This document shows positions 1-64,000 of a stretch of DNA of 64,000 nt, one piece after another. The number at the start of each line of letters is the position of its first letter. Position 1 is the stretch's first letter. Location of the stretch: assembly GCF_031455295.1 (NCBI RefSeq), contig NZ_JAVDSL010000004.1:248001-312000 (forward strand), read 5' to 3'. The translations under genes were made by a program, and so were the position numbers. This stretch comes from Leifsonia sp. 1010. Its GTDB lineage: Bacteria; Actinomycetota; Actinomycetes; Actinomycetales; Microbacteriaceae. Under the pieces are notes generated by a model, which was not told the DNA's origin, ran no database searches, and saw nothing but the letters and a program-made list of their open reading frames with translations.

Positions 1-792
1 AGCGACCCGCTCGTGCTGGGATCGCACCTGGAGGGCCCGTTCCTCGCGCCGGAGCGACGTGGAGCGCACGACGCCCGCTTCCTCCGCGACCCGGAGCCGG
101 AGGCCGTGGAGGAGCTCATCGCCGCGGCCCGCGGAACCCTCCGGACGGCGACCATCGCGCCCGAGCTGCCCAACGCCCTGGAGGCGATCGGCGTGCTGAT
201 CGAGGCCGGTGCGGTCGTCGGCGTCGGCCACACGACCGCCGGGTACGCCGAGACGGCCCGCGCCTTCGAGGTGGGCGCGCGGCTGCTCACGCACGCGTTC
301 AATGCGATGCCGGGCATCCATCACCGGGCGCCCGGTCCGGTCCTGGCCGCGATCGACAACGCCGAGATCACGCTCGAGCTCATCCTGGACGGGCTGCACG
401 TCGACCCGACGGTCGGGGCGCTGCTGTTCCGCGAGGCGCCGGGGCGCGTCGCCCTCGTGACCGACGCGATGGCCGCGGCAGGCGCCACCGACGGCGACTA
501 CCGCCTCGGCGGCCTCAACGTCACGGTCCACGACGGACTGGCCGTGCTCTCCGGCACCGACACGATCGCCGGCTCGACGCTGACGCAGGATGTCGCCCTG
601 CGGAATGCCGTCACGCTCGCCGGGCTCGACCCGGTCACCGCCGTCACCGCGCTCACACGGACTCCCGCGCATGTGCTCGGCGAGGGCCACCGCCTCGGAC
701 GGCTGCACGCCGGGTACGTCGCCGACGCGGTCCTCCTCGACCACGACTGGCGTGTCACCGCCGTCGTCGCCGACGGCTCCCCCCTCGCCTGA
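1..792 (+). CDS. nagA: N-acetylglucosamine-6-phosphate deacetylase, 5' end outside window
   Basis: Hydrolyses GlcNAc-6-P to glucosamine-6-P and acetate in the cytoplasm. The reading frame is open from base 1, so the N-terminal third (about 120 residues of a usual 380) lies upstream; 263 residues are visible. Recognisable amidohydrolase motifs are GSHLEGPFL (metal-binding Glu) at the start, HTTAGY and THAFNAMPGIHHR in the middle, and VTDAMAAAG, which carries the catalytic Asp. It converges on nagB and the rest of the amino-sugar operon, with a palindromic repeat in the gap. Its product is the substrate of NagB. Confidence 0.93.
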   Translation, partial: SDPLVLGSHLEGPFLAPERRGAHDARFLRDPEPEAVEELIAAARGTLRTATIAPELPNALEAIGVLIEAGAVVGVGHTTAGYAETARAFEVGARLLTHAFNAMPGIHHRAPGPVLAAIDNAEITLELILDGLHVDPTVGALLFREAPGRVALVTDAMAAAGATDGDYRLGGLNVTVHDGLAVLSGTDTIAGSTLTQDVALRNAVTLAGLDPVTAVTALTRTPAHVLGEGHRLGRLHAGYVADAVLLDHDWRVTAVVADGSPLA

Positions 793-822
793 CCGCACGA
801 CCCTCCCCGCGCCGGCCTCCCG

Positions 823-888
823 CCGTCGAGTCCGCGAACTTTGCACGCCCCGGCGGCGTTTCGCGTGCAGTTTGTGCGGACTCGACGG
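823..888. repeat. 66-bp interspersed palindromic repeat, copy A
   Basis: Imperfect inverted repeat with perfect 13-bp outer arms (CCGTCGAGTCCGC at 823-835, its complement at 876-888) and partly matching inner arms around TTTGCACGC. It is the same length as, and by my own count about 85% identical to, the copy at 3076-3141. It lies between convergent nagA and nagB and could act as a bidirectional terminator, but the second copy is inside a gene, so termination is not its only context. Confidence 0.8.
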
Positions 889-912
889 TGGGTGGGCGCG
901 GGTGCGGACGGA

Positions 913-1698
913 TCAGAGGGTCTGCCAGGAGGGCTTGTTCGCGTAGGCGTAGCGGTAGTAGTCGAGGTTGCGCAGGCGGGAGGCGGCCGGTTCGTCGACG
1001 AGCACGGTGACGTGCGGGTGCAGCTGGATGGCCGAGCCCGGGTTCGAGGCCGACACCGGCCCCTCCACCGCACCCGCCAGGGCCTCCGCCTTGCCCTCGC
1101 CGAACGCCAGCAGCATCAGGTGCCGCGCGCGCAGGATGGTCGACAGCCCCTGCGTGATGCAGTGCATCGGCACGTCGTCCTCCGACGCGAAGAAACGCGC
1201 GTTGTCCTTGCGGGTCTGCTCGGTCAGCGTCTTCACGCGGGTCACCGACGCGAACGACGAACCGGGCTCGTTGAACCCGATGTGGCCGTCGGTCCCGATG
1301 CCGAGGAGCTGCACATCCACTCCCCCGGACTCCGCGATCGCCTTCTCGTAGTCGGCCCCCGCGTGCTCGATGCCGTCGAGGGATCCGTTGGGCACGTGGA
1401 TGAGCGACGGCGTCAGCCCGAGCGGCTCGACGACCTCGCGCGTGATCACTGCTCGGTACGACTCGGGATGGCCGGCCGGCAGTCCCACGTACTCGTCCAG
1501 CGCGTACCCGCGCACGTGGGACACATCCACACCGCGCTCCTGGATGCCGCGCTCGAGGGCTCGGTAGACCGCCAGCGGGGTGGATCCGGTCGCGAGGCCC
1601 AGCACCGCATCGGGCTTGGCGGCGATCAGGTCGAGGATGCTGCGCGCGGCGAGCTCGCCCGCGGCGTCCTGGTCGCGGACGACGACGATTTCGGCCAT
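913..1698 (-). CDS. nagB: Glucosamine-6-phosphate deaminase
   Basis: Converts glucosamine-6-P to fructose-6-P and ammonia, the last step of amino-sugar catabolism. The 261-residue length is normal for the family. Family motifs are GLATGSTPLAVY near residue 35, ALDEYVGL, and GIGTDGHIGFNEPGS, which carries the catalytic loop. The ATG overlaps the TGA of the ROK kinase gene by one base, so translation is probably coupled. It is the last gene of the minus-strand nag operon. Confidence 0.96.
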   Translation of the reverse strand: MAEIVVVRDQDAAGELAARSILDLIAAKPDAVLGLATGSTPLAVYRALERGIQERGVDVSHVRGYALDEYVGLPAGHPESYRAVITREVVEPLGLTPSLIHVPNGSLDGIEHAGADYEKAIAESGGVDVQLLGIGTDGHIGFNEPGSSFASVTRVKTLTEQTRKDNARFFASEDDVPMHCITQGLSTILRARHLMLLAFGEGKAEALAGAVEGPVSASNPGSAIQLHPHVTVLVDEPAASRLRNLDYYRYAYANKPSWQTL

Positions 1699-2594
1699 CA
1701 GTTCTCTCCTACGAGTGCCGCGCCCAGCGCGGCGACGGGGGTGCCTTCGGGAACGAGGCGCACCCTCCCGGGCAGGTCGAGCGACGCCAGGAACGGCGAC
1801 GTGCGCTCCCAGTCGTGCAGCACCTCGTGGACGTCGCCGAGCAGGCGCTCCCCGAGGTGGCTCAGACCGCCGCCGATGACGACGGTGCCGACATCGACGG
1901 TGAGCACGAGGATGCGCACCGCTGAGGCGATGCCCGCAGCCAGCCTAGCCGTGATCGCGCGGGCGACGGGGTCGCCGTCGGCCGCCGCGGCGAACACCGC
2001 GCGCACCGGCAGCGGGTCGTCGGTCGGCCACTGGCGGGCGACGCCCGATCCGCTCGCGACGGTCTCCAGGCAGCCGCGCTGACCGCAGGCGCAGAGGGCT
2101 CCCTGCGGGTCGACGGGCAGGTGGCCGATCTCGCCGGCGATGCCCGTGCTCCCGCGCCAGAGGCGTCCGTCGACGACGATGCCGGCGGCCATCCCGGTCC
2201 CGAGGTTGAGGAACGCCATCGTGCCGGTCAGGCCGAGCAGGTGGTAGGCGCCGAGGGCCGCGGCCTTGACGTCGTTCTCGACGCGGACTCCGACGCCGAG
2301 GCGGCCGGCGAGCATCCCGCCGAGTTCGAGCTGCTCCAGCCCCAGGTTGACCGCGTGCGCGACCTGCCCCGAAGCGGTGTCGACCATCCCGGGCACACCG
2401 ATCCCGATCGACTGGAAGCCGCCCGGTGCGAGGCCGGTGAGCTCGCCGATGCGCGACACAGCGGCCACGGCGGTCTCGACGACGGCGTCATGCCCGAACC
2501 CCGTGACCAGACGCACCCGCTGGGTGAGCGCGCCGAGCTCGTCGACGGCGACCGCGTCGGTCTTGGTGCCGCCGATGTCGATCCCGAGCCTCAC
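1698..2594 (-). CDS. ROK-family sugar kinase, probably N-acetylglucosamine kinase
   Basis: Probably phosphorylates cytoplasmic GlcNAc at C6 with ATP. The 298-residue protein starts with the ROK phosphate-binding motif GIDIGGTKTDA, has the catalytic Asp in RVENDVKAAALGA, and keeps the zinc motif CACGQRGCLE. There is no N-terminal helix-turn-helix, so it is a kinase and not a ROK repressor. The GTG start overlaps the GH3 stop codon (GTGA) and the stop overlaps nagB. Context between a hexosaminidase and nagB supports GlcNAc over glucose as substrate, though the sequence alone does not prove it. Confidence 0.85.
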   Translation of the reverse strand: MRLGIDIGGTKTDAVAVDELGALTQRVRLVTGFGHDAVVETAVAAVSRIGELTGLAPGGFQSIGIGVPGMVDTASGQVAHAVNLGLEQLELGGMLAGRLGVGVRVENDVKAAALGAYHLLGLTGTMAFLNLGTGMAAGIVVDGRLWRGSTGIAGEIGHLPVDPQGALCACGQRGCLETVASGSGVARQWPTDDPLPVRAVFAAAADGDPVARAITARLAAGIASAVRILVLTVDVGTVVIGGGLSHLGERLLGDVHEVLHDWERTSPFLASLDLPGRVRLVPEGTPVAALGAALVGEN

Positions 2595-4192
2595 GTCCGG
2601 CGTCCGAGCAGTTCGAGGAGGGCGCGACCGACCAGGCGGGATGCGCCGAAGGTCGCGATGTCGGCATAGGCGCGGTCGTCACTGGGCCAGCCCATGTCGA
2701 CGACGAGCACGCGTTCGCGTTCGGCGCGCAACCGATCGATGGCGGCACGGGCGAAAGCGTGCCGGTGGTTGTCCTTGCCGATGACGAGCACCGGGGACTG
2801 CGCGGCGAGCACCAGGTCGGGGTGGTCGTTCTCCGTGAAGACGACCGCCGGGTTGGCGGTGAAGGCCGCGGCCCACGCGGTTCCAGGGTCGGCCTCGACT
2901 TCCGAGAACGGCCCCCAGGGCGCCGTTCCGACCGCGATGTTGGCGACCGTGTCGATGCGGACGACCGAGTACCGTCCGCCGCCGTTCTCCCGCAGCCACT
3001 CCCACGCCTGCTCGCTCACGTCGAACGCACGCTCCGCTGCCGCGACATCCGCCGCCCGCACCTGGCTCCGCCCCGCCGTCGAGTCCGCAGACTTTGCACG
3101 CTCGGCAGGCGTGTCGTGTGCAAATTGTGCGGACTCGACGGTGGGCGGAAGGGACGGGGCGGGAGGCGCGACGCGGAGGGAGCGGGCGAGGGTGCGGACG
3201 CGGGCGGCGGCGGTGGAGACGCGGGCGGCGGGGAGGCGGTCCGCCGCGACGGCGTCGGCGATCGCCCGCTCGATCGCGGCGAGCTCCTCGTCGGTGTTCT
3301 CCGTGCCGATGCACAGCAGGTCGCAGCCGGCGGCGAGCGCCAGCACAGCCGCCTCCGGGATGCCACGCTCACCGCTCGCGCCCTGCATGTCGAGCGCATC
3401 GCTGACGACGACGCCCTCGAAGCCGAGCTCGCCGCGCAGTATCCCCTCGATGATCGCCGGGCTGAGCGTGGCCGGGAGCACCGCATCCAGCTGCGGGAGC
3501 AGGATGTGCGATGTCATGACCGCTCGCGCCCCCGCCTCGATCACAGCGCGGAACGGGACGAGCTCCCGCTCGCGCAGCTGCTGCGGCGACAGGTCGACGA
3601 CCGGCAGCTCGAGGTGCGAGTCGGTGCCGGTGTCACCGTGCCCGGGGAAGTGCTTGGCGGCGACCGCGACACCCGCCGCCTGGAGCCCGCGCGTCCAGGC
3701 GGCACCGTGCTCGGCGACCACCTCGGGCGTCGAGCCGAAGCTCCGCACGCCGATCACCGGGTTGTCCGGGTTGGAGTTGATGTCGATGTCCGGGGCGAAG
3801 TCGAGGTTCACGCCCGCGCGCCTCAGCTCCTGGCCGACCCGGTGCGCCACGCGCTCGGTGTAGTCCGCGTCGCCGAGACGGCCCAGGATGGCGTTGCCCG
3901 GATAGGGCGAACCGCTCCCGTAGTACAGCCGGGTGACGTCGCCGCCCTCTTCGTCGATCGCGATCACCGCATCCGGGTTGGCCGCGTAGATCGCGTCGGT
4001 CAGCGCGCGCAGCTGCTCCGCGGTGGCGATGTTCTGCCCGAACAGGCATACACCGCCGAGGCCGCCGCGCAGGCGCTCCTCGAGCCACGCGGGCAGCGTC
4101 GTCCCGACGAACCCGGGCAGCAGCGTCGCGGCGATGCTGCGGCGGAGGTCCGGATCGGTGACGGCGGTGTGGGCGACGGACGCGCCGCTCAC
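2591..4192 (-). CDS. Glycoside hydrolase family 3 beta-N-acetylhexosaminidase (NagZ-like), cytoplasmic
   Basis: Expected to release GlcNAc from imported chitobiose or muropeptide sugars. Residues 1 to about 330 form the GH3 barrel. The motif KHFPGHGDTGTDSH at 180-193 carries the Asp191-His193 acid/base pair typical of NagZ, and VVSDALDM has the nucleophile Asp265. The 533 residues exceed bacterial NagZ (about 340) because of an extra C-terminal alpha/beta domain from about residue 375. There is no signal peptide. The GTG start overlaps the permease stop (GTGA), which excludes the longer upstream open frame. A 66-bp palindromic repeat encodes residues about 351-373 between the two domains. Some Nag3-type relatives are phosphorylases, which cannot be excluded. 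Confidence 0.9.
   Translation of the reverse strand: MSGASVAHTAVTDPDLRRSIAATLLPGFVGTTLPAWLEERLRGGLGGVCLFGQNIATAEQLRALTDAIYAANPDAVIAIDEEGGDVTRLYYGSGSPYPGNAILGRLGDADYTERVAHRVGQELRRAGVNLDFAPDIDINSNPDNPVIGVRSFGSTPEVVAEHGAAWTRGLQAAGVAVAAKHFPGHGDTGTDSHLELPVVDLSPQQLRERELVPFRAVIEAGARAVMTSHILLPQLDAVLPATLSPAIIEGILRGELGFEGVVVSDALDMQGASGERGIPEAAVLALAAGCDLLCIGTENTDEELAAIERAIADAVAADRLPAARVSTAAARVRTLARSLRVAPPAPSLPPTVESAQFAHDTPAERAKSADSTAGRSQVRAADVAAAERAFDVSEQAWEWLRENGGGRYSVVRIDTVANIAVGTAPWGPFSEVEADPGTAWAAAFTANPAVVFTENDHPDLVLAAQSPVLVIGKDNHRHAFARAAIDRLRAERERVLVVDMGWPSDDRAYADIATFGASRLVGRALLELLGRRT
3076..3141. repeat. 66-bp interspersed palindromic repeat, copy B, in frame inside the GH3 gene
   Basis: Second copy of the repeat at 823-888, with the same perfect 13-bp outer arms (3076-3088 and 3129-3141). 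Its 66 bp are 22 codons without a stop in the GH3 frame, so it adds a segment running from TVESAQFAHD to AKSADST at the domain linker. Its position in a linker and its length divisible by three suggest a tolerated insertion. Confidence 0.8.
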
Positions 4193-5082
4193 CCCTTCAC
4201 CGCCCCGCTGACGAGACCGCTGGTCATCCGGCCCTGCACGATGAGGAAGAAGATGATGACCGGCACGGCGACGAGAGTGGATGCGGCCATGACCTGTCCC
4301 CAGTCGGTCGCCCGCGACGCGGACTGCTGGACGAAGCCGCGCAGCCACAGCGGAAGCGTCGCGCTGCTCGACTGCGGGAGGATGACGAGTGCCACCGTGA
4401 ACTCGTTCCACGCCTGCAGGAAGGCGTAGACGCCGGAGGCGACGAGCCCCGGGGCGAGCAGGGGGAACGTGATCCGCAGGAACGCCTGCGTCCGGCTGAG
4501 GCCGTCCACCATGGCGGCCTCCTCCAGGTCGGCGGGGATGCCGGCGACGAAGCCGCGCAGCATCCAGATCGTGAAGGGCACGACGGCGGCGATGTAGAGG
4601 ATGCTGACCCCGACGACCGTGTTGAGCAGGCCCAGCGTGCCCATCAGCTTGTACTGGGCGATGAACAGGCCCTCGGCGGGGAGCATCTGGATCAGCAGCA
4701 CCGCGAGCACGAACGAGCGACGCCCGCGGAACTTGAACCGGCTGATCGCGAGCGCCGCCAAGAACGCGAACGCCAGGCAGCACACCACGGTGATGAGGGC
4801 GACCGCGACGCTCATCCCGAGCGCCGGGAAGAACGTCCCACCTTCGACGACGGCCGAGAAGTTGTCGAAGGATCCGCCGAACGGAAGCCACGTCGGCGTG
4901 GTGTTCTGCAGGATGACGTTCGGCAGCAGCGACGAGTTCACCATCCAATACACCGGGAACACCCACACCAGGGCGAGCACGATGCCGAGCGCGCCGAGCA
5001 GCACGCGGGAGGCGCGGATGCGCCGGCGGGTCCGGGGCCGCGCCGTGACGGCGGCGGGCCGGGTCGAGGTCGCTGTGGTCAC
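4189..5082 (-). CDS. Carbohydrate ABC transporter permease (MalG type)
   Basis: Second membrane subunit of the sugar importer. The 297-residue protein has six predicted membrane helices, the first at about residues 30-50 after a basic Arg-rich N-terminus. The EAA loop around EEAAMVDGLSRTQAFLRITFPLLAPG is the contact site for the ATPase. The GTG start overlaps the previous permease stop by 4 bp (GTGA); the longer open frame upstream is only a shadow of that gene. No ATP-binding subunit is encoded in the locus, so a shared MsiK-type ATPase elsewhere is likely. Confidence 0.92.
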   Translation of the reverse strand: MTTATSTRPAAVTARPRTRRRIRASRVLLGALGIVLALVWVFPVYWMVNSSLLPNVILQNTTPTWLPFGGSFDNFSAVVEGGTFFPALGMSVAVALITVVCCLAFAFLAALAISRFKFRGRRSFVLAVLLIQMLPAEGLFIAQYKLMGTLGLLNTVVGVSILYIAAVVPFTIWMLRGFVAGIPADLEEAAMVDGLSRTQAFLRITFPLLAPGLVASGVYAFLQAWNEFTVALVILPQSSSATLPLWLRGFVQQSASRATDWGQVMAASTLVAVPVIIFFLIVQGRMTSGLVSGAVKG

Positions 5083-6035
5083 GATTCGTCCTCCTTGAGC
5101 AGGGAGCGCACGTAGAACCAGCTGAGCGCGACGGTGAGGACGAGCACGAAGACGCTGACGGCGCTCGCCATCGCGAAGTCGCTCGAGCCGACGCCGAGCT
5201 GGTAGATGTAGGTGCCGAGCAGGTTGGTCTCGCTGGCGATGGAGCCCTTGTCCTGCAGCAGTTTGATCTGCGCGAAGACGCGCAGGTCCCAGATGATCTG
5301 CAGCAGCAGGACGATGCCGAGCACGGGCCGGATGATCGGCAGGATGATGTAACGCAGCCGCTGCCATCCCCGCGCGCCGTCCATCTGCGCGGCCTCGACG
5401 ACCTCCGTGGAGACCTGGGTCAGCCCGGCGTAGACGGAGAACGCGACGAAGGGCACGCTCATCCACGTCACGATCACCATCGCGACGAAGAAGAAGGAGA
5501 GCGGGTTCTGCAGCCAGTTGTGGTCCTGGAAGTCGAGCCCCCACGAGGTGAGCACGTAGTTGACGACGCCGCGGCGCCAGTCGAACAGCCAGTTCCAGAC
5601 GGTCATGGCGGCGACGACCGGCATGGCCCAGGCGAGCAGCAGCGAGACCTGCAGGATGATGCGCACGACCTTGTTGACGGCGTTCATCAGCAGCGCCATC
5701 CCGACGCCGATGACGACCGTGACGAAGGCGGTGACCAGGCAGAAGGCGATCGAACGGCCGACGACGACCCAGGTGTAACCGTCGGAGAAGAGCGTGATGT
5801 AGTTCTCGAACCAGACGAACTCGGCCGGTTTGCCGAACTGCTGGGCGAGTCCGAAGTGCTGCATCGACGTGATCAGCTGCCACACGATCGGGTAGCCGAG
5901 CGCGACGAGCAGGATGATGATGGCCGGGAGCAGCAGGGAGTACGGCGTGAGCTTCCCGCGGCGGCGGCGCGGTGCGTCCGGCGCCGGTGCCGGTGGTGTC
6001 GCGAGAGCGAGGCGGGTGTCCTCGGTGGCGGTCAC
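5079..6035 (-). CDS. Carbohydrate ABC transporter permease (MalF/UgpA type)
   Basis: First membrane subunit of the importer, 318 residues, with six membrane helices beginning at about residue 35 (the LTPYSLLLPAIIILL segment). The EAA loop EVVEAAQMDGARGWQRLRYI is present. The GTG start is preceded by a strong AGGAGG ribosome site six bases upstream. It is separated from the binding-protein gene by a 92-bp gap holding a stable stem-loop, a common arrangement that lowers permease expression relative to binding protein. Confidence 0.92.
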   Translation of the reverse strand: MTATEDTRLALATPPAPAPDAPRRRRGKLTPYSLLLPAIIILLVALGYPIVWQLITSMQHFGLAQQFGKPAEFVWFENYITLFSDGYTWVVVGRSIAFCLVTAFVTVVIGVGMALLMNAVNKVVRIILQVSLLLAWAMPVVAAMTVWNWLFDWRRGVVNYVLTSWGLDFQDHNWLQNPLSFFFVAMVIVTWMSVPFVAFSVYAGLTQVSTEVVEAAQMDGARGWQRLRYIILPIIRPVLGIVLLLQIIWDLRVFAQIKLLQDKGSIASETNLLGTYIYQLGVGSSDFAMASAVSVFVLVLTVALSWFYVRSLLKEDES

Positions 6036-6080
6036 GGGCGTCCTCCTTTCTGTGTTGCGGAGTCAGTCTGAGGGCAGCGA

Positions 6081-6113
6081 CGAGGGCGCGGAAGGGGTGC
6101 CTCCGCGCCCTCG
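6081..6113 (-). terminator. Intra-operon stem-loop between binding protein and permeases
   Basis: Perfect 12-bp arms (6081-6092 and 6102-6113) with a 9-base loop, lying just after the stop of the solute-binding protein gene. There is no T-run. In ABC operons such hairpins usually protect the binding-protein mRNA or cause partial termination before the permeases; that role is inferred. Confidence 0.65.
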
Positions 6114-6127
6114 CCGATCGCTGAGCG

Positions 6128-7477
6128 CTAGCTCTTGACGTTGAGCAGCGCGTCGATCTTCTTGTCGTACTCCTGCGCGAGCGCCTTCAGGTCGGACGCA
6201 TCGCGGATCTTGGAGAAGAACTCCTCCATCACGTTGCCCGCCTCGACCGAGGCCCAGCCGGGTGCGGCCGGCGTGAGCTTCGAGTTGGATGCCGACTCGA
6301 TGAGCGCCTTCGCGAACTGGTCGTCGCCGAGCGAGGAGGTGTACTTCTCGTTCGCCGGGCCCAGGCCGTTCTTGCCGAGCATCTCCTGGTACTCCTTGGA
6401 GAAGATGATCTTCAGGAGTGTCTTCGACAGCCCCGGCTCCTTGGTCTTCGCCGAGATGCCGATGTTGGAGCCGCCCGCGAACACGGGTGCCGGCTTGCCG
6501 TCGTTGCCCGGGAGCACGAAGGTGCCGAACGTGGCGTCGTTCCAGGTGCGCGTCGGCTTGCCGTCGTCGCCCTTCCCGATGTCGCCGATCGACCAGTGCG
6601 CCCATCCCGGAGCCATGATGGTGGCCGCCGCGAGGGAGGTGTCACCGGTCTTGTTCCCGTCGGCGTCGACCGTCTGGTCGGTGTCGTTGAGGTAGATGTA
6701 CTGGTTCGAGTCCTTGGCGTCGTTCGGCGCCTTGGACGCGTTCTTGTACAGGTCCTGGAGCTGCTGGAGGCCCTTCAGCGACTCCTCCGACTCGAGGGTG
6801 GCCTTCCACTTGTCGCCGTCCTTCTTGGCGATGTCCCCGCCGTTGGCGAAGATCCAGGAGATGCCGTCGCGCCAGTCCTGGCCGCCGAGGAAGAAGCCGG
6901 AGAAGTTGTTGATCCCCTTCGGGTTCTTCGCGGTGATGTCGGCCACGTTGGTGTTGAACTGGTCGAGCGTCGTGGGGACGCTGACCCCGGCCGCCTGGTA
7001 GATGTCCTTGCGGTAGAACATGTAGCGCGACCCGAAGTAGTACGGCAGCGTGTAGTTCTTGCCGTCGACCTTTCCGGCCTCGACGAAGGACTGCAGCAGG
7101 TCGCTCCCGCCGAGGTCCTTGTACATGTCGGAGATGTCGAGGAAGGCGCCGACGTTGGTGAACGTGGGCGACTGCGTGTTGCCCATCTCGGTGACGTCCG
7201 GCGTGTTGTTGGCGTCCGGGAGGGCCGTGGTGAGCTTGGTGACGATGTCTCCCCAGTCCTGCTGCTCGATCTTGAGGGTCGCCCCGGTCTCCTTGTTGAA
7301 CTCCGTCTTGAGGTAGTCGCGGAGCTTGTCCGGGGTGTCGGAGCCGACGAGCCACAGGGTGACCGTCTTGCCCTTGCCGTCGGTGCTCGCGGCGGTCGAG
7401 CCTCCCGAGGCGCATCCGGCGAGCACGAGAGCGGAAGCCGTTGCCACAGCGGCGAGGCCGACGAGCTTTCTCTTCAT
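6128..7477 (-). CDS. Extracellular sugar-binding lipoprotein of ABC importer
   Basis: Family 1 extracellular solute-binding protein, 449 residues. A lipoprotein signal peptide (MKRKLVGLAA, hydrophobic core, lipobox LAGC with Cys22) anchors it on the outside of the membrane. Ser/Gly-rich residues follow the Cys, as usual in Gram-positives. The mature part is Trp/Tyr rich, consistent with carbohydrate binding. Given the neighbours, GlcNAc or chito-oligosaccharide is the likely ligand, by inference. A good ribosome site (AAAGGAA) precedes the ATG. It is the first structural gene after the ROK regulator. Confidence 0.9.
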   Translation of the reverse strand: MKRKLVGLAAVATASALVLAGCASGGSTAASTDGKGKTVTLWLVGSDTPDKLRDYLKTEFNKETGATLKIEQQDWGDIVTKLTTALPDANNTPDVTEMGNTQSPTFTNVGAFLDISDMYKDLGGSDLLQSFVEAGKVDGKNYTLPYYFGSRYMFYRKDIYQAAGVSVPTTLDQFNTNVADITAKNPKGINNFSGFFLGGQDWRDGISWIFANGGDIAKKDGDKWKATLESEESLKGLQQLQDLYKNASKAPNDAKDSNQYIYLNDTDQTVDADGNKTGDTSLAAATIMAPGWAHWSIGDIGKGDDGKPTRTWNDATFGTFVLPGNDGKPAPVFAGGSNIGISAKTKEPGLSKTLLKIIFSKEYQEMLGKNGLGPANEKYTSSLGDDQFAKALIESASNSKLTPAAPGWASVEAGNVMEEFFSKIRDASDLKALAQEYDKKIDALLNVKS

Positions 7478-7558
7478 TGCTGGTTCCTTTCGTAGTGGTC
7501 AGTGGCTGCAGGTGCAGCACACCGTCGGTGCAGGGGTCGTGGTTCGGGTGGTGCTGTG

Positions 7559-8743
7559 TTAAGAGACCCCGAGTTGTCCGGAGAGGACGAGTACGGCCGC
7601 GCCGCGGAGGACGATGTCCTGCCCCTGCGTGGTCATCCGGAGGGACAGGTCGGCATGGTTCTGGGCCATGGTCCGGTTCCGGAGCGTGTGGACGGTCGCC
7701 TCGGCGAGGGGGCCGTCGAGCAGTTCGGTCGGGCCGCTGAGCACGATCTCCGACAGGTTGAGCGCGCCGACGACGGGCGCGAGGGCGATGCCGAGCCGCT
7801 GCCCCGCCTCGCGGAGGATGGGCGTCGCGTCGACGCCGGCGGCCTCTGCCTCGCGGATGCCGCGCTGCAGTTGCGGAACGCTGAGCCAGTGCTCGAGCAC
7901 CTGGTCGCGGTTGTACGTGGTCTCGAGGCCCAGGTCGGTCCCGACCATGACCTGCCCGATCTCGCCCGCAGCGAAGTGGCTGCCGTAGACGAGCGCGCCG
8001 GCGACGAGGAGGCCCGCGCCGATACCGTGGCCGACGCGGATGAGCATCATGTCGCCCGCGGCTCCGCCATACGTGTGCTCGGCGAGCGCTGCGGCGTTGG
8101 CGTCGTTGGCGACGACGACGGGCAGACCCGTGCGTGCCGCGAGGCGCTGCTGCAGCGGGAGGTCGTCCCAGCCGAGGTTCGGCGCCGTCAGGATGGTGCC
8201 GGTCAGGTCGACGACACCGGGTGAGCCCACTCCCATCCCGAGCACGGGTGCGGTGGTGGCGGCGACCAGCCGGTCGACCAGGGCGTCGACCTTGACGGCC
8301 GCGGACTCGCCGGTGGCGGACTCGCCGCCCTCGCCGTCCGCGAGCATGACCTCTGCCCTGGCCAGGATGCGCCCGTCCAGGTCCATGACCGCTCCGCGGA
8401 AACGGTCGTGGTCGCTGAGGTCCACTCCGATGATCTGGTGCGCCGCGCGGTCGATGTCGAGGAGGACGGCCGGCTTGCCGGGTCGCGCCGACTCCCGCTG
8501 GCCCAGCTCGATGACGAGCCCCTCGGCGAGCAGTTCGGCGACCAGGTCGGAGACCGTCACCCGGGTGAGCCCCGTCTCCCTGGCGAGGTCTGCGCGACTG
8601 CGCTGCCCATCCCGGTACAAGGTCTGCAGAACGAGCGACCGGTTGTGGCTGCGAGCGTGCTCGGGGAGCACCTTGGCGCGCGGCCGGAGAGCCCGGCCCG
8701 GAGCCAGTCCCCCGGTGCTTCCCTGCACCTCGGTCGTCGTCAT
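7559..8743 (-). CDS. ROK-family transcriptional regulator of the amino-sugar operon
   Basis: Probable repressor of the nag locus, 394 residues. Residues about 30-90 form a winged helix-turn-helix (RADLARETGLTRVTVSDLVAEL). The rest is a ROK sugar-kinase-like domain with GVGSPGVVD and VVANDANAAALAEH. The ROK zinc motif CXCGXXGC is not found at its expected place after HFAAGEIGQVMVG. Another observation is that a 25-bp palindrome overlaps its own promoter, so it probably autoregulates. No ribosome site precedes the ATG, and the -10 element sits about seven bases upstream, so the mRNA is probably leaderless. Confidence 0.88.
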   Translation of the reverse strand: MTTTEVQGSTGGLAPGRALRPRAKVLPEHARSHNRSLVLQTLYRDGQRSRADLARETGLTRVTVSDLVAELLAEGLVIELGQRESARPGKPAVLLDIDRAAHQIIGVDLSDHDRFRGAVMDLDGRILARAEVMLADGEGGESATGESAAVKVDALVDRLVAATTAPVLGMGVGSPGVVDLTGTILTAPNLGWDDLPLQQRLAARTGLPVVVANDANAAALAEHTYGGAAGDMMLIRVGHGIGAGLLVAGALVYGSHFAAGEIGQVMVGTDLGLETTYNRDQVLEHWLSVPQLQRGIREAEAAGVDATPILREAGQRLGIALAPVVGALNLSEIVLSGPTELLDGPLAEATVHTLRNRTMAQNHADLSLRMTTQGQDIVLRGAAVLVLSGQLGVS

Positions 8744-8744
8744 G

Positions 8745-8769
8745 TTTGTTAGTAAAGCTTACGAACAAA
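8745..8769. promoter_or_regulatory. Palindromic ROK-type operator
   Basis: TTTGTTAGTAA, a 3-base centre AGC, then TTACGAACAAA: 11-bp arms with one mismatch. It is AT-rich in a GC-rich genome. The shape resembles ROK (NagC/Mlc/XylR-type) operators. It lies against the regulator start codon and covers its -10 region, and is also upstream of the divergent SDR gene. Confidence 0.75.
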
Positions 8770-8779
8770 TGAATTGCAA
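8751..8779 (-). promoter_or_regulatory. Promoter of the ROK regulator (leaderless)
   Basis: -35 TTGCAA (8779-8774), 17-bp spacer, -10 TTTACT (8756-8751). Transcription would begin at about the A of the ATG at 8743. The operator overlaps the -10 element. Confidence 0.55.
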
Positions 8780-8852
8780 GAGACGAAACGAAGTTGTTAC
8801 ACGGACTCCGCGTGGTCCCGACTTCCGTTCTGCGCGCCCTCCGACCCGGGAT

Positions 8853-8858
8853 TAGGCT
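8853..8858 (+). promoter_or_regulatory. -10 element of leaderless SDR gene
   Basis: TAGGCT followed by six bases and the ATG at 8865; there is no ribosome site between. The start of transcription would coincide with the start codon. Confidence 0.55.
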
Positions 8859-8864
8859 CCCTCC

Positions 8865-9656
8865 ATGGTCACTGAAGCCCCCGCCGCATCCACCCGCGAT
8901 CCGTTCACGCTCACCGGTTCGCGTGCCCTCGTCACCGCCGCCAGCCGCGGCCTCGGCCGAGAGATCGCGCTCGAGCTGGCCGGCCAGGGCGCCGACGTCG
9001 TGCTCGGCGTCCGCGACCCCGATGGCTCGGCCGACCTGGTCGACGAGCTGCGGGCGTTCGGCATCGACGCGGTGGCGATCCGGATGGATGTGCTCGATCT
9101 TGCCGCTTGCCGCGCGGCCATCGACGGGGTCACGACGGAGCGCGGTCCGATCGACATCCTCGTCAACAACGCCGGTGGCGGGATCGACTCCCCCGCCTTC
9201 GAGGTCACCGAGGACGACTTCGACCACGTCTGGCAGCTCAACACGCGCTCGACGTTCTTCCTGTCACAGCACGTCGCGAAGAGCATGCGGGAGAACGGAG
9301 GCGGCGCGATCGTGAACGTCGCGTCGCAGGCCGGGCTCGTGGCGCTGCCCGGTGAGGCGTCGTACTGCGCGGCGAAGGCCGCCGTCGTGCACCTGACGCG
9401 CTGCTTGGCCGTCGAGTGGGGCCCGTACGGCATCCGCGTCAACGCCGTCGCGCCGACCTTCATCGAGACCGACGGCACCTCCGCGGCACTCTCGGACGAC
9501 GCGTTCCGTGCCGACACCGCCGAGCGCATCGCCGCGCTCCACCGCATCGGCGAGCCGCGCGAGGTCTCGGGAGCGGTCGCGTTCCTGGCGTCGCCGTCGG
9601 CATCCCTCATCACCGGCCAGACCCTCGCCATCGACGGCGGCTGGACCGCCCGCTGA
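8865..9656 (+). CDS. Short-chain dehydrogenase/reductase
   Basis: NAD(P)-dependent oxidoreductase of unknown substrate, 263 residues, classical SDR length. The cofactor motif TAASRGLGRE is at 24-33 (first Gly of the usual TGxxxGxG replaced by Ala), NNAG at 101-104, and the catalytic set Ser154, Tyr167, Lys171. The C-terminus AIDGGWTAR is typical of the family. It is transcribed divergently from the ROK regulator, so it may share the operator, but a role in sugar metabolism is only suggested by position. Confidence 0.88.
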   Translation: MVTEAPAASTRDPFTLTGSRALVTAASRGLGREIALELAGQGADVVLGVRDPDGSADLVDELRAFGIDAVAIRMDVLDLAACRAAIDGVTTERGPIDILVNNAGGGIDSPAFEVTEDDFDHVWQLNTRSTFFLSQHVAKSMRENGGGAIVNVASQAGLVALPGEASYCAAKAAVVHLTRCLAVEWGPYGIRVNAVAPTFIETDGTSAALSDDAFRADTAERIAALHRIGEPREVSGAVAFLASPSASLITGQTLAIDGGWTAR

Positions 9657-9678
9657 CCCGCTGCTGACCCGCTTAACG

Positions 9679-9731
9679 ATTCGTGCCGAATGTGCGTTCT
9701 CGCGTCGCGATAGCGCACATTCGGCACGAAT
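9679..9731. terminator. 53-bp palindrome between convergent SDR and icd genes
   Basis: Perfect 18-bp arms (9679-9696 and 9714-9731, ATTCGTGCCGAATGTGCG and complement) around a 17-base loop. It could end transcription from both sides. Its architecture (AT-containing arm with GTGCG at the inner end) is reminiscent of the 66-bp palindromes at 823 and 3076 but the sequence differs. Confidence 0.65.
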
Positions 9732-9744
9732 GTGTGAGGGAGGA

Positions 9745-10959
9745 TCAGCCCAGGCGCGCCTTCAGGTTCTCGCTGATGGCGTCCAGGAACTCCTCCGTGG
9801 TGAGGAACTTCTGCTCCGGGCCGACGAGGAGCGCGAGGTCCTTCGTCATCTTGCCCTCCTCGACCGTCTTCACGACGACGTCCTCGAGGGTGTGCGTGAA
9901 GTCGATGAGGTCCTGGTTGCCGTCGAGCTTGCCGCGGTGCGCGAGGCCGCGCGTCCAGGCGAAGATCGAGGCGATCGGGTTGGTCGAGGTCGGCTTGCCC
10001 TGCTGGTACTGGCGGTAGTGGCGGGTCACCGTGCCGTGCGCGGCCTCCGCCTCGACGACCGAGCCGTCCGGCGTGGTCAGCACAGAGGTCATCAGGCCGA
10101 GCGAGCCGAAGCCCTGCGCGACGGTGTCGGACTGCACGTCGCCGTCGTAGTTCTTGCAGGCCCAGACGTAGCCGCCCTCCCACTTGAGGCTGGAGGCGAC
10201 CATGTCGTCGATGAGGCGGTGCTCGTAGGTGAGGCCGGCCGCGTCGAACTTCTCCTTGTACTCGGTGTCGAAGACCTCCTGGAACAGGTCCTTGAAGCGG
10301 CCGTCGTAGGCCTTCAGGATCGTGTTCTTGGTCGACAGATACACCGGGTACTGACGGTCGAGGCCGTAGTTGAACGACGCGCGCGCGAAGTCGCGGATGG
10401 ACGCGTCCTGGTTGTACATGCCCATCGCGACGCCGGCGCCCGGCGCCTGGTAGATCTCGAAGGACTGCGCCTCGCCGCCGTCGGCCGGCTGGAAGCTCAT
10501 CGTGAGCGTGCCGGGGCCGTCGAACGTGAAGTCGGTGGCGCGGTACTGGTCGCCGAAGGCGTGACGGCCGATGACGATCGGCTTGTTCCAGCCGGGGACG
10601 AGCCGCGGGATGTTGGAGATGATGATCGGCTCGCGGAAGACGACACCGCCGAGGATGTTGCGGATCGTGCCGTTCGGGCTCTTCCACATCTTCTTCAGGC
10701 CGAACTCCTCGACGCGCGCCTCGTCGGGCGTGATGGTCGCGCACTTCACGCCGACGCCGTGCTTCTGGATGGCGTGGGCCGCGTCGATCGTGATCTGGTC
10801 GTCGGTCTCGTCGCGCTTCTGGATGCCGAGGTCGTAGTACTCGAGGTTCACATCGAGGTACGGGTGGATGAGAGAGTCTTTGATGGCCTTCCAGATGATG
10901 CGTGTCATCTCGTCGCCGTCGAGTTCGACGACCGTTCCGTCAACCTTGATCTTGTCCAT
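9745..10959 (-). CDS. icd: NADP-dependent isocitrate dehydrogenase, homodimeric type
   Basis: TCA-cycle enzyme converting isocitrate to 2-oxoglutarate with NADPH formation. The 404 residues and the N-terminus ([18 protein letters not shown]) identify the dimeric, eukaryote-like subfamily and not the monomeric 740-residue form found in some actinobacteria. Substrate-binding SPNGTIRN and NADP-site segments ([12 protein letters not shown]) are present. The ribosome site AGGAGA precedes the ATG. A palindrome at 11018-11035 lies upstream. Confidence 0.96.
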
Positions 10960-11017
10960 GGTTCTCCTGGGGTGTCTGCCGTTTTACGCCGACGACAGCT
11001 TACCCGAGCGCGACAAC

Positions 11018-11035
11018 TATCTTGACATCGAGACA
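11018..11035. promoter_or_regulatory. Candidate operator upstream of icd
   Basis: Imperfect inverted repeat TATCTTGA-CA-TCGAGACA (6 of 8 arm positions match), about 60 bases before the icd start. The core resembles the MarR-family (TamR-like) TCTTGA-N2-TCAAGA sites that I associate with aconitase and isocitrate dehydrogenase genes in Streptomyces. That link is from memory and unverified. Confidence 0.35.
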
Positions 11036-11093
11036 CTTTCTCCCAGCTGCCGGTCGGGTGCGGCGCGACTATGCCGCGGTCGCTCGCGCACGT

Positions 11094-11099
11094 TACCCT
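11094..11099 (+). promoter_or_regulatory. -10 element of leaderless GNAT gene
   Basis: TACCCT, six bases, then the ATG at 11106. No ribosome site is present. This supports the internal ATG over the longer open frame that begins at 11022. Confidence 0.5.
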
Positions 11100-11105
11100 T
11101 TCGTC

Positions 11106-11558
11106 ATGGCTGAGTTGAGACTGGAAGAGTTGAGCGCGCGGACCGTCGTGGCGGCGAACGCGCTGACGCTGAAGCCGGGCCAGGAGCAGTTCATCGCTCC
11201 CGTGTCCTACTCGGCCGCGGCCGCGGTCGCCGATCCGAACACCTCGTGGCAGCGCGTCGTGCTCGACGGCGACGAGGTGGTCGGCTTCATCATGGGCAAC
11301 TTCGACCCGAACGCCGAGCACGAGGAGTTCAAGGCCATCCTCTGGCGGATCAACGTCGACGCCGACGACCAGGGTCGCGGCATCGGCACGTTCGCCGTGC
11401 GTGCTCTCGCCGACGAGGCGCGCGCCCGTGGCCACCAGCGCCTCTACGTGATCTGGGAGTCGGGCGAGCTCGGGCCGGAGCAGTTCTTCCTGCGCAGCGG
11501 CTTCCAGCCGGTCGGCGAGACCCAGTACGGCGAGACGATCGGTGCCCTCGATCTCTGA
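11106..11558 (+). CDS. GNAT-family N-acetyltransferase
   Basis: Acetyl-CoA-dependent acetyltransferase, 150 residues. The start MAELRLEELS was chosen because a TANNNT -10 box sits six bases before it. The acetyl-CoA pyrophosphate loop is in DDQGRGIGTFAVRALADEA (about residues 86-104). The C-terminal strand (QFFLRSGFQPVGE) is also typical, and similar proteins are annotated as spermidine/amine acetyltransferases. The substrate cannot be read from sequence. Its last 17 bases overlap the alkyltransferase-like gene, indicating a two-gene operon. Confidence 0.85.
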   Translation: MAELRLEELSARTVVAANALTLKPGQEQFIAPVSYSAAAAVADPNTSWQRVVLDGDEVVGFIMGNFDPNAEHEEFKAILWRINVDADDQGRGIGTFAVRALADEARARGHQRLYVIWESGELGPEQFFLRSGFQPVGETQYGETIGALDL

Positions 11559-11910
11559 CCCGGAGCCCGACCCGGAGGACGCGGCGAGCGCATCCTTCGT
11601 CGAGCGGGTGCTCGAGGTCGTGGATGCGATCCCGCCCGGGTTCGTGATGACCTACGGGGATGTGGCGGCGACGCTGGGGTCGCGTGCGGCCCGGATGGTC
11701 GGCCAGGTCATGGCGTACTACGGCTCGGACGTGCCGTGGTGGCGGGTCGTGCGGGCCAGCGGGCACCCCGCGGCGGGTCACGAGCACATCGCGCTGCAGC
11801 ACTACCGCGCGGAGGGCACTCCCCTGCTGGGCGGCGGAAAGTCGCCGTACCGGGTAGATTTGCGGGCGGCCCGCTTCGACGACGCGCGGAATCATCCCTC
11901 CGACCGATGA
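11542..11910 (+). CDS. Alkyltransferase-like (ATL) DNA-binding protein
   Basis: Small 122-residue relative of O6-alkylguanine-DNA alkyltransferase. It keeps the HTH region (FVMTYGDVAATLGSRAARMVG) and LLGGGKSPYRVD-type tail, but the reactive-Cys motif PCHRV is replaced by PWWRV (Trp66). ATL proteins with Trp at this position bind alkylated guanine and flag it for nucleotide excision repair without removing the alkyl group. It overlaps the GNAT gene by 17 bp. Confidence 0.85.
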   Translation: MPSISDPEPDPEDAASASFVERVLEVVDAIPPGFVMTYGDVAATLGSRAARMVGQVMAYYGSDVPWWRVVRASGHPAAGHEHIALQHYRAEGTPLLGGGKSPYRVDLRAARFDDARNHPSDR

Positions 11911-11971
11911 ACCATTCAGTTCCGTAGTGTTCACTCGTAGGAGATCCTTGTCCCTTTCCCCTGGAGCTGCC

Positions 11972-12397
11972 GTGCCCCGCATCCGAACCGCCGGAGTCAT
12001 CGCGACGACGTCCGCCCTCGCCCTGGCCCTGTCCGGATGCTCGGTGCTGACCGCGTTCGAGCCTCACGTCGACTCCGCGATCTGGGACACGGCCAAGGAG
12101 ATGAAGGCGTCGAACACGGCCCTCTTCGGCTCACCGACGTTCGTGCCGGACGACGCGACGGTCATCCGCGTCGACTACGACACCCAGAACGGGTCGGCGA
12201 TCATGACGTACACATCGCACACGCGGGTCGCGCCCAACACCTGCCAGAAGGACACCGCGATCCCGAAGCCTGCGATCGAGGACAGCTGGTGGCCGGTTCA
12301 AGGCATCCCGGACAAGGCCTCGGACTGCGGTGGCGGCTGGGTCGCGTTCGCTGTCGGCGACCAGGTGTGGGCCGCGAAGGCTCCCACGTCGAAGTAG
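11972..12397 (+). CDS. Hypothetical lipoprotein
   Basis: Secreted, lipid-anchored protein of 141 residues with no function that I recognise. The signal peptide begins VPRIRTAGVI and ends at lipobox ALSGC (Cys23). Two further cysteines (in NTCQKD and SDCGGG) could form a disulfide outside the cell. The GTG at 11972 has GGAG six bases upstream; a TTG at 11948 with AGGAG and a GTG at 11927 are alternative starts in the same frame. It follows the ATL gene closely and ends 18 bp from the convergent small membrane protein gene. Confidence 0.7.
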   Translation: MPRIRTAGVIATTSALALALSGCSVLTAFEPHVDSAIWDTAKEMKASNTALFGSPTFVPDDATVIRVDYDTQNGSAIMTYTSHTRVAPNTCQKDTAIPKPAIEDSWWPVQGIPDKASDCGGGWVAFAVGDQVWAAKAPTSK

Positions 12398-12415
12398 GCC
12401 GGTACCCGCGGGCGG

Positions 12416-12715
12416 TCAGTGGAACTGCGGGATGATCAGCCAGATCCCATAGAGCACCGCGGCGACGCCGATGGCGAAGCAGACGACCGCTCCGACCGTC
12501 GCGGTGAGCGGGCGTCGCCCGGTCCGCACGCTCGCCGCTCCGCCGTCGGCGTCCAACGGAGCGCCGACGGCCAGCAGCCGCAGGGCGACCGCGTAACTGA
12601 TCACGACCACCGTCGTCGCCGCGAACGCGACCAGCAGCACCACGACGAACGAACCCCAGTCCACGCCGAGGAACGAGCCGTCGGGGGCCGCCGTGTTGAC
12701 GATCAGCTGTCGCAT
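12416..12715 (-). CDS. Small membrane protein linked to phosphate transporter
   Basis: 99-residue protein with two or three hydrophobic segments (about 16-42, 68-95) and no recognised family. It directly follows the PiT gene. AGGAGG lies seven bases before the ATG at 12715; an ATG at 12719-12721 overlapping the PiT stop (ATGA) is possible but too close to the ribosome site. Small membrane partners of PiT transporters are frequent at this place in actinobacteria, so an accessory role is likely but not shown. Confidence 0.7.
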   Translation of the reverse strand: MRQLIVNTAAPDGSFLGVDWGSFVVVLLVAFAATTVVVISYAVALRLLAVGAPLDADGGAASVRTGRRPLTATVGAVVCFAIGVAAVLYGIWLIIPQFH

Positions 12716-12717
12716 CC

Positions 12718-13899
12718 TCATCCCTCCTGCCCGGCGCCCACGGACGCCGTCGCGCGCGAGCCGGTCGCGTCGCCCTCGGCCTCGTCGCCCTCGCCGTCGT
12801 TGACGTTGTGCCGGGTGACCGGGTTGCGGCGCGAGAGCGCCCACAGTCCGAGACCGGCGAGGAGCCCGACCACGGCGACACCGATGAGTCCGATCAGGCT
12901 GGCCGAGGCGATCCAGGCCGCCAGTCCTCCCACCAGTGCCGCCGCGGGCAGCGTCACCACCCAGGCCGTCGCGATCCGCCCGACGACGCCCCAGCGCACC
13001 GAGGCGAGCTTCTTGCCGAGGCCGCTGCCCACGACGGCACCCGAGGTGACCTGCGTGGTGGAGAGGGCGAAGCCGAGGTGCGACGAGACCAGGATGGTGG
13101 CGGCGGACGACGTCTCTGCCGCGAAGCCCTGGGGAGCCTTCACGTCGGTGATCCGCTTGCCGACCGTGCGCATGATCCGCCAGCCGCCGAGGTAGGTGCC
13201 GAGCGCGATCGCCAGGCCGCACGAGACGATCACCCAGAACGGCGGCGCGCTTCCGGAGCTCAGGTAACCGGCGGCGATCAGCGTGAGGGTGATGACGCCC
13301 ATGGTCTTCTGGGCGTCGTTCGTGCCGTGGGCGAGCGAGACGAGGGAGGCGGAGACGGTCTGGCCGTGCCGGAACCCGGCCTCCGCGCCGTGGACGCGCG
13401 CATTCCGGGTGATGCGGTAGGCCGCGAAGGTGGCCACCAGGGCGACGCCTCCCGCGACCAGGGGCGACAGCAGAGCGGGGACGATCACCTTGCTCAGCAG
13501 CACGCCCCAGTCCACGGCTCCGAAACCGGCTCCGATCACGGCGGCGCCGATCAGTCCCCCGAACAGCGCATGCGTCGAGCTCGACGGCAGGCCGAAGTAC
13601 CAGGTGACGAGGTTCCACAGCACCGCGCCGACCAGGCCGGCGAAGATCATCGTCGGGGTGATGTCGACACCCGACGACCCCTCTTTGATGACGCCGCCGG
13701 AGATCGTCTGGGCGACCGCGGTCGACAGGAACGCGCCCACCAGGTTGAGGACGGCCGAGATGAGCACGGCCGTGCGGGGCTTGAGTGCGCCGGTGGCGAC
13801 GGAGGTCGCCATCGCGTTGGCGGTGTCGTGGAAGCCGTTCGTGAAGTCGAAGACGAGGGCGACGACGATCACGGCGACGACCGTGACGAGGATGTCCAT
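12718..13899 (-). CDS. Inorganic phosphate transporter, PiT family
   Basis: Low-affinity phosphate (metal-phosphate/H+) symporter in the plasma membrane, 393 residues, ten or more helices. Both PiT signature repeats are visible: DFTNGFHDTANAMATSV at about residues 18-34 and VSLAHGTNDAQKTMGVI in the second half. No regulatory PhoU gene is adjacent. It forms a two-gene unit with the small membrane protein downstream. Confidence 0.94.
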   Translation of the reverse strand: MDILVTVVAVIVVALVFDFTNGFHDTANAMATSVATGALKPRTAVLISAVLNLVGAFLSTAVAQTISGGVIKEGSSGVDITPTMIFAGLVGAVLWNLVTWYFGLPSSSTHALFGGLIGAAVIGAGFGAVDWGVLLSKVIVPALLSPLVAGGVALVATFAAYRITRNARVHGAEAGFRHGQTVSASLVSLAHGTNDAQKTMGVITLTLIAAGYLSSGSAPPFWVIVSCGLAIALGTYLGGWRIMRTVGKRITDVKAPQGFAAETSSAATILVSSHLGFALSTTQVTSGAVVGSGLGKKLASVRWGVVGRIATAWVVTLPAAALVGGLAAWIASASLIGLIGVAVVGLLAGLGLWALSRRNPVTRHNVNDGEGDEAEGDATGSRATASVGAGQEG

Positions 13900-13996
13900 C
13901 GGCGGTCCTTCCGGGAAGGTTGACGGGCACGCGATGCGCCCACCCCCTGAGTACGCCGATCCCCGTCCGCCTTCGTGAACGGCGGATGAATTCTGG

Positions 13997-15835
13997 TCAG
14001 GAACCCTGCACCGGGATGGTGAGCTCGATGATCGTGCCGAGGCCCTCGACCGAGCGCACCTCGGCCCGGCCGGACACGGCCTCCACCCGGTCGCGCAGGC
14101 CCTCGAGACCGCCGCCCGGCTCGATGCGGGCGCCGCCCTGTCCGTCGTCCTTCACGATGACGGTCACCGTCGCGTCCGCACGCGACACCGTGACGGTGCA
14201 CGTGCGAGCGCGCGCGTGCTTCGCAGCGTTGGCGAGCGCCTCCGAGACGCAGTAGTAGATGGTCTCCTCCACGACCTCGGGCAGCCGGTCGACGATGTCC
14301 ACGTGGACCTCGACCGGCACGTGACTCCGGAGTCCGAGCTCCTCGATCGCCGAACGCAGGTCGCCGTCGCTCAGCACCGTGGGGTGGATGCCGCGGGCGA
14401 GCTCCCGCAACTCGCGGAGGGCGTCCGCGAGCTGCTCGGACGCGCGCTGCAGGTCGCCGGCGAGCTCCTCGTCGCCGTGCGCCTCGGCCTTCGACGTCGC
14501 GATGCGGAGGCTGATGGCCAGCGAGACGAGCTGCTGCTGGCTGCCGTCGTGGAGGTCGCGCTCCAGCTTCCGGCGAGCGAGGTAGCCTTCCTCGACGATG
14601 CGCAGCCGCGACTCCCGCAGTTCCTGGATGGTGCGCTCCAGCCTCCCGCGCAGCCGGTCGTTGTCGACGGAGAGCAGGAGCGCCGACGAGACGGCATCGA
14701 GAAGGCGGTCGTCCTGGCTGAGTGCCACGTCGTGCTCGATGAGGGCGATCGGTCCCTGATCCGAGTCGATAGCGAGCACCGAGCGACCCGGCCGGTCGGT
14801 CGGACCGGCGTCCGGCATCGGCCTTCCGTCGCTGGTCTGGTAGCTCTGCAGCGGCTCGTCCCACCAGAACACGCGCAGGGATCCGTCGTGCAGCATCCGC
14901 GCGAGGCTCGACTCCCACAGACCGCGGTCGACCTTGTCGCGCGCGACGATGACGAGGTCCGCCATCCGCGAGCGCAGTCCCCGCGCGTAGAGCACACCGC
15001 CGACGAACGCCGGAGGGATCAACGCGATCGCGACCGGCGGGATGAACTGCAACCATCCGCCGTCCCAGCCGAACGCGAAGCTCAGCGAGTCCTGCACCGT
15101 GCCGTAGCACCAGAGCAGGATGGCGAGCGGCATCACGAAGGCCACCCGGCGGGCCGGGAGGGAGCTGGTGAACCAGCGGGCGATCAGGCGGGCCGCGACG
15201 GTCAGCATGAGCGCGAGCCCCACGAAGCGCCACGCCAGCCCCAGCCAGTAGTCGGCCGTGTCGCTGGGCAGCACGGCGTAGGGATTCATCACGCACCCGC
15301 ACTCGGTCGGCTCGGGCGACGAGAACAGCAAGGTGCCGCCGAGACGCACCGCGAAGGCGATGGAGATGGCCAGCAGAATGGCGCGGTCGAAACGCGCGAC
15401 CAGCCTCCCCGTCGGGTAGCAGAGCACGAGGAGCCCGACCAGCACCGCCCACAGGTCCGTCACGCCCTGCACCCACGGCCACACCCAGCCCCACTGCCGG
15501 ACCAGCGGATACCAAGCGCCCGCCGACCAGAAGAAGGCGGCCCCGACCATCAGCCAGCCGGGGATGGGACTGCGCACGATCCGCCAGGCGATCACCGCGC
15601 AGACGACGTAGACGACCGCGACCGAGACGAAGACGATGGCCCAGCCGACGCCCGAGGGACGCGGCCCGTAGTCCCCGGTGAGCGCGCTGAGCACCTGCGC
15701 CGTGACGTTCGACGCGATGGCGACCGTGACGGCCAGCGCACGGAGGATCAGCCGGCCCGTGCCCGGTCGGGCGGGGGCGACGCCGACATCACCGGTGCGC
15801 GCGGCCTCCGGATGCGCCGGGAGCGCGGCATCCAT
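13997..15835 (-). CDS. Sensor histidine kinase, NarL/DegS-like with N-terminal multi-helix membrane domain
   Basis: Membrane sensor kinase of 612 residues. About eight hydrophobic helices fill residues 35-310, followed by a linker, then a HisKA_3 dimerisation domain with phospho-acceptor His429 in RDLHDGSQQQLVS. An HATPase_c domain follows (EALANAAKHARA N-box, VKDDGQGGA G-box). The ATG at 15835 lies five bases after the response-regulator stop. The gene is co-transcribed with the regulator. The stimulus is unknown. Confidence 0.9.
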   Translation of the reverse strand: MDAALPAHPEAARTGDVGVAPARPGTGRLILRALAVTVAIASNVTAQVLSALTGDYGPRPSGVGWAIVFVSVAVVYVVCAVIAWRIVRSPIPGWLMVGAAFFWSAGAWYPLVRQWGWVWPWVQGVTDLWAVLVGLLVLCYPTGRLVARFDRAILLAISIAFAVRLGGTLLFSSPEPTECGCVMNPYAVLPSDTADYWLGLAWRFVGLALMLTVAARLIARWFTSSLPARRVAFVMPLAILLWCYGTVQDSLSFAFGWDGGWLQFIPPVAIALIPPAFVGGVLYARGLRSRMADLVIVARDKVDRGLWESSLARMLHDGSLRVFWWDEPLQSYQTSDGRPMPDAGPTDRPGRSVLAIDSDQGPIALIEHDVALSQDDRLLDAVSSALLLSVDNDRLRGRLERTIQELRESRLRIVEEGYLARRKLERDLHDGSQQQLVSLAISLRIATSKAEAHGDEELAGDLQRASEQLADALRELRELARGIHPTVLSDGDLRSAIEELGLRSHVPVEVHVDIVDRLPEVVEETIYYCVSEALANAAKHARARTCTVTVSRADATVTVIVKDDGQGGARIEPGGGLEGLRDRVEAVSGRAEVRSVEGLGTIIELTIPVQGS

Positions 15836-15839
15836 GGGG

Positions 15840-16523
15840 TCAGGCGTCCCGGCCGAGGAAGCGCAGCACCGCGAGCACCCGTCGATGGCCCTCGGCGGAG
15901 TCCTCCACACCCAGCTTCGCCATGATGTGCCCGATGTGGGATTCGACGGTGCGGAGGCTCAGGTGCAGCTCGGTCGCGATGCCGACGTTCGACTTGCCCT
16001 CCGCCATCAGCCGCAGCACGTCCCGTTCCCGTGAGGAGAGCGACTCGACCGTCGCCTCCGACGACCGCGCGGTGACGAGCAGCTGCACGACTTCCGGATC
16101 GACGACCGAGCCGCCGCGCGCGACGGTGCGGACCGCGGTGACCAGGGTGTCGGCGTCGGCGACGCGGTCCTTGAGCAGATAGCCGGTGCCGCTGCCGGCG
16201 CTCATCGCGCGGATCGCGTACGACGCGGTGGTGTACATGGAGAGAAGCAGGATGCCGGCGCGCGAGCCGCTCGCTCGCAGGCGTTCGAGAGCCCGCAGCC
16301 CCTCGTCGGTGTGGGTGGGCGGCATCTTGATGTCGAGGACGATCGCGTCCACATCCCCGTCGGTCGCGACGGCGCGCAGGAGTTCCTCGGCGGTGTCCAC
16401 CGAGGCGACGACCTCCATACCGCCCGCGCGCAGGATCTGTCCGATCCCCTCGCGCAGCAGCACTGCATCGTCGGCGACGGCCACTCTGAGCGCGCGAGAC
16501 TCTACAGTCTGTCCCCCGCTCAC
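15840..16523 (-). CDS. Response regulator, NarL/LuxR family
   Basis: DNA-binding partner of the adjacent kinase, 227 residues. The receiver domain has the acidic pocket ADD at 17-19, phospho-Asp64 (VLDIKMPP) and Lys in LLKDRVAD. The LuxR helix-turn-helix covers about 160-205 (LSSRERDVLRLMAEG). The GTG start has no ribosome site but has TAAGGT seven bases upstream overlapping the previous stop codon, so an internal leaderless promoter is possible. Confidence 0.92.
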   Translation of the reverse strand: MSGGQTVESRALRVAVADDAVLLREGIGQILRAGGMEVVASVDTAEELLRAVATDGDVDAIVLDIKMPPTHTDEGLRALERLRASGSRAGILLLSMYTTASYAIRAMSAGSGTGYLLKDRVADADTLVTAVRTVARGGSVVDPEVVQLLVTARSSEATVESLSSRERDVLRLMAEGKSNVGIATELHLSLRTVESHIGHIMAKLGVEDSAEGHRRVLAVLRFLGRDA

Positions 16524-16527
16524 GCGC

Positions 16528-16875
16528 TTACCTTAGCAGGGTGCGGATCGCCTCACCGGTCAGCTCGTCTTTGTTGATGAAACCCTCCGCGCCGCTGTCG
16601 GCGACGCGTCTTCCGTAGTCGGTCGCCGACCGGCTCGACGTGAGCACGACGGCGGCTCCGGTCGCCCGCATCGCGGGCACGATGTCGAAGCCGCTGGCGT
16701 CGGGCAGGCCGACGTCGAGCAGGACGACGTCCGGGGCGAGGCGACGGCTCAGCTCGATGCCGCCGGCAGCGGTCGCACTGTCGCCGACAACCATGAAGCT
16801 CTCCAGGCGGAGCAGCTCCGCCGCCTGTTCACGGAACCGCTCGTGGTCGTCGACGATCACAACGCGGAGGTACAT
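16528..16875 (-). CDS. Stand-alone receiver-domain protein
   Basis: 115-residue protein consisting only of a response-regulator receiver domain: acidic pocket DDH at 9-11, phospho-Asp54 (VLLDVGLP), Thr/Ser in VVLTSSRS and Lys in FINKDEL. There is no output domain. It is the first gene of the minus-strand receiver - regulator - kinase unit, four bases ahead of the NarL regulator gene. It may compete for phosphate or act by protein contact. The ATG at 16875 was chosen because the receiver fold starts directly there. Confidence 0.85.
   Translation of the reverse strand: MYLRVVIVDDHERFREQAAELLRLESFMVVGDSATAAGGIELSRRLAPDVVLLDVGLPDASGFDIVPAMRATGAAVVLTSSRSATDYGRRVADSGAEGFINKDELTGEAIRTLLR
16530..16535 (-). 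promoter_or_regulatory. Possible internal -10 element for the NarL regulator
   Basis: TAAGGT, six bases before the GTG at 16523. It overlaps the TAA stop of the receiver gene, so coincidence is possible. Confidence 0.3.
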
Positions 16876-16985
16876 GGCACCATCATCTCCGCACGCACCC
16901 CGAGGTTCATCCGTGCCTCCACGCAAACGGAATGAGGTGACCCCCCGGATGTGGGCCATCTGAGCCCAGGGCCAGGATGTGAGAC

Positions 16986-17029
16986 AACCTCAACGACCCG
17001 AACGTCGAGGTTCCCGCCGATGAGCGGGA
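16986..17029 (+). promoter_or_regulatory. Two tandem stem-loops in the leader of the ODC-like gene
   Basis: First hairpin AACCTC/GAGGTT (16986-16991 with 17007-17012) extended by ACG/CGT. Second hairpin TCCCGC/GCGGGA (17012-17017 with 17024-17029), loop CGATGA. The ribosome site GAGGAG follows 14 bases later. The remaining gap 16876-16985 shows no gene. Confidence 0.4.
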
Positions 17030-17054
17030 CGAAAGTCCACCCGAGGAGATGGCG

Positions 17055-18110
17055 ATGTCCACCGCGACCCGAACCGCCGACCCGACCGGCGCCGCTGCCG
17101 CCCGAACGGACGCGGCGACCGGGGCGGGCGCGGTGGACGGCCGTCACTCCGGTCGGGGCCGACGTGGGGCCGACGAGCTGCCCGTCGTCGTCATCGATCT
17201 GACGCGCGCGGCTCGTCGCTTCCGCGATCTGCGCGCTGCCTTCCCCTGGGTGGACGTGCACTACGACGTCAGCGCTCTCGCGCATCCGGCTCTGCTCGCG
17301 ACCATCTCCGCCGAGGGCGCCGGCTTCACCGTGACCCACGACGCCGCACTCCCGGCCCTCCGCCGAGTGGATGCGGACCTCGGCCGGGTGTTGCACGCCA
17401 CGCCGGGTGCGCGCTGGCTGCAGCGGCGTTCCGCCTGGGAGGCGGGCGTCCGTCGGTTCGTCGTCGACGACCCGGACGACCTGGACACCTTCGTCTCCGC
17501 ACCGGCCGGCACGGAGGTGCTGCTCCGGGTCGACCCGGCCATCGCCGTCGCGGTCGCCCGGTACGCGTCGACGTTCGGCGTGCGCGTCGCCGGCCTCTCC
17601 CTCCCCGTCGCTCCGGACACCGCCGCCACCGACCTGGTCGCGCTCCTGCAGCGCGCCGTGCGTGCGAGCGCAGAGGTGTCCGCCGCGACCGGCCGCCGTC
17701 TGGAGCTGCTCGACCTCGGCGACACGTTCTCCGACGGCACGGCCATCCGTCCGGCCGAGTGGCCGGCACTCGCCCGCACCATCCGCTCGCTCGTCGCTCC
17801 GGCGACCTCCCGCACCACCGTGGTGGCCACGGCCGGTCGCGCGCTCGTCGCCGACTGCATCACCGTCTCCGCCGGCGCGGCAGCGCGCTTCGCCGACGGC
17901 CCGACGGCAAGCGCCTACATCGACGCAGGATGCGAGGTGGTCGTGCTCCGCGACGGAATGCGCGACGGCCTGCTGTCCCGCCTGCCCCTCTTCCGTACGG
18001 CGCTGACCCGCGAGGCACCCTCCGTGCGCCGCACCCCGCACGCCCGCACGGGCGGACACCGCACACTGCGTCCCTCCCGGGCGCGCTCGACCTGGTCCCC
18101 GGCCGGCTGA
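17055..18110 (+). CDS. Degenerate fold-III (ornithine/diaminopimelate decarboxylase-like) protein lacking PLP residues
   Basis: 351 residues. About 42 N-terminal residues look disordered; the remainder follows the TIM-barrel order of ornithine decarboxylases (VVVIDL, AEGAGFTV, the VLHATP strand, LELLDLGDTF, GRALVADCITV). In my manual alignment the PLP lysine of FYAVKCN is Ser73 in HYDVSAL, the HVGSG histidine is a proline (LPVAPD), the GGGF phosphate loop is GDTF (222-225), and EPGR is TAGR. The C-terminal Cys-Asp active-site motif is missing. It is therefore probably a non-catalytic binding protein. The ATG at 17055 has GAGGAG six bases upstream (better than ATG 17049). It is a single gene with a structured leader. 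The C-terminus is Arg-rich. Confidence 0.7.
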   Translation: MSTATRTADPTGAAAARTDAATGAGAVDGRHSGRGRRGADELPVVVIDLTRAARRFRDLRAAFPWVDVHYDVSALAHPALLATISAEGAGFTVTHDAALPALRRVDADLGRVLHATPGARWLQRRSAWEAGVRRFVVDDPDDLDTFVSAPAGTEVLLRVDPAIAVAVARYASTFGVRVAGLSLPVAPDTAATDLVALLQRAVRASAEVSAATGRRLELLDLGDTFSDGTAIRPAEWPALARTIRSLVAPATSRTTVVATAGRALVADCITVSAGAAARFADGPTASAYIDAGCEVVVLRDGMRDGLLSRLPLFRTALTREAPSVRRTPHARTGGHRTLRPSRARSTWSPAG

Positions 18111-18138
18111 CTCAACCCCTGACCGGCCGGCGACCGGC

Positions 18139-18175
18139 GGCGGGGACCACGGGAGGCTTCCCCGTGGTCCCCGCC
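18139..18175. terminator. Bidirectional terminator hairpin
   Basis: Perfect 15-bp arms (18139-18153 and 18161-18175) with a 7-base loop between two convergent genes. No T-run, as often in actinobacteria. Confidence 0.75.
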
Positions 18176-18214
18176 GGAAGTGCGGAAGTGCGGCCGCATG
18201 CGCGGCCCTGACCG

Positions 18215-20029
18215 CTACACCAGCGAGTCGCGCCAGGCCGCGTGCAGCTGGGCGAACCGGCCGGTGCCCGCGATCAGGTCGTCGGGCGTGCCGTCCTCGA
18301 CCACGCGGCCGTGCTCCATGACGAGCACCCGGTCGGCGATCGCGACGGTGGACAGGCGGTGCGCGATGATCACGGCCGTGCGGTCGGCGAGCAGCGTCTG
18401 CAGCGCCTCCTGCACCAGGCGCTCGCTCGGGATGTCGAGCGAGCTCGTCGCCTCATCCAGGATGAGCACGGCCGGGTCCGCGAGGAACGCCCGCGCGAAC
18501 GAGATCAACTGCCGCTGTCCCGCGGAGACGCGGCCGCCGCGCTTGTTCACGTCGGTGTCGTAGCCGTTCGGCAGACCCTCGATGAACTCGTGCGCGCCGA
18601 CCGCCTCCGCCGCCCGCACGATCTCGTCGCGCGTCGCATCCGGCTTGCCCAGGGCGATGTTGTCGGCGACAGAGCCGCTGAACAGGTACGCCTCCTGGGT
18701 GACCATCACGATCGCCCGACGCAGATCCTTCGGGTGCAGGTCGCGCAGGTCGACGCCGTCCAGCTTCACCGAACCCGCGGTGGGGTCGTAGAAGCGCGAA
18801 ATCAGCTTCGCCAGCGTCGACTTGCCCGCACCGGTCGAACCGACCAGCGCGACCGTCTGCCCGGCGGGGATGTCGAGCGTGAACTCCGGCAGGATGACGC
18901 GGTCTTTCTTGTAGGCGAACGAGACATCGTCGAAACTCACGTGCCCCTGCGCCGACCACAGGTCGACCGGCCGCACCGGATCCGGAACGCTGGGCTCCTC
19001 CTCCAGGACGCCGGAGATCTTCTCCAGCGCCGCGGCGGCCGACTGGTAGGAGTTGTAGAACATCGCCATCTCCTCCATCGGGTCGAAGAAGCGCCGCGTG
19101 TACAGCAGCACCGCGAGCAGCACGCCGATCGCGAGCTGCCCGTCGGCGACGCGGAAGCCGCCGACCAGCAGCACGACGCCGACCGTGACGTTGCCGATCA
19201 TCACGAGGCCCGGGTCGAAGATCCCGAACAGCTGGATGACGCGGGCGTTCACATCCCGGTAGTCCTCCACCAGCCCGCCGAAGTCCTTCTCGTTGCGTTT
19301 CTCCTTGCGGAACGCCTTGACCGCGCGGATGCCGGTCATGGTCTCCACGAAGTGCACGATCAGCTTCGCCGACGCCACCCGCGAGATGCGGAAAAGCACC
19401 TGCGAGCGCTTCTGGAACCACCGTGTCAGCAGGTACAGCGGCACGAGCGACACGAGCAGCACGACACCGCTGATCCAGTCGATCGAGAACAGCGCGATCG
19501 CGATGAACAGCATGTACAGGAAGCCCTGGACCAGCTGGTTGATGCCCGAGTCGAGCAGCTCCCGGATGGAGTCCAGGTCGCTCGTCTGGCGCGAGATGAT
19601 CCGGCCGGACGTGTACGACTCGTGGAACTCGAGCGACAGCTTCTGCGTGTGCAGGAACACCCGCTTGCGCAGGTCGAGCAGGATGGCCTGGCTGATCCGC
19701 GCGCTCAGCACCGTGTACCAGGCGATGAGCGCAGCGCCGATCACGCCGGTGACCAGGTAGGCGATACCGGCGGCGGCCAGCGGGAACCAATCCTGCTTGA
19801 GCAGCGCCGGCAGGCCGTTGTCGATGCCGAACGCGATGATCGCGGGACCCGCCACCTGGGCGGCCGTGCTCACGACGACCACGACGGCCGTCAGCGCCAG
19901 CCGCATCCGCAGCGGGTGCAGCAGCGAGCCTAGCAGGCGCAGCGAACGGCGCCGTACCTGCCGGCTCTCCTCCTTGCTGAGGTCGTTGCGCTCTTCGCCT
20001 TCGACGCCCAGGACGGTCGTGGTGCTCAC
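18215..20029 (-). CDS. ABC transporter, fused membrane and ATPase domains (exporter half 2)
   Basis: 604-residue half-transporter: six-helix ABC exporter membrane domain (about 40-330) then a nucleotide-binding domain with Walker [14 protein letters not shown], signature [14 protein letters not shown] and Walker [11 protein letters not shown] followed by the H-loop IIAHRLSTV. All ATPase residues look intact. The GTG start overlaps the stop of the partner gene by 4 bp (GTGA). Together they should form a heterodimeric multidrug/lipid-type exporter. The substrate is unknown. Confidence 0.92.
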
Positions 20030-21870
20030 AGGTTCACCTCCTCGAGAATCTCTTCGTTCTGTTCGTCCTCCAGGCTGGAGATGACGAAGCGGTAGTGCTC
20101 GCTGCTGGCGAGCAGTTCGTGGTGGGTGCCGACCGCGGTGACGCGGCCGTCCTCCAGCAGGGCCACTCGATCGGCGAGCATCACCGTGGACGGGCGGTGC
20201 GCGACGATCAGGGCCGTGGTCGAGGCGAGCACCCGGCGCAGCGCGGCCTCGACGAGCGCCTCGGTGTCGACGTCGAGCGCCGACAGCGGGTCGTCGAGCA
20301 CCAGGATGCTGGGGTTCGCGGCGACGGCGCGCGCGAGCGCGAGCCGCTGTCGCTGACCGCCGGACAGGCTGAGCCCCTCCTCGCCGACCTTCGTCTCGAC
20401 GCCCTCGGGGAGGTCGTAGACGAAGCCCGCCTGCGCCACCTCGAGCGCCTCGGTGAGCACGCGCTCGGCCTCCGCCGAGGCGGGATCGAGGTCGTCGCGG
20501 CCGAGTAGGACGTTGTCGCGCACGGACGCCGAGAACAGGGTCGCATCCTCGAACGCCATGGCGATCGCCTTGCGCAGGTCGTAGCGGGTGAGGTCGCGCA
20601 CATCCACGCCGTCCACCTTCACCGCGCCGCCGGTCACGTCGTACAGCCGTGTCGTCAAGGCGGTCAGGGTCGACTTGCCCGAGCCGGTCAAGCCGACCAG
20701 GGCCATCGTCTCCCCCGGGCGGACCGTCAGGCGGATGCCGTCGAGCAGGTCCGGGAAGCGCTCCGGTGAGTCCTGGTACCGGAAGTGCACGTCGTCGAAG
20801 ACGAGCTCTCCCCGGGGCTCGGCGATGCGCTTGGGCTCGGCCGGGTCGGTGATCGTGTTGACCTCGTCCATCACCTCGAAGTAGCGGTCCGCCGCCGTGC
20901 GGGTGTCGAAGGTCATCGACAGCAGGAAGCCGATCGACTCCACGGGGAACCGCAGGACGGTCGCCGTGGCGAAGAACGCGACGAGCTCGCCGACCGACAG
21001 CTGGCCCTGCGCCGACAGCCAGACGCCGACCACGAGGCAGATGCCGAACGCGACGTCCGGGACCAGCAGCAGCCACAGCCAGATCCCGGCGATGGCCTTC
21101 GCCTTCTCGATCTCGGTACCGCGCAGCTCCTCCGCGCGCGACTCGAAGGTCTTCAGCGCGTGCTTGCCGCGCCCGAACGCCTTCAGCACACGGATGCCGT
21201 GGACCGATTCCTCGACGGCCGTCGCCAGGTCGCCAGCCTGGTCCTGGCTGCGCCGCGCGATGACCGAGTACTTGTTCTCGAACACGAACCCGTAGATCCA
21301 CAGCGGGATGGAGCACACCAGGAAGATGAGCCCCAGGATCCAGTTCCAGCCGATCAGGATCGCGAACCCGACCACGATCGTGACGACGTTGACCACCAGC
21401 AGCACGATGCCGAACGACAGCCAGCGGCGGATCATGCTGAGGTCACTGACCGCGCGCGACAGCAGCTGGCCGCTCGGCCAGCGGTCGTGGAACGCGACAG
21501 GGAGATCCTGCAGCTGCGCGTACAGCGCGTTGCGCATCTTCGCCTCGACGTGGGTTCCCGGGGTCAGCACGAACCAGCGCCGCAGCGAGATGAACACCGC
21601 TTCGGCGGCACCCAGCCCGACCACGAGCAACGCGGCAGGCCACACCGCCGACGGGTCGCCCGTCGACAGCGGGCCGTCGACCAGCCAGCGCAGCACCTGC
21701 GGGATGCTCAGCGCGACGAGGCTGGCCAGCAGCGCGGCCACCATGCCCAGGATGATGCGGGGCGCGGCGGACTTCGCGAACGGGAGGATGCGCAGCAGGA
21801 TGCGCGCGGTGCTCTTCCGCTTCGCGGCGGTCTTCGGAGTCTGGGTGTTCGGAGTCTGGGCGACAGACAT
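20026..21870 (-). CDS. ABC transporter, fused membrane and ATPase domains (exporter half 1)
   Basis: 614-residue partner with the same architecture: membrane domain at about 30-330, ATPase with Walker [14 protein letters not shown], signature [14 protein letters not shown], and [12 protein letters not shown] where the catalytic Glu after Walker B is Asp-Pro (DDP rather than DEA). One non-canonical site is typical of heterodimeric exporters, where only one of the two ATP sites hydrolyses fast. The ATG has only a weak ribosome site. A leader of about 300 bases with a small ORF precedes it. Confidence 0.92.
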
Positions 21871-22174
21871 GGATGATCCGTTTTCTGTAGGTGTCCGACG
21901 TCATGGAGCCGGCGGCGAGCACGCGGAGGAGTCGCCGAAGACACGCCGACGATGGCGGGTCTTGTGGTGTGGATGCGGGGAGCGTCCGCAGACGATCCCG
22001 GTGTCGCGCGCGGCGGCGCGCGGCAAGGGGCGGGGAGCTACCGCCCGGACGGTCGGGCGTCGGCCGCGAGGGCGGCGACGATCCCGGGCACGGTGGTCTT
22101 TCGTGCGGTCTCGATCGTCGTCATGGCGTCCTCCCAGCCTCGATGTACACGTCCGTTATGCCGCGACAAGGCAG
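21871..22174 (-). promoter_or_regulatory. Long structured 5' leader of the ABC exporter operon
   Basis: Nearly 300 bases between the predicted transcription start (about 22174) and the exporter ATG. It contains a 28-codon ORF (22124-22038). Two GC-rich hairpins lie downstream of that ORF: one at about 22004-22023 and one at 21978-21999 (GGGATCGTC/GACGCTCCC type). No terminator T-run is visible. The arrangement is compatible with translational or attenuation control, by inference. Confidence 0.4.
22038..22124 (-). CDS. Small leader ORF (28 aa) upstream of ABC exporter
   Basis: ATG preceded by GGGAGG six bases upstream, encoding 28 residues from MTTIETARKT to DARPSGR and ending in TAG. A convincing promoter lies 50 bases upstream and nothing else is encoded before the exporter start 167 bases later. 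It may be a leader peptide whose translation controls the exporter, or a short independent protein. No family is recognised. Confidence 0.45.
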   Translation of the reverse strand: MTTIETARKTTVPGIVAALAADARPSGR

Positions 22175-22180
22175 CCCTAC

Positions 22181-22210
22181 AGCATATTGCCAGGTTCTCG
22201 CCGAATGCAA
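22181..22210 (-). promoter_or_regulatory. Sigma-70-type promoter of exporter leader
   Basis: -35 TTGCAT (22210-22205), 18-bp spacer, -10 TATGCT (22186-22181). This is one of the better promoter matches in the window. The sequence around it is unusually AT-rich. Confidence 0.6.
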
Positions 22211-22266
22211 GAGTTTTTCTCACATCCCACCGAGGGGCCTCGGCGAGATGCGAGCGAGCGCGGGAA

Positions 22267-22305
22267 TTCCGCCGAGTGGCGACGAGATGTCACCACTCGG
22301 CGGAA
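22267..22305 (-). terminator. Terminator hairpin after dimethylargininase gene
   Basis: Perfect 13-bp arms (22267-22279 and 22293-22305, TTCCGCCGAGTGG and complement) beginning four bases after the stop codon. Confidence 0.65.
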
Positions 22306-22309
22306 GGGG

Positions 22310-23533
22310 TCAGCGGATCCGGATCGACAGGCAGGTGACGCATCCCTCGAGCTTCTCGAACTCCGAGATGTCGACCTGGATGACGGTGTAGCCGAGGTCC
22401 TCGACCAGCGCCACCGACTGCGGGGCCGACGACGACATCAGCACGGTGTCGTCCGAGAGCACGACGACCGCGGTGCCGTGGGCCTCCGGCACGGGGAGGA
22501 AGCGCTCGAAGACGCGCGGGTCGTCCACGATCGGCTCGTAGCCGATGATCGTCCCGTCGGGCAGCGCCGTCACGGCCGTCTTCAGGTGCAGTGCCTTCGT
22601 GACCGGCACGGCGACGACGGTGTACCCGAGCGGCGCGACGAGGGCGCGGAGCTGGCGGATGCCCTCCGCGTTCGTGCGCCCACCGCGACCGACGTAGACC
22701 GTCGAGCCGACCTTGAGCACATCGCCGCCCTCGAGCGTCCCCGGCGCCTCGATGCGCTCGAGGTGCAGACCCTGCGCCCGCAACGCGGCCTCCGTGCCCA
22801 CGACCTCCGCGCGGCGCGACTCGGCGCCGGGAAGGGTGATCACGGCGGTGTCGCCGAAGACGACGGCGGTGTCCTCCACGAAGACGGAGTCGGCCATGGA
22901 GTCCGCGCTCGCGACCTCGACGGTCTGCCAGCCGGCCTCGGAGAGGGCCGCGACGTAGGCGTCCCACTGCGCGTCCGCGCGCTCCGCATCCACCGGCTGG
23001 CGGTCGATGTGGGTCACCAGGCCCTCGGCGAGGTTGCCGGCGGGGATGCGGACCAGCGCGACCTTCCGGTCGGTCTCGAAGCGGCTGCGGGTGCCCTCGA
23101 CGACGCGGAACAGCCACCGGCCGAACGTCGGAGTGAGCGCGGTGATGGCGACGGCGTAGAGGAGGTTGATCCCCAGCAGTGTGCCGAGCACCGCGACGAT
23201 CAGGTCGCCGCTGAACGGCGAACCGCCCGAGGTCGCGGTCAGGATGGTCCCGACCGCGGGCGCCAGCACTCCGGCCAGCACGCCCGCGATCAACGCCGTC
23301 CACCACCGGTCGAACGCACCGACGAAGCCGGCGACCCAGAGCAGCACGAAGGCGATGACGCTGGTCAGCGAGAAGTAGTTGCTGACGGCGACGATCAATG
23401 CCCCCGACGGGGCCGACGACCCGGCGAGGCTCCCCACGTAAAACGCGGCGATCATCGCCGCGTGAACGACGAGGACCACCACGAGGGCAGCGACAAGGGA
23501 TGCGATGAGCCGGCGGCCCCAGGAAGACGTCAT
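22310..23533 (-). CDS. Membrane-anchored dimethylargininase (DDAH)
   Basis: 407 residues in two parts. Residues 1-135 contain four hydrophobic helices (about 9-36, 45-73, 78-98, 106-134). Residues about 150-407 are a complete dimethylarginine dimethylaminohydrolase with SVFVED (216-221), GTLEGGDVLK, His316 in LHLKTAV and nucleophile Cys401 in EGCVTCLS. The enzyme converts N-methylated arginines to citrulline and methylamine. Bacterial DDAH is normally a soluble protein of about 255-260 residues, so the membrane domain is an addition. The ATG is seven bases after TAGGTT, so the mRNA is probably leaderless. Confidence 0.87.
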   Translation of the reverse strand: MTSSWGRRLIASLVAALVVVLVVHAAMIAAFYVGSLAGSSAPSGALIVAVSNYFSLTSVIAFVLLWVAGFVGAFDRWWTALIAGVLAGVLAPAVGTILTATSGGSPFSGDLIVAVLGTLLGINLLYAVAITALTPTFGRWLFRVVEGTRSRFETDRKVALVRIPAGNLAEGLVTHIDRQPVDAERADAQWDAYVAALSEAGWQTVEVASADSMADSVFVEDTAVVFGDTAVITLPGAESRRAEVVGTEAALRAQGLHLERIEAPGTLEGGDVLKVGSTVYVGRGGRTNAEGIRQLRALVAPLGYTVVAVPVTKALHLKTAVTALPDGTIIGYEPIVDDPRVFERFLPVPEAHGTAVVVLSDDTVLMSSSAPQSVALVEDLGYTVIQVDISEFEKLEGCVTCLSIRIR

Positions 23534-23540
23534 GGGATCC

Positions 23541-23546
23541 AACCTA
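23541..23546 (-). promoter_or_regulatory. -10 element of leaderless dimethylargininase gene
   Basis: TAGGTT, seven bases upstream of the ATG at 23533, with no ribosome site. Confidence 0.5.
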
Positions 23547-23557
23547 GCGGAGCGCCG

Positions 23558-24613
23558 CTATGCGTTCGCTGGCTCCCGGAGCCGGTCGAGCGCGAGCTCC
23601 TCCGCCGCCTGCAGCGTGGTGACCCCGCGCTGGTCGGCCGCCCGGAAGATCTCGGCGACCGTGTCGCCGATCCGCTCGACGCGCTCCTGCGTGGCCTCGG
23701 CGGTCACGCCGGGCTCGCCCGCCATCGACAGGAAGATCACACCGCCCGCGTTGACGACGAAGTCGGGAGCCCACAGGATGCCGCGTGCGGCGAGACGCTC
23801 CGCTCCCGAGCGGTGCGCGAGCTGGTTGTTCGCGGGGCCGACGACCGCGGCGACCCGGAGCTCGTCGATCACCCGGTCGGTCAGGACTCCGCCGACACCG
23901 GCGGGGACGAAGACATCGCCCTCGACGCGGTGGGCGTCATCCGGCTCCACCCAGGTGGCGCCGAGCGCCTCCGCGAGGGCGCGCTTCGCGGGGTTCACGT
24001 CGGTGACGGTCAGCACGGCGCCTTCGCTGGCGAGGCGCATCGCGATGAGCGATCCCACGTGTCCGAGGCCGAGCACGATCACGTGGCGCCCGGCGACATC
24101 CCGGCTGCCGAACGCCCGCTCCATGGTGGCCTGCAGACCGGCGTAGACGCCTGCCGCGGTCGCATCGCTGGGCTCCCCGACCCCGCCCTCCGACGGCGGG
24201 AGGCCGCAGACGTGCGCAGTGCGCGACGCGACGACGGACATGTCCTCGGCGCTCGTGCCCACATCCTCCGCGGTCATATAGCTGCCGCCGAGCGTCTCGA
24301 CGGCGTCGCCGAGATCGAGCATGGCTTCGTAGCGCTCGGTCGGTGTGAGCACCGTGCCGCGCGGCACGTAGACGACGGCCTTGCCGCCGCCGCGGTGGAG
24401 ACCGGCCGCCGCGTTCTTGAGGGTCATGCCCTCGGCCAGCCGCAGCGAGTCGGCGACCGCCTCCTGCCAGGAGTCGTACGTCCAGACCCGGCATCCGCCG
24501 AGGGCCGGGCCGAGGACGGTGGAGTGGACCGCGATGCTGATGGTGAGACCGCTCCGCCTCCCCTTCACCACGTGCAGTGTTTCGTGCGGCAGGTCTGCGG
24601 GCAGGACGGACAT
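23558..24613 (-). CDS. Glu/Leu/Phe/Val dehydrogenase family amino-acid dehydrogenase
   Basis: NAD-dependent oxidative deaminase, 351 residues, closest in length and motifs to leucine/valine dehydrogenases. The substrate-binding segment GMTLKNAAAGLHRGGGKAVV has the catalytic lysines, and the cofactor motif is VLGLGHVGS. A ribosome site GAGGAG lies six bases before the ATG at 24613, which rules out the longer open frame. It ends 25 bases before the dimethylargininase start. It could feed branched-chain 2-oxo acids into anteiso fatty-acid synthesis or catabolism. Confidence 0.88.
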   Translation of the reverse strand: MSVLPADLPHETLHVVKGRRSGLTISIAVHSTVLGPALGGCRVWTYDSWQEAVADSLRLAEGMTLKNAAAGLHRGGGKAVVYVPRGTVLTPTERYEAMLDLGDAVETLGGSYMTAEDVGTSAEDMSVVASRTAHVCGLPPSEGGVGEPSDATAAGVYAGLQATMERAFGSRDVAGRHVIVLGLGHVGSLIAMRLASEGAVLTVTDVNPAKRALAEALGATWVEPDDAHRVEGDVFVPAGVGGVLTDRVIDELRVAAVVGPANNQLAHRSGAERLAARGILWAPDFVVNAGGVIFLSMAGEPGVTAEATQERVERIGDTVAEIFRAADQRGVTTLQAAEELALDRLREPANA

Positions 24614-24717
24614 CGGTGTCTCCTCGTGGGATCGCGGTGAAAATGTGTGACGGTCTTGTGGACCGCCGTCCATTCTCCCGCGACCCGGCCGCGGAGGCAA
24701 CGTCGCCGCGCGTTCTC

Positions 24718-26298
24718 CTAGTGGAAGAAGTGCCGCTCGCCGGTGAAGTACATGGTGACTCCGGCCGCCTTCGCCGCCGCGATCACATCCTCGTCGCGGA
24801 TGCTCCCGCCCGGCTGCACGATCGCGCGGACGCCCGCGTCGATGAGGATCTGCGGACCGTCGGCGAAGGGGAAGAACGCGTCGGATGCGGCCACGGATCC
24901 GGCCGCCCGCTCCCCCGCACGGCTGACCGCCAGGGTGCACGAGTCGACGCGGTTGACCTGGCCCATGCCGACCCCGACGGAGGCGCCGTCGTGGGCGAGC
25001 AGGATGGCGTTCGACTTCACGGCGCGGCACGCCTTCCACGCGAACTCGAGGTCGGCGCGGGTCGCCGCGTCGGCCTCCTCGCCGGCGACCAGGGTCCAGC
25101 CTTCCGACGAAAACTCGTCGAAGCGGTCGGAGTCCTGCACGAGCACGCCACCCGAGATCTGGCGGAACTCGGTCAGTGCGCGGGCGTATCCCTCGGGCAG
25201 CTGCAGGATGCGGAGGTTCTTCTTCGTCTGCAGGAGTTCCAGCGCCTCCGGCTCGTAGCCTGGGGCGATGAGCACCTCGGTGAAGATGCCCTTCACCGTC
25301 TCCGCCATGGCGAGGGTGACCGTGCGGTTGGCCGCGATCACGCCGCCGTACGCCGACACCGGGTCGCACTCGTGCGCCTTGCGGTGCGCCTCGGCGATGT
25401 CGTCCGCGACGGCGATTCCGCAGGGGTTCGCGTGCTTGATGATGGCGACGGCCGGCTCGCGGAAGTCGTACGCGCTGCGCAGGGCGGCGTCCGCATCCAC
25501 GTAGTTGTTGTACGACATCTCCTTGCCGCCGAGCTGGGTCGCCTGGGCGATGCCGGTGCCCTTCGGGTCGGCGTAGAGGGCGGCAGCCTGGTGCGAGTTC
25601 TCGCCGTAGCGGAGGGTCTGCTTGAGCTCGGCCCGCGCCTCCCAGCGCTCGGGGAAGTCATCCACCGAGGGGGCTTCCCCCGCGAACCAGGCGGCGACGG
25701 CGCCGTCGTAGGCGGCCGTGTGCGCGAACGCCTTCGACGCGAGCTCCCGGCGCTGGTCGAAGGTCGTACCGCCGGCGGCGACGGCCTCCACGATGCCGTC
25801 GTAGTCGGAGGGCGACACCACGATCGCCACGTTCGCGTGGTTCTTCGCGGCAGCGCGCACCATGGCCGGGCCGCCGATGTCGATCTGCTCGACGACGTCG
25901 TTGCCGACCGCGCCGGAAGCCACCGTCTCGACGAACGGGTACAGGTTGACGACGACGAGCTCGAACGGCTCGATGCCGAGGTCCGTGAGCTGCTCCTCGT
26001 GCGACGCCAGCCGCAGATCGGCGAGGAGTCCCGAGTGGATGGCCGGGTGCAGTGTCTTCACACGCCCGTCGAGCGACTCCGGGAACCCGGTGACACTCGC
26101 GACGTCGGTCACCGCGTGACCCGCGTCGCGGATGGTCTGCGCCGTCGAGCCGGTCGAGACGATCTCGACGCCGGCCGCGGCGAGCGCGGACGCCAGGTCG
26201 AGCAGTCCGGTCTTGTCGCTGACCGAGATCAGGGCGCGGCGGATCGGGACGAGATCCCGCTCGCGGTACAGGCTGGCGTCGTGACGGGGTCCGCTCAT
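24718..26298 (-). CDS. purH: Bifunctional AICAR formyltransferase / IMP cyclohydrolase
   Basis: Last two steps of IMP synthesis. The 526-residue length is normal. The N-terminal cyclohydrolase domain begins [13 protein letters not shown] and includes the [13 protein letters not shown] segment; the C-terminal formyltransferase domain carries KHANPCGIA. The start overlaps the purN stop (ATGA), so the two are translationally coupled. The 104-bp gap downstream (24614-24717) shows no gene or clear terminator. Confidence 0.97.
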
Positions 26299-26888
26299 GC
26301 TCGGGCAAGCTCCTCGAGGTCGATGTGTCCGTTGGCGATGTCGAGCACGGCGTCGATGAGCAGCCGTCGCTCCACAGGCTTGATGCGCTCGTGGAGGGCG
26401 GCCTCGGTGTCGCCCGGCTCCACCTCCACGCGCTCCTGGCTGATGATGGGGCCGGCGTCCACTCCGTTGTCGACGACGATGAGGCTCGCCCCGGTCTGCG
26501 TCACACCGGCGGCGAGCGCGTCGCGGACGGCGTGCGCGCCCGGGAACTCGGGCAGGTAGGCGGGGTGCGTGTTGATGAGCCGCGGCGACAGCGCTTCGAC
26601 CACCCGCGGGGGCACCAGGCGCATGAAGCCGGACAGGATGGTCAGGTCGGGCTCCCACTGCCGGATCTGCTCGAGCAGGGCGTCGCCCCACTCCTCCCGG
26701 CTCGGATACGACGTGAAGGGCACCGTGAAGGTCGGGATGCCGAAGCGCTCCGCGTGCTCAAAGCCGTCCGCGTCGCGGTCGGCGCCGACGGCGACGACAC
26801 GGGCGGGGAACTCGGCGTCTTCCGAGGCCTCCAGCAGGGCACGCAGGTTGGAGCCGCCACCGGAGATCAGCACCACGATCGAGAGCAC
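26295..26888 (-). CDS. purN: Phosphoribosylglycinamide formyltransferase
   Basis: Transfers a formyl group from 10-formyl-THF to GAR in purine synthesis, 197 residues. Motifs: [14 protein letters not shown] at the N-terminus, [27 protein letters not shown] with the catalytic Asn/His, and VDAGPIISQ with the Asp. The GTG start lies six bases after TAGGCT, which suggests its own leaderless promoter between perM and purN. Confidence 0.97.
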
Positions 26889-26894
26889 GCCACC

Positions 26895-26900
26895 AGCCTA
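26895..26900 (-). promoter_or_regulatory. -10 element of leaderless purN
   Basis: TAGGCT, six bases before the GTG at 26888, in the 35-bp gap after the PerM-like gene. Confidence 0.5.
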
Positions 26901-26923
26901 GCGGCGTGCGACGACCGGCTCGA

Positions 26924-28228
26924 TCACCGGCGGCCGCGCCCGGCCGCCGCCAGCCCGATCCCGGCGGCGACGGCGACCTCCGCGGCAGCCAGCGCGCCGA
27001 CCAGCCACGGGTTCGGCCCCACATCGTGCAAGCGTCCGGGTCCGAGCGCACCGGACGACCACCACGCGAGGAGCCCCAGTTCGATCCCGGCGACCGCGCC
27101 GATCCCGAGCGCGGTCAGCAGCAGGGCCTGCAGGCCGTCGAGCCCGCGAACCGCGGTCCGCGAGCGGACGAGGACACCGGAGACGAAGCCGGCGAGGATC
27201 GGCACGACGACACCGACCAGGCCGAAGCTCCACCCGCCCGCGGGGATGATGCCGAAGAGCGGCAACCCCGGCAACGGGCCCAGCGCGGTGCTGATCGGGC
27301 TCACCGACGACCCGGTGCCGAGGGCGAAACCGGGCCCGACCAGCCACGACGCCATCCACACCACGATGTTCGGGATGACGGCGAGCTGCCCGATGGTCAG
27401 CGCCGCTCCCCCGGCGACACCGGTCTGCAGCTGCTCGTACAGGCTGATGATCGTCCCGTAGTTGCCGAAGATCAGCAGCGCGACCACCAGAGCGGCCACG
27501 CCGATCACGATGGCGGTCGCCGCCGTCCCGGCCCGCAGTGCGGCGCCCGCGCCGGTGCGCAGGGCGCTGGGGATCGGCACCGTCGCGGTCCGCAGAACGG
27601 AGAGGACGGCCGGCGCGGGTGCCCGGCCCGTCGACAAGCCGCCTGAGCCTCCGCCGAGCGGGCTCGTCGCATCCCGATCCGGCGACGCGGTCGCGGCAGC
27701 CGTCTCGGCGGGCGCCCCGCCGCGCAGCGCGGCGAACCCGAATCCGGCGGCGATCCCGACCCCGTAGACGAAGGGCGGCAGGATGATGCCCTGCCAGAGA
27801 GACGGCTGCGCCACCGGGGAGCCAGCGGTCAGGACCACGAGCGTCGAGATGACCACGAAAGCCGCCAGCGCGCTCAGGGCACCGACCGCGCGCTGATCGG
27901 TCTCGGCTGCGCGCATCCCGGTCCGAACGCCCAGCCCGGCGGTCAGGGCGGCGAACCCGAGCAGCGCGATCGTCACCTGGAACGGCACCGCCGCGGTCGG
28001 CAGCCCGAGTTGCGCGACCGTCTGCGGGTCGAGCGCGATGGTCAGGTTGACGCCGTGGCCGACCAGCCAGATGTCGGCTGCGGAACGCCACACGACCGTG
28101 AAATCGGCGCCGAGCTGGAACTGCGCCGCCCAGAGGATCGTGATCGGGACGAGACAGATCCCGATGCCGATGGCGGCGACGATGAACGCCTCCAGCGCGG
28201 CGAGCAGGGCGACGGTTGTGCGACTCAT
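26924..28228 (-). CDS. PerM-like (DUF6350) multi-pass membrane protein
   Basis: 434-residue integral membrane protein with roughly nine or ten hydrophobic helices and a Pro/Ala-rich loop near the middle. Its place between sucCD with a large membrane protein and purN-purH matches Mycobacterium tuberculosis perM (Rv0955), which supports cell division and persistence. I assign it by this order and general character. TAGGCT lies ten bases before the ATG at 28228, so the leader is very short or absent; a GTG at 28255 is the alternative start. Confidence 0.7.
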   Translation of the reverse strand: MSRTTVALLAALEAFIVAAIGIGICLVPITILWAAQFQLGADFTVVWRSAADIWLVGHGVNLTIALDPQTVAQLGLPTAAVPFQVTIALLGFAALTAGLGVRTGMRAAETDQRAVGALSALAAFVVISTLVVLTAGSPVAQPSLWQGIILPPFVYGVGIAAGFGFAALRGGAPAETAAATASPDRDATSPLGGGSGGLSTGRAPAPAVLSVLRTATVPIPSALRTGAGAALRAGTAATAIVIGVAALVVALLIFGNYGTIISLYEQLQTGVAGGAALTIGQLAVIPNIVVWMASWLVGPGFALGTGSSVSPISTALGPLPGLPLFGIIPAGGWSFGLVGVVVPILAGFVSGVLVRSRTAVRGLDGLQALLLTALGIGAVAGIELGLLAWWSSGALGPGRLHDVGPNPWLVGALAAAEVAVAAGIGLAAAGRGRR

Positions 28229-28283
28229 GACCGAACGGAGCCTACCGGCGCGCACGCGGCGCGGACGGCCGACACTTCGGCGC

Positions 28284-29666
28284 TCAGGAGACCGTGACCA
28301 CCGGCGTCTCGTCGTCGGCCTGCTCCGGCACGGTGATGACCGGCCGCTGAAGCAGTTCGAGGATCGCGACGACCAGCGCCGCGATCACCAGCGTCCAGAT
28401 GATCAGAGCCGGAGTGAGCGGTCGGACGAACAGCACGACGGCGGCCGCGATCACCGCGACGGCCGCGCGCAGCAGCGTGCGCTGGGCGTACATCCACTCG
28501 CCCGCCCGTCCCGTCGTGATGCCGTGGCGCTCGGCCGACTGACGCACCCAGGCGACACCGTCGCCGAAGAAGCCGCGCAGCCTCCTGGGCACGGCGAAGG
28601 GGCCGGAGAACCAGCCGACGACGGCGACGGCGATCGCGAGGACCAGGACCGCGACGGCGGTCGCGATCATCGCATCCGTCACCGTCGAGAACAGCGTCTG
28701 CGCCAACCCCGAGGGGACGAGAGACGGCGACACCGACGAGACGAAGACGAGCCGGCCGATGCCGATCGCGGCCAGCGTGATCCCCATGGCGAGGCCCAAC
28801 GCGACCGCAGCCCAGATCAGAGCGAGGGCACGGCGGCGGGCGACGACGACGCCCAGTGCCAGCAGCCCGATGGCGACCCAGGGCAGCCACGCACCGGCCG
28901 CGACCGCCAGCCCGTAGAAGAGCTGCAGGGTGGGGATGGACGAATTCTGCGCGACGGTGATGGTGCGATCCACCGACGGGATCTGCGCCGCGAACGTCAC
29001 CCCCTGATCCACCAGCAGCTGTTTCACCCGGTCGATGATCGGGGCGAGCTGGATGCCGACGGAGCCATCCGACCCGACCGTGATGGCCGCCTTCGGGTCG
29101 TTCTGCATCGTCGCGATCAGCTGGTCGTGACTCGTCCGGAGCGCCTGCTGCCAGACCTGCGCGAACGCATCCGAGGCGACGAAGCGCTGGACGGTCGAAC
29201 GCAGCAGCGACTCGATGCCCTGCGCGAGCGGAGCCTTCAGCGACTCCAGAGCCTTGGTGGCGACCGGGCCGGTGCCGAGATCGGTGATGCCGTCGATCAC
29301 CTGAGACGTCAGCCCGTCGATGTCCACGTTGTCCTGTACGGCCTTCACGGCTTCGTCGGTGACGAACGCCTGGACGCCGGCGTCGTGCGCGAGCGGGGCG
29401 TAGGTCGAGACGAAGGAGTCGGTGTCCGTCAGCTGGACCTTCGCCCACGACGAGATCACCGCGACGGGCGCGAGGATGGCGCCGAGGACGATCAGGACGG
29501 TCGCGAGCAGGGTCCACGCCCAGCTGCGCTGGTGCTTGACCGGCGGGGACGGCGCGATCGGCACCGTATCGGCCGCGGGATCGGCGCTCTGCATGCGGAG
29601 CGCGGCGTTCTCCTCCTCCAGGGCTGCGATGCGCTGCAGCAGCTCGGTGTTCGTCGGACGAGCCAT
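28284..29666 (-). CDS. Multi-pass membrane protein with N-terminal coiled coil
   Basis: 460 residues of unknown function. Residues about 3-28 form a short coiled coil (LLQRIAALEEENAALR). A first membrane helix follows near residue 50. An extracytoplasmic region of about 170 residues spans 75-245, and five or six helices lie in the C-terminal half. A strong ribosome site AAGGAGA precedes the ATG at 29666. It occupies the place of a membrane protein between sucD and perM in related genomes. The extracellular domain suggests envelope contact, by inference. Confidence 0.75.
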   Translation of the reverse strand: MARPTNTELLQRIAALEEENAALRMQSADPAADTVPIAPSPPVKHQRSWAWTLLATVLIVLGAILAPVAVISSWAKVQLTDTDSFVSTYAPLAHDAGVQAFVTDEAVKAVQDNVDIDGLTSQVIDGITDLGTGPVATKALESLKAPLAQGIESLLRSTVQRFVASDAFAQVWQQALRTSHDQLIATMQNDPKAAITVGSDGSVGIQLAPIIDRVKQLLVDQGVTFAAQIPSVDRTITVAQNSSIPTLQLFYGLAVAAGAWLPWVAIGLLALGVVVARRRALALIWAAVALGLAMGITLAAIGIGRLVFVSSVSPSLVPSGLAQTLFSTVTDAMIATAVAVLVLAIAVAVVGWFSGPFAVPRRLRGFFGDGVAWVRQSAERHGITTGRAGEWMYAQRTLLRAAVAVIAAAVVLFVRPLTPALIIWTLVIAALVVAILELLQRPVITVPEQADDETPVVTVS

Positions 29667-29760
29667 CAGCGTCTCCTTCCGGCACGGTGCGCTCACTGTA
29701 GCGCCGCGGTCGCCGTGTGCGGCAGGGAGTATCTGTTCGGGATGACGTAGGTCGGAACGA

Positions 29761-29793
29761 CGAAGGCCGGGACCTCCCGGGTCCCGGCCTTCG
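29761..29793 (-). terminator. Terminator of the sucCD operon
   Basis: Perfect 14-bp arms (29761-29774 and 29780-29793) with a 5-base loop, 18 bases after the sucD stop. A moderately T-rich tail follows on the minus strand. Confidence 0.75.
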
Positions 29794-29811
29794 CGGTGGT
29801 GCGCCGCTCGA

Positions 29812-30699
29812 TTACAGCGCGGCGTAGACCTCGCGCAGGAGCTCTGCCGTCTCGGAGGGCGTCTTGCCGACCTTGACGCCCGCAGCCTCCAGCGCCTCCT
29901 TCTTGGCCTGGGCGGTGCCCGCCGAGCCCGACACGATGGCGCCGGCGTGGCCCATGGTCTTGCCCTCGGGAGCTGTGAAGCCCGCCACGTAGCCGACGAC
30001 CGGCTTGGTCACGTTCGCCTTGATGAAGTCCGCGGCGCGCTCCTCGGCGTCGCCGCCGATCTCGCCGATCATCACGATGGCCTTCGTCTCCGGGTCCGCC
30101 TCGAACGCGGCGAGCGCGTCGATGTGCGTCGTGCCGATGACCGGGTCGCCGCCGATGCCGATGGCGGTCGAGAAGCCGAGGTCTCGGAGCTCGTACATCA
30201 TCTGGTAGGTCAGCGTGCCCGACTTCGAGACGAGGCCGATCGGGCCCTTGCCGGTGATGGTCGCCGGGGTGATCCCCACCAGCGACTCGCCGGGCGTGAT
30301 GATTCCGGGGCAGTTCGGGCCGATGATCCGGGTCTTGTTGCCCTTCTCCTTAGCGTAGGCCCACGCCTCTGCGGAGTCCTGCACCGGGATGCCCTCGGTG
30401 ATCACGACGAGCAGCGGGATCTCGGCGTCGATGGCCTCGACCATCGCGTCCTTCGCGAACGCCGGCGGCACGAAGATGATCGACACATCCGCGCCGGTCT
30501 TCTCGATGGCCTCGACGACCGTGCCGAACACGGGGAGCTCGACATCGCCGTGGGTGACGGTCGTGCCGGCCTTGCGGGCGTTGACGCCGCCGACGACCTG
30601 GGTGCCGGCCTTCAGCATCAGGGCGGTGTGCTTCGTGCCCTCGCCGCCGGTGATGCCCTGGACGATGACCTTGGAGTCCTTGTTGAGGAAGATAGACAT
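29812..30699 (-). CDS. sucD: Succinyl-CoA synthetase alpha subunit
   Basis: Catalytic alpha subunit of succinate-CoA ligase in the TCA cycle, 295 residues. It starts [18 protein letters not shown], the CoA-binding Rossmann region. [13 protein letters not shown] is present, and the phosphorylated histidine is in GHAGAIVSG near the C-terminus. The ATG at 30699 follows the sucC stop after 17 bases. Confidence 0.97.
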
Positions 30700-30716
30700 T
30701 CTCGTTCGTCCTTCGC

Positions 30717-31880
30717 TTACTTCGCGGCCAGCTCGGCGGCCTTGTCGGCGCCCTCGTCCATGGTGAGCGCGAGGGTGACCAGCGGGTGGTTGGCCTCGGT
30801 CAGGATGCGGCGCCCCTCGTCGACGTTGTTGCCGTCGAGGCGCACGACCAGCGGCTTGTTCGCCTCGTCGCCGAGGATCTCCAGGGCCTTCACGATGCCG
30901 TTGGCGACCGCGTCGCACGCGGTGATCCCGCCGAAGACGTTGACGAACACGCTCTTCACCTGCGGGTCGTTGAGGATGACGTCGAGACCCGCCGCCATGA
31001 CCTCGGCGGACGCGCCGCCACCGATGTCGAGGAAGTTGGCCGGCTTGACGCCCTGGTGCTTCTCGCCGGCGTAGGCGACGACGTCCAGCGTCGACATGAC
31101 GAGGCCCGCGCCGTTGCCGATGATGCCGACCTGACCGTCGAGCTTGACGTAGTTGAGGTTCGCCGCCTTGGCCTTGGCCTCCAGCGGGTCGGCCGCGTCC
31201 TTGTCCTCGAGCGCCTCGTGGTCGGGGTGACGGAAGTCGGCGTTCTCGTCGAGCGAAACCTTGCCGTCGAGAGCGATGATGTCGCCCTCCTCGGTGAGGA
31301 CAAGCGGGTTCACCTCGACGAGGGTCGCGTCCTCGCCCGTGTAGACCTCGTAGAGCTTCACGAAGACATCGGCGACCTTCTCGACCAGGTCCTCCGGGAA
31401 TCCGGCGGCCTGGGCGATCTCGACGGCCTTCGCGTGGTCGATGCCGCCGCGCGGGTCGACCTCGACGCGGGCGAGCGCCTCCGGCTTCTCGACGGCGAGC
31501 TGCTCGATCTCCATGCCGCCCTCGACGCTGGTCAGCGAGAGGTAGGAGCGGTTGGCGCGGTCGAGGAGCACCGAGAAGTAGAACTCGCGAGCGATGCGGG
31601 CGCCGCCGGCGACCATGACGCGACGGACGACGTGACCCTTGATGTCGAGTCCGAGGATCGCCTGCGCCGCTGCCTCCGCCTCATCGGCGTTCTTCGCGAC
31701 CTTGACACCGCCGGCCTTTCCGCGACCACCGGTCTTGACCTGCGCCTTGACGACGGTCACGCCGCCCAGCTTCTCGGCAGCCGCACGCACCTCCTCGGGG
31801 GTGTCGGCGACGATGCCCGGAAGCACCGGGACCCCGTACTTCTCAAACAGGTCTCTGGCCTGGTACTCGTATAGATCCAC
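30717..31880 (-). CDS. sucC: Succinyl-CoA synthetase beta subunit
   Basis: ATP-grasp beta subunit, 387 residues. The N-terminus [19 protein letters not shown], the nucleotide-binding [13 protein letters not shown] and the C-terminal [14 protein letters not shown] are diagnostic. The GTG start is fixed by family alignment; the ribosome site is weak. It forms an operon with sucD. The 233-bp gap to the divergent surface-protein gene holds their promoters; a possible -10 TATTCT lies on the minus strand, but I could not fix a -35. Confidence 0.97.
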
Positions 31881-32113
31881 GGTTATCCAATCCGCTGGTG
31901 TTCCGGTGCGCTCGTGGCTGCCGGCTGATTTCTCCTGACGGTCCGGCGCGAGAATAGCTCGACGCCGAGATAAATTCGCCAGGAAGAACTTTAGACCCTT
32001 CCGCTGAACGGGCCGAAACCGGCCGAGGTGTTCACAGGTCCTCGGCGAACGCCGTTGTCCACCGATCCGCCGACAGCGGCCACGGGACACACCGGCGCCG
32101 CGACGGTGGAGGC

Positions 32114-33718
32114 ATGACTCATCGACCTTTCACCCTGATCTCCGCCGTGTGCCTCGCGGGGCTCGCCGTCTTCCTCGGCGTTCTCCATGGAGCGCTCACC
32201 TCCGCTGCCGGGCCGGCGCGCGCCCTCGTGGGCGACGGCCACGGTCCCGGCTACCAGTCCGCCGACGGCTGGTGGCTGGGTGCCTACCATTTCGACGACG
32301 GCGCACTGGGCTTCTGCCTGAATCCCGGCAAGGTCGCACCGGTCGGCCTCCAGTACAGCTACGCCGACCCGGCCGGAATGGGCTGGTGGACGCCGGAGCA
32401 GTCGGCGATGTTCGCCTACTTCGCCCGCACCTGGGCGGGGAGCAGCGACCGACTCACCGCGGCCGCCGGCCAGCTGGCGACGTGGATGTACGCCGGGATG
32501 TCCGAGCCCGACGCCCGCGAGCACGCGGCACGGGCCGGCGCCGACAGCGACCGCGTCTACGCGGGAGCTGTCGAGATGCTGGCCGAGGCACGAAGCCGCG
32601 CCTCGACGGGCGTGCGCGCCGCCGTTGTCGTCGAACTCGCCGAGACGGGAGCCGGCCGCCTGCGAGTCGAGCTGACCGTCGATCGCATCGCCGGTCCGGA
32701 GCTGCTCCCCAGCGGGGCCCACCCGGTCTCCGTCTCCCTCACGGGAGCCACGCTCGACGGCGGCGGGAGCACCGGCACGATCCGGTCGGGGACCGATGTC
32801 GCGATCCGGCCGACCGGCTCGGAGGCCAGCGTTGCCGTGAGCGCCACCGCGAAGACCGGGGAGCTCCCCTACGGCAACCGCATCACCGTCGCGCTGCCGA
32901 CGACGGATGCTCAGGCCGTGCTGATCGCGGAACCGTCCACGGCGAACGCGCAGGCCGAGGCGCACGCGACCGGTCCGTCACCACTGCCGTTCCAGCCTCA
33001 GGTGGGCACGCGCACGTCTCTGGCGGAAGCCCATCCGGGCGCCGAGATCGCGGACCACCTCACCGTGAGTGTCGCCGAGGGCGATGGGCTGCTGCCGACC
33101 TGGGGAGTTCGTTCCGGCGATGACGGTTTCGCCGCCGTCACCGCGGTCGTCGAGAGCACGCTGCACGGGCCGTTCGCCGACCCGATCGCCCGCTCCCCCG
33201 CACCGCCGCCCGGCTCGCCCACCGTCTGCACGGTCGAGACGGTGATCGACGGGGTCGGCGAGTACACCACTCCGACCTGCACTCTGCCGGCCGACGGCTA
33301 CTACGTCTGGACGGAACGCATCGACCCGGGGCGTACCGATCCCGATGCAGGCGGCGCACGGGTGCACCCGTGGACGTCCGAGTTCGGCATCGCCACGGAG
33401 ATCACCCGGGCGCAGACTCCCACGGTCCCCGTCCCGGAGATCGAGCCCGCCCTCACTCAGACGCGACTGGCCGACACGGGCGCCGACGCCCTCCTGCCGG
33501 CAGTATGGGGCTCCGGCACCGGCGTCGCAGGCGTGCTGCTGCTGATCGCCGGGCGGTTGCGGACCCGCGGAGCCCGTCGCGCACGCGGGAGGCGCGCGGC
33601 ACTCGAGGGAGCGGTAATCGACCCCGAGATGGTCGACCGCCCCGGTCGGGCTCCGCACGTCTCCGGTCGACGTAACGTGCGCCCCCGGCGCGCCCGCTCG
33701 ACCTGGGTGGGGCCGTGA
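32114..33718 (+). CDS. Cell-wall surface protein with LAXTG sorting signal
   Basis: 534-residue secreted protein. A signal peptide covers about residues 1-38. The extracellular part begins with a Trp/Tyr-rich module ([18 protein letters not shown]) and has repeated beta-rich segments and a late Cys pair (TVCTVE, TPTCTLP). L452-A-D-T-G456 matches the LAXTG signal of class E sortases, followed by a hydrophobic helix and Arg residues. Unusually, about 50 basic residues follow the helix, where sorting signals normally end after a few. The function is unknown. No sortase gene is in the window. Confidence 0.75.
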
Positions 33719-33775
33719 GAAGCATGCGACGGTCATTCTCCGGTCCCTCGCAGGAGGCGACGACAGGATGTCCGG

Positions 33776-34633
33776 GTGCGCAGAAATCCCCGCAACCGTC
33801 CCGTCGAGGGCGAGGACATCGTCTCCGAGGCGCTGACCTTGGCGGGCGGAGGCCGCGCACTCCTGCTGCAGATCGCGCATCCCTCGGTCGGCCAGGGCGT
33901 CGTCGAGCACAGCGACTTCGCCGAGCGGCTCATGGACCGGTTCGACGGCACGATGCTCTATCTCACGGCGACCATGTTCGGCTCGGAGGCGGAACTCGCG
34001 GCCATGCGGAGAATAGTGAACCGCGCGCATGCGCCCGTCCGCGGGACGATCGCCGCGGACGGCTCGGCCTACAACGCCTTCGATCCGGAGCTCCAGCTCT
34101 GGGTGGCCGCCACTCTCTACCAGACGGTGATGGATCTGCATCGGAGAGTGTTCGGTCCGCTCACGCCCGCACAAGCGGACAGAGCGTACGAGGAGCTCTC
34201 GGGGGCTCTCTCCAACCTGCAGCTCACCCGCGATCGATGGCCGGCCCGGCGCGCGGACTTCGACGCCTACTGGGAGCGGATGCTCCTGTCGCTCCGGGTG
34301 AACGACGACGTGCGGGCGGTGTCACGGCAGATCCTGCATCCGCGTCGCGTGCCGTGGTGGCTCCGCCCGACCCTGCCCCTGGTGCGGCTGGTGACAGCCG
34401 GTCTCCTTCCCGAATCGGTGAGGCGACAGTTCGGGCTCCCGTGGGACGAGAGGCGACAGCTCCGGTTCGAGCGGGCGATGCGATGGACCGCGTCGGTCTA
34501 CCCTCGGCTTCCGCTCCGGCTCCGCCACGTGCCACGGGAGCGCTATCGGGCAAAGCTCCGGCGGGCGGTGCTCGCACCGCGCCCAGCCGACGCCGGGAAT
34601 CGTGGCGCGACGAAGCCGACCGCGCAGCGCTAG
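33776..34633 (+). CDS. MpaB/DUF2236-family protein (latex-clearing-protein-like oxygenase fold)
   Basis: 285-residue, mostly helical soluble protein of the oxygenase-MpaB family (DUF2236). Family-type segments are GGGRALLLQIAHPSVGQGV at about residues 23-41, FAERLMDRFDGTMLYL, and a central HAPVRG...YNAFDPELQLWVAATL block. Some relatives are haem-dependent oxygenases with His ligands; the chemistry here is unproven. The GTG has AGGA eight bases upstream. The TAG stop lies within a CTAG shared with the stop of the convergent FUSC gene. Confidence 0.8.
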   Translation: MRRNPRNRPVEGEDIVSEALTLAGGGRALLLQIAHPSVGQGVVEHSDFAERLMDRFDGTMLYLTATMFGSEAELAAMRRIVNRAHAPVRGTIAADGSAYNAFDPELQLWVAATLYQTVMDLHRRVFGPLTPAQADRAYEELSGALSNLQLTRDRWPARRADFDAYWERMLLSLRVNDDVRAVSRQILHPRRVPWWLRPTLPLVRLVTAGLLPESVRRQFGLPWDERRQLRFERAMRWTASVYPRLPLRLRHVPRERYRAKLRRAVLAPRPADAGNRGATKPTAQR

Positions 34634-35694
34634 GCGGCGAGACCCCGGCGGCGCTCGACGGCCCGGGCGAGCAGCACCAGCGCGATGCCCACGCCCGCGC
34701 CGAGGACCGTCTCGAGCACGCGGTCGACGACCAGCACGTTCAGCGGTGTCGGACTCGCCAGGTGCGAGACCGACAGGGCCAGCGGCGTGATGAAGACGAG
34801 GGCGGCGCCGTAGTGCCGGGCCACCAGGATCTCGGCGAAGAACTGGCACACCACGATCACGCAGATGACCACGACCGCCGGAGGCGACCAGACAAGGAGC
34901 AGGGCCGTCACGCCGACTCCGACGATCGTCCCCACGATCCGGTGCAGGGAACGGGAGATGGAGTGGGCCGCCCGCGCAGGCGGGATCACGGCCACGACGC
35001 TCACCACGGCCCAGTAGGCATGACCGAGCCCGAACGCGAGGGCGACGCCGCCGGCGATCAGCACGCCGACAACGTTCTGGGCCACCGTGAGCCAGACGCG
35101 TGGATCCCGCACGGCCGCACGGTCGATGCCGGGCCGCCGACGCAGCTCGGGCACGAATCCGGAGCGCCCCAACGCACTGCGCGCGATGCCCGGGATGCGC
35201 CGCACCGCCCAGCCGGACATGGTCAGCAACCACGCGAACGCCGCCGCCGCGGCCGCAAGACCAATGCGCGGGAGCGCGTCCGCCGCCGGAGTCGGCACGG
35301 CGGCGCAGACCAGCAGGGCGAAGACGAAGAACAGCGCCTGAGGCGGCATCATCTGGAAAACCGTGACGAACAGGGTTCCGCCGCCGACGACCAGCACCAG
35401 CGCAACCGCCACGAGCGCGAGCGGTTCACCGAGCACGGCGAGACCGACGCCGGCGGAAATGCTGAGAAGCAGCGCGATAGCTGCAACGGTCAGGGTCCGA
35501 ACCCGCACCCGGTACGGCTCGTTCCTCCCGTACAGCGCGGTGAACGCACCGAAGGCGGCGTACGCGGTCAGATCGAGCCGACCGGCCGAGAAGAGCAGGA
35601 ACAGCGGCACCGCGACGGCGACGGCCGCACGCAGACCCACCTCGAAGTTGCGCGGAGTTCCGCCCTTCCGTTCTGCGGGGGCAGCCGCCGTCAC
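34630..35694 (-). CDS. FUSC-family membrane protein
   Basis: 354-residue inner-membrane protein of the aromatic-acid exporter / fusaric-acid resistance type, with two groups of about five helices. The second begins near DPRVWLTVAQNVVGVLIAG and includes the family-like YWAVVSVVAVIPPARAAHS. The cytoplasmic domain of long FUSC proteins is missing. The GTG start overlaps the pcrA stop (GTGA). The substrate is unknown. Confidence 0.82.
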   Translation of the reverse strand: MTAAAPAERKGGTPRNFEVGLRAAVAVAVPLFLLFSAGRLDLTAYAAFGAFTALYGRNEPYRVRVRTLTVAAIALLLSISAGVGLAVLGEPLALVAVALVLVVGGGTLFVTVFQMMPPQALFFVFALLVCAAVPTPAADALPRIGLAAAAAAFAWLLTMSGWAVRRIPGIARSALGRSGFVPELRRRPGIDRAAVRDPRVWLTVAQNVVGVLIAGGVALAFGLGHAYWAVVSVVAVIPPARAAHSISRSLHRIVGTIVGVGVTALLLVWSPPAVVVICVIVVCQFFAEILVARHYGAALVFITPLALSVSHLASPTPLNVLVVDRVLETVLGAGVGIALVLLARAVERRRGLAA

Positions 35695-38246
35695 AGCTTG
35701 TCGATCGGGGCGATCTTGATGAGGAGCTTCTTCGCGCCCACCTTGTCGAACTGGACATGCGCGACGCGCTTGGCGCCCTGCCCGGTCACCTGCGTGACCC
35801 GGCCCTCGCCGAAGTCGGAATGGCGGATGCGATCGCCGGGCGACAGCTCGAGGTCGCCATTGTCGCGGACCTTGCCCGTGACGCGGTTGGGCCACTCCGC
35901 CTTCGGGCGCTCCTGGCGGAACGTCGACGACGAGAGCGGGTCGTTCCACCCTGTTCCGCCGGAACCGGCGCCCAAGCCCGGGCGCCGTGCGTTCAGCGCG
36001 CGGGACTGCGTTCCACCGCGGCCGTTCGCCGAACCCGGCGACTGCCGCCAATCGATCAGATCGGCGGGGATCTCTTGCAGATAACGACTCGGCATCGCGA
36101 CCGCGGTCTCGCCGAACTGCGCACGCGTCATCGCCAGCGACAGGAACAGGCGCTTCTTGGCGCGCGTGATGCCTACGTAGAACAGGCGTCGCTCCTCCGC
36201 CGGGCCGCCGGGCTCGTTCGCCGACATCCGGTGCGGCAGGAGGTCCTCCTCGATCCCGGTGAGGAACACGGCGTCGTACTCCAAGCCCTTCGCCGTGTGC
36301 AGCGTCATCAGCGACACCGAGCCGCTCGAGTCGTCGATCTCATCCGCGGCCGCGACCAGCGAGACCTCCGTGAGGAAGTCGACCAGCGTCCCGTCCGGGT
36401 TGTTGCGCGCGAACTCGCGGGTCACGGCGACGAGCTCGTCAACGTTCTCCGCTCGCGCCTCGTCCTGCGGGTCGCGGCTGTTACGGAGCACCTCGAGGTA
36501 GCCGCTGCCGTCCAGCAGGAAGGTCAGGATGTCGGCGACCGGCGAGACTCCGGCCGGATTCGACGGGTCGATCTTCGCCGCCGCCTCGTCCAGCAGGTTC
36601 GACAGCTGCAGGATCGCGTTCGTCACCTTCGGGCCGAGACCCAGCGAGCCCGCGTCGCGCATGGCCGCCCGGAAGGTGAGTCCGTTGTCCTCCGCGTAGC
36701 TCGCCAGCTGGGTCTCCGTGGCCGGTCCGATGCCGCGCTTCGGCGTGTTCAGGATGCGGCGGAGCGCCAGCATGTCGCTCGGGTTCGCGACCGTGATCAG
36801 ATACGCCATGGCGTCCTTGATCTCGGCCCGCTCGTAGAACTTCGTGCCGCCCATCACCTTGTACGGCAGCGCCGAGCGGATGAAGATCTCCTCCAGCGCA
36901 CGGGTCTGGGCGTTCGTGCGGTAGAAGACGGCGATGTCCTTGTAGTCCATCCCCGCGCTGTGCAGCTTCTCGATCTCGTCGGCCACGAACTGGGCCTCGT
37001 CGTGGCCCGAGTACCCGGTGTAACCGACGATCTTCTCGCCGTCGCCGACGGCGGTCCACAGCTTCTTGTCCTTGCGGTCGAAGTTGTTGGAGATCACGGC
37101 GTTGGCAGCGCTCAGGATGTTCTGCGTCGAGCGGTAGTTCTGCTCCAGCAGCACCACCTTGGCGCCCGGGAAGTCGCGCTCGAACTCGACGATGTTGCGG
37201 ATGTCGGCGCCACGGAACGCGTAGATCGACTGGTCCGAGTCGCCCACAACGGTGAGCGAGGCGCTGGGGATGACGCCCGCAGCGTCGCGCAGCGGGCCGA
37301 CATTGCGGCCGTGGGCCTCCAGGTCGTCGGCGATGTCCGGAGCGACCGGCATGGTGAGCTCGCGGATCAGCGAGTACTGCGCGTGGTTGGTGTCCTGGTA
37401 CTCGTCAACCAGGATGTGGCGGAACCGGCTCTGGTACAGCGCAGCCACCCGCGGGAAGGCGCGGAAGAGGAAGACCGTCTCGGCGATGAGATCGTCGAAG
37501 TCGAAGGCGTTCGCGCGTCGGAGCTCCCGCGTGTACTGGCGGAAGATCTCGAGGAACATGACCTCCTGCGGGTCGCTGAGGTTGGCCGAGCGCGCGTGGG
37601 TCTCCAGGTCGGTGAGCTCGTTCTTGAGCTTCGAGATGCGGTTCGCCGCGCTGCCGACGGTGAATCCGAGAGTGTCGGCGTCGAGCTCCTTGATGATGCG
37701 CTTCAGCAGTGCGCGGGAGTCGCCCGAGTCGTAGATGGTGAAGCTCGGCGTCTTGCCGATCGTCTCGGCCTCACGCCGGAGGATGCGCACGCAGGCCGAG
37801 TGGAACGTCGAGATCCACATTCCCTGCGCCTTGCCGCCGAGCAGCTGCTCGACGCGCTCGCGCATCTCGTTGGCGGCCTTGTTGGTGAAGGTGATGGCCA
37901 GGATCTCGCTCGGCCACGCCTCGCGGCTCTCGATCAGCCCGGCGATGCGCCGGGTGAGGACGCTGGTCTTGCCGGAGCCTGCACCTGCCACGATGAGCAG
38001 CGCCTGGCCGCGATACTCGGCCGCTTCACGCTGCTGCGGGTTCAGGCCCTCGAACAGGCGCTCGCTCGGCCCGCGCCAGTGGCCGGAACCACCCGGGCCC
38101 CCCGTTCCGCGCGAGCCCCGCCCGCCGCTCGCGCCCCTCCTGGAGCCCGGGGTCGCGTCGACGTCGGTGCCGTCGCCCTGCCACCCGTCCAGGATGATCG
38201 GGACGGAGGAAGGGGTGGTCTGCGGGGCGTCGGGAAGGCTCGTCAT
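35691..38246 (-). CDS. pcrA: ATP-dependent DNA helicase PcrA/UvrD
   Basis: Superfamily 1A 3'-5' helicase for repair and rolling-circle replication, 851 residues. A Gly/Arg-rich leader of about 70 residues precedes LNPQQREAAEYRG (Q motif) and Walker A AGAGSGKTS. VDEYQDTN (motif II), GDSDQSIYAFRGAD (motif III), QNYRSTQNIL, TLHTAKGLEYDAVFL and VGITRAKKRL (motif VI) follow. The C-terminal Tudor-like tail (HSDFGEGRVTQVTG) contacts RNA polymerase in homologues. TAAAAT lies 11 bases before the ATG, predicting a leader of only a few bases. Confidence 0.96.
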   Translation of the reverse strand: MTSLPDAPQTTPSSVPIILDGWQGDGTDVDATPGSRRGASGGRGSRGTGGPGGSGHWRGPSERLFEGLNPQQREAAEYRGQALLIVAGAGSGKTSVLTRRIAGLIESREAWPSEILAITFTNKAANEMRERVEQLLGGKAQGMWISTFHSACVRILRREAETIGKTPSFTIYDSGDSRALLKRIIKELDADTLGFTVGSAANRISKLKNELTDLETHARSANLSDPQEVMFLEIFRQYTRELRRANAFDFDDLIAETVFLFRAFPRVAALYQSRFRHILVDEYQDTNHAQYSLIRELTMPVAPDIADDLEAHGRNVGPLRDAAGVIPSASLTVVGDSDQSIYAFRGADIRNIVEFERDFPGAKVVLLEQNYRSTQNILSAANAVISNNFDRKDKKLWTAVGDGEKIVGYTGYSGHDEAQFVADEIEKLHSAGMDYKDIAVFYRTNAQTRALEEIFIRSALPYKVMGGTKFYERAEIKDAMAYLITVANPSDMLALRRILNTPKRGIGPATETQLASYAEDNGLTFRAAMRDAGSLGLGPKVTNAILQLSNLLDEAAAKIDPSNPAGVSPVADILTFLLDGSGYLEVLRNSRDPQDEARAENVDELVAVTREFARNNPDGTLVDFLTEVSLVAAADEIDDSSGSVSLMTLHTAKGLEYDAVFLTGIEEDLLPHRMSANEPGGPAEERRLFYVGITRAKKRLFLSLAMTRAQFGETAVAMPSRYLQEIPADLIDWRQSPGSANGRGGTQSRALNARRPGLGAGSGGTGWNDPLSSSTFRQERPKAEWPNRVTGKVRDNGDLELSPGDRIRHSDFGEGRVTQVTGQGAKRVAHVQFDKVGAKKLLIKIAPIDKL

Positions 38247-38296
38247 GTCTGCAGTCGATTTTAGTCGCTGCCACCGTCATTCGGCCGCGAGCGCGG

Positions 38297-39364
38297 TCAG
38301 CGACCGTCGCGCACGGCCACCGCCAGGTCCGGATGGTCCGCGAAAACCCCGTCCACGCCGGAGTGCAGCAGGATCGAGAAGTAGCGCCGCCAATCCCCCC
38401 AGGCCGCCTCGGCGTCACCGCCCCGGAACTCGGCGGGAAGCATGCCGTTCTCCGGGCGGAGAGTCCAGCAGAGCACCGCAAGGCCTGCTGAGTGCGCGAG
38501 ATCGACCAGGTCCGAGGTGACCGCGCCGACATCCGCGGCGTCGTCCTCCCCGAACAGTGCCATCGACACCGAGCCGGAGGACAGCACGAGCGAGGTCTCG
38601 ACGCTGATGCCGTCGACCCGGTCCGCGGCCGACGGCGCCGCAGAGCCCAGCGCATACAGACCGCGGAGGCTCAGGTCGGTGTCGTACCCGGGCGCCGACG
38701 ACCCGAGTGCCGCGACACGATCCGCCGGCGCACCCGCATCCTCCAGCAGATACACACGCCGGCCCCGGAATCCGCGCTCGTGCAGCTTCACCAGCACGGT
38801 GCGCTCGAAGCTCTCGACCACCACGCCGGCGCGATCCGTCCAGCCCGCCTCCGCGAGATCGCGCAGCAGGAGCTCATCTAGCGGATACCCCGCGGCCTCG
38901 AAATACGTCGCGTGCTTCAGCTCGGCCACCAGGCCGGGCGGCCGCGACGATCCCTCACCCGCGCGGTCGATCAGTTCGAGCAGATCGCTCAGACGCAACA
39001 GCGGATAGTGCCCGTCGAACGTCGAGCTGTGCTGCCGCAGAGCCGGGATCCGCTCCCGCGCCCGCAACGTCGACAGCTCGTCCCAGGTGAAGTCCTCCGT
39101 GAACCACCCGGTCACGGCGATCCCGTCGACCTCCTTGGTCGTCCGGCGATCGGCGAACTCCGCCCGCTCGGCGATATCGGTCGTTCCCGAGATCTCGTTC
39201 TCATGCCGGAGGACGAGCACTCCGTCCTTCGTCGCCACGATGTCGGGCTCGACGGCGTCGGCACCGAGCTGGAACGCCAGCTCGTACGAGCCCTGCGTAT
39301 GTTCCGGCCGATACCCCGGAGCCCCGCGGTGACCGATGACCACGGGAGCCGTTCGCGCGCGCAT
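38297..39364 (-). CDS. Glycerophosphodiester phosphodiesterase
   Basis: Hydrolyses glycerophosphodiesters to glycerol-3-P and an alcohol. The 355 residues form a GDPD barrel with the N-terminal catalytic set IGHRGAPGYRPEHT, the metal-binding DAVEPDIVATKDG and LRHE. It has no signal peptide. Its product could feed GlpD encoded at 47.4-49.3 kb. The start is six bases after TAGGAT, so the mRNA is probably leaderless. It ends 50 bases before pcrA begins. Confidence 0.93.
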   Translation of the reverse strand: MRARTAPVVIGHRGAPGYRPEHTQGSYELAFQLGADAVEPDIVATKDGVLVLRHENEISGTTDIAERAEFADRRTTKEVDGIAVTGWFTEDFTWDELSTLRARERIPALRQHSSTFDGHYPLLRLSDLLELIDRAGEGSSRPPGLVAELKHATYFEAAGYPLDELLLRDLAEAGWTDRAGVVVESFERTVLVKLHERGFRGRRVYLLEDAGAPADRVAALGSSAPGYDTDLSLRGLYALGSAAPSAADRVDGISVETSLVLSSGSVSMALFGEDDAADVGAVTSDLVDLAHSAGLAVLCWTLRPENGMLPAEFRGGDAEAAWGDWRRYFSILLHSGVDGVFADHPDLAVAVRDGR

Positions 39365-39370
39365 GGCCCG

Positions 39371-39376
39371 ATCCTA
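39371..39376 (-). promoter_or_regulatory. -10 element of leaderless glycerophosphodiesterase gene
   Basis: TAGGAT, six bases before the ATG at 39364; no ribosome site. Confidence 0.5.
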
Positions 39377-39449
39377 GCCCGGGGCACGCGCGCGCCCACG
39401 GGACCGAAATACCGGGTCGTCGACGCGCCAGGAGTGCCAGAATCGACGG

Positions 39450-40046
39450 GTGTCCGCCGATCCGAGCACGGCCCCTTCGCCCCGCGACCCCGCAGGGCCC
39501 GACGCCGCTGCGCTCGCCGGCGCGGGCTGGAGGGAGCCCGCGTCCCTCCTCCCGCTCCGCTGGGGCGCCTACCGCCCCCGCCTGATCGCCGGACTCGCGA
39601 TGCTCGTCGTCGGAACCGCGTGCGTGCTCGGCACCACGACGTACAGCCTCGCGCTCCTCCTCATCGGATCGCTCATGCAGCCGGCCGGCTGGGCCGTGCT
39701 CCCGTCGACGATCGGCCGGCGCGTCGCCGTCCCGCTTCCCGTCCTCGGGTTCACCTGGCTCATGCTCGGCGGCTCCGGCTTCGCCTGGTGCTACGCGGTC
39801 GTCCTCGCCGCCTGGCTGCTCGTCCGGCTCCGCCCGCTCCCCTCGTTCGCCGTGCTCCTCCTCCCCGCCGCCTGGAGCGCCCTCCTCCCCCTGTTCGTGC
39901 ACGACTACGAGCACGGCTGGATCACCATCGCCACGAGCACGACGGTCATCGTCGGGGCTGCCTGGCTCGCGAAATGGATCGCCATCCGATTCGATTCATG
40001 GCAATCTGTCAGAACTCTCAGAAAAGAACCCCGTAGATTTGACTGA
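39450..40046 (+). CDS. Hypothetical membrane protein
   Basis: 198 residues with five hydrophobic segments (from about residue 46 to 180) after a Pro/Ala-rich N-terminus; no family recognised. The GTG start has no ribosome site, but CAGAAT six bases upstream could be a weak -10 box of a leaderless transcript. It is 40 bases ahead of the YccA gene and divergent from the glycerophosphodiesterase. Confidence 0.65.
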   Translation: MSADPSTAPSPRDPAGPDAAALAGAGWREPASLLPLRWGAYRPRLIAGLAMLVVGTACVLGTTTYSLALLLIGSLMQPAGWAVLPSTIGRRVAVPLPVLGFTWLMLGGSGFAWCYAVVLAAWLLVRLRPLPSFAVLLLPAAWSALLPLFVHDYEHGWITIATSTTVIVGAAWLAKWIAIRFDSWQSVRTLRKEPRRFD

Positions 40047-40086
40047 AGACGACCGTCAACCGGTCCACCCATAGAACGAGGAGCTC

Positions 40087-40878
40087 ATGGCACTCAACAA
40101 CCCGGCCTTCTCTACGAACCCGGCGTTCTCCACCAACGGTCAGGCCGCGACCGTCTCCGCCGAGAACCTGGAGCAGATGTACCAGTCGCCGTCGGCGACG
40201 GCCGCGGACACCGACCGGATGACGGTCGAAGACACCATCACGAAGACGGCGATCTGCTTCGTCCTCCTGCTCGCGGGCGCCGGCGTCGGCTGGTTCGTCC
40301 CTGTTCTCGCCATCCCCGCCGCGATCGTCGGCTTCGTGCTGGCGCTCGTCAACATCTTCAAGCGCAAGCCCTCGCCCGGGCTGATCCTCGGCTATTCGGC
40401 AGCACAGGGCATCTTCCTCGGCGCCATCTCGATGTTCTTCGAGTCGCAGTGGTCGGGCATCGTCATCCAGGCGGTCATCGCGACGTTCGCCGTCGTGGGC
40501 GTCACCCTGGCGCTCTTCGCCTCGGGCAAGATCCGTGCCTCGGCGAAGGCGACGAAGATCTTCCTCATCGCGATGTTCGGCTACCTCGCCTACTCGCTGG
40601 TCAACCTGGTCCTCATGTGGACGGGCGTGACCGGCGGCAGCTTCGGGCTGAACAGCGTCGAGCTCGGCAACACCGGCATCAAGCTGGGCCTGATCATCGG
40701 CCTCCTGGTCGTCCTGCTCGGCGCCTACTCGCTGGTGCTCGACTTCGACGCGATCAAGCAGGGTGTCGCGAACCGCGCCCCGCGCATCTACGGCTGGTCG
40801 GGTGCCTTCGGCATCATGGTCACGGTCATCTGGCTGTACCTGGAGATCCTCCGCATGCTGGCGATCTCGCGCGACTGA
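40087..40878 (+). CDS. Bax inhibitor-1/YccA family membrane protein
   Basis: 263-residue protein with seven membrane helices from about residue 57 and an N-terminal cytoplasmic Asn/Phe/Ser stretch containing a duplicated PAFSTN motif. The C-terminal DFDAIKQGVANRAP fits the BI-1/YccA Asp-rich signature (DFDxI). Homologues act as Ca2+ leak channels or protease modulators. The ribosome site GAGGAG precedes the ATG. Confidence 0.88.
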   Translation: MALNNPAFSTNPAFSTNGQAATVSAENLEQMYQSPSATAADTDRMTVEDTITKTAICFVLLLAGAGVGWFVPVLAIPAAIVGFVLALVNIFKRKPSPGLILGYSAAQGIFLGAISMFFESQWSGIVIQAVIATFAVVGVTLALFASGKIRASAKATKIFLIAMFGYLAYSLVNLVLMWTGVTGGSFGLNSVELGNTGIKLGLIIGLLVVLLGAYSLVLDFDAIKQGVANRAPRIYGWSGAFGIMVTVIWLYLEILRMLAISRD

Positions 40879-40890
40879 CCCCACGCTTCA

Positions 40891-40935
40891 CGACGAAGGC
40901 CCGGGATGCTGAACCAGCATCCCGGGCCTTCGTCG
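40891..40935. terminator. Bidirectional terminator between yccA-like gene and guaA
   Basis: Perfect 21-bp arms (40891-40911 and 40915-40935) with a 3-base loop AAC, between convergent genes. This is the longest perfect hairpin that I found. Confidence 0.85.
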
Positions 40936-40946
40936 TCACTTCGGGA

Positions 40947-42560
<1,614 letters not shown>

Positions 42561-42585
42561 CGGGTCAGGGCTCCTTGTCTCGCCG

Positions 42586-43035
42586 CTAATGTGTCGCCTC
42601 CACGAGGTCGGCTGCCTCGGCCTCACGGCCGGCCAGGTAGGACTTCACCTGCTTGGTGATGCGCGCCTCCACGAAGAAGGAGAGGAACGGGACGACGCCA
42701 CCGAGGGCGATCATCACGAACTTCGTGAACGGCCAGCGCATCAGGCTCCACAGGCGGAAGTCGGAGATGAGGTACACGACGTACAGCCAGCCGTGTGCGA
42801 TCAGGATGCCCGTGCTCAGGTCGACGCCGGTCGGAGCGACGGCGGTCTCGACGGGGACGAAGGTCAGCGCGCCGTAGTTGCTGAAAGCGAACAGCTCGTA
42901 GCCGAGCCCGTACTTGACGACCATTTCGGCGCACAGGAGCAGCAGCATGATGCCCGTGACGTACGCGAACACCTGGTAGAACCGGAGCGCCCCGCGGATC
43001 TTCGGGAAGTCTTCGAGCTTGGGAGCGAGGGGCAT
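42586..43035 (-). CDS. DUF3817 family membrane protein
   Basis: 149-residue protein with four hydrophobic helices, beginning [26 protein letters not shown] and including [16 protein letters not shown], the pattern of the YccF/DUF3817 family. It is linked to guaA and SURF1; small proteins of this type sit beside guaA in many actinobacteria. The function is unknown. Confidence 0.82.
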
Positions 43036-43039
43036 GCGC

Positions 43040-43867
43040 CTATTCTAAAGGCTCGGACTGGGGGTTCTTCCCGGCCATCGCATCCTGCTTCTCACGCTTC
43101 TCACGTTCGAGCAGCTGCTCCTCGCGCAGCTCGTCCTCCCGCTGCTTCGCGTCCTTCACCAGGCGATACCAGAGGAAGACCGCGAACCCGGCGAAGATGA
43201 TCCACTCGGCCGCGTAGAAGATGTTCAGCCAGTTCAGCTCGGTCTGGGCGATCGGCGGGGGCGAGTAGATCTGCACCAGCCCGGCCGGCGCTCCGCGCTC
43301 GACGACGTAGGCCGCGTAGACGGGCATGCCGTCGACACCGGTCCACAGGTTGTACAGAGCGCCGACCCCGAGCGTTCGCATCGCCGTCGGATCCTTCTTG
43401 TCGGTCGGCACCTCGGGCTGCTCGTCGGGCAGGATGCGGCCCACGATGCGCTGCGGATCCGTGTCCGCCTGCCGCGACAGCCGCTCGACCGCGGCCTGCG
43501 CGGAGGCCTTGTCCGGAGCCCACCCCCGTGCAACGGCGAGCGCGACCGGCCGGCCGTCGCGCTCCAGGTTCACGTGACCGACGACCCACCAGCCGCTGCG
43601 TCCCTGATTGAGCCGGTCGTGAAGCAGCTGGTAGTCCTCCGGGACGAACGTCCCGGTGAACTCGACCAGCTGCCCGACGGCCACATCGCGCAGGGGCGAC
43701 GACGGGCCGGCGACGTCCGCGAGCGGGAGCACGGTCTCGCTCGGAGCCTCGACGGCCTTGCCCGACTCGACCGCACGCTCAAGCTGCCACTGACCGAGCC
43801 AGGCGAACCCGGCGGCGAGGAGCAGCGCGAACAGCAGCGCGCCGATCCATCGCGGGCGGCGCATCAT
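43040..43867 (-). CDS. SURF1-family cytochrome oxidase assembly protein
   Basis: 275-residue membrane protein with one N-terminal helix (RWIGALLFALLLAAGFAWLG) and one near residue 225, enclosing the external SURF1 domain (WQLER near 27, WWVVGHV, ARGWAP, NLWTG). It helps assemble cytochrome c oxidase. A charged coiled tail (residues 240-275) is added. Codons upstream of the first ATG stay open for about 17 triplets but offer no usual start codon. Confidence 0.88.
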   Translation of the reverse strand: MMRRPRWIGALLFALLLAAGFAWLGQWQLERAVESGKAVEAPSETVLPLADVAGPSSPLRDVAVGQLVEFTGTFVPEDYQLLHDRLNQGRSGWWVVGHVNLERDGRPVALAVARGWAPDKASAQAAVERLSRQADTDPQRIVGRILPDEQPEVPTDKKDPTAMRTLGVGALYNLWTGVDGMPVYAAYVVERGAPAGLVQIYSPPPIAQTELNWLNIFYAAEWIIFAGFAVFLWYRLVKDAKQREDELREEQLLEREKREKQDAMAGKNPQSEPLE

Positions 43868-43923
43868 CTGGAAGAGGGTGGTCTCGCCGGCGATCGGCTC
43901 GGCCCCCGTGGTCGTCTCGATGG

Positions 43924-45294
43924 TCAGTCCCGTTCCCGTTCGCCGCTGATGTCGTCCTGCATGGCCCGCTCCACCATCCTGTCGACGGCCCGCTGGGTCT
44001 CGTCGGCGCTCGTCGTCTCGCGGCGCGCGTCGGAGTCGAGGTCGGCGGTCGCGGCCTCGACCAGGGCGATCTCCTCGTCCAGCATCGGCTCGCGCTTCTT
44101 CGTCTTCTTCCGATCCCGTCGGCGTGACGGTCCGGACCGTAGGATCATCGCACCGATCTTCTCGGAGTTCGCTGCGAGGATCGGCCCGATGATCGCCATG
44201 ACGAGCACGTAGAGACCGGCGAACGGCTGGATGCGCTCATCCAGTCCGGCGGCCAGCGACAGCGTGGCGAGGATGAGGGCGAACTCGCCGCGGTTCTGGA
44301 GGATGACCGTGGTGTTGATACCCGCCTGCACGCCCATCCCGTTGATCCAGGCGACGAACTGGCCCGCCCCGATGTTGAGCACGATCGTCATGACGACGGC
44401 GATCCCGACCGGCAGCAGCACGGACGGGAACTTCGCCGGGTCGAGGGCGAGCCCGAAGTTGAGGAAGAAGAAGGCGGCGAACACATCCCGCAGCGGGATG
44501 GCGATCTGCTCGATCTTCCTGCGGTACTTCGTCGCGCCGAGCACCAGACCGATGAGGAAGGCGCCGATCGCGTCGGTCACGCCGAGCAGCTCGCCGATGC
44601 CGGCGAACAGGACAGCGAAGCCGAAGAAGAGGATGGTGAAGAGCTCGTCGTCCTTGGTGCGGAACAGCCGCGAGACGAACCGCCCGCCCCAGCGCGCGAT
44701 CGTGAACATCACGACGAGGAAGGCGAACGCGATCGCGAGCTTGCCGACCACGGGCCAGAAGTCGGTCTCGCCGCTGAGCACCACGGAGACGATCGCCAGG
44801 TAGATGGCGATGAAGATGTCCTCGACGACCGTGACACCGAGGATCATCGGCGTCTCGGTGTTCGCCAGCCGCCGCAGTTCGATGAGCAGTTTGGTGACGA
44901 TCGCCGACGATGAGGTGGCCGTCATCCCGGCGATGATGAGCGCCTCGCGGGTGCCCCACCCGACCATGAACCCGAAGATCAGGCCGACACCCATGTTGAT
45001 GACGATGTACGAGCCGCCGGAGACGATCAGCTTGCCGAAGTTGCCGAAGAACTCGTCCTGGTCGAACTCCAGACCCAGGTTGAACAACAGCAGGATGAGC
45101 CCGAAGATCGCGATGAGCTCGATGTAGTCGCTCTCGAAGTTGAGCGGGAACCAGCCGGTGTGCGGGCTGGCCAGCAACCCGACCAGCATGTAGATGGGGA
45201 TCGCGGGGAGACTCACCAACCTGCCGAGGCGCCCGAGCACGTACGCGACGAGCAGGAGGATGCCGAGAACGATGAGGTCTTCGCCGAGATGCAT
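43924..45294 (-). CDS. Cation:proton antiporter, CPA2 family (KhtU-like)
   Basis: 456-residue antiporter with about 12 helices up to residue 385 and a charged cytoplasmic tail. CPA2 features are LILLLFNLGLEFD, GMTATSSSAIVTKLL and the LLGVTDAIGAFLIGLVLGA membrane segment. The preceding gene, six bases upstream, encodes a TrkA-C regulatory subunit, matching the KhtTU K+/H+ efflux pair, so K+ (or NH4+) efflux is the probable role. Confidence 0.9.
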   Translation of the reverse strand: MHLGEDLIVLGILLLVAYVLGRLGRLVSLPAIPIYMLVGLLASPHTGWFPLNFESDYIELIAIFGLILLLFNLGLEFDQDEFFGNFGKLIVSGGSYIVINMGVGLIFGFMVGWGTREALIIAGMTATSSSAIVTKLLIELRRLANTETPMILGVTVVEDIFIAIYLAIVSVVLSGETDFWPVVGKLAIAFAFLVVMFTIARWGGRFVSRLFRTKDDELFTILFFGFAVLFAGIGELLGVTDAIGAFLIGLVLGATKYRRKIEQIAIPLRDVFAAFFFLNFGLALDPAKFPSVLLPVGIAVVMTIVLNIGAGQFVAWINGMGVQAGINTTVILQNRGEFALILATLSLAAGLDERIQPFAGLYVLVMAIIGPILAANSEKIGAMILRSGPSRRRDRKKTKKREPMLDEEIALVEAATADLDSDARRETTSADETQRAVDRMVERAMQDDISGERERD

Positions 45295-45300
45295 CGTCGT

Positions 45301-45831
45301 TCAGCCCCCGGGCGGAGCGTCGGCGGTGACACGGTGCGCGACCTCGCCGGTGCGGAAGAACGAGAACGCCTTCGCGACCTTCTCCGGCGTGCCGGCGACC
45401 ACCAACGTGTCCCCGGGGAACACCTTGAAGTCGGGGGCGGGCGCGGGGTTGGCGGAGTCCCCGCGCACCACGGCGACGACGGTGAGGCCGACGAAGCCGC
45501 GGTCGCCCGGCTGCCCGAGCTGCTGACCGGCGATGTAGTCGTCGTAGTCGACGGTGAACCAGTCGATGCTGAGACCGGGGATCTGGTCGAGCGCGGTCAG
45601 AGCCTCGGTGATCTGCGTGCCGCCGAGCAGCTCCGCGAGTGTGTGGGCCTCATCCTCGTTGAGCCGGAGCGACACCTTGGTGACGTCGCTGCCGTCTTCA
45701 TGGTCCGAGAACGTGATCAGGTCGCTGTGGCCGGAGCGGTGCGCGATGACGCCGACTTTGCCGCCATCGTCGGTCACGAAGGTGTGAAGCACCCCGACCC
45801 CGGGCAGCTTCACCCGTCGAACGTCTACCAT
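45301..45831 (-). CDS. TrkA-C domain regulatory subunit of antiporter (KhtT-like)
   Basis: 176-residue cytoplasmic protein. The N-terminal 75 residues form a KhtT-like beta domain, and the C-terminal 85 residues are a RCK/TrkA-C domain (FKVFPGDTLVVAGTPEKVAKA). In KhtTU such subunits bind nucleotide or sense pH and gate the antiporter. GGAGA lies six bases before the second of two adjacent ATGs, which I took as the start (the other is 45834). The 101-bp gap upstream contains an 8-bp hairpin (45873-45880 with 45889-45896). Confidence 0.88.
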   Translation of the reverse strand: MVDVRRVKLPGVGVLHTFVTDDGGKVGVIAHRSGHSDLITFSDHEDGSDVTKVSLRLNEDEAHTLAELLGGTQITEALTALDQIPGLSIDWFTVDYDDYIAGQQLGQPGDRGFVGLTVVAVVRGDSANPAPAPDFKVFPGDTLVVAGTPEKVAKAFSFFRTGEVAHRVTADAPPGG

Positions 45832-45932
45832 CATCCGTCTCCATCCGCCGGGCCGGCCGGCATAAGGGGGGTATGCCTCCAGCCTACCGGAGGCATGCGA
45901 ACGACCTCCCGGCGGTGCGATACTGGTCGACT

Positions 45933-47360
45933 ATGTCTGCGACCGAACTCCCCGATCCCGACGCTGCGCCGCGCGAGTGGATGGCGTTCGCCGAGAGCGC
46001 CCGAAGCGACAGCCGGTATCGTCCGAACCCCTTCGGCAACCTGTACCGCGACGCCTTCCACGCGTCCGGCTACATACGCGAGCCGGCCGTCGACGAGCTG
46101 TCGTCGCTGAACGAGAGGGCGGTCGTGCCCGTGCTGGCGATCCGCGCATCCGACTGGGTCGAGCCTATCCGCGAGCGGGCGCGCCGGGCGCTCATGGACC
46201 GCTTCGAAACGGATCCCGGCGCGATCGTGCTGGCGGGACCGCTCGGGTTGGCACTGGCGACACGAGAGGCGGGCTCCTGGCTCGCCGGAGAGATCCGCGG
46301 CCGCCTGGAGACCCTCGATGCCGACGGGATACGTCAGTGCCTGCAGAGCCGGGACCACGTCTTCCGGCGTGCCGTCGTCAGAGTCGCGATCCGTCGCGCC
46401 GTGCTGACGTCGGAGGATCTTCGCGCCGTCGCGGAAGGCGACTCCGACCCCGATGTCCGTGCTGTCAGCGCCGAGGCAGTGCTTCGCGCGACACCGGCCG
46501 AAGAGGTGTACGGCCTGCTGCAGAGCCGCTCGGCGGAGCTGCGCGCTCTCGCGATCACCGCTCTGGCGACGAGCGGCGACCGCGGGCCGGCGCGAGCGGC
46601 CCTGAGCGATCGCGCCCACCGGGTACGCAGCGCCGCGCAGGTCGCTGTGCGCGCGGCAGGCGAGTCCCCCGCCGACGTCTACCGGGCAGAGCTGTCCGCC
46701 GGCAGCTTCAGGCGCGAAGCGCTTGCAGGTCTTCGCGAGACAGGCTCACCTGACGATGCGAAACTGCTCGTGCCGTTCCTCCGCGACCCGGATCCTGCGA
46801 TCCGGGCCGAGGCCGCGCACGCGCTGCGAACCCTCGGCGGCGCCGACCAGTCGGTGCTCGTGGCCTCCCTGCACGACACATCCCCCGGGGTGGTCCGGGA
46901 GGTGACGAAGGCGCTGCGTCGCTCGGCGGGGACGGTGGACATCGACCTCCTCCGATCCTTGCTGCATCGCGGAGAGAGTCCTCATGTCCGGCTCGCCGGG
47001 TTCCGCCTGCTGACCGCGCGAGACGCGCGGACGCGTATCCTCACCGATCTCACGCTGGCAGAGGACGATCAGCTGGGCGAACGGGCGCGACTGGATCTGA
47101 AGGTCTTCGTCGACCTGATTCTCCCGAATGCCTACCTGACGCCGAACGCCGACGACGAGATTGCGCGGCTCCTCGAGCCGGGAACGCACGGGCTTCGCAC
47201 CGCACAAGAACTCGCGCTCCGTTCAGCGCTCGGTCTGCCCCCACTGCCGGACGCCGCTCCCACGCAGGGGCCGCTACCGGCCGCCGCCCGCGAGCCGCTG
47301 CCGGCCGCCGCCCCAGCGCGGAAGCGACGCTTCTCGTTCTTCCGCCGCTCCCGCGTCTGA
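45933..47360 (+). CDS. HEAT-repeat protein
   Basis: 475-residue soluble protein built of repeated helical pairs of HEAT/PBS-lyase type, for example SDPDVRAVSAEAVLRA, DPDPAIRAEAAHALRTLG and SPGVVREVTKALRRSAG. The region about residues 60-400 is covered by repeats. The C-terminus is Pro/Ala-rich and ends in Arg/Phe-rich RRFSFFRRSRV-like sequence. It is presumably a scaffold; the partner is unknown. The start at 45933 is supported only by fit; no ribosome site is evident and a TACTGG box lies six bases upstream. Confidence 0.75.
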   Translation: MSATELPDPDAAPREWMAFAESARSDSRYRPNPFGNLYRDAFHASGYIREPAVDELSSLNERAVVPVLAIRASDWVEPIRERARRALMDRFETDPGAIVLAGPLGLALATREAGSWLAGEIRGRLETLDADGIRQCLQSRDHVFRRAVVRVAIRRAVLTSEDLRAVAEGDSDPDVRAVSAEAVLRATPAEEVYGLLQSRSAELRALAITALATSGDRGPARAALSDRAHRVRSAAQVAVRAAGESPADVYRAELSAGSFRREALAGLRETGSPDDAKLLVPFLRDPDPAIRAEAAHALRTLGGADQSVLVASLHDTSPGVVREVTKALRRSAGTVDIDLLRSLLHRGESPHVRLAGFRLLTARDARTRILTDLTLAEDDQLGERARLDLKVFVDLILPNAYLTPNADDEIARLLEPGTHGLRTAQELALRSALGLPPLPDAAPTQGPLPAAAREPLPAAAPARKRRFSFFRRSRV

Positions 47361-47375
47361 GGCTCCGTACGCCGG

Positions 47376-49259
47376 CTACCCGTCCGTCCTCGGCGCGTCC
47401 TCCGCACCGGCGCCCTCGACGTCCTTCGGCGCCTGGTCGGCGCTCGTCGGCGTGCCGGCCTTCGACGCGGCCTTCGCGGCTTCGGCGTCGGCCTCCACGA
47501 TGTCGGGCGCTTCGAGTCGGATGCGGTCTGCGGACTCGTCGTCGGGCTGCAGCTGGCTGGCCCGCTCCGCCTCGACCCGCCGCAGGTAGGTGCGCACCTC
47601 GCGCTCCTCCCGCTCCGAATCCCAGCCGAGCACCCGGGCCATCAGCGACGCCGCGACCGGGGCGGCGGAGACCCCGCGGTCCCAGGCCTCGATCGAGATG
47701 CGGGTGCGACGGGCGAGCACATCCTCCAGGTGGAGGGCGCCCTCGTGCGTCGCCGCGAAGACGACCTCGGCGCCGACGTAGTCGTCCGCTCCAGGCAGGG
47801 GGTCGGCCAGCGACGGGTCCTCGCGGATGAGCGCGAGGATGTCCTCCGCGAACGTCCCGTAGCGGTTCAGCAGGTGCTCGACGCGGGCGACGTGGAGGCC
47901 GGACTCCTGGGCGATCCGGTGGCGGCGGTTCCACGCGGCCTGGTAACCCTCCGCTCCGACCAGGGCGATGTCCATCGTCGTGGAGGGCGGAGTCTTGCCG
48001 TCGATCGCGCTGACGGCGGCATCCACCGCATCCTTCGCCATGACCCGGTACGTCGTCCACTTGCCGCCCGCGATGACGACGAGGCCCGGTACCGAGTGGG
48101 CGACCAGGTGCTCACGCGACAGCTTCGACGTCTGCTCGGACTCGCCGGCGAGGAGGGGCCGGAGGCCCGCGTAGACACCCTCGACATCCTCTCGGGTCAA
48201 CGGGATGTTGAGGATCTCGTTCACGTGGGCCAGCAGATAGTCGATGTCGGCCGCGGTCGCCGCGGGATGCGCCTTGTCGAGGTGCCAGTCGGTGTCCGTC
48301 GTGCCGATGAGCCAGTGACGGCCCCACGGGATGACGAAGAGCACGCTCTTCTCGGTGCGCAGCAGCAGACCCATCTTCGACTGGAAGCGGTCCCGCGGCA
48401 CCACCAGGTGGATGCCCTTGGACGCGCGCACCTTGAACTGGCCGCGCTCCCCCACCATCGACTGCGTGTCGTCCGTCCACACGCCGGTCGCGTTGACGAC
48501 CTGCTTGGCGCGGATGTCGAACCGCTCGTCGGTCTCGAGGTCGTGGGCGCGCACGCCGACCACCCGCTCGCCGACCTTGATGAAGCCCTCCACCCGCACG
48601 CGGGAGGCGACGTGGGCGCCGTAGTGCGCGGCCGTGCGCACCAGGTTGGCGACGTAGCGGGCGTCGTCGACCTGCGCGTCGTAGTACGTGATGCCGCCGA
48701 TCAGGGCGTCCTTGTTCATCGACGGGATGGCGTTCAGCACCTGCCGCTTGCTGAGGTGCCGGTGGTGCGGGACCCCGGGAGGTCGGCCGCCGCTGTACGA
48801 GAAGATGTCGTACAGCATCATGCCGGCGCCGATGTAGAACCGCTCCCACACCCGCTTGTGCAGCGGGTACAGGAAGCGCACGGGCTTCACGAGGTGCGGA
48901 GCGATGCGCTGCAGCAGCAGCCCGCGCTCGATGAGCGCCTCACGGACCAGCCGGAAGTCGAGCTGTTCGAGGTACCGGATGCCGCCGTGGACCAGCTTGG
49001 AGGAGCGGCTGGAGGTGCCGGAGGCGAAGTCGCGCGCCTCCACCAGACCGGTGGTCAGACCGCGGGTCGCCGCATCCACCGCCGATCCGGCGCCGACGAT
49101 GCCGCCGCCGACGACGAGGATGTCGAGCTCCGTGTCTTTGAGCGCCGCGATCGCCGCGGCGCGCTCCGCCGGACCGAGCCGTGACGGGTATGTCACGGCC
49201 GGGTTCGACGCGGGCGTCGCGTGCCTGTCGCCGCCTGGGGCAGATTGGGACTTCACCAT
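47376..49259 (-). CDS. glpD: Aerobic glycerol-3-phosphate dehydrogenase
   Basis: FAD-dependent, membrane-associated oxidation of glycerol-3-P to dihydroxyacetone-P. 627 residues with the FAD motif VVGGGIVGAGSAVDAATRG at about 48-66, SSRSSKLVHGGIRYLEQ, and the C-terminal DAO domain. The last 60 residues are Ala/Asp/Glu-rich and poorly conserved in type. The ATG follows GGAGAG. No glpK or glpF is nearby. It ends 15 bases from the convergent HEAT-repeat gene. Confidence 0.95.
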   Translation of the reverse strand: MVKSQSAPGGDRHATPASNPAVTYPSRLGPAERAAAIAALKDTELDILVVGGGIVGAGSAVDAATRGLTTGLVEARDFASGTSSRSSKLVHGGIRYLEQLDFRLVREALIERGLLLQRIAPHLVKPVRFLYPLHKRVWERFYIGAGMMLYDIFSYSGGRPPGVPHHRHLSKRQVLNAIPSMNKDALIGGITYYDAQVDDARYVANLVRTAAHYGAHVASRVRVEGFIKVGERVVGVRAHDLETDERFDIRAKQVVNATGVWTDDTQSMVGERGQFKVRASKGIHLVVPRDRFQSKMGLLLRTEKSVLFVIPWGRHWLIGTTDTDWHLDKAHPAATAADIDYLLAHVNEILNIPLTREDVEGVYAGLRPLLAGESEQTSKLSREHLVAHSVPGLVVIAGGKWTTYRVMAKDAVDAAVSAIDGKTPPSTTMDIALVGAEGYQAAWNRRHRIAQESGLHVARVEHLLNRYGTFAEDILALIREDPSLADPLPGADDYVGAEVVFAATHEGALHLEDVLARRTRISIEAWDRGVSAAPVAASLMARVLGWDSEREEREVRTYLRRVEAERASQLQPDDESADRIRLEAPDIVEADAEAAKAASKAGTPTSADQAPKDVEGAGAEDAPRTDG

Positions 49260-49298
49260 CGTTCTCTCCCTCCCCGGCCGCCTTCGGCCGGCGCTGCT

Positions 49299-50423
49299 CT
49301 ACTGCGTACGGTACGGCGCGACGACGACCTCGACGCGCTGGAACTCCTTCAAGTCCGAGTATCCCGTCGTGGCCATGCTTCGGCGCAAGGCTCCCACGAG
49401 ATTCGCAGAGCCCTCGGCCACCGGTGCCGGCCCGTAGAGGACCTCCTCGAGCGGCGCCACCTGTCCGACGGCGACGCGGTTGCCGCGCGGCAGCTGCGAG
49501 TGGTGCGCCTCGGCGCCCCAGTGCCATCCACCGCCCGGCGCATCGGTGGCGCGGGCGAGGGTGGTGCCGAGCATGACGGCGTCGGCGCCGCAGGCGATCG
49601 CCTTGACGATGTCGCCCGAGCTGCCGAGGCCGCCGTCGGCGATGACGTGCACGTAGCGGCCGCCCGACTCGTCCATGTAGTCGCGGCGGGCGCCGGCGAC
49701 GTCGGCCACGGCGGTCGCCATGGGCGCGTGGATGCCGAGAGTGGATCGCGTGGTCGATGCGGCACCGCCGCCGAAGCCGACGAGCACTCCGGCCGCGCCG
49801 GTGCGCATCAGGTGCAGCGCCGCGGTGTAGGTGGCGGCCCCGCCGACGATGACCGGCACATCCAGTTCGTAGATGAACTTCTTGAGGTTGAGCGGCTCGA
49901 CGTTCTTCGACACGTGCTCGGCCGAGACCGTGGTCCCGCGGATCACGAACAGGTCGACGCCCGCGTCGACGACCGTCTCGTACAACTCCTGCGTGCGCTG
50001 CGGCGAGAGGGCGCCGGCGACGGTGACGCCACCCTCGCGGATCTCGGCGAGGCGACGCGTGACGAGCTCGGGCTTGATCGGCTCGGAGTAGATCTCCTGC
50101 ATCCGGCTCGTCGCGCGCTCGGCAGGCAGCTCGCGGATCTCGGCGAGCAGCGGCTCGGGGTCTTCGTAGCGGGTCCAGAGGCCCTCGAGGTCGAGCACGC
50201 CGAGACCGCCGAGCTGGCCCATCATGATGGCCGTGGTCGGCGAGACCACGGAGTCCATCGGGGCCGCGATGAAGGGGATGGAGAACTGATAGGCGTCGAT
50301 CGTCCACGAGACCGAGACGTCCTCCGGGTCGCGGGTGCGCCGGCTGGGAACCACGGCGACGTCGTCGAAGGCGTACACACGGCGGGCGCGCTTGGCGCGG
50401 CCGATCTCGATCTCCATACTCAC
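49299..50423 (-). CDS. GuaB3 family IMP dehydrogenase-related protein
   Basis: 374-residue TIM barrel beginning EIEIGRAKRARRVYAFDD and PSRRTRDPEDVSV, diagnostic of actinobacterial GuaB3. It has no CBS domains, and the loop that holds the catalytic Cys in IMPDH (GSICTT) reads GFGGGAASTTRST, so the Cys is absent and its activity is uncertain. TAGACT lies seven bases before the GTG at 50423, which decides this start over the ATG two codons later. The true guaB lies three genes away. Confidence 0.92.
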   Translation of the reverse strand: MSMEIEIGRAKRARRVYAFDDVAVVPSRRTRDPEDVSVSWTIDAYQFSIPFIAAPMDSVVSPTTAIMMGQLGGLGVLDLEGLWTRYEDPEPLLAEIRELPAERATSRMQEIYSEPIKPELVTRRLAEIREGGVTVAGALSPQRTQELYETVVDAGVDLFVIRGTTVSAEHVSKNVEPLNLKKFIYELDVPVIVGGAATYTAALHLMRTGAAGVLVGFGGGAASTTRSTLGIHAPMATAVADVAGARRDYMDESGGRYVHVIADGGLGSSGDIVKAIACGADAVMLGTTLARATDAPGGGWHWGAEAHHSQLPRGNRVAVGQVAPLEEVLYGPAPVAEGSANLVGALRRSMATTGYSDLKEFQRVEVVVAPYRTQ

Positions 50424-50430
50424 GCGCTTC

Positions 50431-50436
50431 AGTCTA
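50431..50436 (-). promoter_or_regulatory. -10 element of leaderless guaB3
   Basis: TAGACT, seven bases before the GTG at 50423; no convincing ribosome site. Confidence 0.5.
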
Positions 50437-50482
50437 GGCCGCGCGCCTGTTCGGCGTCGGGGGCCTGTGGAAAGGTGGTCTC

Positions 50483-51643
50483 GTGACCGTCGAAGCCGAA
50501 CCCCTCAACCGTCTCCGCCAGCGCACCAGCGAGAAGTGGCGCGCGTACCCCGACGACGTCCTCCCGCTGTTCGTCGCCGAGATGGACTATCCGCTCGCCC
50601 CGCCGATCGCCCAGGCCCTGCATGCGGCCGTCGACCGCAGCGACACCGGCTATATCGGGCCGGACGACCGCACGCAGCGAGCGTTCGCCGACTTCGCACG
50701 CGACCGCTGGGGCTGGGAGGTCGACCCCGCGCAGACCCGGACCACCACCGACGTGAGCGTGGTCATCGTAGAGGCGCTGCGGATCCTGATCGAACCGGGC
50801 GACCGCGTGGTCATCACCCCGCCGGTGTATCCACCGTTCTTCGAGCTGATCCCCGAGGCCGGGGGTGTCGTCGAGGAGGTGCCGCTGCTCGAGGGCGGGA
50901 CCGACGGCCGTGGCTGGGCGCTCGATCTCGCCGGTCTGGAGCGGGCGTTCGCGGGAGGGGCGAAAGCGTTCCTGCTGTGCAACCCGCACAATCCGCTCGG
51001 CCTCGTCCACCCGCGCGCCGAGTTGGAGGCGGTCGCCGCGCTGGCGGCGCGCCACGGCGTGTCCGTCGTCAGCGACGAGGTGCACGCTCCGCTCACGCAC
51101 TCCGATGCGACCTTCACGCCGTTCCTCTCCGTGTCGGACGAGGCACGGCGGATCGGCGTGGCCGCACATGCCGCCAGTAAGGCGTGGAACCTGGCCGGGC
51201 TCAAGTGCGCGCTGTTCGTGACGGCGTCGCCGGAGCAGGCCGAGCGCGTCCACGCCCTGCCCATCGAGGTGGAGGTGCGCACCAGCCACTTCGGCCGGAT
51301 CGCCACCGAGGCGGCCTACCGGGATGGGGGCCCCTGGCTCGACGACGTGCTGCGGGCCATCGAGACCAACCGCGAGCTGCTGTCCGTCCTGCTGACCGAC
51401 CGCCTGCCGCGCGCCCGCTACCGCGAGCCGCTCGCCAGCTACCTCGCCTGGATCGACCTGCGCGCGCTCGACTGGGGTGACGACCCGGCCGCGCGCATCC
51501 TCGAGGAGGCCCGCGTCGCCGTCAACCCGGGCATCGAGTTCGGTGCGCCCGGCGCCGGTTTCATCCGCCTCAACCTGGCGTGCTCCCCGGAGGTCCTCAC
51601 CGAGGCCATCGACCGGATCGCGGAACTCAGCGCGCGCGGCTGA
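50483..51643 (+). CDS. MalY/PatB-type C-S lyase (cystathionine beta-lyase class)
   Basis: PLP-dependent fold-I enzyme of 386 residues that cleaves C-S bonds of cystathionine or cysteine conjugates. The family N-terminus is recognisable (KWRAYPDDVLPLFVAEMDYP), then the CNPHNPLG motif, the SDEVHAPL aspartate, and the PLP lysine in HAASKAWNLAGLK. The ribosome site is a GGTGG-like stretch. The last 17 bases overlap the 3' end of the convergent ABC-F gene. Confidence 0.92.
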   Translation: MTVEAEPLNRLRQRTSEKWRAYPDDVLPLFVAEMDYPLAPPIAQALHAAVDRSDTGYIGPDDRTQRAFADFARDRWGWEVDPAQTRTTTDVSVVIVEALRILIEPGDRVVITPPVYPPFFELIPEAGGVVEEVPLLEGGTDGRGWALDLAGLERAFAGGAKAFLLCNPHNPLGLVHPRAELEAVAALAARHGVSVVSDEVHAPLTHSDATFTPFLSVSDEARRIGVAAHAASKAWNLAGLKCALFVTASPEQAERVHALPIEVEVRTSHFGRIATEAAYRDGGPWLDDVLRAIETNRELLSVLLTDRLPRARYREPLASYLAWIDLRALDWGDDPAARILEEARVAVNPGIEFGAPGAGFIRLNLACSPEVLTEAIDRIAELSARG

Positions 51644-53315
51644 CCCGGCGCTCGTCCCACACCGGCTCGTCGGTCTCGTACACCGCGCCGTCCGAACCGA
51701 ACACCAGGAACCGGTCGAACCCGCGAGCGAACCACCGGTCGTGCGTGACCGCGATCACCGTGCCCTCGAACCCGGCGAGGCCCTCCTCGAGCGCTTCGGC
51801 CGAGACCAGGTCGAGGTTGTCGGTCGGCTCGTCGAGCAGCAGCAGCGTCGCGCCCGAGAGTTCGAGCAGCAGGATCTGCAGCCGCGCCTGCTGGCCGCCC
51901 GAGAGCGACTCGAACGTCTGCTCGGCGGCGCCGGCGAGGCCGTAGCGATCGAGGACCCGGCTGGCGGCCTCCCGAGGCATCCCGTCGCGGCGATCGTCTC
52001 CGCGGTGCAGGATCTCCAGCAGCGTCCGCCCGACCAGCTCGGGATGCTCGTGAGCCTGCGCGAACAGGCCGGGAGCGACGCGGGCACCGAGTTTGGCGTT
52101 GCCGGTGTGCGGGACGGCGGCGCCGGCGTTCTCCGCCGCGGCGAGGTGCCCGGCGGACGGGTCCGGATCCGTTCCTCCGGCCGCGAGCAGCCGGAGGAAG
52201 TGCGATTTCCCGGACCCGTTCGAGCCGAGCACCGCGACGCGCTCACCGAACCAGACCTCGGCGTCGAACGCCCGCATGAGCCCGGTCAGTTCGAGGTCCG
52301 TGCATTCGAGCACGCGGCGGCCGGTGCGGGCGCCGGTCAAGCGCATCCGCACGTTCTGCTCGCGCGGCACGGCCTGCGGCGGACCGACCGTCTCGAAGCG
52401 GGCGAGGCGCGTCTGCGCGGCCTGGTAGGCGCTGGCGAGGTCGCTGTTGTACTTCGCCTTCTCCTTGAAGCGCAGGACGAGCGCCTTGAGCTTCGCGTGC
52501 TCCTCGTCCCACCGTCGGCGCAGCTCTTCGAGCCGCTCCATCCGCTCGCGCCGGGCATCGTGGTAGCCGGAGAAACCGCCGCCGTGCGTCCACGTGGTGT
52601 TTCCGGCGGCGCCGAGCTCCAGCGTGATGATGCGGTCGGCAGCGTTCGCGAGGAGTTCGCGGTCGTGCGAGACGACCAGTACCGTCTTCTGCGTCGCACG
52701 GAGCTGCTCCTCCAGCCAGCGCTTGGCCGGCACGTCGAGGTAGTTGTCCGGCTCGTCCAGCAGCAGCACCTGCTCCGGTCCGCGCAGCAGCGCCTCCAGC
52801 ACCAATCGCTTCTGCTCTCCGCCCGACAGCGTGCGGACGGACCGGTACCGAGCGCGCTCGAAGGCGATGCCGAGCGCAGCGACCGTGCACTGGTCCCAGA
52901 CGACCTCCTGCTCGTATCCGCCGGCGTCGGCGTATTCGGCGAGCGCGTTCGCATACCGCAGCTGCGTGTCGGTCTCGTCGCGCTCGATGATGGCGTTCTC
53001 GGCCGCCTCCAGGGCTTCGGCCGCAGCTTTCACCGCCTTCGGCGCCACTCCCACCAGCAGGTCGTGGACCGTCCGATCGTCGCGGACGTGTCCGACGAAC
53101 TGGTCCATCACCCCGAGGCCGCCCTCGATGACGACGCCTCCCGCATCCGGCCGGAGCTCACCCCGGATGATGCGCAGCAGCGTCGACTTACCCGCGCCGT
53201 TCGCACCGATCAGAGCGCCGACCCGGCCGTCCCCGACCCGGAACGAGACGTCGTCGAGCAGCGGACGGCCGTCGGCGAGCGTGTAGGAGACGCCGGAGAC
53301 GTCGATGTGGCTCAT
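51627..53315 (-). CDS. ABC-F family ATPase
   Basis: 562-residue protein with two ABC ATPase domains and no membrane helices. Walker A sites are IGANGAGKSTLL and LGSNGSGKSHFL; signatures are LSGGEQKRLVLEAL and LSGGQQARLQILLLE; Walker B glutamates are in LLLDEPDN and LLLDEPTD. The linker between domains (about 220-310) is charged and long. ABC-F proteins act on ribosomes in translation or antibiotic protection; which one applies cannot be told. There is no EttA-type arm that I could identify. Confidence 0.88.
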   Translation of the reverse strand: MSHIDVSGVSYTLADGRPLLDDVSFRVGDGRVGALIGANGAGKSTLLRIIRGELRPDAGGVVIEGGLGVMDQFVGHVRDDRTVHDLLVGVAPKAVKAAAEALEAAENAIIERDETDTQLRYANALAEYADAGGYEQEVVWDQCTVAALGIAFERARYRSVRTLSGGEQKRLVLEALLRGPEQVLLLDEPDNYLDVPAKRWLEEQLRATQKTVLVVSHDRELLANAADRIITLELGAAGNTTWTHGGGFSGYHDARRERMERLEELRRRWDEEHAKLKALVLRFKEKAKYNSDLASAYQAAQTRLARFETVGPPQAVPREQNVRMRLTGARTGRRVLECTDLELTGLMRAFDAEVWFGERVAVLGSNGSGKSHFLRLLAAGGTDPDPSAGHLAAAENAGAAVPHTGNAKLGARVAPGLFAQAHEHPELVGRTLLEILHRGDDRRDGMPREAASRVLDRYGLAGAAEQTFESLSGGQQARLQILLLELSGATLLLLDEPTDNLDLVSAEALEEGLAGFEGTVIAVTHDRWFARGFDRFLVFGSDGAVYETDEPVWDERRVSRAR

Positions 53316-53362
53316 GGTGTGATCCTGGTCTGGAGGGCGGGCAAAGCCTTCCAGACTAAACG

Positions 53363-53394
53363 AAACCGCCGCCCGAGGGAACGGGCGGCGGTTT
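53363..53394 (-). terminator. Intrinsic terminator of guaB
   Basis: Perfect 13-bp arms (53363-53375 and 53382-53394), 6-base loop, followed on the minus strand by a T-rich TTTCGTTT tail. It starts 20 bases after the guaB stop. Confidence 0.85.
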
Positions 53395-53414
53395 CTCAGA
53401 CCTGAAGCTGCACG

Positions 53415-54926
<1,512 letters not shown>

Positions 54927-55014
54927 TCAAAGATGCATCCCGTGTGAGGACGCGCGACTGTGGATGCTCAATGGTAACGGCAGAATCTGGACGGATATTC
55001 CGGCCGCTTCGCGG

Positions 55015-55956
55015 TCAGTCCACCGAGGCCAGGTCGAGCTCCGCCGCCCGCTTCCCCTGCCGTGCCGCGACGATCATGTCGATGCTCAGGATGAGCAGCG
55101 CGAGCCAGACGATCGCGAAGCCGACCCAGCGCTCCGGAGGCATCGCCTCGTGCAGCACGGCGACGCCGACGATGAACTGGATGAACGGGGCGAAGTACTG
55201 GATGAAGCCCATGTAGACGAGCGGGAGGCGACGGGATGCCGCGGCGAAGAACAGCAGCGGGACGGCCGTGATGACGCCCGCTCCGACGAGCAGGACCGTG
55301 TGCCATACGCCCGCGGTGCCGATGGTGAGCCCGGCGGTGACACCGACGACGATGAGCTGGATGACGGCCACCGGGGTCAGCCACATCGTCTCGAGGGTGA
55401 GACCGGAGAGCGCATCCACCCGGTTGCCCACCCGCTTCTTGATCAGCCCGTACAGGCCGAACGAGAAGGCGAGGATGAGCGCGATCCACGGCATGGAGCC
55501 GTAGCCGACCGCGAGGACGATGACGGCGACCACGCTCACGCCGACGGCGACCCACTGGGCGACGCGCAGCTTCTCACGCTGGACGACGACGCCGAGGAAC
55601 ACCGTGACGATCGGGTTGATGAAGTAGCCGAGCGCCGCCTCGACGACGTGGCCGTTCACCGTCGCCAGCACGTACGTCTGCCAGTTGACGTAGATGAGGG
55701 CGCCCGCGAGGCCCATCGTGAACAGGACGCGCTTGTCGGTGAGCAGCGCGGCGAACGTGCGCCACGAGCGCGTCACGGTGAGGGCGATCGCGCAGAACCC
55801 GAGCGAGAAGATCACGCGCCAGCCGACGATCTCCCAAGCCGAAGCGGGCGCGAGCGCCAGGAAGTAGATCGGGAGGATGCCCCACAGGACGTACGCGGAG
55901 ACCGCGTAGACGAGTCCGGATGTGCGGTGGGAGCTGAGTTCGTCGGAGGATGCCAC
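55015..55956 (-). CDS. rarD: RarD-type EamA-family transporter
   Basis: 313-residue membrane protein with ten helices and two EamA halves; the segments GLVYAVSAYVLWGILPIYF and RVIFSLGFCAIALTVTRSW are typical of RarD. The exported substrate is unknown (RarD is historically named from chloramphenicol sensitivity). TAGAGT lies seven bases before the GTG at 55956, and the groES terminator lies just upstream, so this start is preferred over longer open frames to 55989. Confidence 0.87.
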   Translation of the reverse strand: MASSDELSSHRTSGLVYAVSAYVLWGILPIYFLALAPASAWEIVGWRVIFSLGFCAIALTVTRSWRTFAALLTDKRVLFTMGLAGALIYVNWQTYVLATVNGHVVEAALGYFINPIVTVFLGVVVQREKLRVAQWVAVGVSVVAVIVLAVGYGSMPWIALILAFSFGLYGLIKKRVGNRVDALSGLTLETMWLTPVAVIQLIVVGVTAGLTIGTAGVWHTVLLVGAGVITAVPLLFFAAASRRLPLVYMGFIQYFAPFIQFIVGVAVLHEAMPPERWVGFAIVWLALLILSIDMIVAARQGKRAAELDLASVD

Positions 55957-55963
55957 TCGTCCG

Positions 55964-55969
55964 ACTCTA
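55964..55969 (-). promoter_or_regulatory. -10 element of leaderless rarD
   Basis: TAGAGT, seven bases before the GTG at 55956. Confidence 0.45.
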
Positions 55970-55988
55970 CCTCCGACCCCGGACACCA

Positions 55989-56023
55989 CGACGGCCCGGA
56001 TGCTCAGAGCATCCGGGCCGTCG
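55989..56023 (-). terminator. Terminator of groES
   Basis: Perfect 16-bp arms (55989-56004 and 56008-56023), 3-base loop CAG, 15 bases after the groES stop. It makes groES monocistronic. Confidence 0.8.
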
Positions 56024-56038
56024 AGAAGAGGGGGTGCG

Positions 56039-56335
56039 TCAGCGGACGACGACCGCGAGCACGTCGCGGGCCGACAGGACGAGGTAGTCCTCGCCGCCGA
56101 ACTTGACCTCGGTGCCGCCGTACTTCGAGTAGATGACCTTGTCGCCGACAGCGACGTCGAGCGGGATGCGGTTGCCGTTGTCGTCGATGCGACCCGGGCC
56201 GACCGCGACGACCTCGCCCTCCTGCGGCTTCTCCTTGGCGGTGTCGGGGATGACCAGACCGGAAGCAGTGGTCTGCTCAGCCTCGACCTGCTTGATGACG
56301 ATGCGATCCTCGAGCGGCTTGATGGAGACCGACAC
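56039..56335 (-). CDS. groES: Co-chaperonin GroES
   Basis: 10-kDa lid of the GroEL chamber, 98 residues, exactly family length. Motifs: [13 protein letters not shown] at the N-terminus, the mobile loop ([20 protein letters not shown]), and the roof region followed by [15 protein letters not shown]. The GTG start has AAAGGGG upstream. A CIRCE operator lies 45 bases upstream. No groEL follows; instead there is a terminator and rarD. Confidence 0.97.
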
Positions 56336-56379
56336 GTTGACCCCTTTCCTGTGAAGAACAGTGTCTCTACTAAGACTGA

Positions 56380-56406
56380 TTAGCAAACTCGCACTGAGAG
56401 TGCTAA
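56380..56406. promoter_or_regulatory. CIRCE operator (HrcA binding site)
   Basis: TTAGCAAAC-N9-GAGTGCTAA. The right half-site is perfect and the left half has two mismatches to the consensus TTAGCACTC-N9-GAGTGCTAA. It overlaps the groES promoter region and implies HrcA-controlled heat induction. Confidence 0.85.
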
Positions 56407-56477
56407 CACGAGTCTAGGGGGTGGGTTAGCAGTCACGCAACGTGAGTGCCAGACCGGGCGGGGCGGCAGGTCCAGGG

Positions 56478-56483
56478 TAGCGT
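56478..56483 (+). promoter_or_regulatory. -10 element of leaderless methyltransferase gene
   Basis: TAGCGT, seven bases before the ATG at 56491; no ribosome site. It favours this ATG over the open frame from 56446. Confidence 0.5.
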
Positions 56484-56490
56484 TGAGCGC

Positions 56491-57678
56491 ATGGAACGCT
56501 CCGAGCTGGTCGCCCTGTTGAGCCCGGAGGGCCTGCGGCTGCTCGACTCCCTGCCGCCGTACAACAGCGAGCGGGACGTTCTCGCCATCGTCAGCGACCT
56601 CCGCAAGCAGGGCCACTCCCCCGCGCTGGTCGCGGCCGTCCTCACGCAGTCGAAACTGCGCCGCAAGGCCGCGGCCAAGTTCGGCGACTTCGCGTCGCAG
56701 ATGCTCTTCACCGAGGCGGGACTGGAGCAGGCCACCCGGCTGCCGGTCGCCGCGCGCCACGCCGGCCGGTTCCGCGCTGCGGGCCTCCGCCGCGTCGCCG
56801 ACCTCGGCTGCGGCATCGGCGGCGACGCGCTCGCCCTCGCCGCCCTCGAACTCGACGTCCTGGCGATCGAGGCCGACGAGGTGACCGCGGCCATCGCCTC
56901 CTTCAACCTGGCACCGTTCCCCAGCGCTCGGGTAGAGCAGCAGCGCGCCGAAGACGTCGACCTGCGCGAGATCGACGGCGTCTTCCTCGACCCGGCGCGG
57001 CGGACCGCCGGCCACACGCAGACGGAACGCCTCACCGACCCCGACGACTACACGCCGTCGCTCGGCTTCGCGTACGAGCTCGCCACCGGCCGATCCGTCG
57101 GCCTGAAGCTCGGTCCGGGATTCGACCGCGACCTCATCCCCTCGACGGCGGAGGCGCAGTGGGTCTCCGCCGAAGGGCAGGTCGTCGAGCTGGGGCTCTG
57201 GTTCGGAGCGCTCGCCCGCCCGGGCATCCACCGGGCAGCACTCGTGCTCCGTGGCGACCAGGCCGACGAGTTGACGGCCGACGCGGACAGCCCCGACGAG
57301 GAGACCGGCCCGCTCGGAGAGTACCTCTACGAGCCGGATGGCGCGGTCATCCGGGCGCGCCTCATCGGCGATCTCGCACGCAGGCTGGGCGGCAGGATGC
57401 TCTCGGAGCAGATCGCATACATCACCACCGACCAGCCTGCGGAGACGCCGTTCGCCGCCGGCTTCCGCGTGCTCGAGACGCTCCCCTACGCCGAGAAGGA
57501 CCTCAAGAAGGCGCTCCGTCAGCGCGGCATCGGCACCCTCGAGATCAAGAAGCGGGGAGTGGATGTGGACCCCGCCGCACTGCGTCGCAGGCTGGGCCTC
57601 AACGGCGACCGCCCGGCGACCCTGATCCTCACCAGGGTCGCCGGGCGGCACACGGCGCTGCTCGCCGAACGGCTCTGA
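56491..57678 (+). CDS. Class I SAM-dependent methyltransferase with THUMP-like C-terminal domain
   Basis: 395 residues. A helical N-terminal part (1-95) is followed by a Rossmann methyltransferase domain with motif I VADLGCGIGGDALALA at about 107-122 and motif IV VFLDPARR. The C-terminal 80 residues (RQRGIGTLEIKKRGVDVDP) match the THUMP-like tail. These features suggest RNA as the substrate; the exact target is unknown. It is transcribed divergently from groES. Confidence 0.82.
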   Translation: MERSELVALLSPEGLRLLDSLPPYNSERDVLAIVSDLRKQGHSPALVAAVLTQSKLRRKAAAKFGDFASQMLFTEAGLEQATRLPVAARHAGRFRAAGLRRVADLGCGIGGDALALAALELDVLAIEADEVTAAIASFNLAPFPSARVEQQRAEDVDLREIDGVFLDPARRTAGHTQTERLTDPDDYTPSLGFAYELATGRSVGLKLGPGFDRDLIPSTAEAQWVSAEGQVVELGLWFGALARPGIHRAALVLRGDQADELTADADSPDEETGPLGEYLYEPDGAVIRARLIGDLARRLGGRMLSEQIAYITTDQPAETPFAAGFRVLETLPYAEKDLKKALRQRGIGTLEIKKRGVDVDPAALRRRLGLNGDRPATLILTRVAGRHTALLAERL

Positions 57679-57710
57679 GGCCGTCGGCGAACCGCTTCAC
57701 AAGGCTCTGA

Positions 57711-58328
57711 TCAGTACGTGCCCTGGTAGTTGGCGATGCTCGCGAAAATGATCGCGAGGAAGATCCAGTAGATGATCGCGATCGCGATGCTCACGAAGCC
57801 GAGGATGATGCCGGTGAGCCAGAAGCCCTTGGCCTGCGGCTCCTTGTTGCGGCCGATGAAACCGAGCACGACCGCCGCGATGCCGAACAGGAAGCCGATG
57901 CCCCAGGCGATGTTGAGCACGATGCCGAGGATGCCGCCGACGAGCGACAGGATGCTCAGGATCGGCGACTTGGCCGCGGGCTGCCCGTACGGCTGGGTGT
58001 AGCCCGGGGCAGGCTGGCCGTATGCCGGCTGGCCGTACGGCTGCTGACCGGGCTGGCCCGGCTGCTGGCCGTAGGGCTGCTGGTACTGCTGACCGTAACC
58101 GGGGGCGGGCGGCTGCTGGCCGTATCCCGGCGCGGGCGGCTGCTGACCGTATCCCGGAGCCGGCGGCTGCTGCCCGTAGTCGGGGGCCGGCGGCTGCTGA
58201 CCGTAGCCCGGCGCGGGCGGCGGGACCGCTCCCGTGTCGGACGCGGGCGGTGCGGGCGGCGGCGGCGGGACCGATCCGTTCTGCGAGTTCGGGTCCGTCG
58301 GTTCGACGGGGGCGTTCGGGTCGGTCAT
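57711..58328 (-). CDS. Pro/Gly/Gln-rich DUF4190-type membrane protein
   Basis: 205 residues. The first 120 are low-complexity and extracellular or cytoplasmic, with four near-identical PPAPGYGQQ repeats (about 37-80) and a YGQP-rich stretch. Two helices follow (about 128-158 and 172-200), a DUF4190 pattern. Of two close ATGs the second (58328) is nine bases after AAGGAG. It lies between tsaD and groES, with its own promoter. No function can be assigned. Confidence 0.8.
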
Positions 58329-58412
58329 GAGACCCATCTCCTTCGGTGCGGGAAGCTGGTGGTCGGCGCCTCGGCGGAAACGAATTTCCTGAGAGAACGC
58401 TGTATCACTCCC

Positions 58413-58442
58413 ATCGTGGCAGGGGGTCCGGGAGGGTGTCAA
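58413..58442 (-). promoter_or_regulatory. Promoter of the DUF4190-type gene
   Basis: Consensus -35 TTGACA (58442-58437), 18-bp spacer and a weak -10 CACGAT (58418-58413), in the 122-bp gap after tsaD. Confidence 0.4.
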
Positions 58443-58450
58443 CGCACCAC

Positions 58451-59554
58451 TCAGGCGGTGACCTGAATCTCCGTCACCGGGAGCGTGGAGTCCGCCGAGA
58501 AGGTGAGCTCGCTCGGGCCGTGACCCGCCATGATCAGCTGCGCCCCCAGCGCCGCGATCATCGCGCCGTTGTCCGTGCACAGCGAAAGAGCCGGGATGCG
58601 CAGCGCGACACCGACTTCGGCCGCCCGCGCGATGGCGAGCTGGCGCACCCGGGCGTTCGCCACGACACCGCCGCCGAGCAGCAGCCGGGGCACGTCGTGA
58701 TCGCGGCACGCGGCGAGCGCCTTCGTGATCAGCACGTCCGCCACCGCCTCCCGGAACGACGCAGCGACATCGGCGACCGGCACCTCTTCCCCGGCATCCT
58801 GACGCTGTTCGACCCAGCGCGCGACCGCGGTCTTGAGTCCGGAGAAGGAGAAGTCGTACCGGTGCTTCTCCAGGTCCTTCGGCCGGGTCAGCCCGCGCGG
58901 GAAGCGGATCGCCTTCGGGTCGCCGTCCGCGGCGACGCGGTCGATCTGCGGGCCGCCCGGATACGGGAGGCCGAGCACGCGGGCGACCTTGTCGAACGCC
59001 TCACCGGCTGCGTCGTCGATGGTCTCGCCGAGCAGCTCGACGTCCGAGACGAGGTCGCGGACGAGCAGCAGGGAGGTGTGGCCGCCGGAGACGAGCAGGG
59101 CGATCGTCGGCAGTTCGACGGGATGTCCCGGGCCGCCCTGCGCGTCGAGCAGGTCGGCACCGACGTGACCCACGAGGTGGTTGACCGCGTACAGCGGCTT
59201 GCCGAGGGAGACGGCGAGCGCCTTCGCCGCGCCGACGCCGACCATGAGCGCACCCGAGAGTCCGGGGCCGCTGGTCACCGCGATGGCGTCGACGTCGGCC
59301 AGCTCGATCCCCGCGTCCGCCACCGCGGTGCGCAGCGTCGGCTCCAGGGCCTCCAGATGTGCGCGGGCGGCGACCTCCGGGACCACGCCGCCGTAGCGGG
59401 CGTGCTCCTCCATCGACGACGCGATCGTGTTGGCGAGCAGCGTCGTGCCGCGGACGATCCCCACACCGGTCTCGTCGCACGACGTCTCGATGCCGAGCAC
59501 GAGCGGCTCTTTCGTGGACGCCGGATCGAGGCGAGTGGATGCTGCGCTGGTCAT
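58451..59554 (-). CDS. tsaD: tRNA N6-adenosine threonylcarbamoyltransferase
   Basis: Transfers threonylcarbamoyl to A37 of ANN-decoding tRNAs with TsaB and TsaE. 367 residues of the Kae1/TsaD ASKHA fold: [14 protein letters not shown], the metal-binding histidines in [21 protein letters not shown], and C-terminal [14 protein letters not shown]. The start overlaps the rimI stop (ATGA). Confidence 0.97.
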
Positions 59555-60051
59555 GCGACGGTGGTCTCCGGACTGGGGACGGCGAGACGCATCACGATCG
59601 CATCCACACCGTCCGGCTGGTAGTACTTCGGGCGAACGCCGATCTCCTCGAAACCGAGGTCGCGGTAGAGGGTCTGGGCGCCCGGGTTGTCGGCGCGGAC
59701 TTCGAGGAACACCTCGCGGGCGCCCCGTTTCCGCGCCTCGGCGATCAGGGCGAGCATGAGCTGACGTCCCAGCCCGCGGCGGCGGGCGTGCGGGGCGACC
59801 GCGATGGTCTGGATGTCGCCCTCGCCTCCCCCGCGGGGGGCGAGGAGTCCGGCATACCCGGCGAGTCGGTCGGGCGACTCCGGTGCGAACGCGACGAGGT
59901 AGTAGCCGTGCTCGCCGGCGACCTCCGAGCGCATGGATCGCTCCGACCACGCGTCGTTCTCGAAGACGCTGCGCTCCAGCTCCATGATCGCGGGCACGTC
60001 GGCGGGCTCGGCGCGGCGCAGCTGGTGCACGGTGCGGGCGGGATCGGTCAC
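59551..60051 (-). CDS. rimI: Ribosomal-protein-S18-alanine N-acetyltransferase
   Basis: GNAT acetyltransferase of 166 residues, assigned to RimI from its place between tsaB and tsaD and its motifs: acetyl-CoA loop in [15 protein letters not shown] and the C-terminal [22 protein letters not shown]. The GTG start overlaps the tsaB stop (GTGA). It acetylates N-terminal Ala, classically of S18. Confidence 0.93.
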
Positions 60052-60668
60052 GCCGTCACCCGCTTCGGCCCGGCCGACGGCGTCACATCCGGCGAGCGCA
60101 GGTACAGGGCGACATCGGGGTCCATGGGCAGCCGGTTCGCGTAGCGCAGCTCGGCGATCATGCCGAGGCGGCCGGCGGGGACGACGTCGGCGTCGACTCG
60201 AGCGACATCGGGATGCGGCAGCTCGTCCGGCCGGGCGAGGCCCGGCCCGTCGAGGCGGATCGGGAGACCGAAGCCGTCGACGCCCGAGTAGGCGGTCCAA
60301 TACCGTTCCCGGCGCCGGGCATCGGTGACGATCAGCAGCGGACCCTCGTGGCCGGACGCGTAGCGGTCGTAGGCGACGGCGTCATGGCTGACGACGGGGA
60401 CGAGCGGCTTTCCCGCGCCGATCGCGAACGCCTTCGCCGCGGCGATGCCGACCCGGAGTCCCGTGAACGGGCCCGGCCCCATCCCGGCGACGACGCCAGA
60501 CAGAGCGCGCACCTCGATTCCGGCCACGGTCAGCGCCTCGTCGATGAGGGTGCCGATGACCTCGGCGTGACGCATGGTGTCGGTCTCGATGATCTCCGAG
60601 AGCACCCCGCCCTCCCGGTCGACGACGGCGACGCTGGTCCCGGCGGACGTGTCGATGGCGAGCAGCAT
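60048..60668 (-). CDS. tsaB: t6A dimerisation protein TsaB
   Basis: Non-catalytic partner of TsaD, 206 residues, short ASKHA fold: [16 protein letters not shown] at the N-terminus and [21 protein letters not shown] near residue 62. The ATG is ten bases after the tsaE stop; the sequence between includes TAGGCT, which overlaps that stop. Confidence 0.95.
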
Positions 60669-60677
60669 GCATCCAGC

Positions 60678-61211
60678 CTAAGCGGGATCGGCGGACGAGG
60701 AGCCCGTGAGCGGCGCCCAGCGCGGACCGAACCCGGTCAGCGTGACGGTACGCGGTTCGTCGGTCTCGTCGACCGCCTCGTCCGCGGCAGCCGCGCCCTC
60801 CGCCGCCCCCGTCGGCCGCTCGATCGCGACCTCGAGCCACGACTCGGCGACGCCGTCGAGCATCCCGGCGCCCCACTCCACCACGACGACCGAGCGCGCG
60901 AAGTCGATGTCGAGATCGTCGAGCTCGAGCGCGCTGGACAGGCGGTAGGCGTCGACGTGGACGAGCGGCGCGCCGCCGGAGAGGCTGGGATGCGTCCGGG
61001 CGAGCACGAAGGTCGGGCTGGTCACCGGGCCGCGCACGTCCAGTCCTTCGCCGATCCCGCGCGTCAGCGTCGTCTTACCCGCTCCGAGCGGGCCGGACAG
61101 GATGACGAGGTCGCCCGCCCGAAGGACCCCGGCCAGCTCCCGGCCGAGTTCGTGCATCTCCTCCGCCGTGGCGACCCGCCGGACCGCGGGCACCTGCAGC
61201 GCGTCCGTCAT
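60678..61211 (-). CDS. tsaE: t6A biosynthesis ATPase TsaE
   Basis: P-loop ATPase of 177 residues required for t6A formation. Walker A LSGPLGAGKTTLTRGI is at about 38-53, followed by VTSPTFVLARTH and LVHVDAYRL; VVVVEWGAGML carries the Walker-B-like region. The C-terminal 35 residues are a non-conserved Ala/Glu/Asp-rich extension. The ATG overlaps the alr stop by 4 bp and has GGAGG upstream. Confidence 0.95.
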   Translation of the reverse strand: MTDALQVPAVRRVATAEEMHELGRELAGVLRAGDLVILSGPLGAGKTTLTRGIGEGLDVRGPVTSPTFVLARTHPSLSGGAPLVHVDAYRLSSALELDDLDIDFARSVVVVEWGAGMLDGVAESWLEVAIERPTGAAEGAAAADEAVDETDEPRTVTLTGFGPRWAPLTGSSSADPA

Positions 61212-62329
61212 CGGTCGCCTCCGGTGTAGCTCCGTCTCAGTCGTCCGCCGAGCCGGGTCACGATCTCGTAGTTGATGGTGTCGGCGGCCTCGGCCCAGTC
61301 GTCCGCACCCGGCACGCCGGTCGCGGGGTCGCCGAACAGGACGACCTCGTCGCCGACCGCCACGTCCAGGTCGCCGACGTCGACCACGAACTGGTCCATG
61401 GCGACGCGCCCGCTGATCTGGAATGTGCGGCCGCCGATCGCGACAGGACCGCGATTGGACGCGTGACGCGGGATGCCCTCCGCGTAGCCGAGCGGGACGA
61501 GGACGAGCGTCGTCTCCTTCTCGGTGCGGTAGGTGTAGTCGTAGGAGACGCCGGTGCCCGCAGGCACGCGCCGGACGGCCGCCACCCGTCCGCGGAGCGT
61601 CATCGCGGGACGCAGCCCGAGCTCGATGGCCGACTCGCGGCCGAAGGGCGACAGCCCGTACACGGCGATGCCGAGACGGACGAGGTCGAATCGCGACTCC
61701 GGTAGCGAGAGGGCTGCGGCACTAGCCGCGATGTGCCGCAGCTCGGGATCGAGTCCGGCGGCGGACGCGCGATCGAGCGCGCGCTCGAACGCGGCGATGG
61801 CCGCGCGGTCGTCGTCCGGCGACGCGTTGGAGAGGTGCGAGAAGATGCCGCGGACCCGGACGAGCCCCGCGAGCTCGAGCTCGCGTGCGCGCGCGACCAC
61901 CGCATCCCACTCGGACTCGGGGACTCCGTTGCGGCTCAGCCCGGTCTCGATCTTGAGCTGGACGAAGACCGGCCGGTCGCCCGTGCCTGCGGCCGCTGCG
62001 GCCTCCAGCTGAGCGCGGGACGATATCCCGAGGTCGAGGTCGGCGCGGACGGCGTCGGCGAAGTCGTCGTCGGGGTCGTGCAGCCACGCGAGCACCGGCG
62101 CGGTGATGCCGGCCTCCCGCAGCGCAAGGCCCTCGGAGATCTCGGCGACGCCGAGCCAGTCCGCTCCGCCGGCGAGCGCCGCACGGGCGCACTCGACGGC
62201 GCCGTGGCCGTACGCGTCGGCCTTGACGACCGCCATGACGTGCGGCGTGCCGACGAGCTCGCGCAGGCGCGCGACGTTCGCGCTCACCGCATCCAGGTCG
62301 ACGACCCGCTCCCGGAACGCCGCGGTCAC
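61208..62329 (-). CDS. alr: Alanine racemase
   Basis: Makes D-Ala for peptidoglycan. 373 residues, fold-III PLP enzyme with the PLP lysine in AVVKADAYGHGA and the second catalytic Tyr in GVSYDYTY. It contrasts with the degenerate fold-III protein at 17-18 kb because all cofactor residues are intact. The GTG at 62329 overlaps the acpS stop (GTGA) and has GGAG eight bases upstream; a GTG at 62338 is the alternative. Confidence 0.96.
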   Translation of the reverse strand: MTAAFRERVVDLDAVSANVARLRELVGTPHVMAVVKADAYGHGAVECARAALAGGADWLGVAEISEGLALREAGITAPVLAWLHDPDDDFADAVRADLDLGISSRAQLEAAAAAGTGDRPVFVQLKIETGLSRNGVPESEWDAVVARARELELAGLVRVRGIFSHLSNASPDDDRAAIAAFERALDRASAAGLDPELRHIAASAAALSLPESRFDLVRLGIAVYGLSPFGRESAIELGLRPAMTLRGRVAAVRRVPAGTGVSYDYTYRTEKETTLVLVPLGYAEGIPRHASNRGPVAIGGRTFQISGRVAMDQFVVDVGDLDVAVGDEVVLFGDPATGVPGADDWAEAADTINYEIVTRLGGRLRRSYTGGDR

Positions 62330-62682
62330 GGCGCGCACTCCGTCACGACGAACGCCGTCGCGACGCCGGCGTCGTGCGTCATCGACACGTGGATGCGCAC
62401 GATGCCGCGCTCGCGGACCTGCGCCTCGACGACGTTGTGCAGCACGAAACCGGGGTTCCTCTCCTCGTCGGGGACGATCTCCATGTCGTGCCAGCGCACG
62501 CCTTCCGACCCGCCGAGCGCCTTGATCAGCGCCTCTTTCGCGGCGAACCGGGCCGCGAGCGAGTGCACGGGAAGCAGGCGCTCCGCCTCGGTGAACAGCC
62601 GGTCGCGCAGCTTCGGCGTACGGGCGATCGACCGCGCGAAGCGTGCCAGATCGACCACGTCGACCCCGATGCCGGCGATCAC
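62326..62682 (-). CDS. acpS: Holo-[acyl-carrier-protein] synthase
   Basis: Attaches 4'-phosphopantetheine to acyl carrier protein. 118 residues, with magnesium-binding Asp in GIGVDVVDLARF (residue 8) and Glu in RFAAKEALIKALG, and the MTHDAG segment near the C-terminus. GTG start five bases after the glmS stop. Confidence 0.96.
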   Translation of the reverse strand: MIAGIGVDVVDLARFARSIARTPKLRDRLFTEAERLLPVHSLAARFAAKEALIKALGGSEGVRWHDMEIVPDEERNPGFVLHNVVEAQVRERGIVRIHVSMTHDAGVATAFVVTECAP

Positions 62683-62686
62683 GGCG

Positions 62687-64000
62687 TCACTCGACGGTGA
62701 CGGACTTGGCCAGGTTGCGCGGCTGGTCGACGTCGAGGCCCTTCGCCGCCGACAGCTCCATGGCGAAGATCTGCAGCGGGACGACCGCGAGAAGCGGCTC
62801 GAAGAGGGGCGCGGCCAGCGGGATGCGGATGACCTCGTCGGCGAACGGCAGCACGGCGGCGTCTCCGGCCTCGGCGATCGCGATGACGCGGGCGCCGCGG
62901 GCGCGGATCTCCTGGATGTTCGAGACGACCTTTTTGTGCAGCTCGTCCGACCAGCGCGGGCTGGGCACGACGACGAACACCGGCTGGCCCGGCTCGATCA
63001 GGGCGATCGGTCCGTGCTTCAGCTCGCCGGCCGCGAAGCCCTCGGCGTGGATGTACGCAAGCTCCTTGAGCTTCAGCGCGCCTTCCAGCGCGATCGGGTA
63101 GCCGACGTGACGACCGAGGAACAGCACCGCGCGGGTGTCCGACATCCATTTGGCCAGCTGCGCGATCTCGGCGTGCGACTCGAGCACCGTGGCGATCTTC
63201 GCGGGCACCTCCTGCAGCTCCTCGATCGCGTCGCGCTGCTGGGCGGCGCTGAGGGTTCCGCGGACGCGCGCAAGGTGGAGCCCGAACAGGTACAGCGCGG
63301 TGATCTGGGCGACGAAAGCCTTCGTCGACGCGACGGCGACCTCCGGCCCGGCGTGCGTGTAGAGCGCTGCGTCGGACTCGCGCGGGATGGTCGCGCCCTG
63401 CGTGTTGCAGACCGAGATCGCCTTCGCGCCGCCCTCGCGGGCGTACTTGACGGCCATCAGCGTGTCCATCGTCTCGCCCGACTGGCTGATCGAGATGACC
63501 AGGGTGCCGTCGGTCAGCACGGGCTCGCGGTAGCGGAACTCGTGGCTCAGCTCGACCGTGACGGGCACGCGGGCCCACTTCTCGATCGCGTAGCTGCCCA
63601 CCAGGCCCGCGTACGCGGCGGTGCCGCACGCGATGATCGTGATGCGGTCGATGCCGGCGAAGTACTCGTCGCCGAGCGCGTCGAGCTCGGGGATGTGAAC
63701 CGTGCCGTCGACGAGACGGCCGCGCAGGGTGTTGGCCACCGCATCCGGCTCTTCGGCGATCTCCTTGGCCATGAACGACGACCATCCGCCCTTCTCGGCG
63801 GCGGAGGCGTCCCACGCGACCTCGAACGGCTCGACCTCGACGGGTGCGCCGGCGAAGTCGGTGACCGTGACGCTGTCCGGAGTGATGGTGACGATCTGGT
63901 CCTGGCCGATCGCCATCGCCTTGCGGGTGTGCTCGACGAACGCGGCGACATCCGAACCGAGGAAGTTCTCGCCCTCGCCGAGCCCGATGACGAGCGGCGA
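62687..64000 (-). CDS. glmS: Glutamine-fructose-6-phosphate aminotransferase (isomerising), N-terminus outside window
   Basis: Makes glucosamine-6-P from fructose-6-P and glutamine, first step to UDP-GlcNAc. The frame stays open to base 64000, so about 438 of roughly 615 residues are visible: the end of the glutaminase domain (SPLVIGLGEGENFLGSD) and both SIS isomerase domains (IACGTAAYAGLVG, SQSGETMDTLMAV, HGPIALIEPG), ending AKSVTVE. The Cys2 glutaminase part and any upstream control region are outside. Confidence 0.97.
   Translation of the reverse strand, partial: SPLVIGLGEGENFLGSDVAAFVEHTRKAMAIGQDQIVTITPDSVTVTDFAGAPVEVEPFEVAWDASAAEKGGWSSFMAKEIAEEPDAVANTLRGRLVDGTVHIPELDALGDEYFAGIDRITIIACGTAAYAGLVGSYAIEKWARVPVTVELSHEFRYREPVLTDGTLVISISQSGETMDTLMAVKYAREGGAKAISVCNTQGATIPRESDAALYTHAGPEVAVASTKAFVAQITALYLFGLHLARVRGTLSAAQQRDAIEELQEVPAKIATVLESHAEIAQLAKWMSDTRAVLFLGRHVGYPIALEGALKLKELAYIHAEGFAAGELKHGPIALIEPGQPVFVVVPSPRWSDELHKKVVSNIQEIRARGARVIAIAEAGDAAVLPFADEVIRIPLAAPLFEPLLAVVPLQIFAMELSAAKGLDVDQPRNLAKSVTVE

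Follow-up and report, generated by a model that had tools for sequence, protein, structure and literature searches.

Non-catalytic relatives of ornithine decarboxylase (ODC) are best known from animals, where the antizyme inhibitors are full-length, non-catalytic homologues of the enzyme. We know of no antizyme in bacteria. Antizyme inhibitor 1, a eukaryotic protein, acts by binding antizyme (PMC6420652). The PLPBP proteins are non-enzymatic, PLP-binding fold-type-III barrels found in all domains of life (PMC9605639).

Here we analysed a gene of Leifsonia sp. 1010 that lies within a stretch of 64,000 nucleotides, referred to as the window. We read its product as a maintained fold-type-III (ODC/DAP-decarboxylase) pseudoenzyme, descended from a PLP decarboxylase and acting by binding, a reading to which we give a probability of about 0.72. 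A search of PMC titles and abstract openings, with subscription journals and preprints outside it, gave no description of a bacterial PLP-less ODC homologue, or of the hydrophobic partner family reported below, among the matches listed. Nor did these matches include a bacterial ODC-family protein that is devoid of the lysine while related genera carry a lysine-bearing form of it at that locus.

Fold and cofactor site of the Leifsonia protein

The encoded protein consists of an α/β-barrel with two ends outside it, residues 1-42 and about 301-351 (Table 1). As the earlier note had stated, the frame is intact and has a good ribosome site. The site, GAGGAG, precedes the ATG by six bases, and all Leifsonia genes compared (22/22) have one no more than 20 bases from the start. 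Position 17055 is the better start because an earlier ATG (17049) directly abuts GAGGAG. A chance open reading frame in GC-rich DNA was ruled out, since homology and dN/dS favour the plus frame, and an antisense frame of 400 residues (16857-18059) was taken as a GC artefact. The C-terminal tail has a net charge of +8 in the window protein and of +3 to +8 in all 22 Leifsonia orthologues.

Table 1 Positions of the pseudo-decarboxylase gene, its parts and its neighbours in the window
Feature	Position	Strand	Remarks
Histidine kinase	13997..15910	-	
LuxR-type response regulator	15840..16523	-	
Stand-alone receiver domain	16528..16875	-	Divergent neighbour
TGAG-N5-CTCA inverted repeat, possible operator	16980..16992	+	In 18/22 Leifsonia genes; suggestive only
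GAGGAG ribosome site	17043..17048	+	6 bases 5' of ATG
Pseudo-decarboxylase gene	17055..18110	+	351 aa, stop included
N-terminal extension, residues 1-42	17055..17180	+	Variable apart from conserved start (MSTATRTADPTG in window)
Alpha/beta-barrel domain, residues 43-300	17181..17954	+	Homologous to Orn_Arg_deC_N
Asp71 codon	17265..17267	+	Two residues before lost lysine
Ser73 codon	17271..17273	+	PLP-lysine position (alignment)
Pro184 codon	17604..17606	+	His of HVGS/HVGSQ position
GDTF, residues 222-225	17718..17729	+	GGGF phosphate-binding loop position
TAGR, residues 259-262	17829..17840	+	EPGR position; Glu lost
Basic C-terminal tail	17955..18107	+	Occupies place of C-terminal sheet domain
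Two ABC transporter half-molecules	18215..21870	-	Convergent; one by Pfam, other read from sequence

The window protein matched the Pfam family PF02784 (Orn_Arg_deC_N) with an E-value of 5e-12 and 46.2 bits, compared to a curated cut-off of 23.4, and 22/22 Leifsonia members matched the same family (E up to 0.1). In a single-protein search, residues 45-282 of a 353-residue reading matched the lysine/ornithine decarboxylase of V. vulnificus (E 4e-12), and the same residues matched the ODC of T. brucei (E 4e-9). A profile built from the 22 Leifsonia orthologues reached an E-value of 6e-35 with 2plj over positions 31-290, 3e-24 to 1e-8 with other ODC chains, and 1e-12 with antizyme inhibitor 1. 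The ODC fold proposed in the earlier note is borne out by these matches. Its likeness to eukaryote-type ODC holds as far as the ODC family goes, but bacterial lysine/ornithine decarboxylases are equally near, the nearest solved relatives being the Vibrio enzyme and other ODCs. Aligned with hhalign to a profile of 11 lysine-bearing proteins (see below), the Leifsonia profile gave a probability of 100 over 275 columns, with an E-value of 3e-46. Ala_racemase_N was not among the two Pfam hits of the window protein up to E 10, a range in which the HMMER filters drop most weak hits, and this locus was not among the five matches of PF01168 in the genome.

All cofactor-site changes that had been read from the sequence by hand were recovered in our alignment: Ser73 in place of the PLP lysine, Pro184 in place of the histidine of HVGS, GDTF for GGGF and TAGR for EPGR. 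The missing C-terminal Cys-Asp motif corresponds to the absence of the entire sheet domain PF00278, a domain that was found in the lysine-bearing orthologue L042 and in L046. At the lysine position, the 22 full-barrel Leifsonia orthologues carry serine (18), threonine (two), cysteine (one) or alanine (one), and never lysine, which rules out a local mutation or a sequencing error; the serine itself is not invariant. Lysine-bearing orthologues, which according to the earlier note would have implied such an error, are thus lacking within the genus, and those that occupy the same position in other genera show the origin of the protein. Lysine is found in 10/10 rows of these orthologues (an eleventh, L039, was read separately) and in 3/3 outgroup rows that we labelled LysA-like, and in none of the two g29 and four g63 rows.

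The surroundings of the former cofactor have changed as well. Residue 71 is acidic in 22/22 Leifsonia and 2/2 g29 rows, and alanine in 10/10 lysine-bearing and 4/4 g63 rows; residue 223, the second of GGGF, is acidic in 18/22 Leifsonia rows. The glutamate of EPGR, which we take to be the contact of the PLP pyridine nitrogen, is absent from all 22, and Arg262 is retained in 17, through which phosphate may still be loosely bound. Of 14 positions tallied, Leifsonia keeps a single residue at only three, 77, 222 and 290, and an acidic one at 71; the others vary. We infer the placement of these residues in the pocket from the alignment with ODC, and the varying positions do not point to one fixed ligand.

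The barrel could still be an enzyme of different chemistry, with Ser73 or Asp71 as a catalytic residue. Barrels are generally known to switch chemistry often, and His77 and Asp290 are invariant, next to the constant acidity of residue 71, in the 22 Leifsonia rows. We nevertheless hold this to be highly improbable: few polar positions are fixed, and the sheet domain is missing, a domain that completes the active site in ODC dimers. A catalytic Ser73 is further weakened by the threonine, cysteine or alanine found in 4/22 orthologues.

Decarboxylation, for its part, is not expected because the Schiff-base lysine is gone, an acid stands at a glycine of the phosphate loop and the second domain is missing. 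Without the lysine there would be neither a PLP Schiff base nor decarboxylation, and the protein would act by binding. Residue 71 would repel PLP, in most cases assisted by a second acid where the phosphate loop used to be. That the protein is a pseudoenzyme that does without PLP is, judged from its sequence, very likely, and a Pfam match alone would mislabel it as a PLP-dependent decarboxylase.

Lysine-bearing orthologues and their hydrophobic partner

With the window protein as a query, 16 of 299 Microbacteriaceae matched at an E-value of 1e-10. When a lysine-bearing protein was searched against 398 genomes, positional orthologues outside the genus ranked above LysA-like paralogues among the matches listed, with some Leifsonia genes falling among the paralogues. 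In g26, g46 and g79, a full-length decarboxylase with all PLP motifs sits in the same block of neighbours, comprising genes for isocitrate dehydrogenase, a GNAT protein, an MGMT-like protein, a histidine kinase, a LuxR regulator and two ABC transporters. The order IDH-GNAT-MGMT-HK-RR-REC-gene-ABC-ABC was found in 23/23 gene-bearing Leifsonia, 2/2 g29 and 3/3 g26 genomes, a reading of synteny that does not use purH and LeuDH; REC was not found at the three g79 loci and the one g46 locus. Lysine-bearing relatives in g76, g85 and g17 lie elsewhere, and no block genes were found around them. Ten lysine-bearing proteins are 24-28% identical to the window protein. By its place and its homology, the Leifsonia protein is the positional orthologue of a full-length decarboxylase with the PLP motifs, and the conserved synteny as such may only reflect a stable region.

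Two further groups stand at other stages. The g29 proteins have serine for the lysine, keep EPGR and are without the sheet domain. At the g63 locus, a full-length protein carries alanine for the lysine and LGRC for EPGR and retains the sheet domain; the ABC pair is adjacent in two of these four loci and farther off in the other two. Residues have thus been lost stepwise across genera, with Leifsonia going further than g29.

A tree of the neighbour proteins, made by a quick method and with long branches for L113 and L115, places g63 beside the lysine-bearing g26 (SH-aLRT 99) and Leifsonia with g29 on the opposite side, which suggests that the lysine was lost twice. A tree of the gene itself groups the lysine-less rows weakly (support 65/38), with long branches meeting, and AU tests on it did not reject two alternatives (p 0.37 and 0.22). 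This tree allows a single shared loss without deciding for it.

The lysine-bearing genes have a companion. A hydrophobic protein of about 160-190 residues is encoded 5' of the decarboxylase in 11/11 loci with a readable start. The two genes overlap in three g26 loci and share one open frame in L074, L079, L138 and L139, of which L074 is a different locus, between uvrA and uvrB (genes identified by eye). A whole-genome profile search recovered the partner from 11 of the 12 genomes that carry the lysine-bearing type and from 0/34 others, of which 29 have a lysine-less gene and five have no such gene at all. The lone miss, G125, is a genome of 66% completeness whose decarboxylase match starts after the lysine region. 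Across the order, the partner was present in 8/297 genomes at E 1e-6.

The partner has the motifs RYLPxExxGT, EFGPAELxDTLLxRP and GKLxADxxFY (for example L073:8118-8630, plus strand). No convincing relative was found in Pfam (11 members scanned), NCBIfam (three members) or PDB; three weak Pfam hits, each in one of the 11 members and with a best E-value of 0.096, were taken as chance. In a Kyte-Doolittle analysis, a segment exceeded the threshold in 9/11 of the proteins, and the partner is probably a membrane protein. In another family, coded f15, a long frame (L140 1423-3357, plus strand) begins with a hydrophobic domain resembling the partner; its 3' part does not read as a decarboxylase, possibly a frame artefact.

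Partner and predicted active site come and go together. Each of the lysine-less genomes that we looked at is also without the partner gene, whereas the sheet domain survives in one line but not in the other, a pattern that gives a hint at the order of events. In the course of events that we propose, the lysine-bearing enzyme would have been tied to its probable membrane partner, and loss of the partner would have freed the active site from selection, the order of these two losses being part of the proposal. Leifsonia itself has neither the partner gene nor the PLP lysine, and the C-terminal sheet domain has gone as well, together with most cofactor contacts. A second loss of the lysine, parallel to this one, is apparent.

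A constant functional tie between the gene and the two-component system is not supported, as the search for REC in g79 and g46 found none and synteny extends over the block as a whole. The divergent receiver gene may still regulate the pseudo-decarboxylase gene or be regulated by it. The motifs CATCCGTG and CCCCCCGGATG, upstream of the receiver gene, are conserved in most Leifsonia. They were considered as elements of the pseudo-decarboxylase gene and set aside: within the stretch searched, and allowing one mismatch, they were seen in three and four, respectively, of the five gene-less genomes, which makes it more likely that they are elements of the receiver gene. A pattern related to the possible operator, TGAGnCAAnCTCA, was seen with one mismatch in three of these five genomes and not in the two small ones. 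Farther along the window (22310-23542, minus strand), a protein combines a hydrophobic N-terminal part with a C-terminal part that resembles arginine deiminase (Pfam ADI, E 5e-9), apparently an amidinohydrolase-like domain attached to a membrane domain.

Selection in Leifsonia and the possible role of the protein

The gene was matched at the same place in 23/28 Leifsonia genomes (E 1e-10), 22 of them with the full barrel, and seven named Leifsonia records, including L. shinshuensis and L. aquatica, carry the orthologue. In G019, serine occupies the lysine position and an in-frame deletion of about 38 residues runs through the former phosphate loop. The gene was not found in five genomes (G003, G015, G022, G025 and G027), where the neighbours are kept and tblastn at E 0.01 was empty between them; remnants were recognised by eye in two of the five (L124, L126). 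In G022 (L124:7568-7907), the place of the gene is otherwise filled by a 40-base repeat in 8.5 copies; at a distance of about 7 kb (L124:14624-14794) there is another array of this kind, again with 40-base units.

We then compared substitution rates. The dN/dS values (Nei-Gojobori) ranged from 0.124 to 0.286 over 14 pairs, ten of them within Leifsonia and not all independent. The window gene and its nearest kin gave 0.137 and 0.159, and a lysine-bearing pair 0.215. For the neighbour genes, in the same two genome pairs and with the histidine kinase left out, values ranged from 0.00 to 0.32. The MGMT-like and lipoprotein genes (0.13-0.32) overlap the range of the pseudo-decarboxylase, which evolves faster than the receiver, regulator, GNAT, phosphate-transporter and ABC neighbours. 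The remaining barrel is under purifying selection in most species, in agreement with the maintained protein seen in the earlier note. Since five of 28 genomes lack the gene and G019 has its deletion, the gene is dispensable; these comparisons describe it as constrained, yet dispensable and quick-evolving. Selection in the absence of catalytic residues, the mark of a pseudoenzyme, is found here on sequence grounds in a gene absent from 5/28 genomes.

These absences, the remnants, the deletion, the faster evolution and the stepwise loss of residues across genera could also be signs of slow decay, in which a retired decarboxylase loses its function lineage by lineage and its frame stays open by inertia. 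We consider this unlikely. Full open barrels, 43-93% identical to that of the window, persist in 22 of 28 genomes; the range of dN/dS spans the lysine-bearing pair and overlaps two of the neighbour genes; and the ribosome site and the N-terminal peptide are conserved and the basic tail is kept. Under such sequence constraint, some use of the protein persists.

Binding is the simplest account of the role of a maintained pseudoenzyme, and what it would bind is a matter of more tentative suggestion. The acidic old pocket could accept a cationic ligand (an amine or a metal), and an anionic partner, a protein or other, might attach to the basic tail; this particular mechanism is a guess that we regard as doubtful. 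A bolder version has the decarboxylase converted at least twice to a cofactor-free protein after loss of its partner. In Leifsonia, the acidic pocket would then receive a positively charged metabolite such as a polyamine or another amine, and the basic tail would relay the binding event, with the divergent two-component system as a conceivable target. This is speculative and rather improbable; if true, an enzyme that makes amines would have become a bacterial sensor of amines.

The earlier note suggested that the protein may be a bacterial counterpart of the antizyme inhibitors. It would then pair with an active decarboxylase, such as LysA, and alter its activity or lifetime. The genome does encode LysA, itself a fold-III enzyme, the Leifsonia profile also matches antizyme inhibitor 1, and a dead paralogue activates its partner in the deoxyhypusine synthase of trypanosomatids (PMC3663545). 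We think this very unlikely, however. LysA is the only other Orn_Arg_deC_N match in the genome (in a fold-III search, with AAT-fold decarboxylases outside it), and the analogy is weak because no close active relative was found to protect. The Leifsonia protein, which lacks the C-terminal domain, descends from a different decarboxylase and is 18-19% identical to three LysA-like rows, while the gene-less genomes G015 and G022 still hold other decarboxylase-family matches. The proposal of an inhibitor counterpart is accordingly not upheld, and we return to a pseudoenzyme that acts by binding a ligand or partner of its own.

Comparison with known systems

Antizyme inhibitor 1 (3btn, 4zgz) resembles the Leifsonia protein by the profile match given above. 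Its full-length ODC architecture, however, is not found in Leifsonia, where the C-terminal domain is absent. PLPBP/YggS is, like the Leifsonia protein, a single-domain fold-III barrel, and it is without known enzyme activity (PMC9605639). Whereas PLPBP binds PLP, the Leifsonia protein matches Orn_Arg_deC_N in Pfam and not Ala_racemase_N, and PLP binding as in PLPBP/YggS is argued against by the absence of the lysine.

The fold-type-III ornithine, lysine and DAP decarboxylases (PF02784 with PF00278; 2plj, T. brucei ODC, LysA) share with the Leifsonia protein a homologous barrel of about 250 residues. They differ from it in possessing the PLP lysine, unaltered HVGS, GGGF and EPGR motifs and the sheet domain. 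Finally, the lysine-bearing Microbacteriaceae orthologues share the locus itself in g26, g46 and g79, and differ in being full length, in carrying all PLP motifs and in having the partner gene just upstream or in frame. Together, they and the Leifsonia gene form a series at one locus, which begins with a decarboxylase that looks intact and ends with a shortened barrel devoid of the cofactor site; other stages are represented in related genera.
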